Positions 1 through 48,065 of a stretch of 48,065 nt of DNA are shown piece after piece. Position 1 is the stretch's first letter; the number at the start of each line of letters is the position of its first letter. A program made the position numbers and the translations under genes. The DNA comes from Bacillus sp. FJAT-27245 (GTDB taxonomy: Bacteria; Bacillota; Bacilli; Bacillales; Cytobacillaceae), in the NCBI RefSeq assembly GCF_001273955.1, contig NZ_LIGI01000001.1, positions 2,838,044-2,886,108 of the forward strand. Reading direction: 5' to 3'. The notes beneath the pieces are model-generated. The model searched no databases. It had not been told where the DNA came from and worked only from the letters and a program-made list of their open reading frames with translations.

Positions 1-660
1 CCCCGCCTCCTTGAGCCAGTCCGCATACACGCCAGTAGGATACGTCCTCTGATAATGGACCTCATCGAAGCGGTCATAGCGGCCGTCGGATTCATCGAGG
101 ACAAAAAAGCTGATTTCGTGTTCAACGCTATGCGGTTCACCTCCGCCAAAGCTATCCCAAATATACGATACACGGTCCCCGCTTAGGGAAAAGGAATGGT
201 CAACAAAGCCATTTTCAATTTTTCCGGTAGAGTGGACATCAAATACCAGCAAGCCTCCTGGCGAAAGATGGACTGACGCCTGCCGGAACGTGCTTTTGAC
301 TGCTTCCTCTGTCGTTAAATAATTGAGTGAATCACAGAAAATCCCGATCATCCCATAATCTCCAGGCAGTTCATGCTGAGCCATATCCTGTTCGTAAAAT
401 GGAATGGTGAAACCGGCATCCTCGGATTTTGCCCGGGCTACCGAAAGCATATCCGCTGAAAGGTCCACCCCGGTAACGGAAAAGCCTTCCCCTGCAAACC
501 GAAGTGATAGCTCTCCCGTTCCGCAGCCAAGGTCAAGAAGGGATTTCTCCCCATCTGGCCCAAATGTCTCCCAGGCGTTAAGGACCCACTCCACCCATTC
601 ATCGTACGGCGCATCTTCCATCAATTCATCGTACAAATAGGCGAAATGCCCGTAACTCAT
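1..660 (-). CDS. yqeM: YqeM-like class I SAM-dependent methyltransferase (C-terminus cut by window edge)
   Basis: The open frame runs from an ATG at 660 to the window edge, so about 220 codons are visible and the C-terminus lies outside. The N-terminus begins MSYGHFAYLYDELM, followed by a class I SAM-binding motif I (LLDLGCGTGELS), an acidic motif II (VTGVDLS) and a motif around DYGMIGIFCDSLNYL. Family knowledge: YqeM-type Rossmann methyltransferases follow rsfS in Bacillus, but their substrate is not established. Its ATG overlaps the rsfS stop as ATGA, implying translational coupling and membership of the yqeG-to-yqeM operon. Family assignment is firm; no substrate is proposed. Confidence 0.9.
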   Translation of the reverse strand, partial: MSYGHFAYLYDELMEDAPYDEWVEWVLNAWETFGPDGEKSLLDLGCGTGELSLRFAGEGFSVTGVDLSADMLSVARAKSEDAGFTIPFYEQDMAQHELPGDYGMIGIFCDSLNYLTTEEAVKSTFRQASVHLSPGGLLVFDVHSTGKIENGFVDHSFSLSGDRVSYIWDSFGGGEPHSVEHEISFFVLDESDGRYDRFDEVHYQRTYPTGVYADWLKEAG

Positions 661-1013
661 GGGTTTAGAACGCTTGAGATGTTTTCGAGCGGAGCATCTC
701 CCCAAAGGCGTTCAAGATTGTAATACGTCCGCTCGTCGCGGTGGAACACATGGGCGACTACATCGCCAAGGTCAATTAAAACCCACTTCGCTTCGTCAAG
801 GCCTTCAATCCTGCGGACACTAAAGCCATTCTCCCCGGCTTTTTCCTTGATTTCACGGGCGATTGCCTGTACCTGCTTATCTGAGTTTCCGTGGCAGATG
901 ATAAAGTAATCGGCAATCAGCGAAATCCCATTCATATTCAGGGCCAGGATATCCTCAGCCCTTTTATCATCGGCGGCCTTTACCGCAATCTGAAGCAACT
1001 CTTGCTTGCTCAT
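657..1013 (-). CDS. rsfS: Ribosomal silencing factor RsfS
   Basis: 118-residue Lojap/RsfS family protein (YqeL in B. subtilis). The family binds ribosomal protein uL14 on the free 50S subunit, blocks joining to the 30S and damps translation during starvation. Visible family hallmarks are the N-terminal AADDKRAEDILALNM segment, YFIICHGNS, and the C-terminal WVLIDLGDVVAHVFH block, with the length normal for the family. The ATG is preceded by GGAGG at 8-nt spacing. The start overlaps the yqeK stop by four bases (ATGA) and the stop overlaps the yqeM start in the same way, so the three genes are probably translated as a coupled string. Confidence 0.96.
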   Translation of the reverse strand: MSKQELLQIAVKAADDKRAEDILALNMNGISLIADYFIICHGNSDKQVQAIAREIKEKAGENGFSVRRIEGLDEAKWVLIDLGDVVAHVFHRDERTYYNLERLWGDAPLENISSVLNP

Positions 1014-1582
1014 TCATCAATCCTCCTGTTTTTTACGAGGTCATTATAGGTTAAAAAGGTTGCCGGGTAGACCGGCTGATTTTTTTTCATCAAAAATGAA
1101 ATCGTGTTCCTGACCGACTGGATAAGCGCGAGCTCAAGGTTTTTCTCGGCCAGCTCGCGTGTCTCCTCGACACCGGGAAAATTTCGGCCTGGTTCGATAT
1201 AATCGGCCAGGTAAACGATTTTTTCCAAAAGCGACATCCCCGGCCTGCCGGATGTGTGGTAGCGAATCGCATCCAATATATCCGGGTCGGTAACCCCCGC
1301 TTCCTTTTCAACGAGAAAAGCGCCGGCTGGGGCATGCCATAACTCCGGGCTATACTCAAGCAGGTCCTGTGGATACCCGTTTTCCAAAATAATTTTCTTC
1401 ATTTCATCTTTCGGGCGGAACTTCGCATAATCATGGAAGATTGCGGCCAGCTCCGCCTTGTCCGGGTCTGCGCCGTACTTCCTGGCAAGCGCTATTGAAG
1501 TTTCAACGACCCCGAGCGTATGGACATAACGGTGTTCCGTCAATTGTCCTTTCACGATTTGCAAAGCTTTTTCACGTTCCAT
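1010..1582 (-). CDS. yqeK: HD-domain diadenosine tetraphosphatase-type hydrolase YqeK
   Basis: 190-residue HD-superfamily phosphohydrolase. The metal-binding HD pair is seen in IFHDYAKF, with an upstream His in [10 protein letters not shown] and later [13 protein letters not shown] and [10 protein letters not shown] blocks. YqeK proteins are reported to be symmetrical Ap4A hydrolases that yield two ADP. An upstream GTG at 1651 extends the frame by 23 residues, but the ATG at 1582 has GGGGAG at proper distance and gives the MEREKALQ start expected from orthologues. It overlaps the 3' end of nadD by 11 bases and rsfS by four, so the operon is very compact. Confidence 0.94.
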
Positions 1583-2141
1583 ATAGTTTATTCTCCCCAA
1601 TGTAACTGATGACGCGTTCCGGCAAAAGATATTGTACCGTTTTGCCTTCACGAAGCCTTTCCCTTATCATGCTTGACGACAGGTCGATAGCAGGAACCTC
1701 CACCGTTTCAATCGGATAAGGCGTCTCCATTGAGTAGCCCGGACGCTGGACGCCGACAAAAGTAACCAGATTCAAAAGCTCGTCAATTTTATGCCACTTC
1801 GGCAAATATTCAACCATATCGGCCCCAATAATAAAATAAAATTGGCAATCAGGGTACCTTTCGGCCAGGATTTTCATTGTTTCAAACGTGTAGGAAGGCC
1901 CCTGCCTTTCGAGCTCCGCCTTTTCCACCTTAAACAACTTATTCCCTTTTATCGCAGCTTCAAGCATCGCGACCCGGTCTGCATCCAATGCCCCGGCCGC
2001 TTTATGTTTATGGGGAGGTTCCTGGTTCGGCATAAACCATATTTCATGAAGGCCGAGGGAATGGCAAACCTCGTTGGCGATAATTAAATGGCCCTGATGC
2101 GGCGGATTGAATGTCCCCCCAAGAATGCCTACCTTTTTCAT
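1572..2141 (-). CDS. nadD: Nicotinate-nucleotide adenylyltransferase NadD
   Basis: 189-residue nucleotidyltransferase that adenylates nicotinate mononucleotide with ATP to make deamido-NAD in the cytosolic NAD biosynthesis pathway. The N-terminus carries the [11 protein letters not shown] motif with the HxGH catalytic signature. The C-terminal SSSMIRERL segment corresponds to the ISSTxxR phosphate-binding motif, here with Ser in place of the usual Thr. The [15 protein letters not shown] segment is also typical. The ATG is preceded by AAGGAGGAGG. It sits 22 bases after yhbY and overlaps yqeK, as in B. subtilis (yqeJ). Confidence 0.96.
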
Positions 2142-2163
2142 GAAGCCTCCTCCTTATTATGCC

Positions 2164-2454
2164 CTAAGGGAGCTGGATTTGTTTATTCTCAACAGATTCT
2201 TTGTAAAGGACGATTGTGTTTCCGATAATTTGGACAAGCTCGGCACGCGCCCCATTGGCGAGTTCCTCCGCGACCGTGTCCCTGTCTTCGTCACAGTTCT
2301 GAAGGACGCTAACCTTCAGTAACTCCCTCGCTTCGAGGGCTTCGGCAATCTGCTTGACCATGTTGCTGTTCACTCCGCCCTTTCCTACTTGGAAAATAGG
2401 GGTAAGGTGATGGGCCTTGGAACGGAGAAACCTTTTTTGCTTTCCTGTTAACAT
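2164..2454 (-). CDS. yhbY: YhbY family RNA-binding protein (CRM domain)
   Basis: 96-residue single-domain protein of the YhbY/CRS1-YhbY (CRM) fold, which associates with pre-50S ribosomal particles and binds RNA. The N-terminus LTGKQKRFLRSKAHHL and the central VGKGG loop, equivalent to the GxxG motif of KH-like domains, are diagnostic, followed by ELLKVSVLQN and IIGNTIVLYK. Length is typical. The ATG at 2454 has GGAGG with 6-nt spacing and overlaps the aroE stop by seven bases. It sits in an operon of other ribosome-assembly genes (yqeH, rsfS). Confidence 0.95.
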   Translation of the reverse strand: MLTGKQKRFLRSKAHHLTPIFQVGKGGVNSNMVKQIAEALEARELLKVSVLQNCDEDRDTVAEELANGARAELVQIIGNTIVLYKESVENKQIQLP

Positions 2455-3287
2455 ATAGCACCTCCTAGTTGTTTCAGTACGGTTTTACGCATCCTGTCCG
2501 CATCCGGCTTGATTCCCGTCCACAGTTCGAAGGCTAGGGCGCCCTGATGGACAAACATCCCAAGGCCATTCATTGTCCTCGCTCCCCGCAGGCGGGCCTG
2601 TTTCAGGAATTCCGTTTCGGAAGGATTGTAAATAATATCGGCGGCATGCACCCGCTTATTCAGGTTGTTGAGGCCAATCGGGCTCACGCCTGTTTCCGGG
2701 TGCATCCCGACAGAAGTTGTCTGGATGACCATATCGTACTCATTGATTCTTTCGGCCGCTTCTTCCATTGTAAGCGCCCTGGACGGAACGCCCAATTTCG
2801 ATTCGCCTGTTAGCGAGTCCGCTTTCGGAAGGCTGCGATTGCAAATATCAATCACCGCCGGCCTTGTTTTTTCAAGGGTAAAATAAATCGCCCTTGCCGC
2901 CCCGCCAGCGCCGATTACGAGAATGGCTGGATTTTCAAGCGGAGGAAAACCTTCCTCAAGGCTCTTCAGGAATCCGGGCCCGTCCGTATTATAACCGGCA
3001 AGCTGCCCATCCCGGTTAACGACTGTATTGACCGCGCCTATTTCTTTTGCTAGCGGGTCGATCCAATCCAAAAGAGGCATAATGTCCGTTTTGTATGGAA
3101 TCGTTACATTGAACCCCGCCGCCCCGATTGCCTTTAAACCGGAAACAGCTTCCTGTAACCGTCCCTCTTCAACAAGGAAGGGATGATAATGCGCGTCAAT
3201 CCCGTACAGGCTGAACAGATCATTATGCATATGGGGCGAAAGGGAGTGTGCAATCGGATTCCCGATAACGCCAAAAAGCTTTTTCAC
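2448..3287 (-). CDS. aroE: Shikimate 5-dehydrogenase AroE
   Basis: 279-residue NADP-dependent shikimate dehydrogenase that reduces 3-dehydroshikimate in the aromatic amino-acid pathway. N-terminal substrate-binding motifs GNPIAHSLSPHMHN and FNVTIPYK (with the catalytic Lys) are intact. The dinucleotide-binding loop is VIGAGGAARA, followed by NRS and the C-terminal NGLGMFVHQGALAFELWTG. The start is GTG, with AGGGGG seven bases upstream and no competing ATG. It overlaps yhbY by seven bases and follows yqeH by 17, the conserved Bacillus order (called aroD in B. subtilis). Confidence 0.96.
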   Translation of the reverse strand: MKKLFGVIGNPIAHSLSPHMHNDLFSLYGIDAHYHPFLVEEGRLQEAVSGLKAIGAAGFNVTIPYKTDIMPLLDWIDPLAKEIGAVNTVVNRDGQLAGYNTDGPGFLKSLEEGFPPLENPAILVIGAGGAARAIYFTLEKTRPAVIDICNRSLPKADSLTGESKLGVPSRALTMEEAAERINEYDMVIQTTSVGMHPETGVSPIGLNNLNKRVHAADIIYNPSETEFLKQARLRGARTMNGLGMFVHQGALAFELWTGIKPDADRMRKTVLKQLGGAIC

Positions 3288-3304
3288 CGAAATTCCCCCT
3301 AAAC

Positions 3305-4411
3305 CTAAATAAGCGACTTCCGCAGCATCGTCTGGACGCCCCGGGGAACATAGGCAGTTACTTTCGCCCCTGGCTCATTGACTGTTACCCATCCAAGCCC
3401 GGAAAAGACAATATCGGTCTTAGGTTCCCTGATTGAATACTCCTGTTTTACAAGCTCGGGGAATGTGTCAAGCTCATCACTGTTAGGCGGCGTCAGCATT
3501 TCCCCGACATGGCGTTTATACAGCTCATCGGCGTTTTCCGTCTTTGTCCGGTGGATGCCGAGGTCATTGGAAAAATGGCAAACAAGCGCCCTTCTGCCGC
3601 CCGCGGTGTAATCAAGCCGGCCGAGGCCGCCGAAGAACAATGTCTGCCCCTCATTCAGCTGATAGACCTTTGGCTTTATTTCCTTTTTCGGGGTAATGAC
3701 CTTCAAGTCCTTTTTGCCGACGTAGTGCGCCATCTGGTGATGATTGATAATTCCCGGGGTATCGATGAGGGCTTTTCCGTCATCAAGCGGTATTTTGATG
3801 ATGTCCAAGGTTGTGCCGGGAAAGTGGGATGTTGTAATAACATCCTGGCCACCGGCTACATCACGGATAATCCTGTTGATAAACGTTGATTTACCGACAT
3901 TCGTACAGCCGACAACGTACACATCCCTGCCCTGCCGGTAGGAATCGATTGCCTCTGCCGTTTCCCTGATATTTTGTCCTTTAGCCGCCGAAATGAGGAA
4001 TACATCTTCTGCCTGGAGGCCGAGTTCCTTCGATTCATGTTTCATCCAATTGATCAGCTTATTGTGCTTGACCGATTTTGGAAGCAAGTCAACCTTGTTT
4101 CCAACAAGGAGGATCTTATTGCCGCCTGCAAAGCGGTGCATTCCCGGAATCCAGCTGCCATTGAAGTCGAAAATGTCAACAATTTTCACAATCAAGGCGT
4201 CCGTCTTTCCAATTTGGTTCAAAATTTCCAAAAAATCATCATCGGTCAGGCTGACATCCTGAACCTCATTGTAATGCTTTAGGCGGAAGCAGCGCTGGCA
4301 AATGATCTGCTCCTTCCCTAAAGAGGAAGCGGGGGCATAGCCGAGTTCGTCCGGGGACTCCGTCTGGATGGCTACCCCGCATCCAATGCAAATATCACGT
4401 TCCTCGTCCAC
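3305..4411 (-). CDS. yqeH: Circularly permuted GTPase YqeH, 30S assembly
   Basis: 368-residue ribosome-biogenesis GTPase of the YlqF/YawG-related circularly permuted class. An N-terminal zinc finger (CIGCG then CQRCFRLKHYN) is followed by G4 (LVGNKVDLLPKS) before G1 (GCTNVGKST) and G3 (DTPGI), which shows the permuted order directly. YqeH acts in 30S subunit assembly. A TTG at 4426 would lengthen the protein by five codons, but it overlaps the SD. The GTG at 4411 has GGGAGG at 7-nt spacing and is the better start. It begins two bases after the yqeG stop. Confidence 0.94.
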   Translation of the reverse strand: MDEERDICIGCGVAIQTESPDELGYAPASSLGKEQIICQRCFRLKHYNEVQDVSLTDDDFLEILNQIGKTDALIVKIVDIFDFNGSWIPGMHRFAGGNKILLVGNKVDLLPKSVKHNKLINWMKHESKELGLQAEDVFLISAAKGQNIRETAEAIDSYRQGRDVYVVGCTNVGKSTFINRIIRDVAGGQDVITTSHFPGTTLDIIKIPLDDGKALIDTPGIINHHQMAHYVGKKDLKVITPKKEIKPKVYQLNEGQTLFFGGLGRLDYTAGGRRALVCHFSNDLGIHRTKTENADELYKRHVGEMLTPPNSDELDTFPELVKQEYSIREPKTDIVFSGLGWVTVNEPGAKVTAYVPRGVQTMLRKSLI

Positions 4412-4413
4412 TG

Positions 4414-4929
4414 TTAAACCTCCCAATCAATCATTCCTTTTTTTCGGAAAAAATTCAGGATCCTGCGCTCAATCTTCCGGTTGAATCGTGTGAAAAATCC
4501 ATCGGTCTGCGCTACGGGAACCACTAATATCGTATGGAACCCGCCCCGGTTCCCACCGAAAACATCCGTCAATAACTGGTCTCCAATCACGACCGTTTCT
4601 TCCCGTTTCAGCCCCATCCGTTCAACCGCTTTCCTAAAAGCCCGGGTCATCGGTTTCCTTGCCTGGAAAATAAACGGAATCCCTAATGGGTCGGAGAATG
4701 ATTTTACCCGCTGTTCATTATTGTTCGAAACGATTGTTACGAGAATATCATTTTTCCGCATCTCATCAAACCATTCAATCAATTTAGGCGTAGCCAGCGG
4801 CCTGTCCCATTCTACAAGGGTATTGTCGAGATCGGTAATAATTCCTTTAATGCCCTTATCTTTCAACTGTTGAGGAGTAATCTCAAAAATATTCTTTACA
4901 TGCTCAGTGGGCAGGAAAAGGTTTAGCAT
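4414..4929 (-). CDS. yqeG: HAD-superfamily IIIA phosphatase YqeG
   Basis: 171-residue HAD-fold protein. Motif I is DLDNTLVEW (DxDxT), motif II is TIVSNNN, and motif III/IV is around VIGDQLLTDVFGGN, so the catalytic set looks complete. YqeG is related to mitochondrial Gep4-type phosphatidylglycerophosphatases, but its bacterial substrate is not settled, so only the family is claimed. A GTG at 4938 lies three codons upstream; the ATG at 4929 is preferred because CGGGGTG lies six bases before it and the resulting MLNLFLPTEH matches orthologues. It is first in the yqe operon, about 40 bases after the promoter. Confidence 0.93.
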   Translation of the reverse strand: MLNLFLPTEHVKNIFEITPQQLKDKGIKGIITDLDNTLVEWDRPLATPKLIEWFDEMRKNDILVTIVSNNNEQRVKSFSDPLGIPFIFQARKPMTRAFRKAVERMGLKREETVVIGDQLLTDVFGGNRGGFHTILVVPVAQTDGFFTRFNRKIERRILNFFRKKGMIDWEV

Positions 4930-4972
4930 CGTAAACACCCCGTTTTAATATCATAAGGTTGGCAATGTTACC

Positions 4973-5001
4973 ATCATAACCAATTTTGACATAGGTTTCA
5001 A
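4973..5001 (-). promoter_or_regulatory. Sigma-A promoter of the yqeG–yqeM operon
   Basis: On the minus strand TTGAAA (4996–5001) and TATGAT (4973–4978) each match the sigma-A hexamers at 5/6 with exactly 17 bp between them. The start site would fall near 4966, about 37 bases before yqeG. No other comparable promoter was seen before yqeM, which fits one long transcript. Confidence 0.7.
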
Positions 5002-5198
5002 AAACATTTTTCCCAAACTCACTCTTTTACTTCAAATTCGGGAATCGATAGGACTCGGAGCTATTCGCGACCACTATATGAAAATTGCCGAAAACAGGAT
5101 TGAAAATTCTTCCGTTTCATATATTTACGCGCTAAAAAATGTCAAAAAGATGAAAATAGCCAGAAAAACTTTTCGACAAATTCGGCGCCATCGTAACA

Positions 5199-5297
5199 TG
5201 TGGATAACTTTATCAACATTATACCACTTGCTACTATCACCTTTTTCCCAATTATAAACAACTTAATCACAGGTTATCCACCGGTTGCTGTGGACAA
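5199..5297. promoter_or_regulatory. Cluster of DnaA boxes upstream of sda
   Basis: A perfect DnaA box (TTATCCACA on the minus strand) lies at 5199–5207. One-mismatch boxes lie at 5252–5260 (TTATAAACA, plus), 5274–5282 (TTATCCACC, plus) and 5289–5297 (TTGTCCACA, minus). In B. subtilis DnaA directly activates sda in response to replication state, so the placement 120–220 bases before sda is meaningful. Site identity is read from sequence; occupancy is inferred. Confidence 0.8.
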
Positions 5298-5306
5298 TAG
5301 GAACGA

Positions 5307-5335
5307 TTGTTCTGCCCCCTTTTTTTTGTTAGATT
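5307..5335 (+). promoter_or_regulatory. sda: Weak candidate sda promoter
   Basis: TTGTTC (5307–5312) and TAGATT (5330–5335) are spaced by 17 bp, immediately downstream of the last DnaA box. The hexamers match consensus at only 3/6 and 4/6, which would suit an activator-dependent promoter. It is tentative, since the AT-rich stretch to 5400 offers other weak options. Confidence 0.35.
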
Positions 5336-5416
5336 AAGGATAACAACATTGAACTTACCATTATATGCAGCCACTGTGTTTTTAGACACATATTTTAACA
5401 GGGGGTGAATTCTGGC

Positions 5417-5557
5417 ATGCGCAAACTGTCGGATGATTTGTTGATCGAGTCCTATTTTAAGGCAAGAGAACTGAACCTAAGCCCTGATTTTATTCGTCTT
5501 ATCGAAAAGGAAATCCAGCGCCGCTCTTTATCACATAAAGTCAGGGCATCCTCCTGA
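5417..5557 (+). CDS. sda: Sporulation checkpoint inhibitor Sda
   Basis: 46-codon gene: [20 protein letters not shown], then [17 protein letters not shown]. This closely resembles B. subtilis Sda, a helical-hairpin protein that binds the KinA dimerisation domain and blocks phosphotransfer into the sporulation phosphorelay when replication is perturbed. Length equals the usual 46 residues. GGGGGTG lies nine to ten bases before the ATG. The C-terminal tail (SHKVRASS) ends in the uncharged residues that serve as a ClpXP degradation signal in B. subtilis Sda. A DnaA-box cluster lies upstream and an intrinsic terminator follows at once, so it is monocistronic. Confidence 0.95.
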
Positions 5558-5558
5558 C

Positions 5559-5582
5559 AAAGCCCCATTCCTGGGCTTTTTT
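5559..5582 (+). terminator. Rho-independent terminator of sda
   Basis: AAAGCCC and GGGCTTT form a 7-bp stem around a 7-base loop, followed by a run of T. It begins two bases after the sda stop. Confidence 0.85.
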
Positions 5583-5590
5583 AATATATA

Positions 5591-5620
5591 AAAAAACGGC
5601 GCTGCGATAGCGCCGTTTTT
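5591..5620 (-). terminator. Terminator of psd (also usable from the plus strand)
   Basis: A perfect stem of ACGGCGCT with AGCGCCGT around a 5-base loop is flanked by A and T runs on both sides. On the minus strand it ends in seven T and lies nine bases after the psd stop. Confidence 0.85.
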
Positions 5621-5628
5621 CTACTCTA

Positions 5629-6414
5629 TTAACGTGTCCCAAGCGTCCCAACCTTTTCTCCCATCCGGATATCAAATGGGGTGGAAATCGATTGTTCCGG
5701 AATGAAACAGCCTTTTTCAAACAGAAGGACAATCGTTGACCCAAAACTGAAATAAGCCATTTCTTCCCCTTTTTTCAGTTCGCTGCCCTCATGCGTCGTC
5801 TCAATGGAATTGACAAACATCGCACCGACCTTGACGACGGCAACCATTCCTTTGGCTGTTTGGATTTCCGAAATCATCCGGTAATTTTTTGACAAGGTGT
5901 CCACGCCATATTTCAGGCCCCACTTATTTACCGGATACGATTTGGTCCCAAGCTCCCACTGCCGTTTCACTTCCCCGTCGACAGGGCTATGGATGCGGTG
6001 GTAATGGCTCGGACTTAAATAAAAGATCATGTACGTTCCATCCATATATTTTTCAGCCGTTTGCCTGTCTCCGACCATGTCAATGACGGAATAGATTTTC
6101 CCCTTTACTTCCATTTCACTGTTCGGCTTGATTGTGCCGATGTCCTCGATAACGGCATCGACAGGGCTGACGACAGAAAATTCCCCCTGGTCAACCGGAC
6201 GCGAGCCAGGCTTCAGCTTTCTGATAAACAAGTCGTGCAATGTCGGAAATTCGGCAAGCGGCGTCTCCATTTCTTCGGTATTGAGCCTGTATGCTTTTGC
6301 AAAGCGGGCAACGGCCCTCCTGCTCCTTGGGGACCTTGAAAATTTCCTTAGAAGCGAAGATGTCCATTTTCCATTTGTTAACTCGATGAAAAGCCTGTAG
6401 ATGGGCTGAAACAA
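5629..6414 (-). CDS. psd: Phosphatidylserine decarboxylase proenzyme
   Basis: About 261 residues; the pyruvoyl-dependent, membrane-associated enzyme that converts phosphatidylserine to phosphatidylethanolamine. The self-cleavage site is in FGSTIVLLFE, where the Ser becomes the pyruvoyl group. Upstream catalytic motifs include VSPVDAV (Asp) and SPSHYHRIHSP (His). The start is TTG at 6414, because GGAGG lies eight bases before it; another TTG at 6429 lies inside the SD and is less likely. It is divergent from pssA, the preceding enzyme of the same pathway. Confidence 0.93.
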   Translation of the reverse strand: MFQPIYRLFIELTNGKWTSSLLRKFSRSPRSRRAVARFAKAYRLNTEEMETPLAEFPTLHDLFIRKLKPGSRPVDQGEFSVVSPVDAVIEDIGTIKPNSEMEVKGKIYSVIDMVGDRQTAEKYMDGTYMIFYLSPSHYHRIHSPVDGEVKRQWELGTKSYPVNKWGLKYGVDTLSKNYRMISEIQTAKGMVAVVKVGAMFVNSIETTHEGSELKKGEEMAYFSFGSTIVLLFEKGCFIPEQSISTPFDIRMGEKVGTLGTR

Positions 6415-6446
6415 TGTACTTACCTCCAAATAGTGTAAATATACTC

Positions 6447-6475
6447 TTTACGAACCGTCATAAAAGACTTAAAAT
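6447..6475 (+). promoter_or_regulatory. pssA: Candidate sigma-A promoter of pssA
   Basis: TTTACG (6447–6452, 4/6) and TAAAAT (6470–6475, 5/6) are separated by 17 bp in the psd–pssA divergent spacer. In B. subtilis the pssA operon has a sigma-X promoter; I see no clear extracytoplasmic sigma motif here. Confidence 0.5.
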
Positions 6476-6614
6476 AGAAGTATGATAGGTTAATGATTAA
6501 AACCAACGGATAATTAGCGCGCTAGAATTGGGAACCTTGGCCACTGCCTTTGTTTCTTCTTTCTTATACCGGACTTTCCATTAAGGAAGCCGGATAGCAA
6601 AAAGGAGTGAGGAT

Positions 6615-7154
6615 ATGTTTTTATTGGAAGTAGTAGACCAGACAGTCAAAAAACTTAAAACACAGACAGCCAATGTCCTGACATTGTTGAATTTATCGCT
6701 TGGTGGATTTGCAATTATATTTACGATGCACGGAAATCTAAGGCTCAGCCTTCTGCTTATTTTCATCGCCGCGCTCGCGGACAGGTTCGACGGCATGGTT
6801 GCCAGGAAATTCAATATCGAATCCGATTTGGGAAAGCAATTGGATTCCATGAGTGATATTATATCATTTGGCGTGGCGCCTGCACTATTAATATATCAGG
6901 GAATCTTATCTGAATTTGGCGGCCCGGGTTCGTTTTTCACAATTTTCTTCATTGCCTGCGGAGCCTTCCGCCTGGCCCGATTCAATATCACCGAAAGCAA
7001 CGGCTATTTCACAGGTTTGCCGATCACGGCTGCCGGATGCCTGGTTACACTCAGTTTCCTTGCCATCCCTTACGCTCCGCCGCAAACATTCCTGTTTGTC
7101 GTTATGGTACTATCTTTCCTGATGGTCAGCCCATTTAAACTTAAAAAGGTTTAA
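6615..7154 (+). CDS. pssA: CDP-diacylglycerol–serine O-phosphatidyltransferase PssA
   Basis: 179-residue integral membrane CDP-alcohol phosphatidyltransferase that makes phosphatidylserine from CDP-diacylglycerol and L-serine. The signature D-x2-DG-x2-AR-x8-G-x3-D-x3-D is complete: it reads DRFDGMVAR, then G, then DSMSD. At least four hydrophobic segments follow, with AFRLARFNIT typical of the PssA branch. AAGGAGTGAGG precedes the ATG. The length matches the B. subtilis type II enzyme. It is divergent from psd, so the two consecutive phosphatidylethanolamine-synthesis steps share one intergenic control region; in B. subtilis pssA and psd form an operon elsewhere. Confidence 0.95.
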   Translation: MFLLEVVDQTVKKLKTQTANVLTLLNLSLGGFAIIFTMHGNLRLSLLLIFIAALADRFDGMVARKFNIESDLGKQLDSMSDIISFGVAPALLIYQGILSEFGGPGSFFTIFFIACGAFRLARFNITESNGYFTGLPITAAGCLVTLSFLAIPYAPPQTFLFVVMVLSFLMVSPFKLKKV

Positions 7155-7160
7155 TAGCCA

Positions 7161-7200
7161 AAAACACCCCGGCAGCCACTCGCTGCGGGGTGTTTTTTTA
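7161..7200. terminator. Shared terminator of pssA and pepF
   Basis: A GC-rich hairpin pairs CACCCC and GCAGC with GCTGCGGGGTG (one bulged G), with A and T runs on either flank. It sits between the convergent pssA and pepF stops and can serve both. Confidence 0.85.
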
Positions 7201-7208
7201 CGAAAAAA

Positions 7209-9008
7209 TTAAAGGTCCTTTGTCAGTTCAAGGAATTCATGGACATCATCCATGCAAAGCTTAATGGCACTTGCCCAGAAGTCCTGTTTTGTCAAATCTG
7301 CCCCTAGATGCTTCTCAGCCAGCTCCTCGACTGTCATCGATGCTGTATCCTTCAGGAGCGCGATATACTTCTCTTCATACCCGCTTCCTTCCTCGAGCGC
7401 CCTCGCATAAATGCCGAGCGAGAACAGGTAACCGAACGTATACGGGAAATTGTAGAACGGCACGCCCGTGATAAAGAAATGGAGCTTTGAAGCCCAGAAT
7501 GTAGGATGGTATTCTTCAAGAGAATCGAGAAATGCCTCGCGCTGTGCTTCTTCCATCAATTCATTCAGGCGGGAAGCACTGACAAAGCCCTTTTTCCGCT
7601 CTTCGTAAAAGCTCGTTTCGAACAGGAATCTTGCATGGATATTCATAAGGAACGCGACTGAACGCTGAACCTTGTCATCCAGGAGTGCAAGCTTCTCTTC
7701 TTCGGTCCTGGCGTTTTTCACAGCGGCGTCAGCGACGATCATTTCCGCGAATGTTGATGCCGTTTCCGCGACGTTCATCGCATAGCTCCGGTTAAGCAAA
7801 TGCAAATCCCTCATAGCATACGTGTGGAAACCATGCCCCAATTCATGGGCCAGGGTCGAAATATTTGAAGGCGTTCCGGAATACGTCATGAAAATCCTTG
7901 ATTGCTTCGATTCAGGGAAATACGTATGGAACCCACCCGGCGCTTTCCCCGGCCTGTCTTCCGCTTCAATCCAATTATTTCCAAACGCGTGTTTGCTGAA
8001 AGAAGTCATTTCCCCGCCAAATTTGGCAAATTGCTCAAGGATGAATTCCGCCCCTTCATGATAAGGCACCTTTGAATCCGCGCTTCCAAACGGCGCATCC
8101 TGGTCATACCAGCTAAGCTTCTTGGCCCCCATCAATTCAGCCCGGCGCTTTAGATAAGCCTTCAATGGCTCCTTATTGGCGGTAATCGCCCCCCACATTG
8201 CATCGAGCGTCTCTTTTTTCATCCGGTTGTAATCAAGCGGCTCTTTCAGGAAATCATCCCAGCCCCGTAATTTATACACATTGAGACGGAATCCTGCCAG
8301 GTGGTTAAGGATTTTCGCCAAATAATCGGCATTTCCTTCCCATGCCTTCTCCCAAGCTTCAAAAACAGACTTGCGGACATTCCGGTCAGGGCTGGAGAAC
8401 AGGTTCGCAGCCTGGCCGACAGACAGTTCCTTCGTTTCTCCATCCTTTGAAAAATGGACCTTTGTTTTGCCGACGACCATGTCGTACATTTGTCCCCACG
8501 CATGGTAGCCGTCAATTCCGAGGGCGTTGATTGCTGCCTCCTCGGCATCGGAAAGCTTTTCGGCGGCCCGTTCCCTTCGCTCAGTCAGAACGAATTCCAA
8601 TTCCTTCAGCCTGCCATCTTCCATCAGCGCCTTCCATTGTTCCTCATCAATTTTGGCGAGTTTTCCATCGAAAACTGTGAGCGCGGTCTGGAAGGAAGCG
8701 TTCAGGCCAGTCGCCTTGGCAAGGAGTTCGTGAGCCTTTTTATCTTCGGTGTTCTGCGCCTTCAGGCAGCTAAGGAAAGCCCCTGCCTGCCGGGTCTTCA
8801 TCGCGGTTTTTTCAAAGAGGGCGATCAGGCTGCCCAATGCTTCGGCATCCCCTGCCCCGCCTTTTGGCTCCCATTTTCCCACTTCGCCAAAAAATAAATC
8901 GATTGATTCTTTTGTGTTTTCGAGGTGGCGTTGGAACTCTTGTGAAGAGCTGCCGCCTGGAAAAAATACATCGAGATCCCATACATCCGAATAAGTTGCG
9001 TTGACCAT
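7209..9008 (-). CDS. pepF: M3 family oligoendopeptidase F
   Basis: 599-residue zinc metallopeptidase of family M3 (oligoendopeptidase F clade) that degrades short peptides in the cytosol. The zinc motif HELGH is at residues 388–392, in STLAHELGHGFHTYA. Downstream AETASTFAEMIV supplies the third ligand region (Glu). N-terminal residues 1–200 form the helical oligopeptidase F domain. A GTG at 9065 extends the frame by 19 residues. The ATG at 9008 is chosen because AAGGGGG lies six bases before it. No signal peptide is visible. It is probably monocistronic and convergent with pssA. Confidence 0.93.
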   Translation of the reverse strand: MVNATYSDVWDLDVFFPGGSSSQEFQRHLENTKESIDLFFGEVGKWEPKGGAGDAEALGSLIALFEKTAMKTRQAGAFLSCLKAQNTEDKKAHELLAKATGLNASFQTALTVFDGKLAKIDEEQWKALMEDGRLKELEFVLTERRERAAEKLSDAEEAAINALGIDGYHAWGQMYDMVVGKTKVHFSKDGETKELSVGQAANLFSSPDRNVRKSVFEAWEKAWEGNADYLAKILNHLAGFRLNVYKLRGWDDFLKEPLDYNRMKKETLDAMWGAITANKEPLKAYLKRRAELMGAKKLSWYDQDAPFGSADSKVPYHEGAEFILEQFAKFGGEMTSFSKHAFGNNWIEAEDRPGKAPGGFHTYFPESKQSRIFMTYSGTPSNISTLAHELGHGFHTYAMRDLHLLNRSYAMNVAETASTFAEMIVADAAVKNARTEEEKLALLDDKVQRSVAFLMNIHARFLFETSFYEERKKGFVSASRLNELMEEAQREAFLDSLEEYHPTFWASKLHFFITGVPFYNFPYTFGYLFSLGIYARALEEGSGYEEKYIALLKDTASMTVEELAEKHLGADLTKQDFWASAIKLCMDDVHEFLELTKDL

Positions 9009-9155
9009 TTTAATCCCCCTTGTCTTTTTTTGATGCAGCCCATTGGCTACGGAAATATGTACCATTCCATTATAGAATATTTTCAGAAGATTACCAATTC
9101 GGAAGTTTCATACTTTCAATCGAAAGGGCCGCCATCATGGCAGCCCGGCATCCTC

Positions 9156-9311
9156 CTAGCATGGCCGGCCACAGAAATACCACCAGCCCCCAAACAGAAG
9201 GATAATAATTAAGAGAATGATGAAAAGCGCGTATAGAAAACCATAACCCCCACCAACGGGCCCATATGGGTATGCATATGGATAAGGAGGGTATGGATAC
9301 CCATAAAACAT
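9156..9311 (-). CDS. Tyr/Pro/Gly-rich small membrane protein, YjcZ-like
   Basis: 51 residues: a head made almost only of Tyr, Pro, Gly and Ala (MFYGYPYPPYPYAYPYG), then one strongly hydrophobic segment (FLYALFIILLIIILLFGGWW) and a short YFCGRPC tail. The layout of an aromatic/Gly head plus a single C-terminal membrane helix resembles sporulation proteins of the YjcZ type, but this is similarity of style, not a recognised match. AAGGGGTG precedes the ATG at 7-nt spacing. A sporulation-type –10 lies upstream, and an imperfect hairpin (9126–9146, GGGC…GCCC then TTTC on the minus strand) could terminate it. Confidence 0.72.
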   Translation of the reverse strand: MFYGYPYPPYPYAYPYGPVGGGYGFLYALFIILLIIILLFGGWWYFCGRPC

Positions 9312-9334
9312 GGCATTCACCCCTTTCTTTACTA

Positions 9335-9343
9335 TAGAGTATG
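9335..9343 (-). promoter_or_regulatory. Possible sigma-K/sigma-E type –10 of the small Tyr-rich gene
   Basis: CATACTCTA on the minus strand fits CATAnnnTA, the –10 shared by late mother-cell sigma factors, 23 bases before the ATG. A convincing –35 (AC, 16–17 bases further up) is not visible, so confidence is limited. Confidence 0.4.
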
Positions 9344-9444
9344 TACAGGGCGCAATCCTGCATGGGCGAAAAAAATACAATCTTTTGGAATGGCTTCCTA
9401 TATAATGGAGATAAGGTATATGCGAACAGCCGGGAGTTGGTATC

Positions 9445-10128
9445 TTGAAAACGATTGTCCTTATCGACGATGAACAGAGAATGCTCGATTTGCTTTCACT
9501 TTATCTTTCGCCACGCGGATTCCATTGCATTGCATTTACTTCCGCCCTTTCAGCCCTCAAATATTTGGAAAGCGGGAAAGCAGACCTCGTCATGCTCGAT
9601 GTCATGATGCCGGAAATGGATGGCTGGGAAGCCTGCGGTGAAATCCGTAGACATTCCGATGTTCCGATTATCTTGCTGACGGCACGGACGGAAAAGCCTG
9701 ATATCGTAAAAGGGTTAAAACTTGGGGCAGACGATTATATTTCAAAACCTTTTGACGAGGAGGAACTTTTTGCACGGATTGAAGCGGTCATGCGAAGGAA
9801 GAACCCAGTGGGCGCCACCCTTTCATTCAAGGGGCTTGTCCTGAACCAGGCCTCCTTTGAACTTGTCTATGAGGGCCAGCCTATTTCCCTTACCCCAAAA
9901 GAGTTTTCCATCCTTGCGATTTTATTAAAAAACAAAAACAAGGTGTTCACGCGTGAACATTTGCTTGCAGCCGTTTGGGGATTTGCCGCATCAACGGAAG
10001 ACCGGACAGTCGATTCGCATGTCCGCAACTTGAGGGACAAGCTGCGAAAGGCAGGTTTCCCGGTGGACGGCCATTTTACGACCGTCTGGGGAATTGGCTA
10101 CAAATGGGTAGACAAACCCGGCTCTTGA
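9445..10128 (+). CDS. Orphan OmpR/PhoB-family response regulator
   Basis: 227 residues. The receiver domain (about 1–115) has the acidic pair DDE at 8–10, phospho-acceptor Asp52 in LDVMMPEMDG, the Thr of LLTART and the conserved Lys of ISKPFD. A winged-helix domain (about 130–225) follows, with SLTPKEFSILAILL, the HLLAAVWG helix and TVDSHVRNLRDKLRK. No histidine kinase gene adjoins it in this window, so the partner is unknown. The start is TTG with GGGAG eight bases upstream, and an isolated TATAAT lies at 9401–9406. It resembles aerobic/oxygen and phosphate-type regulators only at family level. Confidence 0.9.
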   Translation: MKTIVLIDDEQRMLDLLSLYLSPRGFHCIAFTSALSALKYLESGKADLVMLDVMMPEMDGWEACGEIRRHSDVPIILLTARTEKPDIVKGLKLGADDYISKPFDEEELFARIEAVMRRKNPVGATLSFKGLVLNQASFELVYEGQPISLTPKEFSILAILLKNKNKVFTREHLLAAVWGFAASTEDRTVDSHVRNLRDKLRKAGFPVDGHFTTVWGIGYKWVDKPGS

Positions 10129-10248
10129 ATTAAACTTGGGGCTGCAGTTCAATCAATGGGCGGGTTGCTGGCATTGGAGCCCGCTTACGTTTAAGAACTC
10201 CAACGGCATGTGAACTGGAATGAGCTGAAAGTATTTCTCATTTCAAGT

Positions 10249-10277
10249 AAAAAGACAGCTGCTGTCAGCTGCCTTTT
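10249..10277 (-). terminator. Terminator overlapping the sigK 3' end
   Basis: AAAAGGCAGCTG pairs with CAGCTGTCTTTT around a 4-base loop on the minus strand, followed by T-rich sequence. The first arm contains the last codons of sigK. Confidence 0.75.
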
Positions 10278-10990
10278 CCTTTTTTCCGCCGATCTTTCTC
10301 GGCCCGGTAAAATTCGTGGAACATCTTCATTAGCGCGCGCTTTTCAATCCTTGAAACATAGCTCCGGGATATGCCCAGTTCCTTGGCAATTTCGCGCTGT
10401 GTTTTTTCTTTTTGCAAATCAAGCCCAAACCTTCCGACAATGACTTCCTTTTCCCGGTCGTCGAGCACTCCGATATATTGCTTGATTTTTTCCAGCTCCA
10501 TGTTCAACTGGATGGTTTCAATGACATCTTCGGATTCCGACTTCAAAACGTCAATAAGGGAAATTTCGTTTCCTTCCTTATCCTGGCCAATCGGGTCATG
10601 AAGGGAAACATCCTTTTTTGTTTTCTTTAAGGCTCTTAAATGCATAAGTATTTCATTTTCAATACAGCGGGCGGCATAGGTGGCCAGCTTCGTGCCTTTG
10701 CCTTCCGAATAGCTTTCAATCGCCTTGATAAGCCCGATTGTCCCGATTGATATGAGGTCTTCGGCATCCTCTCCGGTATTTTCGAACTTTTTTACGATAT
10801 GGGCGACAAGCCGAAGATTGTGTTCAATGAGGAGGTTGCGCGCATTCGCATCCCCCTGCGCCATCAGCCTTAAGTACTTTTTTTCATCGGCAGAAGACAG
10901 CGGCTGCGGGAAAGCATTGTTTTTCACATAGGAAACGAGAAACACGACTTCCTTAACCAAGTAACCGAGGGCAGCCAGTATACCGGACAT
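10265..10990 (-). CDS. sigK: Pro-sigma-K, late mother-cell sporulation sigma factor (uninterrupted)
   Basis: 241 residues. The N-terminal 20-residue pro-sequence ([20 protein letters not shown]) is followed by mature [12 protein letters not shown], the usual SpoIVFB processing point. Regions 2 ([52 protein letters not shown]) and 4 ([34 protein letters not shown]) are complete in one frame. In B. subtilis 168 this gene is split by the skin prophage; here it is intact. The ATG at 10990 is used rather than the TTG at 10996, because GCGGGGAT precedes it and the pro-sequence then has the standard length. A CATAGAGT motif at 11030–11037 could be a sigma-E-type –10. Confidence 0.97.
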
Positions 10991-11148
10991 ACTCAATCCC
11001 CGCTTTCTGCTCAGCTTGTGTTTTACCTAACTCTATGTAAAAAAAACGGGAAAAGTGTCTGTCCGCCCAAATTTTCTACCAAATTCCTGTATTGGAAAAA
11101 TCAACCTAAAGGCACGAAAAACAAACAATATGACTCGCTTTTGGCAAA

Positions 11149-11177
11149 TGGACATCATAGGAAGCGGATTGTAGAAT
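11149..11177 (+). promoter_or_regulatory. Sigma-A promoter of the 53-residue membrane protein
   Basis: TGGACA (11149–11154) and TAGAAT (11172–11177), each 5/6, are spaced by 17 bp, 25 bases before the TTG start. Confidence 0.65.
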
Positions 11178-11201
11178 AGAAGGGAAAGAGGGGGAAAAGA
11201 A

Positions 11202-11363
11202 TTGGCTGAAAAAATCGTTTTATTGCTTGTTTTAATAATTGTCATACTAGCTACAGCTGCACAGCTGATCTTTGGGGAATTATCGGCGACAAGGGGGCTT
11301 GCAGCTGCCGGGGCAGTCCTCCTTGTCGTATACCTCTGGGTCAGGCCGAAACGGCGGGGTTAA
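11202..11363 (+). CDS. Small membrane protein, unknown function
   Basis: 53-residue ORF starting MAEKIVLLLVLIIVILATAA with a second hydrophobic segment (LAAAGAVLLVVYLWV) and a basic tail (RPKRRG), so probably two membrane helices with a positive C-terminus. The start is TTG, preceded by GAGGGGG at 7-nt spacing. It has its own good sigma-A promoter and a hairpin follows 12 bases after the stop. I do not recognise the family. Gene reality rests on the coincidence of promoter, Shine-Dalgarno, ORF and terminator. Confidence 0.68.
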   Translation: MAEKIVLLLVLIIVILATAAQLIFGELSATRGLAAAGAVLLVVYLWVRPKRRG

Positions 11364-11374
11364 CAAATAAGAAA

Positions 11375-11402
11375 AAAGCATTAACCCAAAGGCTAATGCT
11401 TT
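11375..11402. terminator. Bidirectional terminator between convergent small genes
   Basis: AAAGCATTA pairs with TAATGCTTT around a 10-base loop. On the minus strand it is followed by six T, on the plus strand by TTCTCTCTT, so it is stronger for the minus-strand transcript. Confidence 0.75.
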
Positions 11403-11410
11403 CTCTCTTA

Positions 11411-11491
11411 TTAATCCTCTACGCTTACCTCGGCGGCAATAATGCAGCCAATTACTCCGGTAACAATCAATACTAAAGCCATCAAGAACAT
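11411..11491 (-). CDS. 26-residue hydrophobic peptide
   Basis: Begins MFLMALVLIVTGVIGCIIAA and ends in an acidic EVSVED tail: one likely membrane helix with negative charge on one side. AAGGGGTG precedes the ATG with 6-nt spacing. A perfect TATAAT lies at 11530–11535 on the minus strand but has a poor –35 (TGTACG). The gene could therefore have its own promoter or be the last cistron of the yrzI transcript, whose last ORF ends 81 bases upstream. A terminator follows nine bases after the stop. Function unknown. Confidence 0.6.
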   Translation of the reverse strand: MFLMALVLIVTGVIGCIIAAEVSVED

Positions 11492-11572
11492 AACCTGCAC
11501 CCCTTGCTCTATCTGTTATCTATATCTTAATTATAGTATATATAGTAGTTACCGTACAGCCATGTGGCGTTT

Positions 11573-11641
11573 TTACCTGCTGGCCTGGCCTTCTTTCTTC
11601 AGACGAACGAAAAAACAAAGTAAAAAACAATGGATAGGCAT
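11573..11641 (-). CDS. 22-residue ORF, last of the yrzI small-ORF array
   Basis: Begins MPIHCFLLCFFVRLKKEGQA. It has a short cysteine- and phenylalanine-rich hydrophobic head and a basic tail. AAAGGGGG precedes the ATG by seven bases, an unusually strong Shine-Dalgarno for a random ORF. It follows the 19-residue ORF by 25 bases. Whether the peptide accumulates, or only its translation matters, cannot be told from sequence. Confidence 0.55.
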   Translation of the reverse strand: MPIHCFLLCFFVRLKKEGQASR

Positions 11642-11666
11642 GCACTTTCCCCCTTTCGGAAATCGA

Positions 11667-11726
11667 TTACGCCGTATCTTTCCAAATCCAATACCAGCCT
11701 CTTTTGTTCTGCATTAAAAATATCAT
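11667..11726 (-). CDS. 19-residue Trp-rich ORF in the yrzI array
   Basis: MIFLMQNKRGWYWIWKDTA. AAAGGGG precedes the ATG by nine bases. It lies 20 bases after the downstream yrzI copy. A longer frame through the same DNA (from about 11820) overlaps yrzI and has no good start, so this short ORF is preferred. The B. subtilis yrzI transcript is also polycistronic for very short ORFs, which supports reading this as a genuine cistron. Peptide function unknown. Confidence 0.5.
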   Translation of the reverse strand: MIFLMQNKRGWYWIWKDTA

Positions 11727-11746
11727 GCCATATTTCCCCTTTCCTG

Positions 11747-11887
11747 TTAAAGTGGCCTGTAAAGATTGAGTGCACGGGCTTTGTTTTCCTCGTGGATTTT
11801 CCTGGAATGCTCCATGGCAATCAATTCTTCCGGGCTATAAATCCTCTTTTTAATTGTAATTGTTAAGAAAAAAAGTTGAAGTGTCAT
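11747..11887 (-). CDS. yrzI: YrzI family small protein (downstream copy)
   Basis: 46 residues: MTLQLFFLTITIKKRIYSPE, then a charged helix with EENKARALNLYRPL. The MTLxxFFLTITIxKR head plus acidic/basic second half is the YrzI family pattern. In B. subtilis yrzI sits in a polycistronic mRNA of tiny ORFs that is cut by the ribosome-associated endonuclease Rae1 (YacP); overproduction of members of this transcript is reported to be harmful. GGTGGTGA precedes the ATG. It follows the other yrzI copy by 19 bases and is clearly a paralogue of it. Confidence 0.85.
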   Translation of the reverse strand: MTLQLFFLTITIKKRIYSPEELIAMEHSRKIHEENKARALNLYRPL

Positions 11888-11906
11888 CTACTTTCACCAC
11901 CTTTAC

Positions 11907-12047
11907 TTAAAACGGGCGGTACAATGAAAATTGGCGATTTCTGTTTTCCTCGGTAATTTTCTCAATACGCTCCCGCCTGATTATTTCTTCCGGGTCCATT
12001 TGCCGCTTCGAAATTGTAATTGTCATAAAAAAAATGTTTAACGTCAT
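11907..12047 (-). CDS. yrzI: YrzI family small protein (upstream copy)
   Basis: 46 residues: MTLNIFFMTITISKRQMDPE, then RRERIEKITEENRNRQFSLY and RPF. It has the same length, head and C-terminal (S/N)LYRP motif as the neighbouring copy, so the pair arose by tandem duplication. AGGGGGTGA lies five bases before the ATG and overlaps the stop of a 23-codon leader ORF. The transcript would start near 12141 and pass an intrinsic hairpin before reaching this gene. Function within the family is unresolved; a membrane-active peptide is possible given the hydrophobic head. Confidence 0.87.
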   Translation of the reverse strand: MTLNIFFMTITISKRQMDPEEIIRRERIEKITEENRNRQFSLYRPF

Positions 12048-12052
12048 CCCAC

Positions 12053-12124
12053 TCACCCCCTATATGCCATATCCTTTTTAATTGCACAAAAAAAGCCACA
12101 GAAAGAATCATTTCCCTGCGGCAT
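12053..12124 (-). CDS. 23-codon leader ORF containing an intrinsic terminator
   Basis: Begins MPQGNDSFCGFFCAIKKDMA and ends YRG. GAGGGGTG precedes its ATG. The GCCGCAG/CTGTGGC hairpin and its T run are part of the coding sequence, and its stop codon lies within the Shine-Dalgarno region of the first yrzI gene. That geometry fits a leader peptide whose translation affects terminator formation, but it could also be a fortuitous ORF across a terminator. Confidence 0.4.
   Translation of the reverse strand: MPQGNDSFCGFFCAIKKDMAYRG
12088..12122 (-). terminator. Intrinsic terminator/attenuator ahead of yrzI
   Basis: On the minus strand GCCGCAG pairs with CTGTGGC (7 bp with one G·U) around a 14-base loop, followed by seven T. 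It lies between the promoter at 12148–12176 and yrzI, so it must be read through for yrzI expression unless another promoter exists. Confidence 0.7.
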
Positions 12125-12147
12125 ACCCCACCCCTCAAGCCAGCCCT

Positions 12148-12176
12148 TTTATAGTGGGCAGACTTCGGCGAGTAAA
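12148..12176 (-). promoter_or_regulatory. Sigma-A promoter of the yrzI array
   Basis: TTTACT (12171–12176, 4/6) and TATAAA (12148–12153, 5/6) are spaced by 17 bp on the minus strand. The predicted start near 12141 gives a leader of about 95 nt before yrzI. Confidence 0.6.
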
Positions 12177-12191
12177 GGTTATTTTGAGCAT

Positions 12192-12224
12192 AAAAATGCC
12201 GCGGGCACAGTTCTCCCGCGGCAT
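12192..12224 (-). terminator. Strong terminator of the 25-residue gene
   Basis: ATGCCGCGGG pairs perfectly with CCCGCGGCAT around a 9-base loop, followed on the minus strand by TTTTTATG. Confidence 0.85.
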
Positions 12225-12253
12225 GGACATGGCTAATTTAACAAACTTACTTG

Positions 12254-12331
12254 TTAGGCAATCCAGTTCCTGAAGGCAGAACATGCATGATTTTCATATG
12301 AAGTTTTGTTTCCGTTGTAAAACTTAATCAT
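12254..12331 (-). CDS. 25-residue peptide gene with consensus promoter
   Basis: Begins MIKFYNGNKTSYENHACSAF and ends in a Trp-containing tail (RNWIA). AGGAGG lies seven bases before the ATG. The unit is complete: near-consensus promoter, strong Shine-Dalgarno, ORF, and a 10-bp-stem terminator 30 bases after the stop. A 16-codon ORF in another frame (12247–12297) overlaps it but has no ribosome binding site. I do not recognise the family. No comX-type or Rap-type partner is adjacent, so a pheromone role is not supported. Confidence 0.65.
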   Translation of the reverse strand: MIKFYNGNKTSYENHACSAFRNWIA

Positions 12332-12370
12332 GGTAATGCCTCCTTCCTGAATAATTTACCAACTATAGCC

Positions 12371-12399
12371 ATTATATACACTGCAAAGATGAATGTAAA
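12371..12399 (-). promoter_or_regulatory. Near-consensus sigma-A promoter of the 25-residue gene
   Basis: TTTACA (12394–12399, 5/6) and TATAAT (12371–12376, 6/6) with 17-bp spacing. It is one of the best promoter matches in the window, here driving only a 25-codon ORF. Confidence 0.75.
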
Positions 12400-12472
12400 C
12401 CTTTTTGATGAAAAATATTCATTTGTTTCATATTTATGGTAATTTTTTATGAAGTGTTTCGAGGAAAACGCA

Positions 12473-12499
12473 AAAAAAATACGCCCATTAAGTGGGCGT
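12473..12499 (-). terminator. Terminator after yrhC
   Basis: ACGCCCA and TGGGCGT form a 7-bp stem around a 5-base loop, followed by eight T on the minus strand. It ends the transsulfuration operon. Confidence 0.85.
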
Positions 12500-12506
12500 T
12501 GCGACT

Positions 12507-12761
12507 TTATTGGAAATACTCTTCCCCATCTTCATGTTCCATTAGTTGTTCCCTGTATGCCTTTGATCTCAAGAATGCGAGAATCGAAGCCGCAAGGAAA
12601 ACAAGAGACGAGACGGACATGCCGGCTGCATCCTTTAAGCTCGCGGATGCTGTAGGAAGAATAGCGCCTATATAGAAAAATGAGCCCGCTGCCAAAAGGA
12701 CAATTCCAAACCATTTGGTATCGGTCATTTTTTCAAACAGTTCTTTTGCCTGTAGTTGCAT
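12507..12761 (-). CDS. yrhC: YrhC family membrane protein
   Basis: 84 residues with two hydrophobic segments (WFGIVLLAAGSFFYIGAILP and MSVSSLVFLAASILAFL) separated by a short polar loop, then a charged tail ending GEEYFQ. This is the YrhC-like family, found after yrhB (mccB) in Bacillus; its function is unknown. The ATG follows AGGTGA. It lies 530 bases from mccB, farther than expected for a tight operon, with a repeat-bearing spacer between. It may be the distal gene of the CymR-regulated unit or be transcribed separately. Confidence 0.85.
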   Translation of the reverse strand: MQLQAKELFEKMTDTKWFGIVLLAAGSFFYIGAILPTASASLKDAAGMSVSSLVFLAASILAFLRSKAYREQLMEHEDGEEYFQ

Positions 12762-13004
12762 CTGCTCACCTGCTTTTCTAAAAGAATACTAATCTAATTT
12801 AACATATTTTTACGGTTAGTGAGCAATGTAATTATTAACATTGTTGGAACATTCATTTTGCTGGGTGCAAAACTACTGGAGACAGTTGCATGGGTCCGGT
12901 TTGAGTCCCATCTTTTTTGGAAATTAGCAGAACTTGGTTACTCAAATGGGGTTTGAGTGACATTCTCTTCATATCTTGGAAGGTGAGTCAAAAGATACCT
13001 CGTG

Positions 13005-13170
13005 TTTGGACAGCTAAGTGGATTTTCGGGGGTTAGGTGTCCAAAGATATCCCTTGTTTGGACGGCTAATTGAGGTTTTGCAGCTTCAGTGTCCAAATGA
13101 AGTATTCGGACAGCCCATAGCATTTACGCAACCTCGCTGTCCAAACGAATTTTGGCCAGACAATATCATT
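13005..13170. repeat. Intergenic repeat region, GTTTGGACAGC family
   Basis: The 530-base yrhC–mccB spacer holds no gene I can support. From about 13005 it contains repeated, often inverted copies of TTTGGACAGC or its complement (13014, 13041, 13059, 13091, 13107, 13135). An 18-base segment at 13128–13145 is the exact complement of 41639–41656. The part from 12762 to 13004 shows nothing recognisable. Confidence 0.75.
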
Positions 13171-13292
13171 CAAATAGGGGTTAATCGACTTCATTTTTCC
13201 CCGAAGCGACACTCAACCCCACAGCGCCTGGCCTTTCGCAAAACAAAAACAAAACGCCGGCCTCGAAAAACGGGGCCGGCGTTACAAATTGG

Positions 13293-15351
<2,059 letters not shown>

Positions 15352-15375
15352 TATTTCTCCCCCCGCTTCCCGCTT

Positions 15376-16071
15376 TTATTTAAGGGCTGATACCATTTTC
15401 ATGACAAGCGTTGCCGAATGGAGCGCAGCCTTATGAAGGAACTGGTCAAAGGAAACATTCGACTCCTTGCCTGCGATATCCGAAAGTGAACGGATGATGA
15501 CAAACGGCACCTTGAATTGATGGGCAACCTGGGCAATCGCGGCCGCTTCCATTTCAACCGCCTGTAATCCCGTAAATTTCGTCCTTATAAATTCAACCCT
15601 ATCCGGATCTTCCATAAACGAATCGCCTGTCGCAATCATCCCTTTGACAGTCTGGATATCTTCAATTTCATCCGCTGCGGATTCGGCAATTGCAACAAGC
15701 TTTTCATCCGCAATAAACGCGGGAGGTAGCTCAGGAACCTGTCCATATTCATAGCCAAATGCGGTAACATCGACATCGTGGTGGCGCACTTCGGTCGAAA
15801 TAACCGCATCGCCAACTTCAAGGGAAGGATCGAATCCTCCCGCCGAACCAGTGTTGATGACGCAGTCGGGTTTGAATCTTTCCAGGAGGATGGCGGTCGA
15901 CATCGCCGCATTCACTTTCCCAATGCCGGAACGGAGAAGGATTACGTCCACTCCGTCCATTTTGCCCAAAGTAAATTCACAGCCTGCGATGACCTCACTG
16001 GATTTCCCTTCAATATTGTTCCTTAATAACGCGACTTCCTGCTCCATCGCTCCAATAATGGCAATTTTCAT
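15376..16071 (-). CDS. mtnN: 5'-methylthioadenosine/S-adenosylhomocysteine nucleosidase
   Basis: 231-residue nucleosidase that removes adenine from methylthioadenosine and S-adenosylhomocysteine, feeding homocysteine precursor to MccA. Motifs are [29 protein letters not shown], the substrate-binding [13 protein letters not shown], and catalytic Asp in [11 protein letters not shown]. Two adjacent ATGs exist at 16074 and 16071; the second has GAGAGG at 7-nt spacing and is chosen. It lies 18 bases after yrrT and 24 before mccA. Confidence 0.95.
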
Positions 16072-16089
16072 CATGAAACCTCTCTTTTT

Positions 16090-16728
16090 CTAAATTTTTT
16101 CACCTTCCATCACCCAGACAAAGTCATTGCATCTGGAAAAGCTGGCGCGAAAGCCGCTCTCTTCCAAAATCGACCTTAGGACAGGAATCGTTGTGTAGTA
16201 TTCCCGTTGAAGGTCTGCAGCCAGGTTGTGGAAGCCCTTTTCTTTTGCTTGATCAATTGCGTTTTTGAACGCTTCGGCAGATTCATACATTGTATCCGCA
16301 AATACTATTTTACCACCGTTCGGCAAAAGTTTTCCATAAAGGGCTACAGCCTGCCGTTTTTCTTCGTCGGTCAGATGGTGGAAGGCATAGGTGCTTACGA
16401 GTGTAAAAGGCTTTTCAACTTCAGGAAACGCCAGGAAGTCACCATCGAGAATAAGCGTCTTCCCATCAAGTTTAGCCTCCGCTATTTTCCTCATTGCAGG
16501 TGAGGGTTCAATTCCGGTTACCTTCAGCCCCTTGTCCAGCAGCCTGCCCGTCAAGTTCCCGGTGCCGACGCCGAACTCGATTACGTGCCCGGTTGACCGT
16601 TCGGCCACCTCATCAAGAATCCGGCTGTAATGCCTGAATACTTCTTCATACTCTTTATCGTGGCCTTCTACACTTTCGTCATAGGAATCTGCCCACACTT
16701 CGAATAAATCAAGAAATTCCCTGCCCAT
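16090..16728 (-). CDS. yrrT: SAM-dependent methyltransferase YrrT
   Basis: 212-residue class I methyltransferase. Motif I is VIEFGVGTGNLTG, the adenosine-binding acidic residue is in VTGIEPSPAM, and the motif IV region is TLVSTYAFHHLT. YrrT is the first gene of the CymR-controlled reverse transsulfuration operon in Bacillus; its methyl acceptor is unknown, but it would generate S-adenosylhomocysteine, the MtnN substrate. The ATG is preceded by a GGCGGAG at a longer than usual distance (about 11 bases), so the start is slightly less certain. The promoter with a CymR-like site lies just upstream. Confidence 0.93.
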   Translation of the reverse strand: MGREFLDLFEVWADSYDESVEGHDKEYEEVFRHYSRILDEVAERSTGHVIEFGVGTGNLTGRLLDKGLKVTGIEPSPAMRKIAEAKLDGKTLILDGDFLAFPEVEKPFTLVSTYAFHHLTDEEKRQAVALYGKLLPNGGKIVFADTMYESAEAFKNAIDQAKEKGFHNLAADLQREYYTTIPVLRSILEESGFRASFSRCNDFVWVMEGEKI

Positions 16729-16755
16729 ATATTCACACGCTCCGCCTCTTTTAAA

Positions 16756-16783
16756 CTTATAATTCCTATTGATATACTATGAA
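16756..16783 (-). promoter_or_regulatory. yrrT operon promoter with probable CymR operator
   Basis: On the minus strand TTCATA (16778–16783, 4/6) and TATAAG (16756–16761, 5/6) are spaced by 16 bp. Between and around them runs ATCAATAGGAATTATAAG, which resembles the AATnGGAATTT core I recall for CymR boxes. A CymR bound here would cover the promoter. cymR itself is at about 38 kb in this window. Confidence 0.6.
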
Positions 16784-16840
16784 TTAAAATAAATCATGTT
16801 CCCAATTTACCATATCCCCTCCAATTGTTCAACAATCGAA

Positions 16841-16869
16841 TTGCCACTTTTCCACTGTAGGGCTAAAAT
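16841..16869 (+). promoter_or_regulatory. yrzA: Sigma-A promoter of yrzA
   Basis: TTGCCA (16841–16846) and TAAAAT (16864–16869), both 5/6, with 17-bp spacing, 31 bases before the yrzA start. It is divergent from the yrrT promoter. Confidence 0.7.
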
Positions 16870-16900
16870 AGTAGTGACCAAAACAAAGGGAGGGGTTCCG

Positions 16901-17107
16901 GTGAATCTGCAGTTTGACTTGATCGAGGATAAAATTGAATTTTTTGGGGCGGCAGATCTAAAAACCCTCGAGAAGAAGATAGCCACACAGATTGAGATAA
17001 ACAAGGCTATCATGCTGCGCGTCCATTCTGTTTCACACCAGATGCATGTCAATGAAGAAGGAAAACCGTATTTTTCCGCAGCGGTCCATTTTAAGCTAAA
17101 AAAATAG
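16901..17107 (+). CDS. yrzA: YrzA family protein (DUF2536)
   Basis: 68 residues starting MNLQFDLIEDKIEFFGAADL, with a helical middle (EKKIATQIEINKAIMLRVHS) and a C-terminal VHFKLKK strand. This is the short YrzA/DUF2536 family of Bacillus; no function is known. The start is GTG with GGGAGG just upstream; a longer frame from 16796 is not supported because the promoter lies inside it. It has its own promoter and ends at a shared hairpin with yrrS, convergent with it. Confidence 0.85.
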   Translation: MNLQFDLIEDKIEFFGAADLKTLEKKIATQIEINKAIMLRVHSVSHQMHVNEEGKPYFSAAVHFKLKK

Positions 17108-17135
17108 CAAGGGCGTGAACACAGCCCCTGCTATT
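17103..17135. terminator. Bidirectional terminator between yrzA and yrrS
   Basis: AATAGCAAGGGC pairs with GCCCCTGCTATT around a 9-base loop (one A–C mismatch), with T-rich flanks on both strands. It serves the convergent yrzA and yrrS. Confidence 0.8.
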
Positions 17136-17136
17136 A

Positions 17137-17805
17137 TTATTTTTTATCATTTTCATACAATTCTTCAACTTTGACAGGCTTATAGCCCTGGCCGTCAACC
17201 CACTCGATGTATACACGGTAAGCCTGGTCGCTCCCTTTCGCTGTGACCGTGCCAATTGCCCCGCCTTCCTTGCTCCGATCCCTCTCAAGCCACCATGTCG
17301 TCATATTCCCTTTGTCCGTACCGATGGCGTAGGCGAGTGCGTTATGCATTTCATCCCAATCCGGGGAACTGCTGTCGACAACTACTCGATGGTCGCCGGA
17401 CTGGCTAGTGCCCACAGGCTTCCAATCCGGATTTTCAATTGTCCTTTTTACATTCGGGGAACTTCCTCCCTCTGTTATAACGGGCTCCCCGCCAGCATCC
17501 TCATCCGTTTGGCTATCATCATCCGACTGGCTATTATCATCATCCCCGGCAGTAGAATCGGCATCGGAGGAGTCCTTTCCTCCACTTTTTCCTCCGGCCT
17601 CACCGTTGTTCGCACCGCCGGCCTTTTCTCCCACTTGCGCTTTGTCCGGGTTTTTCGGCGCGGCATCGTCATTCCCCGCAAAGATTGAAAAACCAACAAC
17701 GAGAATGAGAAGAATAACAATTGCAATTAAGCTATTTAAAATGATATTTGTCTTTTTTCTTTTTTCCCGGTATCGAAAACGGGATCGATTTGAAAACTCA
17801 TCCAT
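17137..17805 (-). CDS. yrrS: YrrS family membrane-anchored protein (DUF1510)
   Basis: 222 residues. A basic cytosolic head (RFRYREKRKKTN), one membrane helix (IILNSLIAIVILLILVVGFS), a long low-complexity Gly/Asp/Ser linker, and a C-terminal globular domain (about 125–220) with WKPVGTSQ, WDEMHNALAYAIG, WWLERD and YRVYIEWVDGQGY: a DUF1510 protein exposed outside the membrane. In Bacillus it is co-transcribed with the penicillin-binding protein pbpI, suggesting a cell-wall role, which is inference. The ATG at 17805 follows AGGGAGG by eight bases; ATGs at 17835 and 17811 are less well placed. Confidence 0.88.
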   Translation of the reverse strand: MDEFSNRSRFRYREKRKKTNIILNSLIAIVILLILVVGFSIFAGNDDAAPKNPDKAQVGEKAGGANNGEAGGKSGGKDSSDADSTAGDDDNSQSDDDSQTDEDAGGEPVITEGGSSPNVKRTIENPDWKPVGTSQSGDHRVVVDSSSPDWDEMHNALAYAIGTDKGNMTTWWLERDRSKEGGAIGTVTAKGSDQAYRVYIEWVDGQGYKPVKVEELYENDKK

Positions 17806-17955
17806 TGACATGGCCTCCCTAAGAAAGATTGACATTATTCTATCATGAGAAGCGGGAAAGATGAAGAATTAACCTATCTTTAACAAGTAGTGAACTAGCG
17901 CAATGGGGGGCTTGTTGGGTTATATAGAGAAATAAGGAAATATATTTTTCCTTTA

Positions 17956-19710
17956 TCAGTGTTCGTTTCGGCTATGTAAAAAGCTTGCCATTTCGGCAAA
18001 GAGGGGATTTACTCCTCCTTCGTTTTCCTTTACATCGAGGTTTACCACAACGAGGGCATATTTCGGTTTCCCATACGGAAAATACCCAGCAAACCACTTA
18101 TTATGCAATTGGTCGTCCCCAATATACTTTCCGGTTTCCGCTGTTCCTGATTTCCCGGCAACTTCATATGGGAGGGATGAAAACCATCTGCCTGTTCCCT
18201 GGCTATCCGTCACGACATTCCTCAGCATCTGCTGCAGTGTGAGCGCCGTTGCGGTTGATAGCGTCTTCCCGGGAATCGGCGTTTGCGGAAATTCATACAT
18301 CGTCGCCCCATTTTTGTATTCAATCGCCGAAACAGCCCGGACATGCTGTTTTATGCCATTTCTTGCGATTGTCGCCATCATATTTGCCACAGCCAGCGGG
18401 GTCGCCCTTACTTCTTTTTGGCCTATGCCGGTAAGCGAGACGAAATTGTCGTCCTTACGTTCACTTTCTTTTAAAAAAATACGCCCGTTTTCCTCCCCAT
18501 CGAGCTGGCGGAAATGCGAAAAATGAAAAACATTCCCTTCCCACCCCACTCCGCCTGTAAGCGAAAGCATCGACGCATAGTCCTCGATCATTCCAGGGTT
18601 GATTGCCTTCAGCTCCTTCGCAAGCGTCGCAAATGTATTATTGCAGCTGATGGCAAAGCTCTCCGAAAAATTCCTCAACCCGTATTGATGGACCGGATCG
18701 GGCTTCCCATTCACTTTCCTGCTGCAATCAAATAGCCTTGATGAGTCGGCAAGTCCATGATCTATAGCCGCTGCAGCAATTGCCGTTTTAAACACTGATC
18801 CCATAATTTGTTCCTTCAGCATCACATTATCGAGGCCGCCTCCACCAAAGGGGTTGCCCGGTTTTGCGGCGGGACGTGAAACAAGGGCAAGGATACTGTT
18901 TGATTCAATATCCAGCAGGGCAATGCCGCCTTTTTTTATTCCATGGCCGTCAGCAAGCTGTTCAGCCTTCTTTTGAATATCAAAGTCAACGGTCGTGCGG
19001 ATATTGGCAGGGCAAAATTGATTTTGCTCCACTTTCAACCGAACCTTCGCGCCAAACAGGGGATTCCCCCTGCCATCGACATGGTAGACAAGGCTTGAAT
19101 CGTCCTCGCCGATTAAAAAGGAATCGAAACTCTTTTCAAGCCCGGATACGCCAACTGGAGTACGGGTGGAAAGGCTGTTGTCTGGATAGCGCTTCCTGAC
19201 TTCATGTTCATTTTCCCCGACAATGCCGAGCAGCTGCCTTGCCGGTTGCCATTCATCCGTTATTTTCCGTTCTACGGCAAAAACCCCTGGTATCTTCAAG
19301 GCATTGATTTCGGTTACTTCACGGGGGGATAATTGGATGGGGCTTGGCGCTCCAAAGGCGAACGGTTTTTTTGCCTGTTTGACGCTTTCCAGCAACTCTT
19401 CTACTGGCAATCCAACAATCTGGGCAACCTTCTCTGCTTCCCATTCCATATGTTTTAAAAAAGGGAATAAAATCAGGACAGGTATTGTCTTTTGGCCAAT
19501 CGGGCTGCCGTTCCGGTCAAGGATGTTCCCCCGTCCATTATCCAAGGGTGCTATCTGGGCCCTTTGCCTGACACTTTCTTCAAGGAGGTTGATATGCCGG
19601 CTGGAAAAGCTTTCGGGCTGAACCAATTGAATTTGGGCTAGGCGGCATAGCAACAGAAAAATACCGAAAAAAGATAGGATTCCGATTGCCAAAATACGTT
19701 TTTTTGTCAT
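17956..19710 (-). CDS. pbpI: Class B penicillin-binding protein PbpI
   Basis: 584 residues, the same length as B. subtilis PbpI (YrrR). N-terminal signal-anchor helix (ILAIGILSFFGIFLLLCRLA), dimerisation domain, then a transpeptidase domain with SVFK (Ser305), SCN (355–357) and KSGT (520–523), so the active site is complete. It cross-links peptidoglycan peptides on the outer face of the membrane. The ATG at 19710 has GAGGTG seven bases upstream; the TTG at 19728 is rejected. That Shine-Dalgarno lies in the downstream arm of the greA terminator hairpin. yrrS follows after 150 bases. Confidence 0.95.
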   Translation of the reverse strand: MTKKRILAIGILSFFGIFLLLCRLAQIQLVQPESFSSRHINLLEESVRQRAQIAPLDNGRGNILDRNGSPIGQKTIPVLILFPFLKHMEWEAEKVAQIVGLPVEELLESVKQAKKPFAFGAPSPIQLSPREVTEINALKIPGVFAVERKITDEWQPARQLLGIVGENEHEVRKRYPDNSLSTRTPVGVSGLEKSFDSFLIGEDDSSLVYHVDGRGNPLFGAKVRLKVEQNQFCPANIRTTVDFDIQKKAEQLADGHGIKKGGIALLDIESNSILALVSRPAAKPGNPFGGGGLDNVMLKEQIMGSVFKTAIAAAAIDHGLADSSRLFDCSRKVNGKPDPVHQYGLRNFSESFAISCNNTFATLAKELKAINPGMIEDYASMLSLTGGVGWEGNVFHFSHFRQLDGEENGRIFLKESERKDDNFVSLTGIGQKEVRATPLAVANMMATIARNGIKQHVRAVSAIEYKNGATMYEFPQTPIPGKTLSTATALTLQQMLRNVVTDSQGTGRWFSSLPYEVAGKSGTAETGKYIGDDQLHNKWFAGYFPYGKPKYALVVVNLDVKENEGGVNPLFAEMASFLHSRNEH

Positions 19711-19713
19711 AAA

Positions 19714-19744
19714 AAAACACCTCGTCAAAAGCTTTGACGAGATG
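19714..19744 (-). terminator. greA terminator overlapping the pbpI ribosome binding site
   Basis: CTCGTCAAA pairs perfectly with TTTGACGAG around a 3-base loop, extended by further pairs, and is followed on the minus strand by seven T. GAGGTG in the second arm is the Shine-Dalgarno of pbpI. Confidence 0.85.
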
Positions 19745-19771
19745 CCTTTATTTCAAACGCATAATTGGTTC

Positions 19772-20248
19772 CTATTTGATTAATGTAATCTTAACCGTCA
19801 TTTCCCCGCCAGGTGTCTGGACGGATACGGTATCGCCGACTTTTTTGCCCATCAGGCTTTTGGCGATTGGCGAGTCATTCGAAATTTTCCCCTCAAACGG
19901 ATCTGCTTCCGCGCTGCCCACAATTGTGTAAGTTTCTTCGTCCCCATCAGGCAGTTCCACGAATGAAACGCTCCGGCCAAGGGTCACGGAATCACCGGTG
20001 ATTTCACTTTCATCGATGATCTTGGCATTCCTGATCATATTTTCAAGCGTGGTGATGCGCCCTTCCACAAATGCCTGCTCTTCCTTCGCGGAATCATATT
20101 CCGAGTTCTCGGACAAATCGCCGAAGCTGCGGGCAATCTTAATGCGTTCCACCACTTCTTTGCGCTTGACTGTTTTTAAGTGTTCAAGCTCCTGAACCAA
20201 TTTATCTTTACCAGCCTGGGTCATTGGAAATACTTTCTCTGTTGCCAA
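19772..20248 (-). CDS. greA: Transcription elongation factor GreA
   Basis: 158 residues. An N-terminal antiparallel coiled coil ([19 protein letters not shown] through [13 protein letters not shown]) carries the acidic tip [15 protein letters not shown], which enters the RNA polymerase secondary channel and stimulates cleavage of backtracked transcripts. The C-terminal FKBP-like domain ends [19 protein letters not shown]. The start is TTG at 20248, with AAGGAGTG six bases upstream, giving the usual [10 protein letters not shown] start; the longer frame from 20275 is not supported. It is preceded by a 227-base structured leader and followed by its own terminator. Confidence 0.96.
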
Positions 20249-20295
20249 TGTGTTCACTCCTTCTATTCTGTTCAATCATTGATTTCTTTTTCATA

Positions 20296-20409
20296 TGTAA
20301 GGAGCCGTTTCCTGCTCCTACAAAAGGAGGCCAGCCTGTCCAAGGCCGCCTCTCCTTTCTGTCCGGGGGCCAGCGCCAACGATGAAGTTGGGAGCAGCCT
20401 CCCGCCCCC
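20296..20409 (-). other. Structured leader upstream of greA
   Basis: The 227-base spacer between udk and greA contains no ORF but several hairpins: AGGAGC/GCTCCT (20300–20319), an imperfect AGGA-GGCC/GGCC-TCCT stem (20325–20356), and a compact three-way junction at 20365–20409. In the junction GGGGGC pairs with GCCCCC and encloses CAAC/GTTG and GGAG/CTCC hairpins with almost no unpaired bases. Structure was inferred by eye; it could act in RNA on the greA (minus) strand. Confidence 0.5.
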
Positions 20410-20475
20410 AATCGCTCTTCCATACCCTGGTTACCCGGAAATAAATTTCCATTTCTCTATTCCTATGCTATTGTG

Positions 20476-21111
20476 TCATAAAATAGACTTTTGTTCAAGA
20501 ATAGTTTGAATTTTTGTTACCATTAAATCAATCGCAACATGATTGTGGCCGCCTTCGGGAATGATGACGTCAGCATAGCGTTTGGTCGGTTCGATAAACT
20601 GGTTGTGCATCGGCCTTACAACGCTGACATACTGGTCGATTACCGATTCCACCGTTCTTCCCCGCTCCTGGATATCACGCTGCAGTCTCCTCAAGATCCG
20701 GATATCCGCATCCGTATCGACAAATAGCTTAATATCCATCAGGTTTCTGAGCCGCTCGTCCTCGAGGATCAGAATGCCCTCCAGAATAATGACATCCTTT
20801 GGCTCGACATGGATTACTTCTTTTGACCTCGTATGCTGTGAATAGTCATAGACGGGCTTTTCAATCGGCTCCCTGTGGAGGAGCATTTTTAAATGCTCAA
20901 TCAGCAGGTCATTATCGAAAGCAAGCGGGTGGTCATAGTTTGTTTTCAGGCGTTCTTCAAATGGAATGTTGCTTTGGTCTTTGTAATAATAGTCCTGTTC
21001 GATCATCAGGATTGAATGGCCCTTGAAGCTGTCAAAAATCGCTTTTGTAACGGACGTTTTGCCCGATCCGGACCCTCCGGCCACCCCGATGACAACTGGT
21101 TTGCGTTCCAT
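20476..21111 (-). CDS. udk: Uridine kinase
   Basis: 211-residue P-loop kinase that phosphorylates uridine and cytidine in pyrimidine salvage. Walker A is [15 protein letters not shown], followed by [11 protein letters not shown], the substrate segment [19 protein letters not shown], and the Walker B-like [11 protein letters not shown]. The C-terminal [13 protein letters not shown] lid and [13 protein letters not shown] complete the family pattern. AAGGAGAAC precedes the ATG. It starts one base after the yrrO stop, consistent with the conserved yrrM-yrrN-yrrO-udk operon. Confidence 0.97.
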
Positions 21112-21112
21112 G

Positions 21113-22381
21113 CTAGTTCTCCTTCCGCATCATGTTGTTCGGGTATACCCGCTTGTTAAGCTGGAATTTAACGATTTGCAATGGGTGGCGGGCGGCGTCT
21201 AGCTCATTCCCTTTCTCATCCCAAATCTTTTCAATGACAGCGTTGAAGTTTTCAATTTCGGGACCGAAAAATTCAACTTCATCTCCTGGCTTGAAAAAAT
21301 TCCGCTGCTGCAGGGTCACAATGTTGGTCTCTTTGTCATAATCAAGGACAAGGCCGGCAAAATCGAAGCTTGTCTTTTTGCTATGATTGCCAAACATTTG
21401 CTCTTTATACCCTGGCACGCCTTCAAAGAATGCCGGGGCCGTCTCCCTGTTGGCGCATTTGTCCAGCTCCTCGATCCATTCCTGCCTGATCGAGAAGTTA
21501 TCCGGATCCGCGCAGTACGCATCAATCACTTTGCGGTATACACTGACGACTGTTGCAATATAATGGATTGATTTCATCCTGCCTTCAATTTTAAGGCTGT
21601 CGATGCCAAGCTCAATCATTTTTGGGATGGATTGAAGCAAATTCAAATCCTTCGGGCTCATGGCAAAAGGTGAATCTTCCCCTGCAAAAAGAGGCTTTTC
21701 CCCTTCTCCCTCCAGCTTATACAAATCATAATCCCAACGGCACGATTGGCAACATCCGCCCCGGTTCGAGTCCCTGGCAGTCATATGGTTGCTGAGTGTG
21801 CATCTTCCTGAATAGGCAATGCACATAGCGCCATGGATGAACGTTTCTATTTCGATGTCGACCTTTTCCTTCATCTCGCGAATCTCTTCCGCACTCGTTT
21901 CACGGGCAAGGACGACACGCTCAAGGCCCTCTTCCTTCCAAAATTGGACGGCTTTCCAGTTGGAAAGTGATTGCTGTGTGCTCAAATGCACCTCAACACC
22001 AGGCGCCACCCTGCGGCATGTTTCGATAATGAGCGGATCGGCCACGATGATTCCGGCAACCCCCGCCTCTTTCAGGCCAATAAGGTATTCTTCGAGGCCG
22101 TCAATATTTTCATTATGGGCGAAGATATTCGTTGTTACATATATTCTGGCGCCATATTTTTTAGCGAATTCGACGCCTTCTTTCATTTCCTCGAAGGTGA
22201 AATTATCCGCATTTGAACGGAGGCCATATTCCTGGCCGCCGATAAAGACTGCATCCGCTCCGTAATGGACGGCGATTTTCAGTTTTTCAAGGTTCCCGGC
22301 TGGGGCAAGCAGTTCGGGTTTTTTGACAATGACCCGCTTGCCATCAATGATTTCTGATAGTCTATCCTTTACCACGCTCAC
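21113..22381 (-). CDS. yrrO: tRNA 5-hydroxyuridine synthesis protein TrhP2-type (U32 family), YrrO
   Basis: About 422 residues of the U32 'peptidase' family. It begins with [29 protein letters not shown] in pieces and carries the U32 iron-sulfur cysteines in [14 protein letters not shown] and [11 protein letters not shown]. Family members such as E. coli TrhP and B. subtilis YrrN/YrrO are needed for prephenate-dependent hydroxylation of tRNA wobble uridine 34, the step before methylation by TrmR. The GTG at 22381 has GGAGG nine bases upstream; a TTG at 22387 is only three bases from it. It follows yrrN closely. Confidence 0.93.
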
Positions 22382-22398
22382 GGCCAACTACCTCCTTA

Positions 22399-23328
22399 TT
22401 AATAGACCGTTTCTTTAAAGAAGAATCCGGTATCAAGCGGCCTTGACGGTGGCTGGATTTCCTCGATTCTTTCCAAAAGCTCGCCCTTGGCGTCTTCGTA
22501 TTTATCCGGATCTTCACAGTAAAGGTCAATTGCCTGCCTATAAAGGCGTGTAACCTCTGCAAGATAGTCTGGGGTTTTCAATATCCCGTCTATTTTAAAC
22601 GAGTCAACTCCGGCTTCAATCATGTCCTGCAGCTCGTCGATGATGCAAATATCATTCGGGCTCATAATATGCGTACCGTTTGAGTCTTCAAAAATCGGGT
22701 ACTTATTGCCGCGTTCTTTATCATGGAGGAACATATCCTTTTCAAGAATACGATTTTCAACCTCCATCGACTTGCCTTGATAAAGGAAATAGTTGCCCAG
22801 CAACGACCGTTTTGATTGGAACATGCAGCTCATCCCATGTACTTGTACCTCGATCTCCACTTCGGCGTTTTCCTTTATTTCGACGATTGCATCCATATTG
22901 ATTTCCCGCGCGAGAACAGCCCTTTTTGCGCCTTTCCTGCCCCAATAATTGCATGTATACCAGTTAGTGGCCGTCGTTTCGGTGTTCCAGTGAAGCTTCA
23001 GATTCGGCGCTGCTTCACGTGCCGCCATTAAAACGGCTGGATCACCGAAAATGACCGCATCCGCCCCGGCTTCATTGGCAAAGGCAAGGTATTCGGCCAA
23101 TTCGCCCACTTTTTCATTGTGGAAAATGGCGTTCATCGACACATACACTTTCTTCCCTTTCGAATGTCCGAGCCTGATTGCTTCCCGCACATCTTCACGG
23201 CTGAATTCGCCAGCGAGCCTAAGGGCATACCTTTCTTCGCCAACGACAAACGCATCTGCTCCGGCATCCGCCAGTGGTACAATGTCCTGTATGCTTGTCG
23301 GTGTAACAAGCAATTCCGGTTTCTTCAT
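22399..23328 (-). CDS. yrrN: TrhP1-type U32 family protein YrrN lacking the Fe-S cysteines
   Basis: 309 residues, the same length as B. subtilis YrrN. It has the U32 TIM-barrel half (PELLVTPTSIQDIVPLADAG, FVVGEERYALRL) and the MSPNDICIIDELQDMIEAGV block. Where its partner has the cysteine set, this protein has HGMSCMFQSKRSLLGNYFLY, retaining only one cysteine. A heteromer with YrrO in wobble-uridine hydroxylation is the likely reading. The ATG at 23328 has GAGGTG six bases upstream; the GTG at 23337 overlaps that site. It starts five bases after the yrrM stop. Confidence 0.92.
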   Translation of the reverse strand: MKKPELLVTPTSIQDIVPLADAGADAFVVGEERYALRLAGEFSREDVREAIRLGHSKGKKVYVSMNAIFHNEKVGELAEYLAFANEAGADAVIFGDPAVLMAAREAAPNLKLHWNTETTATNWYTCNYWGRKGAKRAVLAREINMDAIVEIKENAEVEIEVQVHGMSCMFQSKRSLLGNYFLYQGKSMEVENRILEKDMFLHDKERGNKYPIFEDSNGTHIMSPNDICIIDELQDMIEAGVDSFKIDGILKTPDYLAEVTRLYRQAIDLYCEDPDKYEDAKGELLERIEEIQPPSRPLDTGFFFKETVY

Positions 23329-23333
23329 TTCCT

Positions 23334-23975
23334 TCACCTCTTTTTATAGCTGACTGCCACTCCATCGCCAACAGGGAGGATTGTTGTCACATAGTCTTCC
23401 AGCCCTGTAAGCCATACATTATAGCCGTGTATTTTACCCGCAAGCTTCCCTAGCCTTCCGTTCTCCGTTTCACTGTCATACACAAGCCCTTTGAACAGAA
23501 CATTGTCCGTAATCATAATTCCTCCGGCTCGCAGAAACGGTGCATATAAGGAAAAGAATTTCTGGTATTGCCCCTTGGCGGCATCTATGAAAATCGCATC
23601 AAACGGCGCGAATGCTTCCACTTCGCCGGCGGCTTCAAGGGCATCCCCGAATAGGAGCTCGACCTTTTCTGAAGCGCCCGCGGCTTCGACATTTTTCCGT
23701 GCCACGCTGTAGCGATCTTCGTCCCGCTCAATCGTAATAATTGCCGTCTGGGGAAGAGCATCCGCCATCCGGAGGGCCGAGTAGCCGATGGCAGTTCCAA
23801 TTTCAAGGATTCTTTTCGAATTATGGATTCTCAAAATCTGGAGCACCGCCTCCATTCCCGCCGGCTCCATTATTGGAACATGATGTTCTCTCGCATATTC
23901 CTCCATTTTTGCAAATAAGCCTTCCCGGGGAGGAATCAGGCTTTCCAGATATGTGTGCAGCTTTTCATCCAACAT
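23334..23975 (-). CDS. trmR: tRNA 5-hydroxyuridine methyltransferase TrmR (YrrM)
   Basis: 213-residue O-methyltransferase of the catechol-O-methyltransferase-like (AdoMet_MTase_3) family. Key segments: PIMEPAGMEAVLQ, motif I ILEIGTAIGYSALRMA, acidic ITIERDEDRYSVA, metal-binding FIDAAKGQY and ITDNVLFKG. B. subtilis YrrM was identified as TrmR, which methylates 5-hydroxyuridine 34 of tRNAs to 5-methoxyuridine. The ATG at 23975 has GGAGTG six bases upstream; an upstream frame to 24059 is rejected. It heads the yrrM-yrrN-yrrO-udk operon. Confidence 0.94.
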   Translation of the reverse strand: MLDEKLHTYLESLIPPREGLFAKMEEYAREHHVPIMEPAGMEAVLQILRIHNSKRILEIGTAIGYSALRMADALPQTAIITIERDEDRYSVARKNVEAAGASEKVELLFGDALEAAGEVEAFAPFDAIFIDAAKGQYQKFFSLYAPFLRAGGIMITDNVLFKGLVYDSETENGRLGKLAGKIHGYNVWLTGLEDYVTTILPVGDGVAVSYKKR

Positions 23976-24196
23976 ATTTACCACTCCGAAATTTATGGCA
24001 TGTCCTTCTTTAAACATGAAAAAATAGCGTTCACAGCAAGAAGCATGACCGGTATGCACTCGGCCAGGCCGCCTTGCCGTATTGGACGCTATTGTTTATT
24101 TTCAAGGGGAACCGCCCCTCTTTCCTGTAACCTAATAAATAAATGGGGCTTAACCCCGGAGGTATATAAAACACTTGAACAATTTTACCACAAGAA

Positions 24197-24224
24197 ACGG
24201 GGAAAATCCACGTTTTTTCCCCGT
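24197..24224 (-). terminator. Terminator of mltG
   Basis: ACGGGGAAAA pairs with TTTTCCCCGT around an 8-base loop, followed by TTCTTG on the minus strand. It lies six bases after the mltG stop. The remaining spacer to trmR (24060–24196) shows no clear feature. Confidence 0.75.
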
Positions 24225-24229
24225 CCTTC

Positions 24230-25366
24230 CTAGTTGTTGTTGGTAATATACTTTGCCTTTAAACGGTTGTGTTCCTGGAGTGTTTTTGAAAAGTGGACTT
24301 GCCCGTCCTTTGATGCAAGAAAGTAATAAAAATCTGTTTCTTCAGGATTTAGGGCCGCCTCGATGGACATCTTTCCAGCATTGGCGATTGGGCCAGGCGG
24401 GAGTCCAGTGTATTTATACGTATTGTATGGGGAATCGACCTCGAGATCCTTGTAGAGGACCCGATCCTTATGTTTTCCTTGGGCGTACAGGACGGTCGGG
24501 TCTGTCTGCAGCGGCATTCCCGCATCGATCCTGTTATAGAATACACTTGAAATTTTATGGCGGTCCGCCTTCCCGCTCGCCTCTTCCTCAATGAGTGAAG
24601 CCATCGTCAAAAGCTGATGGGGAGTATACTTTTTTTCTTTCATACGTTTTGAATAAGGGGAGAGCATTGCTTGCGTTTTATCAAGCATTTCGTATACTAG
24701 CTCGTCAACTGTCGTATTTTCCTTTGAAATAGGATATGTCGCCGGAAAAAGATAGCCTTCAAGCGGATATTTGACTTTTTCGCCAAAAATCTCATTCGTC
24801 AGCAAGTCAGGGTATTTCGCCATAAGGCCCTTGACGAATTCACGGTCATTTAGCCGCTGAAATACCTCTTCCTGTGTTTTGCCGGTAACCTTAGCCATCA
24901 GCGTCGCGATTTCAGCGAGCTGTTTCCCTTCAGGCACCGCCAGCCTGTGTTTTTCCTTTAGGACCACCTTGCCGGTTTTCAAGCTTTTGATGATTTCCGG
25001 CATGCTCATTGCTGCAGTCATTTTATAGTCGCCGGCCATGAAGCCCGATTCATTGTTGAACTTGACATAATACTTGAAAATTCGCGCATTCTTAATAATC
25101 CCATTCTTTTCAAGTGTCTCGGCAATCCCCGAAACCGAGGAACCGATTGGTATGGCTACTTCCTTGATTTCCTTGCTGGACGGGTCGACAGGCTCAAGGG
25201 CAGACTTAACATACAAATAGCCTCCGCCACCGATTAAGCCAACGAGTAAGATACATGCAAGCGAAATGGACAGGACGATTTTCCTGACAATTTTCGCCTC
25301 GCTCTGGTGCTCGATCAATTTTTTGCGGATTAAATCCTTTTTTGTATTTTTTGTATCAGCAGACAT
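24230..25366 (-). CDS. mltG: Endolytic peptidoglycan transglycosylase MltG
   Basis: 378 residues. Cytosolic basic head, one membrane helix (about 29–53: LSISLACILLVGLIGGGGYLYV), a LysM-like N-terminal subdomain and the YceG/MltG catalytic domain. The catalytic Glu lies in MASLIEEEASGKADRHKISS, and the signatures VFYNRI, MPLQTDPTVLYA, SPYNTYKYTGLPPGPIANAG are present. It cuts nascent glycan strands at the membrane. GGAGGGG precedes the ATG. Separate from the yrrM operon by 254 bases and with its own terminator; a TATAAT at 25434–25439 is a possible –10. Orthologue of B. subtilis YrrL. Confidence 0.95.
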   Translation of the reverse strand: MSADTKNTKKDLIRKKLIEHQSEAKIVRKIVLSISLACILLVGLIGGGGYLYVKSALEPVDPSSKEIKEVAIPIGSSVSGIAETLEKNGIIKNARIFKYYVKFNNESGFMAGDYKMTAAMSMPEIIKSLKTGKVVLKEKHRLAVPEGKQLAEIATLMAKVTGKTQEEVFQRLNDREFVKGLMAKYPDLLTNEIFGEKVKYPLEGYLFPATYPISKENTTVDELVYEMLDKTQAMLSPYSKRMKEKKYTPHQLLTMASLIEEEASGKADRHKISSVFYNRIDAGMPLQTDPTVLYAQGKHKDRVLYKDLEVDSPYNTYKYTGLPPGPIANAGKMSIEAALNPEETDFYYFLASKDGQVHFSKTLQEHNRLKAKYITNNN

Positions 25367-25588
25367 TCTGCTTTCCCCTCCTGTTTGCGACAGGACCTGC
25401 CTTCCACTATGAAATGGTCACTGCATTTTGACTATTATACACTATTTTTTTAAAAAACTACCGTCTCCATTTCAGCATAAGATGAATTCCTTGTCAATTT
25501 CGCCCGTGAAGGTTGGTATCTTGGAGGAGGCTCCGGTAGATATTTTATTTCTGATTTTGACTTATCTTTTATCAAGAAATAAAAAATA

Positions 25589-25608
25589 GGGGCCGGCAAG
25601 CCGGCCCC
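25589..25608 (-). terminator. Terminator after yrzB
   Basis: GGGGCCGGC and GCCGGCCCC form a 9-bp GC stem with a minimal loop, followed by TATTTTTTATT on the minus strand. It ends the ireB-ruvX-yrzB unit. Confidence 0.85.
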
Positions 25609-25617
25609 AACCTTTTA

Positions 25618-25911
25618 TTAATCTTCGTGATCTTCCTGCTCATCAAGGAATGTATTCAGTACTTCCTCGATCATGTCCCACTCTTCATCCGTTTCAATTG
25701 GCAACAGGTCGCCGGCTTTTCCTTCGGCACCCGGGATAAAGGAGGAAGCGTGAATTTCAATTTCCTCATCATCGTTGTCATCTGCCCCTGCGGCATAGTA
25801 CAGCACGTAAGATTTCTCGAACTCCTCTGATTCAAATGTATAAAGGATTTCGTATAGTTGTTCGTTGCCGTTCTCGTCTACTACTACAATCTGGTTATCA
25901 CCATGTTCCAT
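25618..25911 (-). CDS. yrzB: YrzB family acidic protein (DUF1292)
   Basis: 97 residues, very acidic, with the DUF1292 pattern [40 protein letters not shown] and [16 protein letters not shown]. Function unknown; the ireB-ruvX-yrzB trio is highly conserved in Firmicutes. The ATG at 25911 has AAGGGTG six bases upstream; the GTG at 25920 lies within that site. It starts 12 bases after ruvX. Confidence 0.93.
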
Positions 25912-25923
25912 GTTATTCACCCT

Positions 25924-26340
25924 TCACTTTTTACTGTCTAGATATCCTTGGAGGATCATCGTTGCTGCCATCTTATCGATGACTTTTTTGCGTTTTTTCC
26001 GGCTTACATCCGCTTCGAGCAACACCCGTTCCGCGGCCATCGTGCTCAGGCGCTCGTCCCACAGCACGGTTTGAACGGAAAAGCGGCTTTCCACACCTTC
26101 TGCAAAGCGTTGGCTTGCTTCAGCCCGGGGCCCAAGTGTGCCATTCATGTTCTTGGGCAGGCCGATGACGACCTGGTCCACGCCATACTCTTTTATTATT
26201 TGACCTAAACGCTCAAAACCAAACTCGTTTTTTTCCTCATCGATCTTAATTGTTTCCAGACCTTGCGCGGTCCATCCGAATTCATCGCTGAGGGCGACGC
26301 CGACCGTTTTTGAACCGACGTCCAATCCCAAAATACGCAT
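25924..26340 (-). CDS. ruvX: RuvX/YqgF family Holliday junction resolvase-like nuclease
   Basis: 138-residue RNase H-fold protein (YrrK). Metal-binding Asp in [19 protein letters not shown], then [29 protein letters not shown] (second acidic site) and [19 protein letters not shown] (third). YqgF/RuvX proteins are linked to pre-16S rRNA 5' maturation and to Holliday junction resolution; which applies here is not decided by sequence. GCGGAGG precedes the ATG. One base separates it from the ireB stop. Confidence 0.95.
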
Positions 26341-26341
26341 A

Positions 26342-26608
26342 TCAGCCTCCGCGTTTTTGCTTCAAATAAAATTTAACCAGCACTTCAATGATTTCATCCC
26401 GCTCAAGTTTTCTGATGATGTTGCGGGCATCCTTATGGCGCGGGATGTATGCAGGATCGCCCGAAAGAAGATAGCCGACAATCTGGTTGATTGGGTTGTA
26501 TCCTTTTTCCTGAAGCGCTTCATGCACCTGGAAAAGGACTTCATCTACATCATGTTCAAATGGCTCTTCAGGAAAATTGAACCTCATCGTCTTGTCCAAT
26601 GAGCTCAT
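26342..26608 (-). CDS. ireB: IreB family regulatory phosphoprotein (UPF0297)
   Basis: 88 residues beginning [18 protein letters not shown], with [20 protein letters not shown] and [20 protein letters not shown]. This is the IreB/UPF0297 family (YrzL in B. subtilis). In Enterococcus faecalis IreB is phosphorylated on N-terminal threonines by the PASTA kinase IreK and influences cephalosporin resistance; the Thr of DKTMRF is conserved here. The ATG at 26608 has GAGGTG six bases upstream; the longer frame from 26650 is rejected. Confidence 0.93.
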
Positions 26609-26672
26609 TGCATGCACCTCGCCTTTGTATATAGGATGTAATATGTCCATTCTACACTACTTGCGGTGATTA

Positions 26673-29306
26673 TCAAATTGATTTAACCCATTCTTCCGCG
26701 TATTGGAGTGCCCCTTCAAGCTTGGATGGGTCTTTTCCGCCTGCTTGTGCCATGTCAGGGCGTCCCCCTCCGCTTCCTCCGCATCTTGAAGCGACTTCCT
26801 TAACAAGCTTGCCGGCATGGTATCCCTTGCCGATAAGGTCTTCCGTTACGGCGGCGATTAGGTTCACCTTGCCTTCATTCGCGCTGCCAAGCACAATGAT
26901 AGCCGAGCCAAGCTTTTGCTTTAGGTCATCGGCCATGCCGCGCAGCCCGGCCATATCCTGCCCCTGGACGGACGCTGCCAAAAGGGTTGCCCCATTGACT
27001 TCCTTCGCTTTGGACGAAAGGTTCCCGGCTTCAATATTGGCCAACCTTGCAGAAAGGGATTCATTTTCCCGCTGAAGGTGTTTCATTTCGCCCAGGAGGC
27101 CATCAATCCTTGAAGAAATATCTTTCGGATTTGCCTTGAGCTTTTCAGCGGCTTCTTTTAAAAGGTCAACCTGGCTGTTCAACAGCCTGTAAGCTCCCTC
27201 GCCGGTGACGGCTTCAATCCTTCTGATGCCAGCGCCAATGCCGCTTTCCGCAGCGATTTTGAACAGGCCGATGACAGACGTATTTGGAACATGGCAGCCG
27301 CCGCACAATTCAAGGCTGTAGTCGCCCACCTTGACCACGCGGACAATGTCCCCATATTTTTCCCCGAACAGCGCCATCGCGCCCATCGCTTTTGCTTCAT
27401 CAATTGGCTTAAGGGAAATATCAACGGCAATGTTTTGCCAGATTTTTTCATTGACGATTTTCTCTACCTGCTCGAGCTCTTGAGGCTTTACCTGGCCAAA
27501 ATGCGAGAAGTCAAAACGAAGGCGGTCCGCTTCAACAAGAGATCCTGCCTGGTTAACGTGGGTTCCAAGTACATCTTTCAGCGCTTGGTGCAAAAGGTGG
27601 GTAGCAGTATGGTTTTTAATAATCTTCACCCTGTTTTCCCTGTTCACCGCCGCGGCTACCTGCTGCCCTTTTTTAAATGTACCCTCTTCAATAATTGCGC
27701 GGTGGAGGTTCTGGCCATTTGGCGCCTTTTTAACATCCTTCACAAATACCTTTACCCCATCGCCAATGACATATCCCTGGTCGGCGATCTGCCCGCCGCT
27801 TTCCGCATAAAAAGGCGTTTTGTCGAGAATGAATTGGACTTCCTCCCCGGCGTATGCCTCGTCAGCCAATTCACCGTCTTTTACGATAGCCAATACAGCC
27901 GACTGCGTTTCAAGCTGGTCATATCCGACAAAGGTACTTTCGTCTTTAATTTCACCAAGGACCCCGCTTTGAACCTGCATGGATTCGACATCCTGCCGTG
28001 CTGAGCGAGCGCGTTCCCTCTGGGCTTCCATCTCTTGTTCAAAACCATTATGGTCAACGGCCATGCCGCTTTCTTCCGCGTACTCTTCAGTCAATTCAAC
28101 AGGGAATCCGTATGTGTCATACAGCCTGAAAACATCAGCCCCGGAAATGACTGAACTGCCTTTTTCCTTTTCCTTTTTAATGACGGATTCAAGAATCGCA
28201 AGGCCCTCATGAAGGGTTTCATGGAAGCGTTCCTCTTCATTTTTAATAACCTTTTGGATAAATTCCTGTTTATCCTTCACTTCTGGATAGAAATCATGCA
28301 TGATTTCCCCGACAACCGGAACGAGTTCATACATGAACGGACGGTTGATGCCGATTTGCTTTGCGTATCGTACCGCGCGCCGGAGTAGCCGCCTTAGGAC
28401 ATAACCGCGCCCTTCATTTGATGGGAGAGCTCCGTCGCCAATGGCAAACGCAACAGTCCGGATATGGTCGGCAGTCACCTTGAACGCCACATCAGTTTCC
28501 TTATTCTTTCCATATTTCGCACCTGAAATTTCTTCCGTCGCCCTGATGATCGGCATGAACAGGTCTGTGTCAAAGTTGGTTGGGACATTTTGGACAACCG
28601 AAGCCATCCGCTCCAGTCCCATTCCGGTATCGATGTTTTTCTTTGGCAGCGGCGTATACGTTCCATCCGGGTTATGGTTGAATTGTGAAAAAACAAGGTT
28701 CCAAACCTCCAGGTAGCGGTCGTTTTCCCCGCCTGGATACAGTTCCGGATCGTTCTGGTCATCACCGTATTCCGGTCCCCTGTCGTAGAATATCTCCGTA
28801 TTCGGTCCGCTTGGGCCTTCGCCAATATCCCAGAAGTTCCCTTCCAGGCGGATAATCCGCTCCTCGGGAAGACCAATTTTCTTATTCCAATAATCGTATG
28901 CTTCCTGGTCTTCAGGATGGACCGTTACAGATAATTTATCCGGGTCAAAGCCGATCCATTTTTCCGAAGTGAGGAACTCCCATGCCCACTCGATCGCTTC
29001 TTCCTTGAAATACTCGCCGATGGAGAAATTTCCAAGCATTTCAAAAAAAGTATGGTGGCGTGCCGTTTTTCCGACATTCTCAATATCGTTCGTACGGATG
29101 GATTTCTGGGCATTCGTAATCCTTGGATTATCTGGAATAACACGCCCATCAAAGTATTTTTTTAATGTCGCAACGCCGCTGTTGATCCAAAGAAGTGATG
29201 GATCGTCATGCGGAACGAGCGATGCGCTTGGCTCGACCTGGTGGTTTTTTTCCTGGAAAAAGTCCAAAAACATCTTCCTGATCTGAGAACCTGTTAGTTG
29301 TTTCAT
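26673..29306 (-). CDS. alaS: Alanyl-tRNA synthetase
   Basis: 877-residue class II synthetase that charges tRNA-Ala. The N-terminal aminoacylation core begins [20 protein letters not shown], with class II motifs through [10 protein letters not shown]. The editing domain carries [11 protein letters not shown] near residue 570 and the distal CGGCHVPNT zinc/editing site. The C-terminal oligomerisation part ends [30 protein letters not shown] precedes the ATG. Expression is controlled by an Ala T-box behind a perfect-consensus promoter. Confidence 0.98.
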
Positions 29307-29341
29307 TGGAATGCCTCCCTTTAAATTTGATAATTAGACAC

Positions 29342-29585
29342 AAAAAAGCCCTCATCCCTGGACAGGGACGAGAGCTTTGCCTCGCGGTACCACCCTGATT
29401 ATGGGCAAAACAGCCGCCCATCTCTCAATGCTGCCTTAACGCGGCATAACGGCAGTAGTTAGCTGCACTCGGGATTAGCCTTCTGCCATTTTTCACCCCG
29501 GGCTCCTTCCAGCCAATGGAAGCCCTCTCTGTCCGCGAAACGCGGTTGGATTGCGAATGGCATACTCGATCCTTCATCATGTTAT
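29342..29585 (-). promoter_or_regulatory. T-box riboswitch of alaS
   Basis: The invariant T-box AGGGTGGTACCGCG (29383–29396, minus strand) precedes a terminator hairpin at 29342–29378 (AAAGC-CTC arm with GAGGGCTTT and T run). Upstream Stem I shows an AGTA/GAA specifier-loop pair closed by TGCCATT/AATGGCA. The loop continues GAAGGCTAAT, so GCT (Ala) is the likely specifier. Uncharged tRNA-Ala would stabilise the antiterminator. This explains the 357-base gap before alaS. Confidence 0.93.
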
Positions 29586-29612
29586 CCAATGCAAATGTCA
29601 TCTATAGCAAGC

Positions 29613-29641
29613 ATTATAGCGATGCCGAACAAGTTTGTCAA
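29613..29641 (-). promoter_or_regulatory. alaS: Perfect sigma-A promoter of alaS
   Basis: TTGACA (29636–29641) and TATAAT (29613–29618), 12/12 consensus bases with 17-bp spacing, 22 bases after the yrrI stop. Confidence 0.85.
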
Positions 29642-29663
29642 TTCAGGTAAAAATTTTAAGGGC

Positions 29664-30728
29664 TCAGGGGCGGCCGTTTGCGAAAATGGCAATGGCATGC
29701 AGGACGGCTACTTTTAAAATAGCCAAGATTGGCACAGCCAGAATCAGGCCGGCAATGCCCCCAATTTCCCCGCCTGCCAGAAGTGCCATCATAATTAACA
29801 GCGGATGCATATGAAGGCTTTTGCCGACAATATAGGGCGACAAAATATTGCCCTCGATAAATTGAAGGATAAACACAATGGCCAACGTAATGAAAATCAA
29901 TTTGGTGGAGGAAGAAGCAGCAACCATGACAGCCGGGATAGCCCCGATAATCGGCCCAAAATAAGGGATGACATTGGTGAGAGCCACGACCAGCCCAAGC
30001 AAAAGCGGAAAGCGCAGCCCAAATAGCCAGAATAAGAGCGAGGAAATCACGCCCATGATTGTGCAGACCAATAGCTGGCCCCTGATGTAACCGCCGAGCG
30101 ATTCATCGACATCGCGGAGAAACCGAATTCCCTGCCTGCGCCACTTTTTTGGCGTTAAATACCAGGCGGTTCTTTTCAGAAGAGTATAGTCCTTTAGCAT
30201 ATAAAATGCGATAAAAGGGATGACAATGATTATCAGTATGGAGCCAGCAAAGCCCGCAAGCCCGCCGATAACGAGGTCAAATAGGCGGTTCACCTTTTCT
30301 TCCGCCCCCGAGATTCCCCGATCGACCCTTTCCTGCATGCCTGCTGGCCATTTTTTCGTTTTTTCCTCAAGGCTCGCGATTATCCCCCTGTAATGGTCTG
30401 CGAAATCCGGCGCACTAGCGGAAAGCTCCTGGATTTGCGAAACAAAGGCCGGTATTCCTTTGTAGAGGGCAAGCCCGATTCCCCCGAAAAAAACGATGTA
30501 AATAAGCAAAACAGCGATGCCCCTGTGGACCCCCCGGGCATGCAGCTTTTCCACCACCGGATGGAGCAAGTATGTAATGAATCCAGCCGTCAAAAACGGG
30601 ACAAGCAAGTACCCTATTACTCTTGCCGCAGGAATCCAAAAGGGTTTCAACTTCATCAATATGAAAATCGTCGACAGCAGCAGGAGGAAAAAAACAATCC
30701 GGTAAACCCATTTCATCTGGATGTTCAT
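29664..30728 (-). CDS. yrrI: AI-2E family membrane transporter YrrI
   Basis: 354-residue polytopic protein of the AI-2E (UPF0118) family: about eight membrane segments, including VYRIVFFLLLLSTIFIL, VIGYLLVPFLTAGFITYLL, AVLLIYIVFFGGIGLAL and the family block NVIPYFGPIIGAIPAVMVA, then EGNILSPYIVGKSLHMHPL. Family members export varied small solutes or ions (AI-2, Na+/H+ exchange); substrate here unknown. GGAGG lies nine bases before the ATG at 30728 and six before a TTG at 30731; the ATG gives MNIQMKWVYR, as in orthologues. Confidence 0.9.
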   Translation of the reverse strand: MNIQMKWVYRIVFFLLLLSTIFILMKLKPFWIPAARVIGYLLVPFLTAGFITYLLHPVVEKLHARGVHRGIAVLLIYIVFFGGIGLALYKGIPAFVSQIQELSASAPDFADHYRGIIASLEEKTKKWPAGMQERVDRGISGAEEKVNRLFDLVIGGLAGFAGSILIIIVIPFIAFYMLKDYTLLKRTAWYLTPKKWRRQGIRFLRDVDESLGGYIRGQLLVCTIMGVISSLLFWLFGLRFPLLLGLVVALTNVIPYFGPIIGAIPAVMVAASSSTKLIFITLAIVFILQFIEGNILSPYIVGKSLHMHPLLIMMALLAGGEIGGIAGLILAVPILAILKVAVLHAIAIFANGRP

Positions 30729-30815
30729 CAATGCGTGCCTCCTTCCCCGCTAGTTTTTGAAAGAAGAGGCGTGTTTATGCCTTGTAAATTTTGTGGGTTT
30801 TTTCGTGGCAACACA

Positions 30816-30952
30816 TTAGGTGCTTCATCGCTCTTGGCGACGGCCACTTATGTTTATTCGCCCCGTTTTTTAAATGATTCGGACCATATTTCCGTTTATT
30901 CGCCCTATTTTTTCATGGATTCGCCTTCATCTAAATTTTCCAAATTAAATAC
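30816..30952. repeat. ATTCGCC-family intergenic repeat, unit 1
   Basis: A 137-base unit beginning TTAGGTGCTTCATCGCTCTT. It aligns without gaps to 31003–31139 with 19 mismatches (about 86 % identity). Inside each unit TTTATTCGCCC and GGATTC boxes recur. No ORF with a start and ribosome binding site covers it. The rest of the spacer between yrrI and yrzR (30729–31185) holds no gene. Confidence 0.8.
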
Positions 30953-31002
30953 TCCACAAACGCGCCGAATTTCCCGGTAAGAAACCTGCTCTATTTTTAT
31001 AA

Positions 31003-31139
31003 ATAGGTGCTTCATCGCTCTTAGGGGCGTCCACTTAGGTTTATTCGCCCCGTTTATTAAAAGATTCGGACCATTTTTTCGTTTATTCGCCCCATTATTT
31101 TATGGATTCACCTTTATCTAAATTTTCCGAATAAATAAC
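31003..31139. repeat. ATTCGCC-family intergenic repeat, unit 2
   Basis: Second 137-base copy, beginning ATAGGTGCTTCATCGCTCTT, 187 bases after the first. A shorter, inverted relative lies at 41476–41560. Confidence 0.8.
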
Positions 31140-31159
31140 GCCCTCATTCAGAAAACCAA

Positions 31160-31186
31160 AAAAGCCGGAATTCTACTCCCGGCTTT
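31160..31186 (-). terminator. Terminator of yrzR
   Basis: AAAGCCGG pairs with CCGGCTTT around a 10-base loop, followed by six T on the minus strand. Its first arm touches the yrzR stop codon. It ends the recD2-yrrD-yrzR unit. Confidence 0.85.
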
Positions 31187-31377
31187 CAGCTTGAATAACG
31201 GCGTTCATTTTCATCGAAAAGATCATCAAGCGAACTCAAGGTTCCGTCCTCTTCGACCTGATGGGTATGGATGAGCCCTTTCACAAGGGACAGCTCGATA
31301 AAGCAGTTCCAGCAATAATACTGGTTAATGCCTATTTTGCCGATATCCTTGCTTTGGCAGTTTGGACAGCTGAACAT
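31186..31377 (-). CDS. yrzR: Small zinc-ribbon-like protein, probable YrzR
   Basis: 63 residues. Two CxxC pairs (FSCPNCQSKD and YYCWNCFIEL) form an apparent four-cysteine zinc ribbon, followed by a HQVEEDGTLSSLDDLFDENE acidic tail. The position directly after yrrD matches yrzR of B. subtilis; the symbol is by synteny and general appearance. Function unknown. AGGTGCCTTTCCT-type purine-rich sequence precedes the ATG; it follows yrrD by 12 bases. Confidence 0.78.
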   Translation of the reverse strand: MFSCPNCQSKDIGKIGINQYYCWNCFIELSLVKGLIHTHQVEEDGTLSSLDDLFDENERRYSS

Positions 31378-31389
31378 AGGAAAGGCACC

Positions 31390-31860
31390 TCACACAGTGT
31401 CGGGATTTACGATGATGGCATCCTTTCCTATTGCCGCCGGGCCGCCCGGTTTAATGACTTTTTTACCGTCCTGCAGGTCCGAAAAGAATCCATCCGATAG
31501 TTCGTACCCTACGATTGTGCCCGCTTTTTCCAAAAAATATACGTCGTTCAAAAGCCCGAGTGTATCGCCATCCTCCGAAAAAACCATTTTCCCGGCAAGC
31601 GGACTAAAAAGCGCGGAACCTTCATTTTCTTTTCCATTCCGCTCAAGGCAGTCCGATGTTGGGATAATGATACCGTCAGGCCCAATTGATGTAATTGAAC
31701 TGATTGCGAGAAAATGCCCCTGCTTAAAAAAAGTCCCTTTTTTCACAAGAATCCCCAGCACTTTCTCCCCCTCGATGAATAAATCCGAAACAACGCCAAG
31801 CTGCTCCCCGTTTTTTTCCGAAATAACGGGAAGGCCTTTCATTAACCCAAATGTCCTCAC
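31390..31860 (-). CDS. yrrD: PRC-barrel domain protein YrrD
   Basis: 156 residues with two PRC-barrel-like repeats: LPVISEKNGEQLGVVSDLFI with VLGILVKKG, and MVFSEDGDTLGLLNDVYFLE with IVGYELSDGF. PRC barrels occur in RNA-processing and photosynthetic-centre proteins; the role of YrrD is unknown. The GTG at 31860 (VRTFGLMKGLPV) has CGGGAG five bases upstream and matches the orthologue N-terminus; a longer frame from 31905 is less likely. It sits between recD2 and yrzR. Confidence 0.87.
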   Translation of the reverse strand: MRTFGLMKGLPVISEKNGEQLGVVSDLFIEGEKVLGILVKKGTFFKQGHFLAISSITSIGPDGIIIPTSDCLERNGKENEGSALFSPLAGKMVFSEDGDTLGLLNDVYFLEKAGTIVGYELSDGFFSDLQDGKKVIKPGGPAAIGKDAIIVNPDTV

Positions 31861-31946
31861 GAATTCTCCCGCCTTCCGGAAGTTGTTACCCAAGAGGGGC
31901 GGCAATCCCTAAAAACACGGGACCTTGGTTTATAGTTTCAGGCAAA

Positions 31947-34400
31947 TTACATGAAATCATAAGGGGTAACGTTTTCCATGCCGATGAGCGGATCTGTCTT
32001 CATCAGCACTTCTTCTAGTGAAGCCCGTCCATAAGAGGCTCGGCCTTCCTGCACCCCATTTTCAGTCACTGAATCGGCCAGGACGGACTCATCCGTGCTT
32101 TCTGCTGTCTCTTCAATTTCTATCGCTTCCATTAGCCTTTCAGTAAGCGATGTCTGCCTTGTCTGTTCATCATTCCGCTCGATTCCGAGTCGGAATGCCT
32201 CTTCCTCGCCGCAGAGGATAAGGAACTGCCTGCTCCGTGTAATTGCGGTGTAAATCAGGTTCCTGCGCAGCATCCTGTAGTAACTCCTCGTAACCGGCAA
32301 GATGACTATCGGAAATTCGCTCCCCTGCGCTTTATGGACCGAACAGCAATACGCATGCGTGATTTGGTTTAAATCCTGGCGTGTATACGTCACTTCAATT
32401 CCGTCAAAGGAAATAATCGCCATATCCTGCTTTTCGGTATTTTCCTTTGCGTAAAAAATCGACACGATCTCACCGATATCACCATTGAACACATTGCTTT
32501 CCGGCTGGTTGACCAGTTGCAGCACCTTATCGCCAATCCTATATTTTACATCGCCAAACGCCAGCTCTTTCCTCTTGCCGTCCGGATTCGGATTGAATAA
32601 TTCCTGGAGGATGACGTTGAGCCTGTCGATTCCGGCGGGTCCTTTATACATCGGCGCGAGCACCTGGATATCCCTGGCGTGGTAGCCTTTTTTCCGGGCA
32701 TTGGCGGCTACCTTTTCAACAACCTGGGCAAGCTGGTTCCCATTGCATCTGATGAACGACCTGTCCGGCTGCGGGGCAGAAAGGTTATCCGGAAGCTTGC
32801 CATTTTTAATATCATGGGCAAGGCGGATAATGGAAGAACCCTCCGCCTGCCTGTAAATATCGGTCAGCCTCACCGTCGGAATCCGTTCCGAACGAAGCAA
32901 ATCCTTCAGCACCTGGCCCGGGCCAACAGAAGGAAGCTGGTCCTCATCCCCGACAAGAATGACCTGTATCGTTTCCGGCAGCGCCTTGAACAGCTGATGG
33001 GCAAGCCAAATATCAACCATCGACGTTTCATCGACGATCAAAAGCTTTCCTTCAAGCGCGGATTCTTCGTCATGGCTGAATCCTTCACTCCCATTAAACC
33101 CGAGGAGCCTGTGGATGGTGACTGCCGGAAGGCCCGTCGATTCACTCATCCGTTTCGCTGCCCTTCCAGTCGGTGCCGCGAGAAGGATCGGAAAAGACTC
33201 ATCTTTTTTCATATAATCCTTAGGGTCGAGCGAGCAGCCGTGAAGTTCGGCATACAGCTCGACGATTCCCTTGATGACCGTCGTTTTCCCCGTTCCCGGC
33301 CCACCTGTCAAAATCATCATCGGCGACTGGATAGCTGTCTGGATTGCTTCCTTTTGGGATGGGGCGTACTCCACCCCAAGCCGTTCCTCAAGCTCACCAA
33401 GCGCGAGCAGGAATTCAGACTCCGGAAACTGGGCACTGAATTCTTTTTGTTCGAGAATCCGTTTTATATTGGTCACAAGCCCTTTTTCGGAAAAATAAAG
33501 GGAAGGCAAATAAACGCGCTGGCCTTCACCAGCCACTTTTCCTTCTTCCTCGAGTTTGATCAGCTCGGTGGTAATATCTTTATAATCGATGACATCGCGC
33601 TGATTTTCCTCAAGAAGCGCCTTTACTTTTTCCAATAAGTCGCGGGCTTCAAGATAGACGTGCCCAACCTGCATGCTTTCGGTTTCAAGCGTATAGAGGC
33701 ATGCGGCTTTGATCCTGTCCGGATGGTTGCCGGATATGCCAAGCTGGTAACCAAGCTCATCCGCCCTGCCGAAGCCGATGCCCTCGATATCTTCAACGAG
33801 CTTATAAGGATTCTTCTGGATGATATCTATCGTCGTTTCCTTGTAAACCTGGTAGATTTTCATCGACAACTGCGGCCCGAACCCATATTGGTTAAGGGCA
33901 ACCATAACCTGTTCAAGGCCCTGGTGCTCCATCAGCGTATCATAGAGCATTTTCGCCTTATCAGGCGGCAGCCTCGGGACTGAATCAAGAAGTGAGGGCT
34001 GGTTCAGTATTCGGGAAATGGCATTTTCACCGAGCACTTCAACAATGCTTTCCGCCGTTTTCCGGCCGATTCCCTTGAAAATTTCACTCGACAAATAGGC
34101 AATAACTCCCTGTTTGGACTGAGGGATGTCCTTTCGGAAATGTGTCGCCTGAAATTGGAGGCCGAATTTCGGATGATCCTTGAATTCGCCATAGAATAGA
34201 TAGGTTTCCTGGTCATGGAGCTTAGGGAAGTAACCGGTCACCACCGCTTCCCTGTCCTCATACGTGTCATTCGTATCATCGACCCTGATCCTTGCGACCG
34301 TATACAAATTCGTTTCATTGTGGAAAATCGTAACGATCGGCCTTCCTTTTACAAACTTCCCCTGTTCCGCAAACAGGTCGAGAGAATTCTGCTGGTCCAT
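31947..34400 (-). CDS. recD2: RecD2-type ATP-dependent 5'-3' DNA helicase
   Basis: 817 residues, superfamily 1B helicase of the RecD2 (YrrC) type, acting without RecBC in replication-fork maintenance and repair. The N-terminal 200 residues contain helix-hairpin-helix-like segments (GIGRKTAESIV, IEGIGFGRADEL). The helicase core has Walker A GGPGTGKT (366–373), PTGRAAKRM, Walker B LLIVDETSMV, VGDEDQLPSVGPG, and motif VI IYTAITRSR; SVHKAQGSEF is motif V. The C-terminal tail after about residue 750 is acidic and looks disordered. The ATG at 34400 has GAAGGAGGG six bases upstream. Confidence 0.95.
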   Translation of the reverse strand: MDQQNSLDLFAEQGKFVKGRPIVTIFHNETNLYTVARIRVDDTNDTYEDREAVVTGYFPKLHDQETYLFYGEFKDHPKFGLQFQATHFRKDIPQSKQGVIAYLSSEIFKGIGRKTAESIVEVLGENAISRILNQPSLLDSVPRLPPDKAKMLYDTLMEHQGLEQVMVALNQYGFGPQLSMKIYQVYKETTIDIIQKNPYKLVEDIEGIGFGRADELGYQLGISGNHPDRIKAACLYTLETESMQVGHVYLEARDLLEKVKALLEENQRDVIDYKDITTELIKLEEEGKVAGEGQRVYLPSLYFSEKGLVTNIKRILEQKEFSAQFPESEFLLALGELEERLGVEYAPSQKEAIQTAIQSPMMILTGGPGTGKTTVIKGIVELYAELHGCSLDPKDYMKKDESFPILLAAPTGRAAKRMSESTGLPAVTIHRLLGFNGSEGFSHDEESALEGKLLIVDETSMVDIWLAHQLFKALPETIQVILVGDEDQLPSVGPGQVLKDLLRSERIPTVRLTDIYRQAEGSSIIRLAHDIKNGKLPDNLSAPQPDRSFIRCNGNQLAQVVEKVAANARKKGYHARDIQVLAPMYKGPAGIDRLNVILQELFNPNPDGKRKELAFGDVKYRIGDKVLQLVNQPESNVFNGDIGEIVSIFYAKENTEKQDMAIISFDGIEVTYTRQDLNQITHAYCCSVHKAQGSEFPIVILPVTRSYYRMLRRNLIYTAITRSRQFLILCGEEEAFRLGIERNDEQTRQTSLTERLMEAIEIEETAESTDESVLADSVTENGVQEGRASYGRASLEEVLMKTDPLIGMENVTPYDFM

Positions 34401-34438
34401 ACCCATCCCTCCTTCAAACAATTTCGTCCAAACAAAAG

Positions 34439-35104
34439 TTAATTTTCTTTATTCAATGCGTCTTCAATAAAATTTTTCACACTGAGAGCCATCTCATGCC
34501 CTGGGTGAATTTTGATTGCTTCATCCAGCATTTCAAGCGCCCTGCCAGTCTGTTCCTTAAACGCAAGGGCGACCCCTAAATTGTAATAGGCATCGGCATG
34601 GTCCGGCGCAAGGCTGATACACTCTTCAAACTGGGGAATCGCCATGTCAATCATGCCTTCTTCCGCGAGGCAAAGGCCGTACTGGAAGCGCGCATCCACA
34701 TCAGCTGGCTCAAGCTCTGTGCTCCGCTGCAAGTATGGAAGCGCAAGCCGCTTATTTCCGAGCTGGGCAGCTGACATCCCGAGCATAAAGTAATTGTCGC
34801 TGTTGTCGAGACCTTTTTTCATGGCGTTCTCGAACATTCCTTTCGCTTGGTCAAATCGGCCATTATTATAGTGGATTGTCCCGATGCTGTAGTAGGCTGC
34901 GGCCGCGTTCTCGTCCAGCTCAAGCGCCTTTTGGAAAAATTTCAGCGCCCGCTCTTCATCTCCCATTACAGCAAGCAGATTGCCGAAATTAATGTATGCG
35001 ACCGGATCGCCCGGATTTTCTTCAATAGCTTCATTGAAGGCCATCGCTGCTTCTTCCCAGCTCCCGGCCTGCATCAGTTCGATTCCTTTTAGGTTTTTAT
35101 CCAT
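34439..35104 (-). CDS. yrrB: TPR repeat protein YrrB
   Basis: 221 residues made almost entirely of about six tetratricopeptide repeats (e.g. EAAMAFNEAIEENPGDPVAY, ALKFFQKALELDENAAAAYY, AIPQFEECISLAPDHADAYY). B. subtilis YrrB is a structurally known TPR protein thought to mediate protein interactions, perhaps with neighbouring recD2 or mnmA products; this is inference from gene order. GTG/ATG options at 35113–35110 precede the chosen ATG at 35104, which has GGAGAG eight bases upstream. Confidence 0.92.
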   Translation of the reverse strand: MDKNLKGIELMQAGSWEEAAMAFNEAIEENPGDPVAYINFGNLLAVMGDEERALKFFQKALELDENAAAAYYSIGTIHYNNGRFDQAKGMFENAMKKGLDNSDNYFMLGMSAAQLGNKRLALPYLQRSTELEPADVDARFQYGLCLAEEGMIDMAIPQFEECISLAPDHADAYYNLGVALAFKEQTGRALEMLDEAIKIHPGHEMALSVKNFIEDALNKEN

Positions 35105-35196
35105 TATCATCACTCTCCGTCACGTGAAAGTATACCACACTATCCGGGGTTTTTTCTCCGGATTTTAACGAGCGTAGAAGCATTAAAAAGCAAACA

Positions 35197-35237
35197 AAAA
35201 ACACCCGCCCCCCATTTAAAGGGAATCGGGTGTTTTG
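35197..35237 (-). terminator. Terminator of mnmA
   Basis: AAAACACCCG pairs with CGGGTGTTTT across an 18-base partly paired loop, followed by TTTGTTTG on the minus strand, between mnmA and yrrB. Confidence 0.75.
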
Positions 35238-35312
35238 TATAATTAAGGACATAGCCAGCCTTTATTTACACCTTTGTTAACTTATGCTTACTAACAAGCC
35301 AAAGTGCCCGGC

Positions 35313-36449
<1,137 letters not shown>

Positions 36450-36517
36450 TTAAAAAGTAAACTCCCTATAGTGGGAGCTTGTGTTTATTCCACCGCGCCT
36501 GTTGGTACGAGTGGGAT

Positions 36518-36542
36518 AAAAAGGCCGGGGGACTGCCCAGCC
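36518..36542 (-). terminator. Terminator of the cymR–iscS unit
   Basis: GGCTGGG pairs with CCCGGCC (one G·U) around a short loop, followed by TTTTTATCCC on the minus strand, 53 bases after the desulfurase stop. A second AGCTCCC/GGGAGTTT hairpin at 36457–36479 lies closer to mnmA and is of unclear role. Confidence 0.7.
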
Positions 36543-36594
36543 TGAATGATTTTTTTAAAAAAACTTTCCCGAAAATAGATGCGTAAGTTACCGC

Positions 36595-37737
36595 CTAGCC
36601 GCGCAACCTTTTCACAATCCGTGCCGTCTCGCGTGCAGCCTTCACAACTTTCTCTTCTGTCATGCCAAGCCCGAAGCTGAACCGGATCGAATTTATAATC
36701 CGTTCCGAGTCCTTTCCGAACATGGCGACAAGCACATGCGACGGTTCAATCGAGCCTGCCGTACAGGCCGAACCGCTAGAGGCGGCTATTCCGGCAAGGT
36801 CCAGGTTGACGAGCATTGCTTCGACATTTGTACCGGGAAAACTAAAGTTTACTATATGAGGGAGCGACTCGGCAAGAGAACCATTCAATTGGAACGTAAT
36901 AGATTCTTCTTCAAGTATAGCCATGAACATTTTTTTAAAGCGCACATACTCAGCCGCTTTCTCATCCACATTCTCTCTCATAACCTTTACCGCTTCACTG
37001 AAACCTTCAATCGAGACAAGGTTTTCTGTCCCTGCGCGGCGCTTCCGTTCCTGTTCGCCGCCAAATGTTCTTGGGGCAAGCTTGATTCCTTCTTTTGCAT
37101 AAAGGAAACCAATTCCCTTTGGCCCGTTCACTTTATGGGCGGATACAGACAGCATGTCCACTCCGGCTTTGTTGACATCGAGCCTCAAAAGCCCGTAAGC
37201 CTGGACGGCGTCAGTATGGAACAGCGCCTGATGCCCGGCAAGCAATTGCCCGATTTCTTCAATTGGCTGGATTGTCCCGACCTCATTATTTGCATACATA
37301 ATAGTTACAAGAATCGTATCATCCCGCAAAGCCTTCTCAACATCGGAAACGGAAACGCGGCCTTCCTCATTTACAGGCAAATAAGTCACTTCAAAGCCAA
37401 GCTTCTCCAGCCTCATGCAGGCGTGCAGAACAGCATGGTGCTCAATCGTGGATGTAATGATATGCCGCCCTTTTTCGCTTAAGGCTTCCGCGGCTCCAAG
37501 AATGGCCATATTGTCCGATTCCGTTCCACCGCTTGTAAAAATAATTTCGTTCGCCTTGGCCCCGATGCTGGACGCGATTGCCTGCCTTGCTTCATCAAGC
37601 TGGCGCCTTGCTTCCCTGCCGAATGAGTGGATGCTCGATGGGTTCCCGAACATCGTCCCCATCGCCTCCGACATCCTCTCAATCACCCTTGGGTGCATTG
37701 GGGAAGTGGCGGCATGGTCCAAATAAATCCGTTCCAT
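36595..37737 (-). CDS. yrvO: Cysteine desulfurase YrvO (IscS/NifS type)
   Basis: 380-residue PLP enzyme. N-terminal YLDHAATSPMHP, substrate-side GNPSSIHSFG, TSGGTESDN, the PLP lysine in SVSAHKVNGPKG, FGGEQERKRRAGTEN, and the mobile-loop cysteine in ASSGSACTAGS. It delivers persulfide sulfur; B. subtilis YrvO is the dedicated partner of MnmA, which is downstream here. The ATG at 37737 follows AAGGTGA; an ATG frame from 37755 is disfavoured. It starts 42 bases after the cymR stop. Confidence 0.95.
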   Translation of the reverse strand: MERIYLDHAATSPMHPRVIERMSEAMGTMFGNPSSIHSFGREARRQLDEARQAIASSIGAKANEIIFTSGGTESDNMAILGAAEALSEKGRHIITSTIEHHAVLHACMRLEKLGFEVTYLPVNEEGRVSVSDVEKALRDDTILVTIMYANNEVGTIQPIEEIGQLLAGHQALFHTDAVQAYGLLRLDVNKAGVDMLSVSAHKVNGPKGIGFLYAKEGIKLAPRTFGGEQERKRRAGTENLVSIEGFSEAVKVMRENVDEKAAEYVRFKKMFMAILEEESITFQLNGSLAESLPHIVNFSFPGTNVEAMLVNLDLAGIAASSGSACTAGSIEPSHVLVAMFGKDSERIINSIRFSFGLGMTEEKVVKAARETARIVKRLRG

Positions 37738-37779
37738 GTTATCACCTTTCATCATTAAGGTCTTTACCCTATTGTTCCA

Positions 37780-38199
37780 TTAAATATAAAACATATAAGA
37801 ATCCTGGCCGCCATCATCTGTATGGTTCGCCAAGTCTTCAAGAGTCGTACTGTCAAGAACGCCCCTGATCGCATCCCTGATTCTAGTCCAAAGTTCCCGT
37901 TTCGCGGGCTCCTCATCTTCTATTCCTTCAACCGGCGTAATCGGCCCTTCAAGGACACGGATAATATCGCCGGTTGTAATTTCGCCCGGATCCCTTCCAA
38001 GCAGGTAACCGCCATAGGCGCCCCGTATGCTTTTTACAAGGCCTGCATTCCTTAAAGGGGCAATCAATTGTTCCAGGTAATGCTCCGACAAATCATTGGC
38101 CTGCGCGATCGTCTTTAAGGAAACAGGCCCTTCCCCATGCTTTTTCGCAAGCTCGATCATGATTGTAAGTCCGTAACGCCCTTTCGTTGAAATTCTCAA
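37780..38199 (-). CDS. cymR: CymR, Rrf2-family cysteine metabolism repressor
   Basis: 139-residue Rrf2 repressor. The winged helix includes STKGRYGLTIMIELAKKHGE and DLSEHYLEQLIAPLRNAGLVKS, with IRGAYGGYLLGR and the DIIRVLEGPI helix. As in CymR, the Fe-S cysteines of IscR-type members are absent. In B. subtilis it acts with CysK and senses O-acetylserine, repressing cysteine uptake and the yrrT-mtnN-mccAB operon. The start is TTG, overlapping the stop of the upstream membrane gene as TTGA; AGGAG lies nine bases before it. Confidence 0.96.
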   Translation of the reverse strand: MRISTKGRYGLTIMIELAKKHGEGPVSLKTIAQANDLSEHYLEQLIAPLRNAGLVKSIRGAYGGYLLGRDPGEITTGDIIRVLEGPITPVEGIEDEEPAKRELWTRIRDAIRGVLDSTTLEDLANHTDDGGQDSYMFYI

Positions 38200-38876
38200 A
38201 ATCCCGCACTCCTATCCATTGGCACAGCCTCTTTCATCTCTGTACCCTTCAATTTTCCCAAAATCGTGTCAGTCAAAGCAAAACACTGTGGCAGGGCAAT
38301 CCCTGCGAGCGGGCCAATCGCAACGCAAAATGCAATCGTCCCCCAGCTTACCGGGCCGCCCAGCCGCCAGCCGATAATCAGCACGGCCAATTCAATCGCG
38401 CCCCTGACATTCCTCACCTTCCAGCCAGTCTTTCCAATAATCGCCGCCATCAGGCTGTCCCTCGGACCCGTTCCAAGGCTGGCCGAAATATATACGCCCA
38501 TTCCGTACCCTATAAAAAGAAGCCCTATTGCGAACATTGCGATTTGGCCAAAAAGCCCCGCAGGCTCCTTGAGGAATGGAATAAGCATGAATATATCGAT
38601 AAAAATCCCGACAAGAATCATATTCAAAAAAGCCCCAATATGGGGAAATTCACGTGAAATAAACGCTGAGGCCGCCAGTATCGCAAACCCGGCGATAATC
38701 GTCCAGCTTCCGACAGTCAGGCCAAAATGATTATAAAGGCCAACATGAAAAACATCCCAGGGCGAAGCGCCCGAACCGCTTTTTATGAGCAACACGACTC
38801 CAAGGGACATCATCAGAAGCCCGAATGTATAAATCGCAAACCTCGGCCCCAATTGACCCTTTCTTTTTTTGAACAT
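38196..38876 (-). CDS. YczE/YitT-like integral membrane protein coupled to cymR
   Basis: 226 residues with about five membrane segments (FGLLMMSLGVVLLIKSG, WTIIAGFAILAASAFI, NMILVGIFIDIFMLIPF, IAMFAIGLLFIGYGMGVYIS, IELAVLIIGWRLGG) and the YczE-type blocks GASPWDVFHVGL and SLGTGPRDSLM. Family function is unknown; B. subtilis YczE is needed post-transcriptionally for bacillaene/surfactin-type synthesis. AAAGGGG precedes the ATG. Its stop overlaps the cymR start, so cymR translation may depend on it. This gene is not beside cymR in B. subtilis as I remember the map. Confidence 0.88.
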   Translation of the reverse strand: MFKKRKGQLGPRFAIYTFGLLMMSLGVVLLIKSGSGASPWDVFHVGLYNHFGLTVGSWTIIAGFAILAASAFISREFPHIGAFLNMILVGIFIDIFMLIPFLKEPAGLFGQIAMFAIGLLFIGYGMGVYISASLGTGPRDSLMAAIIGKTGWKVRNVRGAIELAVLIIGWRLGGPVSWGTIAFCVAIGPLAGIALPQCFALTDTILGKLKGTEMKEAVPMDRSAGF

Positions 38877-38934
38877 TAAAGAACCCCTTTGCTTTTGGAA
38901 AATAAAATCCTTAGTAAGTTGATAGGCTTTTCAA

Positions 38935-38943
38935 ATTATAGCA
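38935..38943 (-). promoter_or_regulatory. Extended –10 promoter of the yczE-like–cymR operon
   Basis: TGCTATAAT on the minus strand is a TG-extended perfect –10, about 60 bases before the ATG. No good –35 at 17 bp; a TTGACT sits only 10 bases upstream. Confidence 0.55.
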
Positions 38944-38983
38944 CACTGGCAGTCAATATGCATTACCTCCAAATCACTCAGCC

Positions 38984-39013
38984 TTGGTTGGGCGGCCGCC
39001 CGCATGATACACT
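38984..39013 (+). promoter_or_regulatory. rarA: rarA promoter with palindrome in the spacer
   Basis: TTGGTT (38984–38989) and TACACT (39008–39013) with a TG extension and an 18-bp spacer. The first 12 spacer bases (38990–39001) are the perfect palindrome GGGCGGCCGCCC, a possible operator. Confidence 0.5.
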
Positions 39014-39046
39014 AATAGATAGATTTGCTAATTGGAGAGATGGACA

Positions 39047-40321
39047 ATGATGCAGCAAAAACCGCTCGCCTACCGGATGCGGCCCAGGACGTTGGAAGAA
39101 GTCTGCGGGCAGGAGCATCTCGTCGGCGAGGGAAAAATCATATCAAGAATGGTCAAGGCGAAACAGTTATCCTCCATGATCCTGTACGGGCCGCCCGGCA
39201 TCGGAAAAACCTCGATTGCCAGCGCGATTGCCGGAAGCACCCGCTACGCATTCAGGACGCTGAACGCGGTGACAAATAATAAAAAAGACATGGAAATCGT
39301 CGCGGCAGAAGCGAAAATGTCGGGAAAAGTCATCCTTCTTCTCGACGAGGTGCACCGCCTCGACAAGGCAAAGCAGGACTTCCTGCTCCCTTATTTGGAG
39401 AACGGGATGATTACGATGATCGGCGCGACGACGAGCAACCCTTTCCATAGCATCAACCCGGCCATCCGGAGCAGATGCCAGATTTTCGAACTAAAGCCGC
39501 TGGAGCCGGACGATATTAAAAAAGCCATTTTCCGGGCAATGGAGGACGATGAGCGAGGCCTCGGCTCATTGAAGATTGAAATGGACAGCGATGCCCTGGA
39601 GCATTTTTCAAAAGGGGCAGGAGGGGATGTGCGCAGTTCCCTGAATGCTGTTGAATTGGCGGTACTGTCGACCGAGCCTGACGCAAATGGAGTAATCCAT
39701 ATCGATTTGAAAACCGCCGAGGAATGCCTTCAGAAAAAGAGCTTCGTCCATGATAAAGACGGCGACGCCCATTACGACGTTTTGTCCGGATTCCAAAAGT
39801 CAATCCGCGGCAGCGATGCAAACGCGGCGCTCCATTATCTCGGAAGGCTCATTGAAGCGGGCGACCTGCCAAGCATCGCGAGGCGGCTTCTCGTGATTGC
39901 GTACGAAGATGTCGGGCTAGCCAATCCTCAGGCGGGGGCGAGAACGCTTGCCGCTATCGAAACAGCCGAGCGGATCGGTTTTCCGGAAGCACGAATCCCC
40001 CTCGCCAATGTGGTCATCGAGCTTTGCCTATCGCCAAAATCGAACTCGGCGATCATGGCGATCGACTCGGCGCTCGCCGATATCCGAAAAGGCCTAGCCG
40101 GGGAAGTTCCCGACCACCTCAAGGACGCACATTACAAAGGAGCAAAGGAACTTGGCCGCGGCGTCGATTACCTGTACCCGCATGATTACGAATCCGGATG
40201 GGTCCGACAGCAATATCTGCCCGACAGGATAAAGAACAAAAAATATTACGTCCCGAAAAAGAACAGCAAATTCGAACAGGCTTTTGCGTCTGTTTATGAA
40301 AAGTTGAACGGGAACAAATAA
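39047..40321 (+). CDS. rarA: Replication-associated recombination protein RarA (MgsA)
   Basis: 424-residue AAA+ ATPase related to clamp-loader subunits and eukaryotic WRNIP1, acting at stalled replication forks. Walker A is LYGPPGIGKTSIA, Walker B LLLDEVHRLDK, sensor 1 IGATTSNPFHSINPA, arginine finger IRSRCQIFEL; the C-terminal MgsA domain has HDKDGDAHYDVLSGFQKSIRGSD in pieces and KGAKELGRGVDY. GGAGAG lies seven bases before the ATG at 39047, which is followed directly by another ATG. It is divergent from the cymR operon (YrvN in B. subtilis). Confidence 0.95.
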   Translation: MMQQKPLAYRMRPRTLEEVCGQEHLVGEGKIISRMVKAKQLSSMILYGPPGIGKTSIASAIAGSTRYAFRTLNAVTNNKKDMEIVAAEAKMSGKVILLLDEVHRLDKAKQDFLLPYLENGMITMIGATTSNPFHSINPAIRSRCQIFELKPLEPDDIKKAIFRAMEDDERGLGSLKIEMDSDALEHFSKGAGGDVRSSLNAVELAVLSTEPDANGVIHIDLKTAEECLQKKSFVHDKDGDAHYDVLSGFQKSIRGSDANAALHYLGRLIEAGDLPSIARRLLVIAYEDVGLANPQAGARTLAAIETAERIGFPEARIPLANVVIELCLSPKSNSAIMAIDSALADIRKGLAGEVPDHLKDAHYKGAKELGRGVDYLYPHDYESGWVRQQYLPDRIKNKKYYVPKKNSKFEQAFASVYEKLNGNK

Positions 40322-40437
40322 TTACTTTATGAAGTTTTTGCCAAAAATCGCCCAAAAAGGCAAATCGCGGCGAAAATTTTCCCAACTTATAATTCTTTGG
40401 AAAAGGGAGCCCGCGCCAGAAATTCGCCCGAACATGA

Positions 40438-40472
40438 AATCCCCCGGTGCGATAAACACCCGGGGGATTTTT
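40438..40472 (+). terminator. Terminator downstream of rarA
   Basis: AATCCCCCGGTG pairs with CACC-CGGGGGATT (one bulged C) around a 7-base loop, followed by TTTTATA on the plus strand. The 115 bases between rarA and it contain no ORF. Confidence 0.8.
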
Positions 40473-40515
40473 ATATAGCAATTTATTCAATTTCCCTTGG
40501 CGTTCGGCTCAGCAA

Positions 40516-41289
40516 TCACTTCTCGCCGGCATCGGCAACGCGCTCGATTTTAATATCCTTTAAAAGCTCGCGGATTACATAGCTCGCCATAATTAGCCCC
40601 GCTACTGACGGAACGAATGCATTGGAAGACGGGGGCATTTGCGCTTTCCGTATTTCCGCCTCGTCATTTCCGACTACTTTGCGTACATCTTCGCGGATAA
40701 CAATCGGGCTCTCATCGGAAAACACGACCGGAACCCCTTTGCGGATGCCTTCCTTCCTTAGCTTCGTCCTGATCACTTTCGCAATCGGGTCAGTATGCGT
40801 TTTGAAAATATCGGCGATTTTAAAGCGGGTCGGATCCATTTTATTGGCGGCACCCATGCTCGAAATCATCGGAATTCCGCGTTTTTGGCACTCTTTGATC
40901 AGATGGATTTTATACATGATCGTATCAGAGGCATCGATGACAAAATCCGGCTTGTACGCAAACACTTCCTCGTATGTTTCTTCCGTATAAAACATTTTGA
41001 GAGAAATAACTTCGCAGTCCGGGTTAATGTCGGCAATCCGCTCCTTCATGAGGTCCGCCTTTGGCTTTCCGACCGTAGACAGAAGCGCGATTACCTGCCG
41101 GTTGACGTTGGTAATGTCGACAACATCCTTATCAATAAGGATAAGGCGGCCAACCCCCGAACGTGCTAGCGCCTCAGCCGAGAACGACCCGACTCCCCCG
41201 ATTCCAAGCACCATCACCGTGCTATTTTTCAAAATATTCAAGCCTTCCTGGCCAATTGCAAGCTCATTCCGAGAAAATTGATGCAACAT
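40516..41289 (-). CDS. tcdA: tRNA threonylcarbamoyladenosine dehydratase TcdA
   Basis: 257-residue E1-like (ThiF/MoeB superfamily) enzyme (YrvM) that cyclises t6A37 of ANN-decoding tRNAs to ct6A using ATP. The nucleotide-binding loop is VMVLGIGGVGSFSAEALARSG, followed by LIDKDVVDITNVNRQ, DASDTIMYK, and SSMGAANKMDPT. It lacks the paired CxxC zinc motifs of canonical E1-like enzymes, as TcdA proteins do. The ATG at 41289 has GGGGTGA five bases upstream; the GTG at 41298 overlaps that site. Confidence 0.94.
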   Translation of the reverse strand: MLHQFSRNELAIGQEGLNILKNSTVMVLGIGGVGSFSAEALARSGVGRLILIDKDVVDITNVNRQVIALLSTVGKPKADLMKERIADINPDCEVISLKMFYTEETYEEVFAYKPDFVIDASDTIMYKIHLIKECQKRGIPMISSMGAANKMDPTRFKIADIFKTHTDPIAKVIRTKLRKEGIRKGVPVVFSDESPIVIREDVRKVVGNDEAEIRKAQMPPSSNAFVPSVAGLIMASYVIRELLKDIKIERVADAGEK

Positions 41290-41408
41290 TCTACTCACCC
41301 CAATTTAGGTTTACTGTTTCGTATGTATCTTTTACCCGATAAAATATATAACATACCTTCTGTAATAGCAAGGAATTGTTTTGAGTCTTGTTGGGCCCTC
41401 TGCTTAGC

Positions 41409-41475
41409 TGAGCTGTCCAAATTCCTACCCCATTTGGACAGCGAAGTTGCTGAAATGCCATTTGATTGTCTGAAA
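41409..41475. repeat. GTTTGGACAGC-family repeat, copy near tcdA
   Basis: GAGCTGTCCAAATT followed by TTTGGACAGCGAAGTTGC (41433–41450) and TGAAATGCCATTTG. The 32-base stretch 41433–41464 recurs at 41639–41670 with one mismatch. Confidence 0.8.
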
Positions 41476-41560
41476 ATTTAGATAGAGGCGAATCCGTTTG
41501 GAAACGGGGCGAATAAACTCAAAAACGGGGTGAATGTTTTAAAAATCAGGGCGAATGATA
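41476..41560 (-). repeat. ATTCGCC-family repeat, inverted partial copy
   Basis: Read on the minus strand it contains CATTCGCCC, CATTCACCCC, TTTATTCGCCCC and GGATTCGCC then TCTAAATTTTC, the same boxes and order as the end of the 137-base units at 30816 and 31003. It lies between two copies of the other repeat family. Confidence 0.75.
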
Positions 41561-41619
41561 GATTCTGATCTTTTTGAACAAAGGGATTTAGACTCGCAAC
41601 CCATCAAAATTCAGTTTGC

Positions 41620-41682
41620 TGTCCAAGTCCATGCTTTATTTGGACAGCGAGGTTGCTGAAATGCCATTTGGTGTCCAAAGAC
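41620..41682. repeat. GTTTGGACAGC-family repeat, second copy near tcdA
   Basis: TTTGCTGTCCAAG, then TTTGGACAGCGAGGTTGC (41639–41656), TGAAATGCCATTTG and GTGTCCAAAG. The 18-base core is the exact complement of 13128–13145. The spacer from 41683 to 41807 shows no recognisable feature. Confidence 0.8.
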
Positions 41683-41807
41683 CCCTTTTCTTAGGACAAG
41701 AACCCAGCTTTTCCGCCACGCTGTTTTGTATCCAAACTCATTTCCCAAGGGCGCTTGTGTAAAAAGGGGCCCATGCCACCGGGTCTACAACCCACCGCGA
41801 ACACACC

Positions 41808-41836
41808 AAAAAGCCCGCGGCATTCCTGCAGCGGGC
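41808..41836 (-). terminator. Terminator of 6S RNA
   Basis: GCCCGCTGC pairs with GCCGCGGGC (one U–C mismatch next to G–C pairs) around a short loop, followed by five T on the minus strand, about 28 bases beyond the 6S 3' end. Confidence 0.8.
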
Positions 41837-41863
41837 GTTTCAAACAAATCCTATAAACAGGGC

Positions 41864-42054
41864 AGAAGAGTCCCAAATTTGTGCCGTCGCCGATTTCCTT
41901 CGTTTTGGCCCGCTTAAAGCAGGTGGGTGTCCTGTTCACTGTCGTTGCAAGTCCCCGGGTAAGGGGCATTTGCACGGCAGAGAAACGCAGACTCCCGAAG
42001 AAAAAATGTTCGGTCAAAACATTAGGCGATGCAACGTACACTTCAGGACTCTTC
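41864..42054 (-). ncRNA. ssrS: 6S RNA (6S-1/BsrA type)
   Basis: On the minus strand AGAGTCCTGAAG near the 5' end pairs with GGGACTCTTC at the 3' end, closing a long rod of about 190 nt. Hallmarks include TTTTGACCGAACATTTTTTC, the GGACACCCACCTGCTTTAAG segment and a central bulge that mimics an open promoter for RNA polymerase-sigma-A. It lies between aspS and tcdA, the place of 6S-1 RNA (bsrA) in B. subtilis. Exact ends are estimated from the closing stem. The 116-codon open frame across it is not a gene. Confidence 0.92.
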
Positions 42055-42066
42055 TTAATTGACTAC

Positions 42067-42096
42067 ATCATATCATATAGGCCGGGGGTTTTTCAA
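42067..42096 (-). promoter_or_regulatory. Sigma-A promoter of 6S RNA
   Basis: TTGAAA (42091–42096) and TATGAT (42067–42072), both 5/6, with 18-bp spacing. The start would give a precursor with a short 5' extension of roughly 5–8 bases before the mature end. A long weak hairpin (TTCTTTCCTT/AAGGAAGAA, about 42115–42155) lies between it and the aspS stop. Confidence 0.7.
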
Positions 42097-42171
42097 GAAA
42101 CAACCTGTAGTCCATTTTCTTCCTTGTCCCCCTTTTTAAGGGATTAAGGAAAGAATTTTCCCAACTTCCGG

Positions 42172-43947
42172 CTACTCGTTTTTTGACTTTGTCAAGGCAA
42201 GGTTAAGCTCATCAAGCTGCGATTGGCTTACTTCTCCAGGCGCGTTCGTCAGCAGGTCGCTCGCCGAAGCTGTCTTCGGGAACGCAATCGTATCGCGAAG
42301 GTTTGTGCTGCCAGCAAGCAGCATGACGAGCCGGTCCAGGCCAAGCGCGATTCCGCCGTGTGGAGGCGTTCCATACTCGAACGCTTCAAGCAGGAACCCG
42401 AATTGTTCCTTCGCTTCTTCCTGGGTAAAGCCGAGCACCTCGAACATTTTTTCCTGGATGTTCCTTTCAAAAATACGCAACGATCCCCCACCAAGCTCAT
42501 AGCCGTTCAACACAAGGTCGTACGCCTGGGCGCGGACTTTGGACGGATCTTCATCAAGCAGAGCAAGGTCTTCCCTGAACGGCATCGTGAACGGATGGTG
42601 GGCTGCTTTGTAGCGTCCATCCTCTTCGGAATACTCGAGGAGCGGCCAGTCGGTAATCCAGAGGAAATTGAACTTGTCCTGGTCAATCAGGCCAAGGTCT
42701 TTCCCAAGTTTAAGCCTTAGTGCGCCGAGCGCATCGGCAACGACTGATTTTTTATCGGCGACGAACAGGAGAAGGTCGCCCGCTTCAGCTTCCAGTACGG
42801 CGCTGATTGCTTCGGCTTCTTCAGGAGAGAAGAATTTCGCGATTGGCCCTTTCAATCCGTCGGCTTCAACCTTCAGCCAGGCAAGCCCCTTGGCGCCGTA
42901 GACAGCGGCGAATTCGCCCAGCGCGTCGATGTCCTTTCGGGAATACTTATCCGCCGCACCCTTAACGTTAATCGCCTTTACCTGGCCGCCATTTTCAATC
43001 GCGGCCGCGAATACTTTGAAGCCGCAGCCGGCGACAACTTCTGAAAGGTCCTTCAGCTCCATTTCGAAGCGTGTATCCGGTTTGTCGGAACCATAGCGGG
43101 CCATCGCTTCCTCGTAGCGCATCCGCGGGAATTCAGCGGGAACCTCGATTCCTTTTACTTCCTTCATTAGTTTAGACATCATTTTTTCCATCATCGCGAT
43201 GATGTCGTCCTGGCTCATGAAGCTTGTTTCAATATCGATTTGTGTAAATTCCGGCTGCCTGTCCGCGCGAAGGTCTTCATCACGGAAACAGCGGGCGATC
43301 TGGTAGTACCGCTCGACACCGCCGACCATCAATAGCTGCTTGAAAAGCTGCGGCGATTGTGGCAGCGCGTAGAACTCGCCTGGGTGGACGCGGCTCGGAA
43401 CAAGGTAATCACGTGCTCCTTCCGGGGTGCTCTTCGTCAAAATCGGAGTTTCAATATCAAGGAAGCCCTCTCCATCAAGAAAGTCGCGGATTGCTTTCGT
43501 TACATTGTGTCGCATTTTCAGTGTTTCAAAGATAACCGGACGGCGGAAATCCAAATACCTGTATTTCAGGCGGACATCCTCTGAAGCATCGGTCCGGTCG
43601 GAAAGGATGAATGGAGGAGTTTTCGCTTCATTAATGATCGTTACACTCTCAGCCTGGATTTCAATTTTCCCGGTAGAAATATTTTCGTTGATTGTCCCTT
43701 CGTTCCTCGCGACAACCGTACCGCGGATATCAAGGACGTACTCATTGCGAATTTTCTCGGCTGTCGCTAGTGCCTCCTCGGATAAATCCGGGTTAAAAAC
43801 AACCTGGACGATCCCTGTCCGGTCACGCAGGTCGATGAAAATCAGTCCGCCGAGGTCGCGCCTCTTCTGGACCCATCCTTTTAAAAATACCTTTTCGCCA
43901 ACTGCGGATTCTGGAACCTCGCCGCAAAAATAACTTCTGCCATACAT
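42172..43947 (-). CDS. aspS: Aspartyl-tRNA synthetase
   Basis: 591-residue bacterial-type AspRS. N-terminal OB-fold anticodon domain ([20 protein letters not shown] in pieces), class II motif 1 and 2 ([41 protein letters not shown]), a GAD insertion domain (about 290–410) and motif 3 [28 protein letters not shown] precedes the ATG. It starts 12 bases after the hisS stop, so it is under the hisS T-box. Confidence 0.97.
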
Positions 43948-43959
43948 ATTGTTTCCTCC

Positions 43960-45231
43960 TTACCCCTGCTGTTCCCGGAACTTTTCAACAAAAGAAGCAA
44001 GTGCGGCTTCCTGCTGCTCACCGGTTTCCATATTCTTAAGATTGATTACGCCTTTATCAAGTTCATCCTCGCCAAGGACAGCGACAAAACGGGCATTCAG
44101 CCTGTCCGCTGCCTTGAATTGGGCCTTCAGCTTCCGGCCAAGGTAATCGCGCTCCGCGGAAATCCCCTGATTGCGAAGCTGCTGGAGGAGCCCGACAGTA
44201 TAATCCTTCGCCCTGTCTCCAAGTGAAACAAGGTAGCAATCGATTTTCTTTTCAACCGGAAGGGCAACCTTTTCGGCTTCAAGCGCCGCGATAAATCTTT
44301 CGATGCTGAGCGCGAATCCGATACCCGGAGTTTCCGGTCCGCCAATCTCTTCGGCCAGCCCGTTATAACGGCCGCCCCCGCACAATGTCGTGATCGAGCC
44401 AAAGCCCTCGGCATCGCTCATAATCTCAAACGCTGTATGGTTGTAGTAGTCCAAGCCCCTAACAAGATTCGGGTCAATCTCAAACGGGATGCCAAGCTCA
44501 CCAAGATACTTCTGGACTTTTTCAAAATAATCCCTTGAGCCTTCGTTCAGGTAATCGATAATTGAAGGCGCATTTTTCATGAGTTCATGGTCGCGGTCCT
44601 TTTTGCAATCGAGAATCCTTAAAGGATTTTTCTCCAGCCTGTTCTGGCAATCGCTGCAAAACTCGCCAATCCGCGGTTTAAAATGGCTGACGAGCGCGTC
44701 CCTATGCGCTTTTCGGCTTTCGGCATCGCCAAGGCTGTTCAGGACAAGCTTCAGCTTTTTCAAGCCAAGCTCCCAATACAGATTCATCGCGAGCGAAATC
44801 ACTTCCGCATCAATTGCCGGGTCATTGCTTCCGAGCGCCTCGACGCCAAACTGGACGAACTGGCGGAAACGGCCCGCCTGCGGACGTTCATACCGGAACA
44901 TCGGCCCCATATAATAAAGCTTCACCGGCTGGCCGGGATTGCCGAACATCTTTTTTTCGACGAAAGCGCGGACAACCGCGGCTGTCCCTTCTGGCCTTAG
45001 CGTAACACTGCGTCCGCCCCTGTCTTCGAATGTATACATTTCCTTCTGGACGATATCGGTTGAATCTCCAACCCCGCGGCTGAACAGTTCGGTATGCTCG
45101 AAAATCGGCGTCCTGATTTCCTCGTATTGGTACAGCCTGCAAAGCCTTTTTGCCGTATCCTCAATCAATTGCCACGTTTCCACCTGGCCAGGCAAAATAT
45201 CCTGCGTTCCCCTTGGGATATTGATTGTCAT
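43960..45231 (-). CDS. hisS: Histidyl-tRNA synthetase
   Basis: 423-residue class II synthetase. N-terminal [15 protein letters not shown], motif 1 region [20 protein letters not shown], motif 2 [19 protein letters not shown], histidine-specific [13 protein letters not shown] and [12 protein letters not shown], motif 3 [12 protein letters not shown], and a C-terminal anticodon-binding domain. AAAAGGAGG precedes the ATG. First gene of the hisS-aspS operon, behind a T-box and a strong promoter. Confidence 0.97.
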
Positions 45232-45293
45232 GGGTATTCCTCCTTTTGTTTGTGGTATGGGTTTTTATCCCCGCGCTTAACCTGTAAAAATAT

Positions 45294-45585
45294 AAAAAAC
45301 TCCCCTCCCCTGTTTATTTCTAAACAAGGGACGAGAGTTTTGGAATCCCGTGGTGCCACCCTAATTGAAGCCCAAAAGCGGGGCTCCCTCTTTTACAGTT
45401 AACGCCTGCTACGTCCTCCCCTACTGTCAGTTCAGGGAGAAACCTACGGAGTGTTCATTCATTAAACCGTCATGCGGAATTGCTTTCAGCCGGGGCAATT
45501 CCTCTCTGGCCATGATCTATGGCTTAACTACTATGCTCCATCATCGGTTTTCATCTTATGTACATATATGCCGGGCGTTATAGCC
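45294..45585 (-). promoter_or_regulatory. T-box riboswitch of hisS-aspS
   Basis: On the minus strand the T-box core AGGGTGGCACCACGG (45348–45362) precedes a terminator at 45294–45343 (AAAACTC arm, GGGGAGTTTTTT). Upstream Stem I has an AGTA on the 5' side and GAACACTCC on the 3' side of the specifier loop, so CAC (His) is the probable specifier. AGAGAGG marks the distal Stem I motif. It fills the 400-base gap before hisS. Confidence 0.92.
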
Positions 45586-45598
45586 TGTGCTTCCTATT

Positions 45599-45627
45599 AT
45601 AATAATGAGCCAGCCATGAGATGTCAA
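45599..45627 (-). promoter_or_regulatory. hisS: Strong sigma-A promoter of hisS-aspS
   Basis: TTGACA (45622–45627, 6/6) and TATTAT (45599–45604, 5/6) with 17-bp spacing, seven bases after the yrzK stop. Confidence 0.8.
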
Positions 45628-45634
45628 TACTGGA

Positions 45635-45811
45635 TTAGGAACGTTCCAAATGTTTCTTCAATTTTTGGACATCCCTGATCGTCAGGCCGAATTCGCTTGC
45701 AAGTTCAAATGTTCCTGAATGCTGTTCCTTTTCAAGAAAATCGTGAAAGTCGACCCCGAATAATGCCTTGCTGCCCGTATTTGCATGCAATCCTTTTTCA
45801 CTGAACCTCAT
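45635..45811 (-). CDS. yrzK: Small HTH-like protein, probable YrzK
   Basis: 58 residues: MRFSEKGLHANTGSKALFGV, then DFHDFLEKEQHSG and a C-terminal FELASEFGLTIRDVQKLKKH that looks like a short helix-turn-helix. GGAGG lies nine bases before the ATG. A small gene of this kind (yrzK) sits between hisS and yrvJ in B. subtilis; the symbol is by position and size. No terminator follows before the hisS promoter, so read-through into the T-box leader is possible. Function unknown. Confidence 0.75.
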   Translation of the reverse strand: MRFSEKGLHANTGSKALFGVDFHDFLEKEQHSGTFELASEFGLTIRDVQKLKKHLERS

Positions 45812-45988
45812 CCGTTTTATCCTCCAGTCAGCATTCTTTTTCCTAGTCTCCCCATTTTCGAAAAAATGTTTCAGTAAGCGTAGATATTATTTTCCCAACC
45901 GCTAATTTTTCCAAAAAGGGAGATACTGAATGAAATTGTTCAAACTTTCCGCTAGAATAGATTAATAGAATAGGATGGGAGGTTGCGA

Positions 45989-47725
45989 ATGGAAAAAAAG
46001 ATTTATTTACTGCTTGCATGCTGCATACTGCTAATCGGGACATTGTTCCCCTTGAAGGAAGCCGCTGCCGGACAAACCGCCGCCGCAGCCGTCGACAGCC
46101 TCAATATCCGAAGCGGGCCTGGCCTCAGCTATAAAGTGGTCGCCACTGCTAAAAAAGGCGCCAGGTTTACGGTTTTGGGCACGTCGGGTGAATGGGTTCA
46201 GCTTCAGATGCCTTCAGGCGGGACTGGCTGGGCCGCGGACTGGCTGTTGACAATGAAAAGCGAAAATACATCCTCGGAGTCGTCAGTGGATAATTTGAGG
46301 ATCAGAAAAGGCCCTGGGACGGGCTATGGCATTGTCGGCTATCTTGCTAAAGGACAAGCCGCCGAAGTACTCGAAAAATCGGGCGAATGGGCAAAAATTG
46401 CAAGCAAATCCGGGAATGGGTGGGTTTCGGCACAATTCCTGCAACAGTCCGTAAAAGCTGAAAGCAATGTGAAGGAAAAACAAAACGAATCCGCCATGGA
46501 GCCCTCTAGGGAAAAAACAGTCAACGCCAACTTCCTGAATGTCCGCCAGGAACCTTCACTTTCTAGTGAGCTCATCGGAAAATTGGCCAATGGAACCAAA
46601 GTGGAAGTTGTTTCGGAAGGGAACGGCTGGGCACTAATTTCTTTTTCGGGGAAAAAGGGCTGGGTCAGCTCTGAATTCCTTTCACCCCAGTCCGAAGAAG
46701 CGCTTCCAACCCCGCAGCAAAAGCCTGCAGGCGTCTCGGGAACTGTAACAGCGACTGCGTTAAGCGTGCGGAGTGAAGGCTCGCTCAATGGCAAAATCAT
46801 TTCCAGCGTTTCGAAAGGACAAACATTCACCATTTTGGAAGAAACGAATAACTGGGCGAAAATTGAGTATTCTCCCGGCAAGATTGGCTGGGTCGCAGGC
46901 TGGTATCTTGACAAGTCAGCAGAAGGAAACGCGCCCGCGCCACAGGAGGTAAAAGAAAGCTGGGCGGCCATCCTTTATGATGGCACGAATATCCGCCAAA
47001 AGCCTTCCCTCGATTCAAAGGTCGTCGCACGGGCTAATAAAGGCGCGGAATTTAAGGTCAAAAACATTTCCGGAAGCTGGTATGAAATCGAGCTGAAAGG
47101 CGGCCAGTCGGGTTATGTCGCCGGCTGGATCGTGGAGGTATCCGGAACCGCACCGCAAATTAACAAATCAGGCGGAGAGGCCTACCTGAAAAATAAGGTG
47201 ATTGTGATTGACCCTGGCCATGGAGGCATAGACAATGGCACGACCGGGGTAAGAGGGACGTTCGAAAAAGGGCTCACCTTGAAGACTGCGACTCTTGTTT
47301 CAAATAAACTTGCCGCAAAAGGCGCGAAGGTAATCATGACAAGGGACAGGGATACATATCTCTCGCTGCCATCCCGGGTCGGATCGGCCCATATTCACGG
47401 AGCGGACGCTTTTATCAGCATCCATTATGATTCCAACTACGACCGAAGTGTGAGGGGAATGACTACATACTATTACCATTCCTATCAAAAAGAACTGGCG
47501 GCCACTCTCCAGGCGTCAACTGCAAGCGCAACAAAGTCGCATAGCCGGGGAGCAAGGTTTGGAGATTATCATGTTATCAGGGAAAACAAGCAGGCTGCCG
47601 CCCTGGTTGAACTCGGCTATCTCAGCAATGCCGAAGAAGAACTGGCTGTCCTGTCAAATCACTTCCAGGAAGCCGCATCAACAGGCATTGTTGATGGGCT
47701 TGCGCGATATTTTAAAGAAAAATAA
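45989..47725 (+). CDS. yrvJ: N-acetylmuramoyl-L-alanine amidase YrvJ with five SH3b repeats
   Basis: 578 residues, secreted. Signal peptide (MEKKIYLLLACCILLIGTLF, cleavage near AAAG). Five bacterial SH3 repeats at roughly 31–88, 94–150, 173–230, 248–308 and 323–383, each with LNIRSGPG- and GWVxxxFL-like signatures, for wall binding. The Amidase_3 catalytic domain spans about 395–578, with zinc ligands His in VIDPGHGG, Glu in FEKGL and His in SIHYDSN, and catalytic Glu in LVELGYLSN. The ATG at 45989 has GGGAGG six bases upstream; the TTG at 45983 overlaps it. Confidence 0.94.
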   Translation: MEKKIYLLLACCILLIGTLFPLKEAAAGQTAAAAVDSLNIRSGPGLSYKVVATAKKGARFTVLGTSGEWVQLQMPSGGTGWAADWLLTMKSENTSSESSVDNLRIRKGPGTGYGIVGYLAKGQAAEVLEKSGEWAKIASKSGNGWVSAQFLQQSVKAESNVKEKQNESAMEPSREKTVNANFLNVRQEPSLSSELIGKLANGTKVEVVSEGNGWALISFSGKKGWVSSEFLSPQSEEALPTPQQKPAGVSGTVTATALSVRSEGSLNGKIISSVSKGQTFTILEETNNWAKIEYSPGKIGWVAGWYLDKSAEGNAPAPQEVKESWAAILYDGTNIRQKPSLDSKVVARANKGAEFKVKNISGSWYEIELKGGQSGYVAGWIVEVSGTAPQINKSGGEAYLKNKVIVIDPGHGGIDNGTTGVRGTFEKGLTLKTATLVSNKLAAKGAKVIMTRDRDTYLSLPSRVGSAHIHGADAFISIHYDSNYDRSVRGMTTYYYHSYQKELAATLQASTASATKSHSRGARFGDYHVIRENKQAAALVELGYLSNAEEELAVLSNHFQEAASTGIVDGLARYFKEK

Positions 47726-47787
47726 GCAAAAACCGTTAAGGACAATTCCACCGGCGACGGCTAGCAAAACAGCTAAATAATTATGCG

Positions 47788-47820
47788 AAAATCCCCTTGG
47801 GCAAAGGGGATTTTCTTTTT
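47788..47820 (+). terminator. Terminator of yrvJ
   Basis: AAAATCCCCTT pairs with AAGGGGATTTT around a 5-base loop, followed by CTTTTT, 62 bases after the yrvJ stop. Confidence 0.85.
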
Positions 47821-47865
47821 ACGAGATTTGCTGGATTCTATTTGCGGTTTTTCAATTAATTTTTT

Positions 47866-47970
47866 GAAGAATATCGTTAATTTTTTTTGAAGAATATTGA
47901 TTATTTTTTGGAAGATTATCGATTGTTTTTTAGGATATCGATTCATTAAATTCAAGATATCGATTAAACT
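47866..47970. repeat. Degenerate direct repeats with ATATCGAT cores
   Basis: Five imperfect units of 19–23 bases (type GAAGAATATCGATTATTTTT) follow one another. Their ATCG/ATTG cores start at 47873, 47896, 47918, 47937 and 47959, about two helical turns apart. It lies between the yrvJ terminator and the terminator of the next minus-strand gene. Confidence 0.65.
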
Positions 47971-48002
47971 CACGGCTGCCCCCGGAATTCGTCGCATAAA
48001 AA

Positions 48003-48033
48003 AACACCCGCCAATCAACACATGGCGGGTGTT
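48003..48033 (-). terminator. Terminator of the gene entering from the right edge
   Basis: AACACCCGCCA and TGGCGGGTGTT form an 11-bp stem around a 9-base loop, followed by seven T on the minus strand. Confidence 0.85.
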
Positions 48034-48035
48034 CC

Positions 48036-48065
48036 TTATTTAAGCCTGGCTGTCAAGGATGAGGG
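48036..48065 (-). CDS. C-terminal end of a minus-strand gene (partial)
   Basis: Nine codons ending SLTARLK and TAA are visible, three bases before a strong terminator. Too short to identify. In B. subtilis dtd and relA follow yrvJ in this orientation, but the visible residues do not decide the question. Confidence 0.35.
   Translation of the reverse strand, partial: PSSLTARLK

Follow-up and report, generated by a model that had tools for sequence, protein, structure and literature searches.

Upstream of its first gene, the yrzI operon of Bacillales carries a conserved leader in which a promoter is followed by a short upstream ORF (uORF), two terminator hairpins (T1 and T2) and yrzI, and in which the Shine–Dalgarno sequence (SD) of the uORF is complementary to an arm located inside the same uORF. 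Leaders of this kind have been identified in 111 of 125 loci with a recognized YrzI, from 54 genera and 23 family groups, and the same design is found upstream of bmrC. We consider it fairly probable that the locus is a translation-stress operon, with ribosome-mediated attenuation at the 5′ end and ribosome-dependent decay, mediated by Rae1, within.

Organization of the yrzI Locus

The window analyzed here is a stretch of 48,065 nt from Bacillus sp. FJAT-27245. The cluster under study (Table 1) is the yrzI operon, conserved in Bacillales. It is flanked, on the same strand, by yrhC (PF14143) and by an ORF named by eye as encoding a sigma-K-like sigma factor. The two 46-codon YrzI genes and the 19- and 22-codon ORFs reported in the initial annotation of this DNA are all found on the minus strand where it had placed them, with the same gaps between successive cistrons (19, 20, and 25 nt) and with a purine-rich SD ahead of each. 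The uORF, T1, T2 and the 26-aa peptide are additional to that description.

Table 1. Features of the yrzI locus in the window.
Feature	Positions	Strand	Basis
Sigma-A-type promoter TTTACA-17-TATAAT, leader transcript start	12371..12399	-	11/12 consensus matches; same place in the relatives displayed
Leader uORF SD; GGAGGCA (12337–12343) forms the 5′ side of the stem that sequesters the SD	12332..12345	-	MFE fold
Leader uORF, 25 codons	12254..12331	-	such uORF in 111/125 loci, 8/8 in the window genus
Arm GTTCTGCCTTC	12272..12282	-	pairs with uORF SD (TGCCTTC:GGAGGCA) or T1 loop (GTTCT:AGAAC)
Closing stem P0, 5′ side GCCATGTCC, partner GGATATGGC	12225..12233, partner 12074–12066	-	MFE fold; permutation test
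Intrinsic terminator T1, loop AGAACTGTG	12191..12224	-	hairpin search, alignment
Intrinsic terminator T2, stem related to T1, immediately upstream of yrzI-1	12087..12122	-	hairpin search, alignment
YrzI copy 1, 46 aa	11907..12047	-	PF09501 58.0 bits, TIGR02413 46 bits
YrzI copy 2, 46 aa	11747..11887	-	PF09501 60.1 bits, TIGR02413 42.4 bits
19-aa micro-ORF MIFLMQNKRGWYWIWKDTA, S1025 family	11667..11726	-	codon constraint; similar ORF after the last YrzI in 89/125 loci
TGG|AAA GAT ACG, putative Rae1 cleavage site (NNG|A..GAY; EKD in relatives)	11673..11684	-	codon tallies; predicted cleavage position
22-aa ORF MPIHCFLLCFFVRLKKEGQASR	11573..11641	-	similar ORFs in 49/125 loci; third-position excess
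26-aa hydrophobic peptide MFLMALVLIVTGVIGCIIAAEVSVED, before the next terminator	11411..11491	-	42/125 loci; upstream motif in other genera
Cluster-end terminator	11368..11405	-	sequence analysis

Both YrzI copies exceed the PF09501 gathering cut-off (23 bits), the match spanning nearly the full Pfam profile, and both are just below the curated TIGR02413 cut-off of 47.05 bits. They are the sole PF09501 matches in their genome at E up to 1. Two copies are present in all eight genomes of the window genus, and tandem copies are common (34 of 125 loci). The proposed expansion of the yrzI system holds for the second YrzI copy only. A PF09501 match at E up to 0.1 is present in 45 of 61 genomes, the window's own among them; of 249 genomes sampled from the order, 119 are positive. 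The compared set comprises 135 loci from 133 genomes, a part of all positive ones; in 125 of these a YrzI ORF was recognized by a sequence pattern and an SD filter, and ten loci were dropped.

Leader uORF and Pairing of Its SD

The promoter had initially been assigned to 12176–12148 (TTTACT-17-TATAAA). This candidate has been rejected: it lies between the two terminator hairpins within the leader, and its hexamers are not retained in the two genus relatives aligned, the conserved promoter being the one upstream of the uORF (12399–12371). uORFs were accepted if shorter than 40 codons, with an SD of –12 kcal/mol or better and a start 150–420 nt upstream; the 111 ORFs selected by this filter are 21–38 codons long.

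The typical uORF SD stretch AGGAGGTCGAAT contains the complement of the octamer ATTCGACC situated inside the same uORF, and this octamer is read as HST, IRP, or FDL depending on the lineage, that is, in all three frames. The SD and the arm change together, being GGAGGCA and TGCCTTC in the window genus, GGCTGAA and TTCAGCC in the Bacillus group, and GGGAAGG and CCTTCCC in another lineage. In one genus relative (L010) the frame is shifted by two indels, with the ORF still open and the RNA motif retained. Within the last 14 codons, compared in 19 genera of the family, differences are flat over the codon positions (0.519/0.487/0.511). The leader uORF is conserved as RNA and not as a peptide, and its arm, read in three frames, is a clear case of such conservation. 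A conserved uORF peptide was also considered and rejected, as the C-terminal HST..EWIA is a single lineage's reading of CATTCGACC; the uORF codons diverge widely, and no specific amino acid stands out as a signal. One more element inside the uORF, AACTTCATAT, is weak, at least eight of its ten letters being present in 59 of 111 uORFs vs. 18 shuffled ones.

When compared with shuffled sequences, the SD–arm stem has a mean z of –2.74, and no more than 5 of 100 shuffles equal it in 43 of 54 genera, relatedness of the genera not being removed. The control pairing of the YrzI SD with its own coding region yields z of +0.25, and only 5 of 54 genera pass. In the other 11 of the 54 genera the SD–arm stem exceeds the limit of 5/100, the window's own value being 9/100. 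Folding of the 306-nt window leader gives an MFE structure of –100.9 kcal/mol that includes the SD–arm stem, T1, T2 and P0, with the start codon of the uORF paired too. A search of Rfam 15 with positions 10000–13500 of the window and with nine loci (one of them the window's own) yielded no family at the gathering score, and sub-threshold hits were treated as chance.

Terminators, Covariation and Alternative Pairings

At least one terminator-like hairpin was found between the uORF and yrzI in 106 of 111 leaders, and two or more in 86, while in five leaders no terminator was found; among the eight leaders of the window genus two gave T2 only, and one, T1 only. The distance from the uORF stop to the first hairpin has a median of 27.5 nt and is 13–40 nt in 93 of these 106 leaders, hence a ribosome at the stop codon would mostly be clear of the hairpin, and the logic of the trp attenuator is not directly transferable. 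The possible fifth cistron of the initial annotation, a 23-codon ORF at 12124–12053, has been discarded, as it is the T2 hairpin read as codons. The T1 and T2 stems often have the same sequence and change together: GCCGCAGG is observed in most loci, GCCACAGG in several groups, and CACAGACC in one.

Covariation was studied in 44 leaders aligned with MAFFT, three of them from the window genus and one from every other genus; each had to carry two terminators and to reach yrzI within 300 nt. Unaided, RNAalifold recovered four SD–arm pairs together with T1 and T2, with double changes in 16 of 20 pairs. For the named structure, pairing holds in 90.6% of cells and 23 of 29 pairs have double changes, a result seen in none of 500 shuffles, with slid controls at 40–50%; as relatedness alone can beat such shuffles, we rely more on the slid controls and on the three-frame reading. 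Of the 29 pairs, eight are non-standard in at least six of the 44 rows. The alignment displaces the SD of the window genus by two columns, and the rows of this genus therefore weigh against the stem.

Two alternative pairings are also visible in the alignment. Cross-pairing of the T1 3′ arm with the T2 5′ arm is 87.6% paired, with double changes in eight of ten pairs; the similarity of T1 and T2 could, however, come from duplication instead of a required 2:3 pairing. The helix formed by the arm and the T1 loop is 78.2% paired, its outer pair failing in 20 of 44 rows. The T1 loop pairs with its own arm at a mean of –9.1 kcal/mol vs. –6.4 kcal/mol with the arms of other families (0 of 5000 permutations, 50 genera, kinship kept in); its pairing with its own arm exceeds the middle value for other families' arms in 46 of 50 genera and is no better in four. 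Conservation extends to the T1 loop (AGAAU..GUG) and to stem P0, for which a permutation test gave 0 of 5000 over 46 genera, again with relatedness not removed.

Micro-ORFs Downstream of YrzI

The 19-aa ORF has its own SD and starts 20 nt downstream of the second YrzI. Its homologs are present in all eight genomes of the window genus, and those of the 22-aa ORF in seven of eight, as selected by the filter; more broadly, ORFs of the 19-mer type are found in 42 genera, and of the 22-mer type, in 32. Selection of micro-ORFs required an SD at least as strong as –9 kcal/mol, together with certain residues before Asp near the end. The 89 micro-ORFs that follow the last YrzI have a mean SD of –13.0 kcal/mol, to be read against this cut-off, and 87 of them start with ATG. 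Within the window genus, differences at codon positions 1/2/3 are 0.145/0.126/0.321 in the 19-mer and 0.308/0.139/0.553 in the 22-mer, the rise at position 3 being common to YrzI, the 19-mer, the 22-mer and the 26-mer. By this measure YrzI, the 19-mer and the 22-mer are real ORFs under protein-like codon constraint. Conservation of the 19- and 22-codon frames in relatives is what the initial annotation had proposed to examine; the frames are conserved, and third positions are in excess, as in coding sequence.

The 26-aa product is probably a membrane peptide, and its ORF may be a separate transcription unit. Searches of Pfam and NCBIfam at E up to 1 gave no match for the 22-, 23-, 25- and 26-aa peptides, and neither did NCBIfam for the 19-mer, queried as a doubled string.

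In the B. subtilis group, a 17-aa micro-ORF ending with MEKDQV occupies the same place in five species, and an 18- or 19-aa one, in two others. The B. spizizenii micro-ORF after yrzI is MLRMELLMHYTMEKDQV (17 aa). In B. subtilis, S1025 is 17 aa and bmrX 26 aa long, the former length being our basis for equating the 17-aa micro-ORF of B. spizizenii with S1025; both lengths agree with those of the B. spizizenii micro-ORFs (17 aa after yrzI, 26 aa before bmrC).

Candidate Rae1 Site

Sixty of the 89 micro-ORFs end with EKD, and the Glu codon of this motif is GAG in all sixty. YrzI Glu codons at the same loci number 689 GAA and 166 GAG, and the remaining Glu codons inside the micro-ORFs, 13 GAA and 13 GAG. 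As the micro-ORF filter picks residues, the amino-acid tally is partly due to selection, while the codon tally is free of it. In the 29 micro-ORFs lacking EKD the codon at the Glu place ends with G in 26 cases (exceptions are L039, L091 and L100), yielding NNG at this place in 86 of 89 micro-ORFs overall. The codon after NNG starts with A, except in family group f13, where it starts with G. In the window genus the Glu of EKD is lost (replaced by W, M, L, or K), EKD being present in 0/8 and NNG|A..GAY retained in 8/8; in other genera of the same family EKD is present in 21 of 23 loci. The GAG bias and the retention of NNG|A without Glu indicate a constraint acting at both the RNA and the peptide level.

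Rae1 cuts S1025 of B. subtilis between the Glu and Lys codons. NNG|A as a general Rae1 rule has been rejected, since bmrX of B. spizizenii has GAA|AAA and family group f13 has NNG|G. A hairpin GGUGGA/UCCACC at the EKD site, seen in many relatives, was likewise set aside, as by eye neither the window genus nor the B. subtilis group has it.

Rae1 (YacP) is encoded in the window genome (PF05991, E 6e-59), and the family is present in all 61 genomes searched (own included; one match is partial). Rae1 has been described as a ribosomal A-site endoribonuclease (PMC6613710) that destabilizes B. subtilis mRNAs in a translation-dependent way (PMC10100781), and seven candidate Rae1 targets have been listed, S1025 / yrzI operon among them (PMC10632193). 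The yrzI operon of the window is a plausible Rae1 target. The initial annotation had suggested a yrzI-type system and such a target, and an S1025-like micro-ORF at the same place in relatives, with Rae1 in the genome, agrees with both suggestions.

Similar Leaders Upstream of Other Genes

An exact motif search had one hit apiece in 77 of 201 genomes, and the reversed control pattern, two sites in all. A leader model was built from 28 leaders, RNAalifold assigning only the T1 stem; at E up to 0.01 it matches the own genome once, at a training sequence, and 44 of 61 genomes (own included) at least once. Second model matches precede genes of DrrA-like ABC transporters (L222, E 8e-8; L223, 4e-4; L230, 2e-3), and L226 (E 3e-6), the only match in its genome, precedes an ABC exporter. 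Weak matches (E 0.01–0.35) are located upstream of RsgA-like GTPase genes (L241, L242) and bmrC (L243, L245, L246). Of seven weak full-length matches (E 0.01–0.18) two looked real, L256 before an APH-family gene and L259 before another bmrC, and five were gene-internal or structureless; the remaining weak matches of that search were incomplete, very short or known already. The gene at L243 is a BmrC/YheI ortholog (PDB 8t1p_C, E 1.8e-247), and bmrC was assigned by eye at L245, L246 and L259. At L224 the leader design is present, its downstream gene being not identified; at L236, L237 and L244 inspection found no leader of such kind. Ten leaders outside yrzI loci, chosen by eye and with L224 among them, were compared with shuffles; in none do more than 28 of 500 equal the SD–arm pairing.

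Leaders of bmrC were examined in ten genomes, including the window's own and five others, one of which is B. spizizenii; by eye, they consist of a uORF with a strong SD and terminator-like hairpins after it. The SD–arm test gave 0/500, 0/500 and 18/500 in the three tested. Most of these leaders also have a micro-ORF before bmrC; in the own genome no micro-ORF passed the SD cut-off applied. Homology between the leaders of yrzI and bmr is likely. A mixed alignment of the two misaligned the bmr arms.

Proposed Mechanism and Alternatives

We propose that pairing of the uORF SD with the arm inside the uORF would gate uORF initiation, with the arm alternatively pairing with the T1 loop, and the T1 3′ arm, with the T2 5′ arm. 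Given normal translation of the uORF, T1 and T2 would end most transcripts, leaving a short leader RNA. Slow or stalled ribosomes on the uORF would shift the pairing, so that the terminators are by-passed and yrzI with the micro-ORFs is transcribed, the contact of the arm and the T1 loop being a possible link from a slow ribosome to the T1/T2 flip. Ribosomes on the 19-codon micro-ORF would in turn bring the A-site endonuclease Rae1 to NNG|A..GAY, limiting the mRNA; in the window genus, too, cleavage at this site may occur.

According to PMC4191407, the bmrB leader is a ribosome-mediated attenuator, where read-through caused by an antibiotic (lincomycin) needs bmrB translation and an intact terminator; PMC10100781 reports that depletion of the tRNA maturases RNase P or Z raises both yrzI and bmrCD mRNAs. 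As the yrzI leader has the parts of the bmrB one, and yrzI and bmrCD behave alike upon tRNA maturase depletion, we infer ribosome-mediated attenuation, with translation stress as its signal. More tentatively, though as a serious possibility, the leader may represent an undescribed family of self-sequestering uORF attenuators that sense a general slowdown of ribosomes instead of a single drug or amino acid. Across Bacillales, this family would precede yrzI, bmrCD and some other genes, namely ABC-transporter, RsgA-like and APH-family ones. In both known Rae1 targets it would be paired with a Rae1-cut micro-ORF, the sensor opening transcription and the second ribosome-coupled device closing it.

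Published transcripts bear on a different, rather unlikely possibility, namely that the leader acts mainly as a stand-alone small RNA, with T1 and T2 as ordinary tandem terminators, the SD–arm stem tuning a minor uORF, and yrzI fed by unregulated read-through. Such a role is suggested by the Hfq-associated 234-nt RNA ncr2184/ncr60 in the yrzI–yrhG interval of B. subtilis (PMC3574147), S1026, listed upstream of yrzI (PMC3498285), and the yrzI–yrhG transcript of FZB42 earlier identified as an sRNA (PMC4634765). In B. licheniformis, yrzI is listed with transcribed flanks of 301 nt on the upstream and 541 nt on the downstream side, the sides being deduced from coordinates (PMC3871023); these extents and the B. 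subtilis 234-nt RNA are compatible with the leader. The yrzI passages available describe no leader uORF or attenuation for yrzI, the main Rae1 papers lying outside their coverage. However, a plain terminated sRNA would need neither an arm that fits the T1 loop across families nor the covarying cross-pairing of T1 and T2, and bmrC, with its published attenuation, has the same leader design. Quite improbable is antitermination by an RNA-binding protein or another RNA instead of the uORF ribosome. Stem P0 and the T1 loop, conserved as they are, could form the recognition site, but the strong-SD uORF persists at 111 of 125 loci, and from lineage to lineage the loop of T1 tends to track the arm, as expected of pairing and not of a fixed protein site.

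The downstream cistrons invite other readings than a translation-stress operon limited by Rae1. That they make up a unit of peptide toxins kept in check by translation-coupled decay, as suggested in the initial annotation, we regard as highly improbable: the 22- and 26-aa products are partly hydrophobic and the yrzI operon is a listed Rae1 target (PMC10632193), but the peptides match no Pfam or NCBIfam family in the searches above, Rfam gives no match at the gathering score, the 19-mer type is spread over 42 genera and the 22-mer type over 32, and nothing found points to toxicity. Untranslated micro-ORFs, with the 19-mer region serving as an RNA decay element only, are hardly credible. The constraint on third positions at the site (GAG in 60 of 60) is what a decay element would predict; the SD strength (mean –13.0 kcal/mol, cut-off –9), ATG starts in 87 of 89 and a codon-position pattern of a coding frame speak for translation, and Rae1 acts on B. 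subtilis mRNAs via translation (PMC10100781).

If the translation-stress reading is true, yrzI and bmrCD are under the same kind of ribosome-sensing leader, and a role of YrzI and Rae1 in translation stress becomes testable. Rae1 has few candidate targets (the seven in the list cited), and yrzI has had no known purpose or signal. Moreover, the leader would provide a sequence-searchable handle to further genes induced by ribosome inhibition in Bacillales.

Comparison With Known Systems

The E. coli trp attenuator combines a leader ORF with alternative hairpins sharing arms (1:2, 2:3, 3:4). The yrzI leader resembles it in having a leader ORF and predicted arm-sharing alternative hairpins, and differs in having no regulatory codon run, a sequestered uORF SD, two terminators and an added putative switch of SD, arm and loop. 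The bmrB–bmrCD leader shares with the yrzI one a short uORF with a strong SD, pairing of an interior arm with this SD, and terminator hairpins downstream, and in most genomes examined a micro-ORF precedes bmrC; the downstream genes are different, and the published bmrB terminator (PMC4191407) is inside the annotated ORF, whereas T1 and T2 follow the uORF.

The B. subtilis yrzI operon (yrzI, S1024, S1025, S1026; Rae1/YacP target) shares with the window a micro-ORF with its own SD after YrzI, a leader uORF with an interior arm complementary to its SD, and the presence of Rae1. Unlike it, the window has two YrzI copies, and in its genus W, M, L, or K replaces the Glu of EKD with NNG|A retained. 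The B. subtilis operon also has a protein of approximately 50 aa, GHGYASMPHSFKHGYGNP, in place of which the window has the 22- and 26-aa ORFs.

Open reading frames in and around the yrzI cluster

The 26-aa hydrophobic peptide ORF (see the table below), found in 42 of the 125 related loci with a recognised YrzI ORF, is probably a separate gene. Among the family's other genera, many have a TTAACAAAATGTTCACA-like motif, Rex/FNR-like in appearance, 5' of this ORF; the motif is absent there in the window species. The 53-codon ORF has no significant match to any family.

Further ORFs at the yrzI cluster
Feature	Window position	Strand	Context
53-codon hydrophobic ORF	11202-11363	+	convergent with the yrzI cluster
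26-aa hydrophobic peptide	11411-11491	-	5' of the terminator

In the Bacillus subtilis lineage (loci L046, L139, L144, L146, L155, and L158), the 22- and 26-aa ORFs of other genera are replaced, 3' of the micro-ORF, by a protein of ~50 aa containing GHGYAS.PHSFKHGYGNP. Some family groups (loci L068, L080, L120, L123, L131, and L040) have a micro-ORF ~90 nt 5' of yrzI with the C-terminal WY[KE][KQ]VKGLT, and an EKD micro-ORF was not found 3' of yrzI at these loci.

Leaders at other genes

Leaders combining a uORF and a terminator, with SD–arm pairing, also precede genes of an APH-family kinase (L256), an RsgA-like GTPase (L241, L242), a DrrA-like ABC transporter (L222, L223, L230), and an ABC exporter (L226). 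At B. spizizenii bmrC (L250) the uORF lies 303 nt 5' of the gene; the leader ORF with the best SD has 23 codons, and the long TTG/GTG frame crossing the terminator is a different one. The frame of annotated bmrB may be wrong.
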